From NCBI GenBank assembly GCA_009992505.1, contig JAACVI010000074.1, positions 1 to 33,062 of the forward strand: 33,062 nt of DNA, read 5' to 3'. This stretch comes from Myxococcales bacterium. Its GTDB lineage: Bacteria; Myxococcota_A; Polyangia; Polyangiales; Houyiibacteriaceae. The notes beneath the pieces were generated by a model that made no database searches, had not been told where the DNA came from, and worked only from the letters and a program-made list of their open reading frames with translations. Below, one piece after another: positions 1 to 33,062 of the stretch (positions are counted from its first letter, which is position 1; every line of letters starts with the position of its first letter). The position numbers were made by a program, and so were the translations under genes.

Positions 1-4
1 GCGC

Positions 5-241
5 GTGGGCACGGCGGCGGCCGAGCTCGGGGATCGCGTCGCCCTGGTCGCGACGGGCGACACACCGGCGGCTTTCCGCGCGCTGCTCTCCCTCTCGGGC
101 ATGCACCTCCACGACAGCGACGGCGTGCAAGCGCGCCTCGCCGCCTTGCGCCAGAGCGAAGAGGCCTTCGCCCTACTCTCCTTCGCCATCTCGGACGCCT
201 ACTTCGAGGCGCGACATCGCGTCGGTGCGGACCGACGTTAG
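5..241 (+). CDS. hypothetical protein, probably the C-terminal part of an ORF extending beyond the left edge
   Basis: Open frame to TAG at 239-241 with coding-like composition; the frame is open to the window edge; followed by tightly packed same-strand genes. Confidence 0.5.
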   Translation: MGTAAAELGDRVALVATGDTPAAFRALLSLSGMHLHDSDGVQARLAALRQSEEAFALLSFAISDAYFEARHRVGADRR

Positions 242-249
242 GGTCGCTG

Positions 250-375
250 ATGCGCATCGCTGCGTCGCCAGAGTGGGAGTCGCTGTCGAGCCTCGATGGG
301 CCGACGCTGCAGCGCGCTAGCCGCGCAGCCAGAGACCTCGTCGCTCGCGTCGAAGGCGGGACCTCGACACCATGA
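250..375 (+). CDS. small ORF of 41 aa (MRIAASPEWESLSSLDGPTLQRASRAARDLVARVEGGTSTP)
   Basis: ATG at 250, AGGG about 6 nt upstream, TGA at 373-375 overlapping the ATG (372) of the next gene as ATGA; same overlap style as the downstream operon genes; absent from the supplied ORF track because it is short. Confidence 0.4.
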   Translation: MRIAASPEWESLSSLDGPTLQRASRAARDLVARVEGGTSTP

Positions 376-980
376 GGTTGGGCGTGCTCGGCAGCGCGAA
401 GGGTGCCGACGCCCAGACGGTGCTGGACGCCGTCGAGCTCTTGGCCGGCGACCTCTCCGTGGATCGCGTGATCTACCTGGGTGAGGACAACGCTCTGGAG
501 GACGCGGCCTGGACGCGCGCCGAGCAGCTCGGCAACCCCGCCTCGCTGGCGACGGCCTTCCTCGATCGCGCGGCGGAGCTCGCCGTGACGGGCGATGCGC
601 GGGCGCTGGAGGGGCTGCTCGAGGTGGACCGGGAGCTTCAGCATTTGGCCGAGGTGCTACGCATCCCCAAGGCCCCGAATCGCGCCATCGAGCTGCTCGA
701 GGATCGCATCGTGCTCTTCATCGCGGACAAGGGCACCTTGACCGAAGAGGACATCGCCAACGCCCACGTGGTCGTCTACGGAGGCGCGAAGGAGATGGCC
801 CACGCGCGCTTCGGCACGCGCTCCTTCTTCACGCCGGGCGGTCTCTCGGGCAACCGCGTCGGCGTGCTCGAGGTGGAGGGCGACGGCCGCATCGTGATCT
901 CGGCCTACGCCATCTCGGGGGAACCCGTGCTGCGCGAGGTCGCCGCGGGACGCACGACGAAGATCACGGTCTCGGGATGA
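372..980 (+). CDS. conserved-looking hypothetical protein in the nadD operon
   Basis: 202 aa ORF; overlaps nadD by 4 bp (ATGA). Confidence 0.7.
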   Translation: MRLGVLGSAKGADAQTVLDAVELLAGDLSVDRVIYLGEDNALEDAAWTRAEQLGNPASLATAFLDRAAELAVTGDARALEGLLEVDRELQHLAEVLRIPKAPNRAIELLEDRIVLFIADKGTLTEEDIANAHVVVYGGAKEMAHARFGTRSFFTPGGLSGNRVGVLEVEGDGRIVISAYAISGEPVLREVAAGRTTKITVSG

Positions 981-1543
981 CCCGCAGCACGCTCGGCGTC
1001 TTCGGGGGCAGCTTCGATCCACCCCACGTCGGCCACCTGCTGGCCGCGAGCTTCGCCCTCGCCACCGAGCCCCTCGACGCCTTGGCCATCTTTCCGAGCG
1101 CGCATCACCCGCTGGGCAAGGAGCCCAAGGCCAGCTTCGAGATGCGCGTTGCGATGTGCCGCGCGACCTTCGCGGATCTGGATCGCGCGCGCGTGGACAC
1201 GCTCGAGGACGAGCTCGGCGGCGAAGGCTACACGCTGACGCTCCTGCACGAGCTCCGGCGCCGCGAACCCGAGCGACTGCTGCGCCTGATCGTGGGTCAG
1301 GACATCATGCATCAGGTCGCGCGCTGGCATGCCTGGGACGAGGTCGCGCGCCTGGCTCCGCCCCTCGTGATCGGACGGCGCGGCAGCGACACCGTCGGGC
1401 CGAGCATGGTGCAGATGCCCGAGGTGAGTTCGAGCGACATCCGCCGACGCCTGGCCGCAGGCGAGTCAGTCGAGGGCTTGCTCCACCGGGACGTGATCGC
1501 GCTCCTGGCCAAGGACAACCCCTACACGAGTGAGCGCCCATGA
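977..1543 (+). CDS. nadD: nicotinate-nucleotide adenylyltransferase
   Basis: N-terminal GVFGGSFDPPHVGHL nucleotidyltransferase motif, LLRLIVGQDIMHQVARWHAWDEV, and C-terminal SSSDIRRRLAAGESVEGLL. Confidence 0.95.
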   Translation: MTRSTLGVFGGSFDPPHVGHLLAASFALATEPLDALAIFPSAHHPLGKEPKASFEMRVAMCRATFADLDRARVDTLEDELGGEGYTLTLLHELRRREPERLLRLIVGQDIMHQVARWHAWDEVARLAPPLVIGRRGSDTVGPSMVQMPEVSSSDIRRRLAAGESVEGLLHRDVIALLAKDNPYTSERP

Positions 1544-2379
1544 GCGCCGCGCCCGGCGGCGAAGGCTGGGTGCTCGTGCTCGGTCGCGGCAAGGTCGGGC
1601 ATGGTCTCAGTCACGCGCTGAAGGCGGCGGGCGTGCCCACTCGGCTGCGCAGCGCCCGACACGTTCGCGCAGTCGATCTCGCAGGCGCCTGGGTGGCCGT
1701 GCTCGCGGTACCGGACGCGGCCATCCTCGAGACCAGCGCGCGCGTCGCGCCACAGCTCCGTCTCCATGTGCCGCTGCTCCATTGCGCGGGCGGACAAGCT
1801 GCGACCCTGGCTCAGGCGGTGTCCTCGGGTCACCCCGTGGGCGCGATGCATCCGCTCGTCTCCTTCGCGGACGCCAAGCACCCACCGACCCTGGTCGGCA
1901 CCTCGTTCGTGATCGCGGGAGACGCTCCGGCAAGCGCTGCAGCCAAGCGCTTGGCCCACGCGGTCGGCGCCCTGAGCGTCGTGCGTGCGCTGCACGGACC
2001 GGCCTATCACGCCGCCGCTGCTCTGGTCGCCAACGGCGCGACCGCCCTGGCCGCGCTCGGCATCGAGCTGCTCGAGGCGCTCGACGTGCCGCCCCGAGAC
2101 GCCGCGCGCGCCATGGGTGCGCTCCTGCGCAGCGTGGGAGAGAACGTCGAACGCCTGGGCTTGCCCAGGGCTCTGACCGGACCCGTGGCGCGTGGCGACG
2201 TGAAGAGCGTCAGCGCCCACCGCCGGGCCCTCGCCGCGCACTCACGAGTGCTGGCGGCCTACGACGCTGTCGCTCCGTCGATCCTCGACGTGGCAGTGGC
2301 TGCAGGCCTGGCGCCCGAGCGCGCGCGCGCCCTGAGGCGTGTCATCCGTGCGCGAGGAGCCGGACGAGACCAAAGCTGA
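1540..2379 (+). CDS. Rossmann-like/DUF2520-type protein (NADP oxidoreductase-like)
   Basis: Starts ATGA-overlapping nadD; VLVLGRGKVGHGLSHALKAAGV Rossmann motif, GAMHPLVSF, and AYHAAAALVANGATALAALGIELLE helical part. Confidence 0.75.
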   Translation: MSAAPGGEGWVLVLGRGKVGHGLSHALKAAGVPTRLRSARHVRAVDLAGAWVAVLAVPDAAILETSARVAPQLRLHVPLLHCAGGQAATLAQAVSSGHPVGAMHPLVSFADAKHPPTLVGTSFVIAGDAPASAAAKRLAHAVGALSVVRALHGPAYHAAAALVANGATALAALGIELLEALDVPPRDAARAMGALLRSVGENVERLGLPRALTGPVARGDVKSVSAHRRALAAHSRVLAAYDAVAPSILDVAVAAGLAPERARALRRVIRARGAGRDQS

Positions 2380-3844
2380 GGGCGCCGACCACCAGCGCGG
2401 CCAGAGCCAAGCGCACGTAGAAGCCCATGGACGATGCGCGGGACGGCGGCGGCGGAGCCTTGCTCGTGACCCTGGCGCGACGCGCCACCCGGGCGGCTTC
2501 GAGCCGATGCTCCCCGCTCTCGAGGGCCATCATCTGCGCACCCGAGAGGGAACCCGTCACCTCGTCGAAGCGCTCGTCCTGCGCCAACGCCTCCGCCACG
2601 GAGAAGGAATCGCTAGGCGTCGCCGTGGACGGCCGGGAGCGGGTCTTGGAGGACGACGGCGGCGGGGGCTCGACTGCCCTGGATGGCGTGTTGCGCTCGG
2701 CCTTGGCAGCGACCGCGGGCGGCGTGGGCAGGGGCGCTTCCTGCGCGGCGGGCAGGGCGGCGGGGATGTCGCTCTGGCCGCTGCCCGTGAGCTTCTGGGC
2801 CGCCTCTTCGCGCTGGCGGCGAATGGTCAGGATGGACTCGCTGAAATGCCCTTCGAGGAAGCGCCCAAAGCGCAGCGGCGAGGCCATCAGCTCGACCTCG
2901 GAGGCCCACGCCTCGAGCTCGTCGAGCGCCTCCTGCGCGGTGGCGTAGCGATAGCGTCGGTTCGGCTCCGTCATGCGGATCAACACGCGCGTGAGGCGGT
3001 CCGCCAGGGGCAAGCCGCGGTCGGGCAGCGGCGGGACCTGACCGGCCTTGGCCTGCGCCAGCATCTCCTCTTCCGTGCCTCGGTAGAGCCGCCTGCCCGC
3101 GCACAGCTCCCAGAGCAGGATGCCGGCCGCGAACACGTCCGCGCGTGCGTCGATCTCCTCGCCGCGGGCGTGCTCGGGCGACATATAGGCCGCCTTGCCC
3201 ACGACCTGGCCGCCCTGCGCAGGCTCCCCCTCGGCGCGTGGCAGGCGCAGCGCTCGGGCGATGCCGAAGTCGCAGATCTTCACCTCGCCCTCGAAGGAGA
3301 CGAGCACGTTCGAAGGCGACACGTCGCGATGCACCAGACCGAGCCGCTCGCCCTCGGCGTTGCGTGCGCGGTGGGCGTAGTCGAGTCCACGCAGCAGCTC
3401 GCGCACGATCAGGATGGCGAACTCGGCGGGCAGCGGGATGCGCGCGCGGCTGAGGTTCTTCAAGAGCTGGTTGAGGTCGAAACCCTCGACGTACTCCATG
3501 GCGATGAAGAGCCGCTCGTCCTCGCGCCCGAGGTCGATGACCTGCACCACGTTGGCGTGGTTGAGCTGGGCTGCGAGCTTGGCCTCGGAGACGAGCATCT
3601 CGCCGAAACGCGCGTCGGCGGAGAGGTGGGGCAGCACTTGCTTCAGCACCACCAGCCGAGCGCCACCGAGCCCCGTCCTGGCGCGAGCCAGGAAGATGTC
3701 CGCCATGCCACCGCGACCGATGTGGTCGAAGAGCACGTAGCGGCCGAAGGCGCGCGGCAGAGACGGCGCTTCGGTGCTGAGTTCGGCGGACATCGCAGGG
3801 TTGTAGGCAGCCACCCCAGAAGGTGCAAGACGCAGCGGTGTCAC
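2342..3844 (-). CDS. serine/threonine protein kinase with C-terminal transmembrane helix
   Basis: GRYVLFDHIGRGGMADIFLAR P-loop, VHRDVSPSNVLV catalytic loop, CDFGIARA DFG motif, SPEHARGEEIDARADVFAAGILLWEL; C-terminal FYVRLALAALVVGALSFGLVRLL. Alternative start at 3793 (MSAELSTEA). Confidence 0.93.
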   Translation of the reverse strand: MTPLRLAPSGVAAYNPAMSAELSTEAPSLPRAFGRYVLFDHIGRGGMADIFLARARTGLGGARLVVLKQVLPHLSADARFGEMLVSEAKLAAQLNHANVVQVIDLGREDERLFIAMEYVEGFDLNQLLKNLSRARIPLPAEFAILIVRELLRGLDYAHRARNAEGERLGLVHRDVSPSNVLVSFEGEVKICDFGIARALRLPRAEGEPAQGGQVVGKAAYMSPEHARGEEIDARADVFAAGILLWELCAGRRLYRGTEEEMLAQAKAGQVPPLPDRGLPLADRLTRVLIRMTEPNRRYRYATAQEALDELEAWASEVELMASPLRFGRFLEGHFSESILTIRRQREEAAQKLTGSGQSDIPAALPAAQEAPLPTPPAVAAKAERNTPSRAVEPPPPSSSKTRSRPSTATPSDSFSVAEALAQDERFDEVTGSLSGAQMMALESGEHRLEAARVARRARVTSKAPPPPSRASSMGFYVRLALAALVVGALSFGLVRLLAHG

Positions 3845-6270
3845 TCGGCGGCGTCGGCCTGGAAGGGCTCGAGGCGGATCTCGGCGCCGCGCCCCCGGAC
3901 CACCAGGGGCTCGCCTCGACGGTGTTCGCCCGCGAGCAGGCCGCGAGCCAGGGCCGCCTCGACCAGGCGACCGACGACGCGGCGCATGGGGCGCGCGCCG
4001 AGCTCGGGATCGAAACCGCCCGCCTCGATCAAGGCGTCGATGGCGCTCTCTTCGACCACGAGGGGGATGTCGTGCTCGCGCTCGAGGGTGAGGCCCACGC
4101 CGTGCAACATGCGGCGCGCGATCTCGGCCACGTCGTCGCGTGTCAGTGGCCCGAAGACGAGCGGCTCGTCGATGCGGTTGTAGAGCTCCGGCGGCAACGC
4201 GCGCCGGGCGGCGGCGATCACGTCGTCGCTCGAAGGAGCGCTCGAGCTCGCACCACCGAAACCGATGGGGGCCGCGCGCCGGGGTACGCCGAGGTTCGAG
4301 GTCATGACGATGACGGTGTTGCGGAAGTCGACCGTGCGACCTCGTCCATCCGTCATGCGGCCTTCGTCGAGCAGCGGCAGCAGCGCGAGCAGCACCTCGG
4401 GGTGGGCCTTCTCCATCTCGTCGAGCAGCAGGAGCTGATAGGGGCGGCGACGCACGGCCTCGGTGAGCAGGCCGCCGCGATCGTGGCCCACGTAGCCGGG
4501 CGGGGCGCCGAGCAGACGCGAGACGGCGTGGGATTCGCTCAGCTCGCTCATGTCCACGCGGGTCATGCCGCTGCCGGGGAAGAAGGTGTCGGCGATGGCC
4601 TTGGCCGTCTCCGTCTTGCCCACGCCGGTGGGCCCGAGGAAGAGGAAGGTCGCCAAGGGTCGCGCGCCGTGGAAACCCGCCGCGCCCTTGCGCAGCGCGT
4701 CCGAGACGCGTCCGAGGATGGCGTCGTGACCGACGATGCGAGTCGCGAGCGTCTCTTCGAGCTCGATCAGGCGATCCGAGTCGTCACGCAAGAGACGCTC
4801 GACGGGCACGCGGCTGCGCTCGGCGACCACGCTCGCCACCGCCGCCGCGTCGACCACATCGCCTCCGCGACGACGCACGCGCGCGGCCGCGAGATCCAGG
4901 GTCGCGACGGCCTTGTCGGGCAGGTGACGCTCGGGCATGTAGCGCGCGGAGAGCTCCACCGCGGCGCGCAGTGCGGCAGGGTGAAACGCCGTGCAGTGGT
5001 AGCGCTCGTAGCGGGGCGCGAGCCCCTTCAGGATCGCCAACGCGACCTCCTGGGAGGGCTCCTCGACGTGCACGGGCGAGAAGCGCCGCGCCAGCGCCGG
5101 ATCGCGCGCGATGTACTTGTCGTACTCGTCCTGCGTGGTCGCGCCCAGGACGGGCAGCTCGCCGCGCGCCAGGCTGGCCTTGAGTTCGTGCGCGAGATCA
5201 TCCGGGCCCTCGCCGCCACCGACGACCGCGTGCAGCTCATCGATGAAGAGCAGGATCTTGCCGTCGGCCAAGGCCACCTCGGCGCGCAGCTTCTTCATGC
5301 GCTCCGACAGAGCGCCGCGCACGCCCGTGCCCGAGACCAGGGCGCCCGCCGTGAGCTCCACCAGGTGGGCGCCGTTCAGACCCGCCACGCCGACGCCACC
5401 ATCGGCCAGGCGCTGAGCCACGGCCTCGGCCACGGCGGTCTTGCCCACGCCGGGCGCACCCACGAGCACCGGGTTGTTGGCGCGCCGACGCGAGAACACG
5501 TCGAGCACGGCGTCGACCTCGGCGTCGCGCCCGATCACGGGATCGAGCTCGCCCCGCAGCGCGCGCGCGGTGAGGTCCTCGCCTCGTGCGGCCAGGAAGG
5601 GGAAGCGCTCGGGATCGAGCCAGAAGCCCTGTTCGGGTGCGACCGCGGAGACCTGGGGCGCGGGCGTCGGCGCGCGCGTCGCGGGGGCGGCCGATTCCTG
5701 CACGGGGCCCGGAGGCTCCACCGACGGGACCGGGCTGGGCGGGGGAACGCTCTTGCGCGCCACCGTGGGCAGACGCCGCGCCGCCGGGCGATGGGCAGGA
5801 GGCCTCGCGGCCTGGGGCTTCTGCGTCATGCGGAAGCTGGCCGCCGCGATGGGCCTGCGCTTCGGCGCGGTCGCGCCCTCGCCCACCAGGGCCAGAGCGG
5901 CGTCTTGCACGCGCTCGGGGGAGATGCCGGCGTCCGAGAGGGCACGATGCGCGGCCGAGCGCGCGTCGCGCAGGATCGCGACCAGCAGATGCACGCCGGC
6001 CTCGTCTCCCGGGCGACGCGTGCGCGCGTCTCGTCCAGCGGACTCGGCAGCTCGCGTCAGAGCGCCCGCAGACTCGTGGGGAACGCGCGCCAGGGCAGCG
6101 AGCAGGCGCACCTCGTTCAGGCCGGATCGACCCAGCAGCTCCGAGCAAGTGCCCGGGGCCCGCAGCATCGCCAGCAGCAGATGGGCGGTCGTGGGCTCCT
6201 GACTGCGCCTGCGCGCCTCGCGCGAAGCCCGCGCCAACAACCCTTTCACGCCTCCACCAACCGCGGCCAT
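3841..6270 (-). CDS. clpA: ATP-dependent Clp protease ATP-binding subunit, ClpA-type
   Basis: Two AAA+ modules (GAPGVGKTAVAEA and LGPTGVGKTETAKAIA), Clp N-like domain, ELYNRIDEPLVF. Start placed at 6270 (MAAVGG) because GGAGGAG lies just upstream; the ORF track extends to 6363. Confidence 0.93.
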   Translation of the reverse strand: MAAVGGGVKGLLARASREARRRSQEPTTAHLLLAMLRAPGTCSELLGRSGLNEVRLLAALARVPHESAGALTRAAESAGRDARTRRPGDEAGVHLLVAILRDARSAAHRALSDAGISPERVQDAALALVGEGATAPKRRPIAAASFRMTQKPQAARPPAHRPAARRLPTVARKSVPPPSPVPSVEPPGPVQESAAPATRAPTPAPQVSAVAPEQGFWLDPERFPFLAARGEDLTARALRGELDPVIGRDAEVDAVLDVFSRRRANNPVLVGAPGVGKTAVAEAVAQRLADGGVGVAGLNGAHLVELTAGALVSGTGVRGALSERMKKLRAEVALADGKILLFIDELHAVVGGGEGPDDLAHELKASLARGELPVLGATTQDEYDKYIARDPALARRFSPVHVEEPSQEVALAILKGLAPRYERYHCTAFHPAALRAAVELSARYMPERHLPDKAVATLDLAAARVRRRGGDVVDAAAVASVVAERSRVPVERLLRDDSDRLIELEETLATRIVGHDAILGRVSDALRKGAAGFHGARPLATFLFLGPTGVGKTETAKAIADTFFPGSGMTRVDMSELSESHAVSRLLGAPPGYVGHDRGGLLTEAVRRRPYQLLLLDEMEKAHPEVLLALLPLLDEGRMTDGRGRTVDFRNTVIVMTSNLGVPRRAAPIGFGGASSSAPSSDDVIAAARRALPPELYNRIDEPLVFGPLTRDDVAEIARRMLHGVGLTLEREHDIPLVVEESAIDALIEAGGFDPELGARPMRRVVGRLVEAALARGLLAGEHRRGEPLVVRGRGAEIRLEPFQADAAE

Positions 6271-6289
6271 CAGCTCCTCCAATTTGCTA

Positions 6290-6304
6290 GGGGGCTGTCC
6301 CCCC
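6290..6304 (-). promoter_or_regulatory. stem-loop GGGGG-loop-CCCCC in the clpA 5' region
   Basis: Direct reading: GGGGGCTGTCCCCCC immediately upstream of the clpA Shine-Dalgarno. Confidence 0.25.
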
Positions 6305-6490
6305 ACCTGTATCGGCTGCGCGGTCGCACACCAAGTTTTCCGCGTGATCTTTTGTGGGTCCACGGGGATTGAATTTTACCCGTCCGTGCCGATTGAATGG
6401 GAGCGAGTCCGTCACGTCCCAAGGGAGGGTCGCGGTTCCCCCTGCACGGGGCGGCCGAATTCTGCTAGAAACGGCTCCCGAAGGTTGTCC

Positions 6491-7048
6491 ATGCACCGAA
6501 CTCCACAAAAGCTCCTGCCCCTGCTCTTCGTCGCGGCCTTTGCCCTCGTGGCCAGCGCCTTCTTGCTGAAGCCCGACGAATCCGAGGCGCAACGGGGGGG
6601 GCTGCGCGCGCGCATCTACCTGACGCAGGCTCGCATTCCGGCCGGTCTGACCGAGCAAGGGCTGATCCGCTTCGCCCGTGGCCACAGCGCCCGCTCGCTG
6701 CGCGAGGTGACGGGTCGTCCGATCCCGGAGCGGGAGTGGAAGGCCGAGATGGTCACCTCCTTCAACCGGCCGGTGGGCGATCTCGAGTTCCAGGTTTTGT
6801 TCTACGACCTCGAGGACGGCCCCCGGCGCTTCCTCGGGCCGCCCCTCGCGACCTTCGTGAACAACCGCGACGAGCGCACCTTCGTGCAGCACATTCGCCT
6901 GCGCCGCCCGCAGTTCAAGCCCAACCGGCACATGGAGATGGTCGTCACCGTCCATCGCCAAGAGATCGGCAGCACGCGCTTCGAGATCGTCGGTGAGCGC
7001 ATCCACAACACGGGTGAGGTCAACTTCACGAACGACGGCACGGACTGA
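6491..7048 (+). CDS. hypothetical exported protein
   Basis: ATG at 6491 gives hydrophobic N-terminus MHRTPQKLLPLLFVAAFALVASAFLL; coding-like sequence to TGA. Confidence 0.65.
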   Translation: MHRTPQKLLPLLFVAAFALVASAFLLKPDESEAQRGGLRARIYLTQARIPAGLTEQGLIRFARGHSARSLREVTGRPIPEREWKAEMVTSFNRPVGDLEFQVLFYDLEDGPRRFLGPPLATFVNNRDERTFVQHIRLRRPQFKPNRHMEMVVTVHRQEIGSTRFEIVGERIHNTGEVNFTNDGTD

Positions 7049-7066
7049 GCCGAGCGGCGCCCGCAG

Positions 7067-8059
7067 ATGGAGATCGACGCATTGCTCGAGGGCGCGCGGG
7101 CTGGAACCTTCCCGCCCTGCGTCGTCTTGGTGGGAGACGAGAGCTTCCTCGCGAGCCGCGCCGTGGACGCTCTGCGCAAGGCCGTCGTCGGGGACGGGCC
7201 GCGGGGTTTCAACGAGGATCTGTTCGAAGGACGCGGCGCCAAGGCGGCGACCGTGGTGTCGGCGGCGCAGACGCTGCCGATGATGGCCAGCGCCCGGCTG
7301 GTGCTGCTGCGGCGCGTCGACCAGATGAGCCCGACGGATCAGGCGAGCATGGGCGAGTACTTGGCCTCCCCCTCCGAGTCGACCTGCCTCTTGATGACGG
7401 CGGAGAAGCTCGACGGCCGAGGCAAGCTGGCCAAGGCCGCCAAGAAGTCGAAGGCCTGGGTCGACGTGCGTCCCTTGAAGCATGGCGCCCTGCGCAGCTT
7501 CGCCCAGAACGAGGCGCGCGCTCGAGGCCACGCGCTCTTGGGCAACGGCGTGGAGGCGCTGCTGGACGCCCTAGGCGAAGATCTGGCCGCAATCGACGAC
7601 GCCCTCGAGCGCCTCTCGCTCTTCGTGGGTCCCGGCGTGGCCATCGACGCCGAGGCCGTGCATGCCTGTGTCACCCGCGTCCGCGCCGACTCGATCTGGC
7701 TGCTGGTGGACGCCGTGGGGCTGAAGGAGCGCGACAAGGCGCTCGAGGCGGCGAGCTCGCTCCTGGCCGACCGACAACCGCCGCTGCGCATCCTGGCCAT
7801 GTTGGCGCGGCAGCTGCGCATGGTCGCGCGCATGCGTCAGGCGCTGGCCGAGGGTCTCCGTGGCGCCGAAGCCGCCAAGCAGGCGGGCGCGCCGCCCTTC
7901 AAGGCCGGCGAGCTGGGCCGCGCCGCCCAACGCTTCCGCCTGGCGGATCTGGGCCGCGCCTTCGAGACGCTGGCGGAGGTCGACATGGCCCTTAAGGGCA
8001 GCCGCCGCCCGCCCGAGACGATCCTGCAAGAAGGCATCCTGCGCCTCACGCATCGCTAA
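7067..8059 (+). CDS. holA: DNA polymerase III subunit delta
   Basis: VVLVGDESFLASRAVDALRKA, FNEDLFEG, LPMMASARLVLLRRVDQM, and PPLRILAMLARQLRMVARMRQAL typical of HolA. Confidence 0.87.
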   Translation: MEIDALLEGARAGTFPPCVVLVGDESFLASRAVDALRKAVVGDGPRGFNEDLFEGRGAKAATVVSAAQTLPMMASARLVLLRRVDQMSPTDQASMGEYLASPSESTCLLMTAEKLDGRGKLAKAAKKSKAWVDVRPLKHGALRSFAQNEARARGHALLGNGVEALLDALGEDLAAIDDALERLSLFVGPGVAIDAEAVHACVTRVRADSIWLLVDAVGLKERDKALEAASSLLADRQPPLRILAMLARQLRMVARMRQALAEGLRGAEAAKQAGAPPFKAGELGRAAQRFRLADLGRAFETLAEVDMALKGSRRPPETILQEGILRLTHR

Positions 8060-8061
8060 CG

Positions 8062-8075
8062 AGGGCGAGCGCCCT
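8062..8075 (+). terminator. short stem-loop AGGGC-GAGC-GCCCT after holA
   Basis: 5-bp perfect stem with 4-nt loop, 3 nt after the holA stop; no clear T-run. Confidence 0.2.
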
Positions 8076-8238
8076 ACTCCGTCCAGGGCAACGTCGCTTC
8101 GACGGGTTCGGCGGCGTCGGCGCGCTGGGTCTGGAAATGCAGCGTCGTCGGCGTCGGAAAGTCGACCTGTCCGGGGTAGACGTAGTCCCAGTCCGCCCAG
8201 TCGACCTGCTGCGCGCAGCCCCAAGGCCGCGATGCGCT
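8074..8238 (-). pseudogene. orphan 3' coding-like segment without a start, in frame with rpsT and the repeat array
   Basis: 54 sense codons (SASRPWGCAQQVDWADWDYVYPGQVDFPTPTTLHFQTQRADAAEPVEATLPWTE*) with strong G/C third-position bias, bounded upstream by the TAG at 8239-8241; no ATG or GTG inside. Confidence 0.35.
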
Positions 8239-8364
8239 CTAGGCCTGTTCGATACGCTAGGCCTGTTCGAGACCCTAGACCGCTTCGAAACCCTAGACCG
8301 CTTCGAAACCCTAGACCGCTTCGAAACCCTAGGCCGCTTCGAAACCCTAGGCCTCTTCGAGACC
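8239..8364 (-). repeat. 18-bp tandem repeat, 7 units; unit nearest rpsT is its last six codons including the stop
   Basis: Direct reading at 8239, 8257, 8275, 8293, 8311, 8329 and 8347; minus-strand consensus GGTTTCGAAGCGGTCTAG; three central units identical. Confidence 0.97.
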
Positions 8365-8616
8365 ACTGACGCGCTGAGTGAGGCGCGAGATGTAGCGGGA
8401 TCCCGTCTTGCGATGGAAGATGCCCTTGCTCACGGCCATGTCGATGCGACGAATCGCAGCCGGCAATGCGGCCTTGGCGGTGGCCATGTCTCCCGAGTCG
8501 ATGGCGGCGCGCACGCGCTTCACCAGCGTCCGCACGTGGGAGCGGATGGTCTTGTTGCGCGCGGTGCGCTTGAAGGTCTGTCGGATCCGCTTCTTCGCGG
8601 ACGCGTGATTGGCCAC
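8347..8616 (-). CDS. rpsT: 30S ribosomal protein S20
   Basis: VANHASAKKRIRQTFKRTARNKTIRSHVRTLVKRVRAAI...RKTGSRYISRLTQRVSGLEEA; GTG start at 8616 preceded by GGAGAA. Confidence 0.95.
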   Translation of the reverse strand: MANHASAKKRIRQTFKRTARNKTIRSHVRTLVKRVRAAIDSGDMATAKAALPAAIRRIDMAVSKGIFHRKTGSRYISRLTQRVSGLEEA

Positions 8617-8644
8617 AGCAGTTCTCCAGGTATCGAGGCTCGCC

Positions 8645-8673
8645 GATGTAGCCCTGGGACAAGGGCCTGTCAA
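8645..8673 (-). promoter_or_regulatory. candidate housekeeping promoter of rpsT
   Basis: Minus strand TTGACA (8673-8668), 17-nt spacer, TACATC (8650-8645); predicted start about 20 nt before the GTG. Confidence 0.5.
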
Positions 8674-8800
8674 GGCAGTGCAGGCCGAGATCAGGCGGGT
8701 TCCGGGGCATGTGGGCGAGCGCGCCGTCCAGCGAGCCGACGCGATTGGACAAGATGGCTCGAGCCCAGGCGCTCTCGGAGTTCGACAGAACCTGACGCCG

Positions 8801-8828
8801 GACGGCGACCTCCTCGGGGGTCGCCGTC
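8801..8828 (-). terminator. strong stem-loop downstream of glgP
   Basis: Perfect 10-bp inverted repeat GACGGCGACC/GGTCGCCGTC with 8-nt loop, 13 nt after the glgP stop; no long T-run. Confidence 0.5.
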
Positions 8829-8841
8829 GACGCGTCGGGGA

Positions 8842-10989
8842 TCAGAGGTGCCGGAAGTCCGCGAGCTCGAGGCCCGCGGCGGGCAAGTAGAGGCCGGCCG
8901 CGTAGTCCTTGACCATGCGGTCCGAGTTGAAGCGCCAGGCCAGGGTCGCGATCGACCGTCGCACGCGCGTCAGCCAGCGATGGGGCCGGCCGTGCTCGTC
9001 GCGATCGTAGTAGAGCGGCACGACCTCGTCTTCGAGCGTGTGCATCAGGTCCACCGCGTCGCGCGCGTCCTGCACGTTGGGGTCCATGTGCACGCCGCCC
9101 GTGCCGATGGAGAAGCCGTTCATCCCGTCGTAGGCCTCGGCCCACCAGCCGTCGGGGATGGAGCAGTTCAGGCCGCCATTCAACACGACCTTCTGCCCGC
9201 TGGTGCCGGACGCCTCCAGAGGTCGACGCGGGTTGTTGAGCCACACGTCCACGCCCGAGGCGAGCTGACGGCCCACGGCGATGTCGTAGCCCTCGAGCAG
9301 CACGACCTTGCCCAGGAAGCGCGGTTCCCGGGAGACCTGGAACACGCGCTGCAAGACCGCCTTGCCGCCGTCGTCCTTGGGATGGGCCTTGCCCGCGAAG
9401 ATGAGCGTGAGCGGCCTCTCTGGATGGTTCACGAGCCGGTCGAGGCGATCGAGATCGTCGAGCACGAGCCCCGCGCGCTTGTAGGTCGCGAAGCGCCGGG
9501 CGAAGCCGATCAGGAGCCTGTCCGCGGCCAGCGCCGACTCCATCGCCTTGGCCACCGACTCGTCCTCGCCGCGTAGACGCGCGCGCTCGGGCGCGCGATG
9601 CCGCACGAAGCGGATCAGCTCCTCCTTCAGCGAGGTGCGTGCGGTCCACAGCGTGAGGTCCTCCACGCGCTCGATGGGCGCCCAGGTCGAGGGCTCCGCC
9701 TGCGCGCGACGCCAACCCAGAGGCAGGACCTCGTCGTAGACGCGGGACATGGCCGGTGCGAGCCAGGTCGGCAGATGCACGCCGTTGGTGATGTGACCGA
9801 TGGGCACGTCCTGCTCGGGGCGACCCGGCCACAGGCAGGTCCACATCTTGCGGCTGACCTGGCCGTGCAGCGCCGACACGCCGTTGGCGCGATGGGAGAG
9901 CTTGAGCGCGAGCACGGTCATGCAGAAGGTCTCGTGGCCGTCGTCGGGCCGCACGCGGCCGAGGCCGAGCAGCTCGCGCTCCGAGATGCCCAGGGCGTCG
10001 CGCAGAGGCCCGAGCTGTTGCTCGACCAGGTCGGGCTCGAAGCGGTCGTGACCCGCGGGCACGGGCGTGTGCGTGGTGAAGACGGTGCGGCTCGCCACCT
10101 GGAAGCTGGCGTCGGCGAAGCTCCGGCCTTCACGCGCCATCAGCTCGCGCGTGGCCTCGAGCGGCGCGAACGCGCTGTGCCCCTCGTTGAGGTGGTAGAC
10201 GCCGGGGCGGATGCCCATGGCGTGCAGAGCGCGCACGCCCCCCACGCCGAGCAAGAGCTCCTGCCGGGCGCGCATGTGACGATCCCCGCCGTACAGGCGC
10301 GCCGTCAGGCCGCGATCCTGCTCGTCGTTCTCCTCGACGTCCGAGTCGAGCAGGAAGAGGCGGATGCGTCCGACGTTGGCCTCCCAGACGCCCGCGTGCA
10401 GGATGCCCTCGCGGGTCGAGAGCTGGATGCGCAGCGGCTGGCCGGTGGAGTCGTGCACGAGCGAGAGCGGCTGCACCTCGGGATCCACCGTGGGGTAGGT
10501 CTCGTGCTGCCAGCCCGTGGCGTCGAAGTGCTGGGTGAAGTAGCCGCCCGCGTAGAGCAGACCGACCGCGACCAGAGGCAGGCCGAGATCCGAGGCGCTC
10601 TTCACGTGGTCGCCCGAGAGCACGCCGAGGCCACCCGAGTAGATGGGCAACGACTCGTGCAGACCGAATTCGGCGGAGAAGTAAGCCACGGGCCCGCCGG
10701 CCAACACGCCAGCGCGCGTGGGGCCCCAATCCGTGCGGCGCTCGAGGTAGTGCGCGTGCTCCAGCAGCAAGCGGTCGACGCGGGGGTGCAGATCGTGGGC
10801 GCGAGCGGCGGCGTCGAGCTCGGCGTCCGTGAGCGTCCCGAGCTGCGCCATCGGATCGTGTCCGCCGGACTCCCAACGTTCGGGGTCGAGGTCCCGGAAG
10901 ACGCTCTGGGCCCCGAAGTCCCACGCCCAGGCGAGATTGCTGCCCAAGCGCTTGAGCTTGTCCCGAAGGTCGTTGTCGTCACTTTGCAT
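8842..10989 (-). CDS. glgP: alpha-glucan (glycogen/maltodextrin) phosphorylase, DUF3417-containing type
   Basis: N-terminal LGSNLAWAWDFGAQSVFRDLDPERWE, VAYFSAEFGLHESLPIYSGGLGVLSGDH, FAGKAHPKDDGGKAVLQ, EASGTSGQKVVLNGGLN. Start at 10989 (MQSDDND) preceded by AAGGGA. Confidence 0.92.
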   Translation of the reverse strand: MQSDDNDLRDKLKRLGSNLAWAWDFGAQSVFRDLDPERWESGGHDPMAQLGTLTDAELDAAARAHDLHPRVDRLLLEHAHYLERRTDWGPTRAGVLAGGPVAYFSAEFGLHESLPIYSGGLGVLSGDHVKSASDLGLPLVAVGLLYAGGYFTQHFDATGWQHETYPTVDPEVQPLSLVHDSTGQPLRIQLSTREGILHAGVWEANVGRIRLFLLDSDVEENDEQDRGLTARLYGGDRHMRARQELLLGVGGVRALHAMGIRPGVYHLNEGHSAFAPLEATRELMAREGRSFADASFQVASRTVFTTHTPVPAGHDRFEPDLVEQQLGPLRDALGISERELLGLGRVRPDDGHETFCMTVLALKLSHRANGVSALHGQVSRKMWTCLWPGRPEQDVPIGHITNGVHLPTWLAPAMSRVYDEVLPLGWRRAQAEPSTWAPIERVEDLTLWTARTSLKEELIRFVRHRAPERARLRGEDESVAKAMESALAADRLLIGFARRFATYKRAGLVLDDLDRLDRLVNHPERPLTLIFAGKAHPKDDGGKAVLQRVFQVSREPRFLGKVVLLEGYDIAVGRQLASGVDVWLNNPRRPLEASGTSGQKVVLNGGLNCSIPDGWWAEAYDGMNGFSIGTGGVHMDPNVQDARDAVDLMHTLEDEVVPLYYDRDEHGRPHRWLTRVRRSIATLAWRFNSDRMVKDYAAGLYLPAAGLELADFRHL

Positions 10990-11174
10990 GGCTGTCCCTT
11001 GGCTGAGAGTGGCCTGACTCGCAGAGCCTAGCCCCCGGGTCAAGGCCTCCCGGGAGAACGCGTTTCACCACGGACATGGATCGCAGACGTGTGCGCGTGC
11101 CGCCTTGCGCGTACGCTCCGGGCCGTGAATGTTCCCGACCCGCCGACGTAGAACACGGCGGAGCCGGGTGGCGG

Positions 11175-13757
11175 ATGAACGTAGACCACAAGCGAGACAT
11201 GCTCGACCGGCTCGCCCACTGGGTGACGGACGGCCGCGTGCGCGTGCTGACGGTGCTCGCGCTGCTCACGATCGTGCTGGCGACGCAGATCCCGGGCATC
11301 GAGATCGACTCGGCGCCCGAGAACCTACTGTCCTCCTTTGAGGGCAACGATCAGAGCGTGGCGGACGACTTCCATGCGGCCTTCGGCGACACCGACCGCG
11401 TGGTCGTGGTGCTGGTGCAGGCCGACGACATCCTGACCGAGACGCCCCTCGCCTACCTGCGCCGGCTGTCGCAGCACTTCGCCGCCGACCCCGCCGTGGA
11501 GCGCGTGGACGACATCACGCGTCTGCCCTTCCCGCGTCGCGCCGCGCCGGACGCGGAGCCCGCACCCTCGGGCGAGACCCTCGACGACATCGGCGACGCT
11601 CCAGCCGACGATCCGTCGGGCGAGACCCTGGACGACATCGGCGACGCGCAGGACAGCGAGGCCTGGCGAGACGATGTCTCGAACGACGCCATGGACGCCC
11701 TGCTCGATCTGATCGAGAGCGCGCCCGAGCGATTCCCAGGCGGCCTCGCCGGTCTCGGCCCCGAGCTGGCGAAGGTGAAGTCCGACGCCATCGTGCAGGG
11801 CGAGGAGGTCACGCCCGCCGACGTGACCGAGCTGCGGCGCGTGCTGGCCGACGCGCCCCTGGTCGAGGGCCGCCTGATCAGCCACGACCACAAGGTCGCG
11901 GTGGTCGCGCTGCGTCTGCGCGAGATGGGCGCGCGCGACATGCGCCACTGGGTCGAGAACGCCGAGGCGCAATTCACGACCACGCCTCCACCGAGCGGGG
12001 TCAGCGTCCACCTCGGCGGGCTGCCCTATCTGCGCAGCCAGATCGTGACCAACATGCGCTCGGACCAGCTCAAGCTGGTGCCGTTGACGCTGCTGGTCTG
12101 TGTCTTCTTGCTCTTCCTCTCCTTCCGCTGGCTGCCCGGCGTGATCCTGCCCATCGGGGCGGTGTTGATCTCGACCGTGATGGCGGTGGGAGGCATGGCG
12201 CTCGCGGGCGAGCCCATGAACGTGCTCAACAACATCATCCCGCCGTTGTTGATCATCATAGGCATCAGCGACTCGATCCACCTGATCGGGCGCTACCGGG
12301 AAGAGCTGCGGCGCGACGGCAACGTCGTGCGCGCGGGACACGTCACGGTGCGCACGATGGCGGTCGCGTGTCTGCTGACGTCCGTCACCACCGCGGTCGG
12401 CCTCGGCTCCTTGGTCGTGTCCCGCACGGTCATGCTGCGGCACTTCGGCATCACCGCCGCCATCGGCGTGATGGTCGCCTACGTCGTCACCATCACCTTC
12501 ATCCCCGGTGTGTTGACCTGGGTGAAGCCGCCCAAGCGTCAGGTCGAGGCGCGCTTCGCCGGCACGCTCGAGGTCGTCTTGATGAAGATGACGGCGCGCG
12601 TGCTGAAGCGCCCCTACCTCGTGCTCGCGGTCACCTCCGTGGCCCTGGCCGGCTGCATCTGGGGCGCCAGCGGCATCCGCGTCGACCACGCCTTGCTCGA
12701 CCAGTTCGACCCCTCCGATCCGGTGTACATCACCACGCGCCTGCTCGAACGCGAGCTGGACGGTGTGCGCCCGCTCGAGGTGATGGTGCACTCGAGCGAT
12801 CCCAGCGCTCTGACCAGCGCCGCGACCCTCGACGCCCTCGACGGCGTGGAGCGCTGGGCGCGGCAGCAACCCGCCGTGCTGTCCGTGACCGGCCCGAGCG
12901 ACCTGCTGCACGAGACCTGGCATCTCGTCACTGACGATCCGACCAGCCGCACCGAGCCCTTCGGAACCGACAAGCGCTCCCACGCCTTGATGACGCTGCT
13001 GGCCCAGCGCGCCACCAACCCGCTCGACAGCTTCCTCGGAGACGAGGGGCAGCTGCTCCGCATCCAGGTGAAGATGCGGGACGTGGGCGCACAGCGAAGC
13101 GTGGCGCTGATAGCTCAACTCGAGCAGCGCATGGAGGCGGCGACGACCTCGCTTCCGGGTGTGAAGGTCGCCTTCACCGGCGACGCCTACACCGGCTCGC
13201 GCGGTCAGGAGGCGGTGGTCCGCGATCTCTTGAGCAGCTTGATCACGGCCGTGTTGATCATCTTCGTGCTGCTGGCGCTGCTCTTCCGCTCGGTGCGCCT
13301 CGGTCTGCTGTCGATCCCGCCGAACCTGATCCCCCTGGTGGCCACGGTCGCCTACATGGTCGCGCGCGGCATCCCCTTGAACGCCGCCACGGCCATCGTC
13401 TTCTCCATCAGCATCGGCTTGGCCGTGGACGGAACCATCCACGTGCTGGCGCGCTTCCGCGAAGAGACGGGTCGCGGCATGACATCGAACGCAGCGCTCG
13501 TGCGTGCGGCACGTGGCACCGGACGCGCCATCGTGATCAGCGGCGTGACGCTGATGGCGGGCTTCGGCGTGCTGCTCTTCAGCTCCTTCGTGCCCGTGCG
13601 GCACTTCGGTGAATTGATCGCGATCACTGTCGGCTCCTCGCTGCTGGCGACCCTGGTCGTCCAACCCGCGCTGCTCGAGGTCGCGGGGCTACGGCGTCAT
13701 CAGAAGAAGGCGCTGGGCGACAAGCCCGGGAAAGCACGCGCGGCAGTCAAAAGCTGA
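11175..13757 (+). CDS. RND superfamily / MMPL-type transporter
   Basis: Two blocks of hydrophobic helices, each preceded by a large periplasmic loop; IIIGISDSIHLIGRYREEL and SIGLAVDGTIHVLARFREE motifs. Confidence 0.9.
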   Translation: MNVDHKRDMLDRLAHWVTDGRVRVLTVLALLTIVLATQIPGIEIDSAPENLLSSFEGNDQSVADDFHAAFGDTDRVVVVLVQADDILTETPLAYLRRLSQHFAADPAVERVDDITRLPFPRRAAPDAEPAPSGETLDDIGDAPADDPSGETLDDIGDAQDSEAWRDDVSNDAMDALLDLIESAPERFPGGLAGLGPELAKVKSDAIVQGEEVTPADVTELRRVLADAPLVEGRLISHDHKVAVVALRLREMGARDMRHWVENAEAQFTTTPPPSGVSVHLGGLPYLRSQIVTNMRSDQLKLVPLTLLVCVFLLFLSFRWLPGVILPIGAVLISTVMAVGGMALAGEPMNVLNNIIPPLLIIIGISDSIHLIGRYREELRRDGNVVRAGHVTVRTMAVACLLTSVTTAVGLGSLVVSRTVMLRHFGITAAIGVMVAYVVTITFIPGVLTWVKPPKRQVEARFAGTLEVVLMKMTARVLKRPYLVLAVTSVALAGCIWGASGIRVDHALLDQFDPSDPVYITTRLLERELDGVRPLEVMVHSSDPSALTSAATLDALDGVERWARQQPAVLSVTGPSDLLHETWHLVTDDPTSRTEPFGTDKRSHALMTLLAQRATNPLDSFLGDEGQLLRIQVKMRDVGAQRSVALIAQLEQRMEAATTSLPGVKVAFTGDAYTGSRGQEAVVRDLLSSLITAVLIIFVLLALLFRSVRLGLLSIPPNLIPLVATVAYMVARGIPLNAATAIVFSISIGLAVDGTIHVLARFREETGRGMTSNAALVRAARGTGRAIVISGVTLMAGFGVLLFSSFVPVRHFGELIAITVGSSLLATLVVQPALLEVAGLRRHQKKALGDKPGKARAAVKS

Positions 13758-13826
13758 GGCGTCCAGCGAGGGCTGAACGGGCCGCTCCACGGGCGGCGCT
13801 CCTGTCGACACGCAACCATGTCGAGG

Positions 13827-13856
13827 TTGACCGGGCCAGCGCCGCACCCCGATAAT
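13827..13856 (+). promoter_or_regulatory. candidate promoter of the first RCC1/MopE lipoprotein gene
   Basis: TTGACC, 18-nt spacer, GATAAT; only 5 nt separate the -10 from the ATG. Confidence 0.35.
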
Positions 13857-13861
13857 GAGGC

Positions 13862-16800
13862 ATGAATCAAACGACGAAGTCCGTGGCGTGGATCGCCTTC
13901 CTCGGCGCCACCTTGACCGCCTGCGGTGGCGGTAGCCCAGCCGGCGAGGACGCCGGGGCGGACGCCGCACGCACGGACGCGAGCAGTCACACCGACGCCA
14001 GCTGTGCGTGCGAGATGGACGAGGACTGCGACGACGGCATCTTCTGCAACGGAGTCGAGGTCTGCGACCCGGGAGGAGCCGGCGCCGACTCCTGCGGCTG
14101 CGTCGCGGGCAGGAGCCCGTGCACCACCGCCGAGACCTGCCGCGAGGAGCGCCGGAGCTGCGGCGACGACTGCGTCGACACCGACGGAGACGGACACGCG
14201 CCCATCTTCTGCGGCGGGGACGACTGCGACGACACGGACCCGAACCGCTACCCGGGCAACCTCGAGCTCTGCGACGACGCGGCCCACGACGAAGACTGCG
14301 ACCCCACCACCTTCGGTGACCGGGACGCGGACATGGACGGCTACCCGGACGCCCAGTGCTGCAACCTGAACGCGCTCGGAGAGCGCCTCTGCGGCAGCGA
14401 CTGCAACGACGGCGCCGCCGAGATCCACCCCACCGTCGCCGACGGCTGCGACGGCATCGACAACGACTGCGACGGACGCATCGACGAGGATCCGACGCTC
14501 ACCTTCTACCGCGACGTCGACGGAGACGGCTTCGGCCTCACGACGGAGACGGTGACCGCCTGCTCCGCGCCACCCGGCTGGGCCGTCAGCCCCGGCGACT
14601 GCGACGACACGACTCGCGCGATGAACCCCTCCGCGCCTGACACCTGCAACGGCATCGACGACGACTGTGACGGCGCCGTCGATCCGGGCTGCGGCTGCGT
14701 CGACGGTGAAGAGCGCGACTGCGGACCGCCCGAGCCCGTGCTCGGCAGCTGCCGACGCGGGGTGCAGCGCTGCGTGGCGGGCGGCTGGGCCGCCTCCTGT
14801 CCCGGTGCCGTGATGCCGACGACGGAGGTGTGCAACGGCCTCGACGACGACTGCGATGGCACGCTGGACGACGGCGCGAGCATGGTCTGCGCCCTGGGCA
14901 GCTCCCACGCGGGGACGGGCGCTTTCGGCAGCTGCGCCGACGTGGCCGGGTACTACGCCTGCGCGGGCGACTGCCGCAGCGAGCTCTTCTTCGCCACGCC
15001 TCCACCGGAGAGCTGCAACGGCCTGGACGACGACTGTGACGGCGTGCCCGACGATCCCTTTGCCTGCCTGCAGAGCTCGACGGGCAACGCCTGCCTGACG
15101 AGCTGTGGCACGGTCGGCACCTTCGCCTGCGGCGCGGACTGTCTCCCCGGGCCGTGCACGGCGCCCGAGGTCTGCAACGGCTGCGACGACGACGGCGACG
15201 GAGCGGTCGACGAGGGTACACAGGTCGACTGCTGGGCCGACGCCGACGACGACGGCTTCGCCGCTCTGGGCGCGGACCAACGCGCCTTCTGCCGCGTGGC
15301 GGGACGTGACCCCGTGAGCGGATGCCCGGTGGGCTTCAGCGACCTGGATCCGGCGGGCGCCGCGGGCAGCGACTGCGACGACAGCGACGCGGGTCGGAAT
15401 CCCGGCCTGGCGGAGCGCTGCGATGGCGTCGACCAGGACTGCGACGGCGTGGTCGACGACGGAGCCTCCGCCGAGTGCGTGCGGCCTTCGACCTACGCCG
15501 CCTGCCTCGCCGGGCGGTGCGTGGTGGTGGGCTGCGGGCTGGGCGCCGACGATTGCGACGGTGACGCTTCCACGGGCTGCGAGACCGCGACGGCGGCCTC
15601 CGTGAGTGACTGCGGCTCCTGTGGCGTGCAATGCAGCGGAGGCATGGTCTGCTCCAGCGGCGGGTGCACGGATCACGTGGTGCAGATCAGCGCCGGAAGT
15701 CGTCAGACGTGCGGCTTGCGCGAGGGCGGAGAGCTGAGTTGCTGGGGGTACGGGCTTGGTGGCAGCCATCTCGTACCGGCGAACCAGCGCACGTATGGCG
15801 GAACTGTCGCCACCGAGGTCTCGATAGGCTGGGACCACCTCTGTATGCGTAAGAGCACGGGCGAGGTCTTGTGCGTGTTCGGCAACGGTCGAGGACAGCT
15901 CGGTAACGGGACCACGAGCCCCGGGGTTCGCGGGCGGGTCCTGGGTCTCGCGGACGCGGTGGAGGTCAGCGCCGGACACGAGGTCTCCTGCGCGCGCCGC
16001 GCCACCGGCGAGGTGGTCTGTTGGGGCGCGAACGATCGCGGACAGCTCGGCGACGGAACCACCACCGACAGCCTCGTCCCCGTAGCGGTCTCCGGGCTCA
16101 ACGACGCCGTCGAGATCGACGTCGGTGACGGGCATGCTTGCGCGCGCCGCGCCACGGGCCGGGTGGTCTGCTGGGGAGCGAATGACCGCGGTCAGCTCGG
16201 CGACGGAACCACCACCGACAGCTCCGTCCCCGTGTCCGTGCCGTGGCCGACGGACGGGGTCAGCATCGGAGCGTCGCTCGGCTTCAGCTGTGCGGTCAGC
16301 GCCAGCGGCCAGACTCGGTGCTGGGGCAAGAACGACGTGGGCCAGCTCGGCGACGGAACGACGAGCGATAGCCTCGTCCCCGTCTGGGTGAACGGCGCGA
16401 ACGCGCTCGAGATCACTCTGGGGCAGACTCACGCCTGCATCCGCGAAGACAGGGACTTCGTCTCCTGCTGGGGGGGCAACAACCGCGGTCAGCTGGGCGA
16501 TGGCACGACCGTCGACCGTCCGACCGCCGCTCGGGTTCCGGGCCTGTACCGAGTGCTCGAGATCGACGCTGGCGATACTCACACCTGCGCCCGGCGCCCG
16601 GGTGGTGTCGTCAGCTGCTGGGGCTTCAACCTCTACGGACAGCTCGGGGACGGATCAGAAACGAGCCGCCCTATCCCCACGCAGGTCGTGGGCATGGGCG
16701 AGGTGATCGACATGGGTGGAGAGGCCTTCCATTCCTGCGTACTCCACGCCACGGGCAACGCCGAATGTTGGGGCAACCCCGTGCACGGCGTGTTGGGCGA

Positions 16801-17725
16801 AGGAACGTGGCCCTCGACCCTAGGCGTCCGCGTGGCGGTCGTAGGGCTGACGGACGGCGTGAGCCTCATGGTAGGCCGGAGCCACAATTGTGCGGTCCAG
16901 GCCGGAGGCGGGGTGAGCTGCTGGGGGTTCAACTACACAGGACAGCTCGGGGTCGACACCGTCACGGAGAGCTTGACGGCGCTGTCGGTTCCTGGGGTGA
17001 CGGGCGCCGTCGACGGCTCCGCCGGCTGGGGACACACCTGCGTTCGCCTCGACACTGGCGAGGTCTCCTGCTGGGGTAACAACGGCTATGGCCAGCTGGG
17101 CCGCGGCACGAGGTCCCAGGAGCTGCCTGGTCTCGTCCCCGGCCTCGCCGGCGTCGTCCAGGTGGCGGCGGAGGAGGACTATAGCTGCGCGCGTCGCGTG
17201 GACGGTGACGTCTGGTGTTGGGGCAACGCACCGAGCCTCTCCGCGCTCGTGCCCACGCAGGTCCCGGGCTTGAACGACATCGTCGGTCTGGCGGCGGGCC
17301 TCACCCACGTCTGCGCCCTGCGCGCCACGGGAGAGGTGCGGTGTTGGGGCACGAACGCCCATGGAGAGCTGGGCGACGGCTCCGAAACGAATCGCTCGTC
17401 GCCCATCCCGGTGCGTGGGCTGACGGACGCGGTGGCCATCATGGCCGGCATCGATCACAGCTGCGCTCTGCGCGCCACCGGCGGGGTCGTGTGCTGGGGC
17501 AGCAATCAGTTTGGCCAGATCGGCGACGGGGGTTCGGTGGACCGTCTGGTCCCCGTGCCAGTGGTCGATCTCGGCGCCGTCGATCGCATCTCGGGCGCGG
17601 GCTACGGCACGTGTGCGCACGAACTCATCGGCAACGTGCGCTGCTGGGGTAGGAACAACTGGAGTCAGGTCGGCGATGGAGGCACGACCGACCGCTCGAC
17701 TCCCGTGCTGCTGGTCGGCCTGTGA
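13862..17725 (+). CDS. lipoprotein with MopE-type metal-binding motifs and 14 RCC1-like repeats
   Basis: Lipobox LTACGGG; repeated CNGxDDDCDGxxD and DCDDTDPN motifs; 14 repeats of the CWGxNxxGQLGDG type. Confidence 0.9.
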   Translation: MNQTTKSVAWIAFLGATLTACGGGSPAGEDAGADAARTDASSHTDASCACEMDEDCDDGIFCNGVEVCDPGGAGADSCGCVAGRSPCTTAETCREERRSCGDDCVDTDGDGHAPIFCGGDDCDDTDPNRYPGNLELCDDAAHDEDCDPTTFGDRDADMDGYPDAQCCNLNALGERLCGSDCNDGAAEIHPTVADGCDGIDNDCDGRIDEDPTLTFYRDVDGDGFGLTTETVTACSAPPGWAVSPGDCDDTTRAMNPSAPDTCNGIDDDCDGAVDPGCGCVDGEERDCGPPEPVLGSCRRGVQRCVAGGWAASCPGAVMPTTEVCNGLDDDCDGTLDDGASMVCALGSSHAGTGAFGSCADVAGYYACAGDCRSELFFATPPPESCNGLDDDCDGVPDDPFACLQSSTGNACLTSCGTVGTFACGADCLPGPCTAPEVCNGCDDDGDGAVDEGTQVDCWADADDDGFAALGADQRAFCRVAGRDPVSGCPVGFSDLDPAGAAGSDCDDSDAGRNPGLAERCDGVDQDCDGVVDDGASAECVRPSTYAACLAGRCVVVGCGLGADDCDGDASTGCETATAASVSDCGSCGVQCSGGMVCSSGGCTDHVVQISAGSRQTCGLREGGELSCWGYGLGGSHLVPANQRTYGGTVATEVSIGWDHLCMRKSTGEVLCVFGNGRGQLGNGTTSPGVRGRVLGLADAVEVSAGHEVSCARRATGEVVCWGANDRGQLGDGTTTDSLVPVAVSGLNDAVEIDVGDGHACARRATGRVVCWGANDRGQLGDGTTTDSSVPVSVPWPTDGVSIGASLGFSCAVSASGQTRCWGKNDVGQLGDGTTSDSLVPVWVNGANALEITLGQTHACIREDRDFVSCWGGNNRGQLGDGTTVDRPTAARVPGLYRVLEIDAGDTHTCARRPGGVVSCWGFNLYGQLGDGSETSRPIPTQVVGMGEVIDMGGEAFHSCVLHATGNAECWGNPVHGVLGEGTWPSTLGVRVAVVGLTDGVSLMVGRSHNCAVQAGGGVSCWGFNYTGQLGVDTVTESLTALSVPGVTGAVDGSAGWGHTCVRLDTGEVSCWGNNGYGQLGRGTRSQELPGLVPGLAGVVQVAAEEDYSCARRVDGDVWCWGNAPSLSALVPTQVPGLNDIVGLAAGLTHVCALRATGEVRCWGTNAHGELGDGSETNRSSPIPVRGLTDAVAIMAGIDHSCALRATGGVVCWGSNQFGQIGDGGSVDRLVPVPVVDLGAVDRISGAGYGTCAHELIGNVRCWGRNNWSQVGDGGTTDRSTPVLLVGL

Positions 17726-17750
17726 ACACCACGGGCCTCTGAAGGCGGCG

Positions 17751-17770
17751 AAGAAGCCGGGCGGTTTCTT
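17751..17770 (+). terminator. Rho-independent-like terminator
   Basis: AAGAAGCC-GGGC-GGTTTCTT stem-loop (one G-T pair) followed by T, 25 nt after the stop at 17725. Confidence 0.5.
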
Positions 17771-17804
17771 TGCGTGCCGGCCGCAGCCGGCGGATGCTCG
17801 GCCC

Positions 17805-19400
17805 ATGTCCGAGTCCGGCACGGAGAAGGGCGCGATTGCGCGCCGAGCGGGCCTCGTCGCCGCGGGCACGCTGACCTCCCGCATCCTGGGCGCCGCGCGC
17901 GACGCGGTGGTCGCCATGCTCTTCCCCGTCGCCGCCACCGACATGTTCTGGATGGCGTTCACCATCCCGAACGCGCTGCGCGTGCTGCTGGGCGAGGGCG
18001 CCGTCGCGGGCGCCTTCGTGCCCGTCTTCTCCGAGGTGCGCGAGAAGGAGGGCTTCGACGCGGCCGCGCGCTTCCAGTCGAAGCTGGTCGCGGCCATGGG
18101 CCTCGTGCTCTTCGTCGTCACGCTCCTGGGCATCGCGTTCTCGCCCGCCTTCGTCGAGCTCTACGCGGCCGGCTTCCACGACATCCCAGGCCGCTTCGAG
18201 TCCACGGTGGCGCTGACCCGCGCCGTCTTCCCCTACATCTTCCTGATGGGCCTGGCGTCCCTGGCCACCGGCGCGCTGAACGCCGTGCGTCGCTTCGCCG
18301 CGCCCGCCTTCGCGCCCGCGCTGCTCAACGTCGCGCTGATCGCTTCGGCCTTCGCCCTCGCTCCCGCGGCCATCGCCTTCGGTCTGCCCGGTGTGGGCGC
18401 GCTGGCTCTGGGCGCGCTCATCGGAGGCGCGCTGCAGCTCCTGGCGCAGCTGCCCTCCCTGCGCGCCGCCGGCCTCTTGCTGCGGCCACGCCTCGATCTG
18501 CGCGACCCCTGGGTGCGCAAAGCCTTCCGGCTGATGCTCCCGCTCTTGATGGGCCTGGGCGTCTACCAGTTGAACATCATGCTGACGCGTCAGCTCGCGT
18601 CCTTCTTGCCGGAGGGCTCGGTGAGCTACCTCTACTACGGTCAGCGCCTGGTGGAGATCCCGCAGGGGATGTTCGCCCTGGCCATCGCCTCCGCCGCGCT
18701 ACCGACGCTCTCGACCCTGCGCGCCCGGGGCGACGACGAGAAGGTGAAGCAGGTCTTCCGCTACGGCCTCGGCCTCTCACTCTTCGTGGCCATCCCTTCG
18801 GCGGTGGGCCTCGCGAGCCTGGCGACGCCCGTCGTCTCCGTGATCCTGGGCCGTGGGCACTTCACGCCCGAGCAAGTCGAGCTGACGTCGCAGTCCCTGC
18901 TCTGGATGGCCGCAGGCATCTGGTCCGTCGCCTCCGTGCGCACGATCGTCCCGATGTTCTACGCCTACAACGACACACGCACGCCGGTCATCGGCTCGGC
19001 CGTGAACCTCGTGGTCTTCGGCATCGTCGCCTTCACGACCATGGGTCCCTACAAGCACGTCGGGCTCGCCATGGCCGTGACCGCAGCCTCCATCGCGCAG
19101 CTCTTCACGCTGATCGGGCTCTTGCGTCAGCGCGCCGGCCGCCTCGGTCTGAAGGAGCTCGCGTCGAGCACCGCCCGCGTCCTGCTCGCGAGCCTGCTCA
19201 TGGTCGGCGTGATCTGGGGCTCGCTGCACGTCCTGCCCTTCGACGGCCACGCTCGGCTCACGCCGCGCTTGATCTCGCTGCTGGTGGCCCTGGGCGCCGG
19301 CACCGCGACCTACGCCTTCTGCGCCTGGGCCCTGAAGGTCCCGGAGCTGCGCGCGCTGACGGGCGCCATCTCGCGCCGGCTCCGACGCGGACGAAGCTAG
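17805..19400 (+). CDS. murJ: lipid II flippase MurJ (MviN family)
   Basis: AAGTLTSRILGAARDAVVAMLFPV, DMFWMAFTIPNALRVLLGEGAVAGAFVPVFSE, and multiple TM helices typical of MurJ. Confidence 0.95.
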   Translation: MSESGTEKGAIARRAGLVAAGTLTSRILGAARDAVVAMLFPVAATDMFWMAFTIPNALRVLLGEGAVAGAFVPVFSEVREKEGFDAAARFQSKLVAAMGLVLFVVTLLGIAFSPAFVELYAAGFHDIPGRFESTVALTRAVFPYIFLMGLASLATGALNAVRRFAAPAFAPALLNVALIASAFALAPAAIAFGLPGVGALALGALIGGALQLLAQLPSLRAAGLLLRPRLDLRDPWVRKAFRLMLPLLMGLGVYQLNIMLTRQLASFLPEGSVSYLYYGQRLVEIPQGMFALAIASAALPTLSTLRARGDDEKVKQVFRYGLGLSLFVAIPSAVGLASLATPVVSVILGRGHFTPEQVELTSQSLLWMAAGIWSVASVRTIVPMFYAYNDTRTPVIGSAVNLVVFGIVAFTTMGPYKHVGLAMAVTAASIAQLFTLIGLLRQRAGRLGLKELASSTARVLLASLLMVGVIWGSLHVLPFDGHARLTPRLISLLVALGAGTATYAFCAWALKVPELRALTGAISRRLRRGRS

Positions 19401-19435
19401 ACCGTCGCACCACCGTTCCTGGTGATCGTCGCAGG

Positions 19436-19602
19436 CTTGATCGAAAGAGACGCCCGGGCGGGTCGCTCTTTGGGGCGACAGCAGGATCACATCGGCAGGC
19501 CACAGCGGCGAGGGACAAGCCCTGATCATTGATCACAAGTCCGTCTGGCACAGCCTTGGACACGAAAGCCGCCCGGGAGGGTCGCGCTCCGGGGGACGGC
19601 GG
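19436..19602. repeat. imperfect direct repeat of about 45-50 bp (copies near 19436-19485 and 19553-19602)
   Basis: Shared CTTG..CGAAAG..CGCCCGGG(C/A)GGGTCGC(G)CT..GGGG.GAC(A/G)GC(A/G)G, read directly. Confidence 0.45.
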
Positions 19603-19659
19603 CCTTGCCCATGCGAGCGCTGGTCTGCGGGCCCAGCCCAGGCCGATCCGCGGCTTGCC

Positions 19660-19815
19660 TTCTCGCCACCTCGGTCGCGCTACCGACGTGCCGCTCGGTC
19701 GGCGCCTGCGAGGGCGCTCGCGGCTCGACCCCGTCTGAGCCCGCAGACCCCGGGGCGGACTCGGCCCAATTGAGCGGCGCACGAGGCGCGGCGAGAAGGA
19801 GACGCGCTGATGGCC
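19660..19815 (-). pseudogene. decayed fragment of a second four-helix-bundle protein gene
   Basis: Minus-strand SARLLLAAPRAPLNWAESA aligns without gaps to ADQLRRAAQSVTLNLAESA of the intact gene (9/19); nucleotides 19754-19776 match 20062-20084 at 21/23; GSATEV resembles the GSAxE motif. Confidence 0.4.
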
Positions 19816-19875
19816 TAGCGCGTCGCGCGGACCGGTCCGCGGGATGCGCACGTCCACGGCTCGCCCGGCCGGCGA

Positions 19876-20400
19876 TCACTGTCGCGGCCGGAGCAGTCGG
19901 TACGTCATCGCCGCGACGCGATCCACGAGCGCGAGGGCGTCTGCGGTCGCATCGGCGGCGACGTAGCCCCAGCTGCGCGCGATGCGCTGACACGCGCGCG
20001 TCTCGTAGGCGGAGCCGAGCGCGGACTCGTGTCGAAGCCGCCGATGGCCTCCGTGGTGTCCGGCGGACTCGGCCAGATTGAGCGTCACGCTCTGCGCCGC
20101 TCGCCGCAGCTGGTCTGCGAGGGATCGATCGTGTTTCGCCACGCCTCGCAACAGCGGCGCGAGGTGATCGAGCATCTCGTGCGAGAGCTCCAGAGCGAGA
20201 AGGGGTTGGTTCGTTCGCACTGGAAGGCGAACTTCCAGCACGGACACCGACATGGACACCGACACGGACACCGACACGGACACCGACACGGACACCGACA
20301 CGGACACCGACACGGACACCGACACGGACACCGACACGGACACCGACACGGACGATGAGCTCTGCTTGCGATCGCACTTGTGACCGATCTTCAGGGACAA
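19876..20400 (-). CDS. four-helix-bundle protein (23S rRNA IVS-type family) with Ser-Val repeat N-terminus
   Basis: LALELSHEMLDHLAPLLRGVAKHDRSLADQLRRAAQSVTLNLAESAG...ALGSAYETRACQRIARSWGY matches the family pattern; the true start may lie within or downstream of the repeat. Confidence 0.75.
   Translation of the reverse strand: MSLKIGHKCDRKQSSSSVSVSVSVSVSVSVSVSVSVSVSVSVSVSVSVSMSVSVLEVRLPVRTNQPLLALELSHEMLDHLAPLLRGVAKHDRSLADQLRRAAQSVTLNLAESAGHHGGHRRLRHESALGSAYETRACQRIARSWGYVAADATADALALVDRVAAMTYRLLRPRQ
20241..20353. repeat. 12-bp microsatellite CGGACACCGACA, 9 full units plus a partial
   Basis: Direct reading; perfect except for one C-to-T at 20253. Confidence 0.98.
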
Positions 20401-20477
20401 GCCCCCGCCTACGTCCAGAGCCCGAGGACCCGTACCGGACCGTGGAGACGTGTTGGGCGGATCGTGCAGATCGGTAG

Positions 20478-20498
20478 GGCGGGGGCTCGTGCCCCGCC
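20478..20498. terminator. GC hairpin GGCGGGG-GCTCGTG-CCCCGCC just past the stop of the DUF4139/OmpA gene
   Basis: 7-bp perfect stem, 6 nt downstream of the minus-strand stop at 20505; no T-run, so it could instead be a dispersed palindromic repeat. Confidence 0.35.
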
Positions 20499-20504
20499 GA
20501 GGCG

Positions 20505-22850
20505 CTACGGCGCGGGCGTCGGCGACGCTTCGGGTGGCGGCACGATCAGCGCGTCGACCAGCTGGGAGAGTTCGATGCGCGTGGTCGCGCGCTGGGCCGA
20601 GAGCTCCGCGAGCTGGGCGCCCAACGCTTCGATGCGCGAGGCGGCTTGCTCCAGGCTCTCGCGCAGCTGAGTGCGCAGCGGCGCGCGGCGCTGGCCGGCG
20701 GCGTCGAGGGCGCTGACGTTGGCGCGCAGCTCGGCGGTGTGGCTGGCGACGTCGTTGGTCTCACGACGCAACGCCTCCATCTGGGTGTCGAGCGCCCTCA
20801 TCCGGTCGCGTAGCTCCACGGCGTGACGCAGGCTCGTGGCCTGAGCGTCCGTGAGCGAGGAGCCGTCGAAGTAGGGACCGAGGACGGCCCGCAGATCCGA
20901 GAGCAGCGAGACGTGGTGCTGAACCAAGCGGGTCTCCACGAGGGGAAGCACGCTGGCCTCGCCGGACTCGAGGGGCATGGGCGCGAGCACGGCGTCGGGC
21001 TGCTCCTGGGTGCCGGGCGGCAGCTCAGCCAGGGCGTATCCAAAGCTGCGCGAGTGACGGATGAAGAGGCGCCGCGGCGCGTCCGGCGCCGACTCCACGC
21101 GATACCGGGTGGTGAAGAGCTCGCGATCCTCGAGCGTGACCTCGCCGCGCACGACGGACACGACGCGCACGGGCTGCTCGCGCCGCTGAACCTCGGAGCT
21201 GACCCGGGTCGAGGCATCCACCGCATAAGGGATGAAGGCCGTCTCGTTGGGCGCGAGTCCGTCGAGCAAGCCCTCGCCCACGTAGCGGCCGTGGGCGAAG
21301 AGCGCGACCGGCCCGGGCACCAGCGTCGCCTGCGTACCGTTCTGGAAGCGGACGGCGCGGAAGGGATGCACGTCGCTGCCGCGCGCGTTGCCATCGGGCC
21401 GGAAGAGATAGATCTCCTCGCCCAGGACGCGTTGGTCGATGAGCGAGACGACGGCCGTGGAGTGGGCGGGCACGTAGACGCCTCCCGCGATCTCGTAGGT
21501 CGTGCCTCCCTGGGCCTGCTCCGTGCCGACCGACGTCTGTTCCACACCCTCGACACTGCGCGCGCTTATCTGCGGCGTCTCGGACGCCGGGCCGTCCTCG
21601 ACGGAGTCGTCGCCTGCGTCCTCGATGTCGAACTCCACGCGTCGATTTCGCTCGCGCGCATCGGCCGTGTCGCGCGGATCCACCGGTCGCGTGGCGCCGA
21701 AGCTCTCGACCGTGAGGCGCTCGCCATCGACGCCCGCGCTCACCAGGGCCGCGCGCACGGCGGCCGCGCGCTCGACGCCCAGAGCCCAGGCGTTCGGCTC
21801 GTCGCTCGCGGCGTGGCCATGGACCGACACGCGGCGAATCTGCGGGTTGCCGTTCAAGGTCGCGGCGATGGCCTCCACGATGGGACGCGAGCGCTCGGGC
21901 ACCTCGGCGGAGAGGCTCGGAAAGTAGACCTTGTCCAGGATCATGATGGCCGACTCCTGGATCACGACCTGCCCGCGATCGGGGCAGCCATCCGAGTCCT
22001 CGAAGCCATTGTAGGTCTCGGGGTCGTTGGGACATTGATCGTCGACGTCGAGGATGCGGTCGCGGTCGTTGTCGGGATCGGGGCAGCCGTCCGAGTCCTC
22101 GAAGCCGTCCATGTCCTCGTCCTCGCTGGGGCAGAGGTCGTCGGCGTCGGGCACGCCGTCGTGATCCCGACCGTCGCGCGCGGCGTCGCTGCGCACCAAG
22201 CCCGTGGCGACGGGCTGAACCATGTGGCCGCTGGCGTCGGGGCGCGGCATGAAGCGCGGCGTCCTCAGATCGGTCGCGAAGGAGAAGGGCGCGTGCGTCG
22301 CCAGGCTCAGGCGCACGTCGCGCCAATCCTCCGCGGACGCGTTGTGCACCAAGGCCCAGCCCTGGAGCAGAGCCTGACCCGCGTCATCGGAGCTGCGCTC
22401 GGCCCCGGGCGCATCGTCGAGCACGACGCGATAGCTGACGTGCCAGACGGGCACGGGCACGGCGTAGGCGACCAGCAGGTGATCCGTCTGCCCCCCCGCG
22501 AGGCGCACGTTGAGCACCGCGTCCCCAGGGACAGCCGCGTCCTCGCCGGTGTCTGGGCGCTCGTCGGCGACGGACGCGGACATGGTCGCGCCGCCGCCCT
22601 GCCCCACGATCGTCAGCGTCTTCAGCGCGTCGTCCACCTCGTGCTGGGCGAAGCGCAGGCTCAAGGTCTCGCCGCCCGCGTCGCCCACGCGCTCGAAGTA
22701 GCCGATGCCGTTCTGATACAGCACCACGCGGCGAATCGGCAGACCCGCCTGAGCGCAGGCCGAGAGCAAGGACAAGAGGACGAGCAACGCGCCGAATCGA
22801 GCGCGACCAAGGACGCGAGCGCGACGGGCGACCGTGTGGAGCGAATGCAT
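20505..22850 (-). CDS. DUF4139-like lipoprotein with internal thrombospondin type 3 repeats and OmpA C-terminal-like domain
   Basis: Lipobox LLSACAQ; IRRVVLYQNGIGYFER; DHDGVPDADDLCPSEDEDMDGFEDSDGCPDPDNDRD; OmpA VSVHGHAASDEPNAWALGVERAAAVRAALVSAGVDGERLTVESFGATRPV; GGAGGG upstream of the ATG. Confidence 0.88.
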   Translation of the reverse strand: MHSLHTVARRARVLGRARFGALLVLLSLLSACAQAGLPIRRVVLYQNGIGYFERVGDAGGETLSLRFAQHEVDDALKTLTIVGQGGGATMSASVADERPDTGEDAAVPGDAVLNVRLAGGQTDHLLVAYAVPVPVWHVSYRVVLDDAPGAERSSDDAGQALLQGWALVHNASAEDWRDVRLSLATHAPFSFATDLRTPRFMPRPDASGHMVQPVATGLVRSDAARDGRDHDGVPDADDLCPSEDEDMDGFEDSDGCPDPDNDRDRILDVDDQCPNDPETYNGFEDSDGCPDRGQVVIQESAIMILDKVYFPSLSAEVPERSRPIVEAIAATLNGNPQIRRVSVHGHAASDEPNAWALGVERAAAVRAALVSAGVDGERLTVESFGATRPVDPRDTADARERNRRVEFDIEDAGDDSVEDGPASETPQISARSVEGVEQTSVGTEQAQGGTTYEIAGGVYVPAHSTAVVSLIDQRVLGEEIYLFRPDGNARGSDVHPFRAVRFQNGTQATLVPGPVALFAHGRYVGEGLLDGLAPNETAFIPYAVDASTRVSSEVQRREQPVRVVSVVRGEVTLEDRELFTTRYRVESAPDAPRRLFIRHSRSFGYALAELPPGTQEQPDAVLAPMPLESGEASVLPLVETRLVQHHVSLLSDLRAVLGPYFDGSSLTDAQATSLRHAVELRDRMRALDTQMEALRRETNDVASHTAELRANVSALDAAGQRRAPLRTQLRESLEQAASRIEALGAQLAELSAQRATTRIELSQLVDALIVPPPEASPTPAP

Positions 22851-23110
22851 CGAGAACCCTCCTGAGACGACGTGCCGCGAGCGCGGCGCCCCAGACTACA
22901 ACATCCGCGAATGTCTTTGCGTCCTGGACGATCCGGCGGCCGTGAGGCTCGTATCCGCGGCTCCCGCGCCCCTGGCGACAGGTTCTCGCTTGCCGGCAGG
23001 GCGGATCTCCACGACACTCACGGACGGGCGCGGGGGCTTCGTCGGAGGGTGGACACTCTGGACGCGACTCTCGAGGGTGGCGGTCGAGTGGGCGGACGTT
23101 CGGAGGAAGC

Positions 23111-27445
<4,335 letters not shown>

Positions 27446-27467
27446 GCGACTCGAGCGCGGCCGCGCG

Positions 27468-28541
27468 TCAGAACAGACCCGCGGCCGCCATGTCGAGCAG
27501 CTCGTCGAGCTTGGCGAGCAGCGCGGCATTGCCGTCGTGTGTGTAACCGGCGAGCGCCTGCTCGTAGTCGGTGGTGTGAGCGAGGAAGGCGCCCAGGCTG
27601 CCTTCGTCGACCTGATCCGCGTGCGCACCGTAGCCGAGGTGGGCGAGGTAGCGCGCGTTGAAGACCTGCTCGAACTGACCTTGGAGCGGCACGGCCAAGA
27701 GGGGCTTGTGCATCACGACACATTCACCCATCAGGGTGAAGCCGGCGCTGGCGACCACGGCGCGAGCGCTGGCGAGGTCGGCGATGAAGGTCGACTCCGA
27801 GAAGGGTCGATGCACGAGGTTGTCGTCGACCACGTCGGCGTCGATGTCGCGGCGCATGCCGTAGACGCGGCAGGGGATTCCCGCCTGCTTCAGCGTGGCG
27901 ACGAGCGCGTCGTTGTCCTGCGTGGTCTGGTAGACGAGCAGGTGATCGCCGCGGCTCACTTTCGCCGCGAGGATCTCCGGACGCAGGATGGGCGGGAAGA
28001 GGGTCGTGCGCTTCTTGCGGATGGGCGGCTCGAAGAAGGTCGCGACCAGGTAGTGATCGCAGAAGGGCAGCTTGGCCTTCACGAAGGCTTTGACGACCTC
28101 GAAGTCACGTCGATCGTCACCGATCACCTCCTCGGGCACGTCGCAGCGATTCATCACCTGCTGGTTGTCGATGGAGAAGATCGGCAGGTCGTGCGCCTTC
28201 GCGTAGAGGTAGGAGAAGCTCTCGAAGTCGCTGATGACGGCCTCGGGGCGGAAGTCCTCGATCAGGTCGAAGTAGGCGTCAATCTGCTTCGGGAGGTTCT
28301 TCAGACCCTGGCGCACGTTGCTCCAGATGGTCTTGCCGCGGCGTACACGGTTGTCGTCGGTCATGATGTGCAGACCGTGGATCGTGTGCACCTCCGCGAA
28401 GCGCTGCGCGAGGTGCTTGGCCGCGCGGTTCGACGAGAGGATCTCCACCTCGTGTCCTGCCGCGACCAGGTGGTCGAGGATGACCCCCGACCGGATCGCG
28501 TGCCCCATGCCTTCACCCGTGACGCCGTAGAGGATCTTCAT
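27468..28541 (-). CDS. glycosyltransferase, MJ1255/VC2487-type family
   Basis: MKILYGVTGEGMGHAIRSGVILDHLVAAGHEVEILSSNRAAKHL, AVISDFESFSYLYAKAHDLP, ASAGFTLMGECVVMHKPLLAVPLQGQFEQVFNA. Confidence 0.87.
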   Translation of the reverse strand: MKILYGVTGEGMGHAIRSGVILDHLVAAGHEVEILSSNRAAKHLAQRFAEVHTIHGLHIMTDDNRVRRGKTIWSNVRQGLKNLPKQIDAYFDLIEDFRPEAVISDFESFSYLYAKAHDLPIFSIDNQQVMNRCDVPEEVIGDDRRDFEVVKAFVKAKLPFCDHYLVATFFEPPIRKKRTTLFPPILRPEILAAKVSRGDHLLVYQTTQDNDALVATLKQAGIPCRVYGMRRDIDADVVDDNLVHRPFSESTFIADLASARAVVASAGFTLMGECVVMHKPLLAVPLQGQFEQVFNARYLAHLGYGAHADQVDEGSLGAFLAHTTDYEQALAGYTHDGNAALLAKLDELLDMAAAGLF

Positions 28542-28777
28542 TCGTCGCTTGTCGCAAGGAAGGCAGCCCGCGGGCAAGTCGCACCGTGGGCATCCTCGCC
28601 CAAGGCGAGGTCGGTGCGGGACAAGTCGTGCACCCCACGAACCTTCATCGACGTCCACTTCTCCTCGTGGGGGGGCGACGCTCGCGCGACCCCGAGCGCA
28701 ACGAGGACATCTTCGCCCAGGTCGAACTCGATGCGCGAGGGAGGTCTCGCCGGAGACTGGCGTAGACTGGAGCGCAT
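28538..28777 (-). CDS. possible small protein upstream of and overlapping the glycosyltransferase start
   Basis: Minus frame ending ...ALGEDAHGATCPRAAFLATSDE with TGA overlapping ATG as ATGA; coding-like composition; start uncertain and conflicts with the divergent ATG at 28776. Confidence 0.25.
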   Translation of the reverse strand: MRSSLRQSPARPPSRIEFDLGEDVLVALGVARASPPHEEKWTSMKVRGVHDLSRTDLALGEDAHGATCPRAAFLATSDE

Positions 28778-30206
28778 GCTCCGCGTCTCGCTCTTGCTTC
28801 TCCTGCTCGCGCTGAGCGCGTGCGGCACGACGGCGCCCACGCCGCGGAGCGCGCCGGACGTGGAGTCACCACCCATCACGCCCGTGGCGCCCTCGCGCTC
28901 GGAGACCGGCGGCGCCCCGGAGACCATGGGGGCACCGGAGACCACGAACCTCCACGAGCTCTTGGCCTTCGACGCGGTCGACGAGATGCTGCGAGGGCAC
29001 CTGTTGCTCGCGGTCGATCCAGGCTCGCGCATGCTGAGAGCGCGCGACGTCGACAGCGGCGAAGAGCTCTGGCGCGTCGAGCTGGGCGAAGCGTCGGAGG
29101 GAGCGCTGATCGAGGACCTCGGCGACGGCAGGATCCTGGTGCAGGTGCCGGGTCAGGACTTCCACACCATCGACCTCGCGCGCGGAGTGCGCATCGCGCG
29201 CAGATCGAGCCCGCCTCAATGGAACTTCGTCCAGCGCGTCGCGGGCGCCTGCGCTCTGATGAGTGACTGCGCGCTTCAGCCCATCTCCTGCCAGGACGGC
29301 GCGGCGCTCGGCCCCCGGCTCAGAGGCACGACCATCTCCTACACACCGATGGGGCCGGACGAAGACGGATCGCCGACCTGCACTTCACCCCTGGAAGTGC
29401 TCGGGCGCGCGGGCGAGCTCTCGCTCTACGTCGTCCACGTCCGGGAGAGCGAGCACGCAGAGGTCATCGCCATCGATCGTGCCGGAGAGGTGAGCTGGCG
29501 CTCCGCGGACGTGGCCTGCGAGCAATGCGGACCCGTGGCCGTGGGCAGCGCGAGCGACGGCAGCGTGTGCTGGACGACCTCGACGCCCGATCGAGAGCGC
29601 GTCGTCCGCGCCTTTCGCTGCGCCGACGGTCATCCGCTCTTCACGCGCCGGATCACGCTCGCCTCGGGCTATCGCCACCCTCCCCTGTTCACGGGTTGGG
29701 TGACGCGGCCGCCGGGTCTGTTCCTGACAGGCGACACCGAGGCCACGCTGATCGCCCCCGACGGCCGAGCGCGCTGGACGCGTCCGACCGCGCCCGACAC
29801 CCTCGTCTTACCCGCGGGCCTGCGCACGCCGAGCTACCCCCTCGGCCTCGACCGCTACACGAGCGTCGAGCACGTGGACCCGGCGAACGGGCGAACGACA
29901 CGCGAGCAATCCCTGGAGGGAGGCGAGGTGCGCGTCGACGAAGAGGGCGTGGTGGCGATCGTGCCGATGGGCCAGTCCAGCGACCGCGCGGGCGCGCCCG
30001 TCCCCGCTCTGCGCGTCTTCACTTTCCATCGCGCACGAAACGGCAGCGACGTCTCCCTCGACGGTCGGATCGTGCTCGCGCTCCCCGGCGATGCGCACGT
30101 GGTGGGCGAGCGTACGACGGAGACGGGCACACGCCTCGTCGTCGCGGAGGAGCGCCCGGGCCAACCGGACCGAGTCCACGTGCTCCGCGCGAGCCCCACG
30201 CGCTGA
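28776..30206 (+). CDS. lipoprotein with PQQ-like beta-propeller character
   Basis: MLRVSLLLLLLALSACGTT lipobox; repeated short motifs such as VDPGSRMLRARDVDSGEELWRVEL and IDRAGEVSWR. Confidence 0.7.
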   Translation: MLRVSLLLLLLALSACGTTAPTPRSAPDVESPPITPVAPSRSETGGAPETMGAPETTNLHELLAFDAVDEMLRGHLLLAVDPGSRMLRARDVDSGEELWRVELGEASEGALIEDLGDGRILVQVPGQDFHTIDLARGVRIARRSSPPQWNFVQRVAGACALMSDCALQPISCQDGAALGPRLRGTTISYTPMGPDEDGSPTCTSPLEVLGRAGELSLYVVHVRESEHAEVIAIDRAGEVSWRSADVACEQCGPVAVGSASDGSVCWTTSTPDRERVVRAFRCADGHPLFTRRITLASGYRHPPLFTGWVTRPPGLFLTGDTEATLIAPDGRARWTRPTAPDTLVLPAGLRTPSYPLGLDRYTSVEHVDPANGRTTREQSLEGGEVRVDEEGVVAIVPMGQSSDRAGAPVPALRVFTFHRARNGSDVSLDGRIVLALPGDAHVVGERTTETGTRLVVAEERPGQPDRVHVLRASPTR

Positions 30207-30269
30207 AGGTTCAGGCGCGTTGCGCGCCTCTCCCTCAGCTCCGGCACGAGGGTTGCACTGAGCCGATGC

Positions 30270-30962
30270 ATGAACCGCTTCGCTTGGCTCCTGTCGGCAC
30301 TCCTTCTCCAGGCCGTAGTGGACCTCTCCTCGGCCCACGCGCAGGTCGCGCAGCAGCTCAGCGCGCCCTCACCCACCATCGTCATCGTCGAGCTACCCCC
30401 CGGCTACGAGGTGCGGCTTCAGCCTCGAGGGATGGTCGACCCCTACAGCGCGGGGCCGCTCCCGAGCGCACCGCTCGCGCCCTCTCGCCTGAGCCTCGAC
30501 CCCGAGCTCACGCCTTCGCAGGCGGGGCCCACGTCCGACATCGACGTCCTGGGCAGCCTGCAGCGCCGGCACAGACTGGCACGGAGAGCGGCCCTGTGGA
30601 TGCCGGCGACCGCGGCCTTGGCGGCGCTCGGGGGCGCGGCCATGGCGATGTCGTGTCGATCGGAGGCGGACGTGTCTGGAGAGGGATGCTCTTTCGCCAC
30701 CGCTATGCTGGGCGGGGGCACGGCGGCGACGCTGCTGACGGGGAGCTTGTTCGTGTTCCGCACCAACCGCGAGTCGCGCGCGATGCGTCGCGCGGGCCTG
30801 CACCTCTCGCGCGTTCACGGCATCCTGGCCGTCCTCTTCTACGTCCTGCCCTACACGCAGGTCATCGGCTTGGCCCTGGCCGCGCGCCAGATGCGCATCA
30901 ATCGTGGTGTCCTCGACCAGCTCGAGGCGGACGGCGCAGGCTTGCAGCCCAAGTACTTCTGA
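30270..30962 (+). CDS. hypothetical membrane protein with signal peptide
   Basis: MNRFAWLLSALLLQAVVDLSSAHA signal-like start; later hydrophobic segments. Confidence 0.6.
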   Translation: MNRFAWLLSALLLQAVVDLSSAHAQVAQQLSAPSPTIVIVELPPGYEVRLQPRGMVDPYSAGPLPSAPLAPSRLSLDPELTPSQAGPTSDIDVLGSLQRRHRLARRAALWMPATAALAALGGAAMAMSCRSEADVSGEGCSFATAMLGGGTAATLLTGSLFVFRTNRESRAMRRAGLHLSRVHGILAVLFYVLPYTQVIGLALAARQMRINRGVLDQLEADGAGLQPKYF

Positions 30963-30970
30963 TCGCAGGT

Positions 30971-30989
30971 CACGCCCTGCCGCGGCGTG
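30971..30989. terminator. hairpin between convergent genes
   Basis: CACGCC-CTGCCGC-GGCGTG, 6-bp stem, in a 40-bp convergent intergenic gap. Confidence 0.3.
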
Positions 30990-31002
30990 TGGATTCGTGC
31001 GC

Positions 31003-31473
31003 TCAGTTCGCGTCCCAGCCGCAGCTGTTTCGAATGGCCGCGAGCTGCATCGAGAGCTCGCCCCAGTCCTCGTGCAGTCGGCCTCCCGAGTCACGCATGC
31101 GCGAGAGGCGCGTCATGACGCCGCGCACGTTGCCGCTCCAGCCTCGCTCCGCGTCCTGGACGGCCGTGGCCACCTCGCCCATGTCGGCGCCGCCCGGATC
31201 GTCCTCGCCCACCTCGGACGCCTCCATGTCCTCCAGGTCGTGATCCTCGCTGGCCTTGGCGGCGAGCACGGCCAGGCGCGCGACGCGCACGTGTCCGTAG
31301 GCCTTGGCCCGAACGCATCGGGCTTCGTCCCCCAGCCCAGCGACCAGAGGCGTGAGGGTCTGACCGACGAGGTCCAGGTCGCCGCGAAACGCGGGCCAGG
31401 CGGAGTCTCCCGGCCCAATGGGGGGCTCCGAACTCAGGGCGCGTCGCAGCTTGTCGCGCGCCGCCTCATCCAC
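31003..31473 (-). CDS. hypothetical protein
   Basis: 156 aa ORF with coding-like composition; 18 bp downstream of the next gene on the same strand. Confidence 0.6.
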   Translation of the reverse strand: MDEAARDKLRRALSSEPPIGPGDSAWPAFRGDLDLVGQTLTPLVAGLGDEARCVRAKAYGHVRVARLAVLAAKASEDHDLEDMEASEVGEDDPGGADMGEVATAVQDAERGWSGNVRGVMTRLSRMRDSGGRLHEDWGELSMQLAAIRNSCGWDAN

Positions 31474-31491
31474 TGGATCGACCAGATCGTT

Positions 31492-32358
31492 TCAGGCCTG
31501 GAGCAGATGGTGGCGCGTCCGCAGCGTGTCGTTGATCTCCGCGCGCGTGAGCCCGGGTTCGCCCGTGCTCATGTCGGAGAGGATGATGTCGCGCTCGTAG
31601 CCGGGCCAGGCGCTGACGAAGCGACTCGCCTGTCGACTCAGCGCCCTGGCCAGCGCGGCGGGGTCGGTCGGAGTCACGTCGGCTCGCGGCTCGGACAGCG
31701 CGGCCGCGGCGAAGCGTGGGAAATGCGTGCCCTCGTGAGCACCCGGCACGCGCCCCAGCACGCGCAGCTCCGAGACGCAGGCTTCGCGCCAATCGCTGCG
31801 TGAGCCTGGCAAGAGCTCCACGAGCTCGAGGCGATACACGCCGCCGCCACCCGTGACGGGAAGAGTCTGCAGCTCGCGCGAGGCGGTATCGAGGGGATAG
31901 ACGCCCAGCTCCTGCCCGTCGTGCAGCACGCGCACGCGCGCGACACGGTGGTTCTGGGTGAAGAGACCGCTGCTCCCCGTGCGCGTGAGTCCGGCGGTCA
32001 TCTGCATCGACGTCACCTGCGCGTCCGCGGGCAACCGGATCTCGATCCACGGGCTCTCGAGATCTCCCGTGCGGGAGTTCCACGCCGACTCGACATCCCC
32101 GTCGAAGAGGTGAGCGATTTGATTCGTGTGATCGCGGTACACGCTCGACGTCGCCACCTCGGTGCGGATGGCGTCGAGCAGGTTCACGGGCTCGGCCGGC
32201 ACTGCGACTTGGGGCGCGGGAGCCGGAACCGCCGCGGGCTCCGCATGTTCCACCGCCGGCGCCGGCAACGTGGGGGTCGGCGTCGGCGCCTGACCCTCGT
32301 GCGACCCGCAACCGAGCACGAGGCCGAGCCCGAAAACGAAGAGGCGCGCACGAGTCAG
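31492..32358 (-). CDS. lipoprotein with NADase-type glycan-binding-like (discoidin-like) domain
   Basis: HLFDGDVESAWNSRTGDLESPWIEIRLPADAQVTSMQMTAGLTR...RELQTLPV; frame extends upstream of the GTG at 32319 to give LTRARLFVFGLGLVLGCGSHEG if CTG at 32358 is used. Confidence 0.65.
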   Translation of the reverse strand: MTRARLFVFGLGLVLGCGSHEGQAPTPTPTLPAPAVEHAEPAAVPAPAPQVAVPAEPVNLLDAIRTEVATSSVYRDHTNQIAHLFDGDVESAWNSRTGDLESPWIEIRLPADAQVTSMQMTAGLTRTGSSGLFTQNHRVARVRVLHDGQELGVYPLDTASRELQTLPVTGGGGVYRLELVELLPGSRSDWREACVSELRVLGRVPGAHEGTHFPRFAAAALSEPRADVTPTDPAALARALSRQASRFVSAWPGYERDIILSDMSTGEPGLTRAEINDTLRTRHHLLQA

Positions 32359-32571
32359 GGGCGAAGGTCGTAGCCCGAGTTCCGTGTGCGTGAGTCCAGA
32401 CGACCTGGCGTCCTGCGATGGCGATCAGCGGATCACGGGGCGCGTCGTCGATGGCGCGCGGTCGGCGACACGCGCGTCCTACGGACCCCGCGACCCGGGC
32501 TTGTACGCGGCTCGGGTGCGTGCTTCGATGAGCAGGTGATTCACTCCAAGCGCGGTCGAACCGTCCCCCTG

Positions 32572-33045
32572 ATGTCCGTCCTCTTCGTGCTGGTCGGCGC
32601 CTGCGGCAGCTCGACCTCGAGCACGGACGCGAGCACCCCAACGGATGACGCGAGCACGGAGATGTGCACCATCCCCGACACGACGTGCCCACTGGACCAG
32701 CCGCTCTCGGGCGCCGCCTGCGACACCCGCATGACCTGCAACTACCCTGACCCAGGGGGCGACGAGTTTCTCCCTAGTGGACGCCCGGCACGCATGGTGC
32801 GCATGAACCGTGTACCGGTCGACGGCCGCTCGACCGTGCCGCGGCAGGCCCGCACCGGCTTCCGCTTCTGTCCGTGCTTGGGAGCAACAGACGACACCGT
32901 GCTCACTCGAAACCTGTGTACTTCTCGCCAGGGTGATAACACCGGTCTGTGCGCCATCGGCGTCGATACCGTGTACCACGACGCAGTGGTCTTACCGCGC
33001 AGGCCAGATGATGCGGCTGGGAGGTTAAGCGTCGGGGCTGGTTGA
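32572..33045 (+). CDS. predicted small Cys-containing lipoprotein
   Basis: MSVLFVLVGACGSSTSSTDAS lipobox; TCPLDQPLSGAACDTRMTCNYP; the C-terminal part is less convincing. Confidence 0.5.
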   Translation: MSVLFVLVGACGSSTSSTDASTPTDDASTEMCTIPDTTCPLDQPLSGAACDTRMTCNYPDPGGDEFLPSGRPARMVRMNRVPVDGRSTVPRQARTGFRFCPCLGATDDTVLTRNLCTSRQGDNTGLCAIGVDTVYHDAVVLPRRPDDAAGRLSVGAG

Positions 33046-33062
33046 TGGGATCGGTGGCGCAG

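Follow-up and report, generated by a model that had tools for sequence, protein, structure and literature searches.

A tandem array running through the rpsT stop codon of a Myxococcales bacterium, probably a minisatellite grown from the S20 tail

The window, which is the whole 33,062-nt stretch of Myxococcales DNA analyzed here, carries rpsT on its minus strand (8347 to 8616; Pfam PF01649, E 9e-29), with a GTG start at 8616, a TAG stop at 8347, and 89 codons for ribosomal protein S20. Facing it as a convergent neighbor is holA, which encodes the DNA polymerase III delta subunit (7067 to 8059, plus strand; Pfam PF21694 and PF06144), and the gap between the two genes is 287 nt. A tandem array begins inside the end of rpsT and extends into this gap. 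TRF places it at 8239 to 8364 with a period of 18, 7.0 copies, 91% matches, no indels, and a score of 168, and both the seven 18-bp units and their translations agree exactly with an earlier sequence-only reading. That reading left the strand unstated; we place the array on the minus strand, where its units run from 8364 to 8239. The first unit, GGTCTCGAAGAGGCCTAG (8347 to 8364), consists of the final five codons (the last 15 nt) of rpsT and the TAG stop itself. Units 2 to 7 (8239 to 8346, minus strand) follow 3′ of that stop, so that the series translates as GLEEA, GFEAA, GFEAV three times, GLEQA, and RIEQA, each closed by an in-frame TAG.

The differences among units are graded. Units 3 to 5 share one sequence, a single base separates unit 1 from unit 6, and divergence is greatest in the last unit. 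Variation is confined to columns 1, 4, 10, 11, and 14, all of which are first or second codon positions where each change alters an amino acid, which argues against conservation of a peptide. Of the motifs proposed earlier, only TCGAA and CTAG are shared by all units. The claim that every unit holds a CTAG palindrome thus stands, while the TTCGAA core proposed alongside it is not universal, since units 1 and 6 have CTCGAA and unit 7 has ATCGAA. A possible decayed eighth unit follows on the minus strand (8219 to 8238; GCGGCCTTGGG versus GCGGCCTAGGG), in which TAG would have become TTG and one base is missing, although the match is weak (p = 0.027 against shuffles).

Directly behind the array on the minus strand is a 54-codon frame (8074 to 8238) that is in phase with rpsT, lacks a start codon, and has coding-like composition (GC3 of 0.87, positive codon score). 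It is an orphan, with no match in Pfam and no credible relatives when 58 or 378 genomes were searched; two weak relatives were dropped because each lies in what looks like an incorrect frame or strand of some other gene. The frame includes the residues WGCAQQ, which slightly resemble the lipobox of small lipoproteins, and it may be the remnant of a small gene that lost its start. Two further repeats lie elsewhere in the window: a 12-bp repeat of 9.6 copies with 98% matches (20239 to 20353) within a minus-strand coding frame (19876 to 20400), and a 150-bp repeat of 2.6 copies and putative RCC1 type (15989 to 16383) within a 1287-codon gene.

The array is confined to one locus and one genome. 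When the entire draft genome was searched by pattern, the repeat unit appeared at rpsT and elsewhere only as scattered single matches with three mismatches, so the dispersal over many unrelated loci that would have marked it as a generic repeat is not seen. A two-unit pattern allowing at most two mismatches was absent from all 183 other genomes of the order (184 searched). Comparison of the array and its flanks with plasmids gave one chance-level 36-bp match, and comparison with phages gave none. Within the genus the comparison rests on a single genome (G001), in which S20 ends in RVAALS followed by TGA, the rpsT-holA gap is 96 nt, and the array is absent. A convergent rpsT-holA pair is also frequent in other relatives, where the interval is short (mostly <190 nt) and free of such an array, and several of them have a GC stem followed by a T-run after rpsT. 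A scan of S20 in named genomes placed the relatives around Sandaracinaceae, and no such array was seen in the S20 tails inspected from that scan. Unrelated tandem repeats do occur behind rpsT in two relatives, 22 bp in three copies in one (L018) and, in another Polyangia genome (L058), a 120-bp tandem duplication directly behind the gene (1.9 copies, 98%), which marks this region as prone to duplication.

With the rpsT array as the starting point, we surveyed tandem repeats (TRF score of at least 70) in contigs totaling 595 kb of the same genome, taking gene ends from a simple codon model. The sample held 68 arrays, 54 within genes and 14 intergenic. The period was divisible by three in 52 of the 54 within-gene arrays, as selection on reading frames would predict. 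Nine of the 14 intergenic arrays begin at −30 to +20 nt relative to a gene stop, against 2.63 expected, and only 1 of 1000 random noncoding placements gave a count as high; without the rpsT array the count is 8 of 13. An earlier version of the survey, before the codon model was retrained, gave 10 of 16 (2.55 expected, 0 of 1000), and one of its matches (L156, 1206 to 1436), which looked like a coding repeat, was lost after retraining. Six arrays span the stop. The five besides rpsT, each of which copies the stop or its surroundings, have periods of 26 bp (L150:2628-2680), 34 bp (L158:2097-2168), 16 bp (L158:4911-4946), 32 bp (L190:701-807), and 52 bp (L205:157-266), none a multiple of three. 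Two nearly perfect arrays that begin 16 to 19 nt past a gene stop are candidate variable loci (L130:11325-11433, 34 bp × 3.2; L138:4767-4845, 15 bp × 5.3). The same tendency, weaker than in this genome, appears in a member of the same family (G009; 5 of 10 stop-anchored, 1.46 expected, 9 of 1000, at score 50) and in a member of the same order (G044; 4 of 11, 1.35 expected, 37 of 1000), with at most one or two arrays spanning the stop, and the sample from the same-genus genome had too few arrays to be informative.

An array in this position could serve the rpsT transcript: its repeats might form a long hairpin that takes the place of the usual terminator by ending or protecting the mRNA. The predicted fold of the array is strong (−53.4 kcal/mol, z of −3.25 against dinucleotide shuffles), and a canonical terminator pattern was not found on the strand of rpsT and the array, whereas several relatives have one of stem-and-T-run form there. 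However, 77 of 300 tandem arrays with permuted columns reached an equal or stronger fold, which suggests that the hairpin energy follows from the tandem arrangement as such. There is also no T-run after the array, and an Rfam search of the window gave no match above the gathering score. We found neither a fold stronger than a comparable tandem array would form nor a stem with a T-run, and the structured 3′ UTR suggested from the sequence gains no support beyond what any such array would give it. We consider this explanation unlikely.

S20 is a highly expressed protein, and selection might have kept the additional in-frame TAGs as a safeguard against ribosomes reading past the rpsT stop. The array does place six additional in-frame TAGs in a stretch of 42 codons, where the maximum among 379 confidently called genes in the sample is four extra stops. 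Yet a survey of bacterial genomes found a paucity of additional stops rather than an excess, no excess in highly expressed genes, and no selection for back-up stops (PMC6764699). The array is absent in all relatives, and the columns that vary among units change amino acids. Given five variable columns among 18, chance alone would leave TAG invariant in roughly a third of cases by our hand calculation. Since none of the other five stop-spanning arrays has a period divisible by three, the in-frame repetition at rpsT is probably a coincidence. Together with the ordinary use of TAG in this genome, these observations leave the fail-safe role, which had also been raised from the sequence, without support, and we regard it as quite improbable.

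Still less probable is that the copy number was created by the assembler. The genome is a fragmented draft of 587 contigs, but the units differ in a graded way, unique sequence flanks the array on both sides, and at 126 bp the array should be short enough for one read or read pair. Finally, we give almost no credence to UAG being read as an amino acid, such that S20 would run through the array into the in-phase, coding-like 54-codon frame behind it: reassignment would entail UAG being unused as a terminator and RF1 being lost, but RF1 is present, TAG is the stop of 88 of 379 genes in the sample (23%) with coding signal falling after it as after TGA and TAA, a TAG in the normal place ends the S20 gene in at least six relatives, and no S20 relative has a tail that continues through such an array.

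The array consists of head-to-tail units within the 10 to 60 bp or so of a minisatellite and stands well above chance, and its first unit looks native. The S20 proteins of relatives end in VNGLQS, VNALEG, or VAALS, and the first two tails make the GL(E) of unit 1 look like part of the original protein. This supports an origin of the array from the S20 tail and disfavors a foreign array joined onto the gene. Identical inner units between divergent outer ones typically mark an array that has grown from the inside, and their pattern suggests the same here. The first proposal from the sequence, growth out of the S20 tail, is thus supported in the form of tandem duplication by the native-looking unit 1, the restriction of the array to this genome, and its homogenized inner units. 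With a probability that we put at roughly four in five, the rpsT array is a minisatellite particular to this species that was seeded at the native 3′ end of rpsT, grew by slippage, and most likely has no dedicated function.

We propose that a short tandem duplication took in the last rpsT codons and the stop. As the first copy would keep its stop, S20 would be unchanged or nearly so whatever the length of the duplication, and the event would be tolerated. Replication slippage or unequal recombination would then have expanded the array to seven units, presumably under neutrality, and the in-frame TAG in every unit would be a by-product of a period that happens to be a multiple of three. Duplications over a stop may be tolerated where others are not because the preceding protein is hardly altered at any length. 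Such tolerance would account for the arrays that span the stop, but not fully for those that start 9 to 19 nt after it, and something mutational or structural at gene ends may contribute as well. More tentatively, and on balance doubtfully, the intergenic minisatellites of this lineage could be placed non-randomly, seeded at stops by a process acting at gene ends, with rpsT as the clearest example; a change in copy number would then swap the last residues of S20 and leave its core untouched.

The rpsT array is of a kind already described in archaeal Borgs, here in a bacterial chromosome, and the Borg paper is the only direct precedent that we found when searching the literature for repeats across the stop codon of a bacterial gene (PMC9879509). 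Borg tandem repeats are also minisatellites of about 20 bp, some of them with a first unit that falls wholly or partly inside a gene end, and they follow the same period rule, divisible by three inside genes and mostly not between them; unlike the diverged, GC-rich units at rpsT, Borg units are perfect and A-rich (PMC9879509). Bacterial minisatellite or VNTR loci used for strain typing are likewise species-specific head-to-tail arrays with homogenized inner units. The rpsT array differs from them in that its first unit includes a stop codon and in that its copy number comes from one genome of the species. That it is a VNTR, as the sequence-only reading raised, is plausible. The tandem stop codons of yeast (PMC1088959), like those sought in the bacterial test above (PMC6764699), also place extra in-frame stops shortly past the primary stop, but the yeast stops are single conserved codons under selection, whereas those behind rpsT show no sign of being conserved and appear to have arisen incidentally as the repeat grew.

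Taken singly, the array matters little beyond showing that a repeat can run through the stop of a ribosomal protein gene without evident harm. If it is true that the intergenic minisatellites of these bacteria start at stops, gene ends would be a birthplace of new repeats and possibly of new C-terminal tails.
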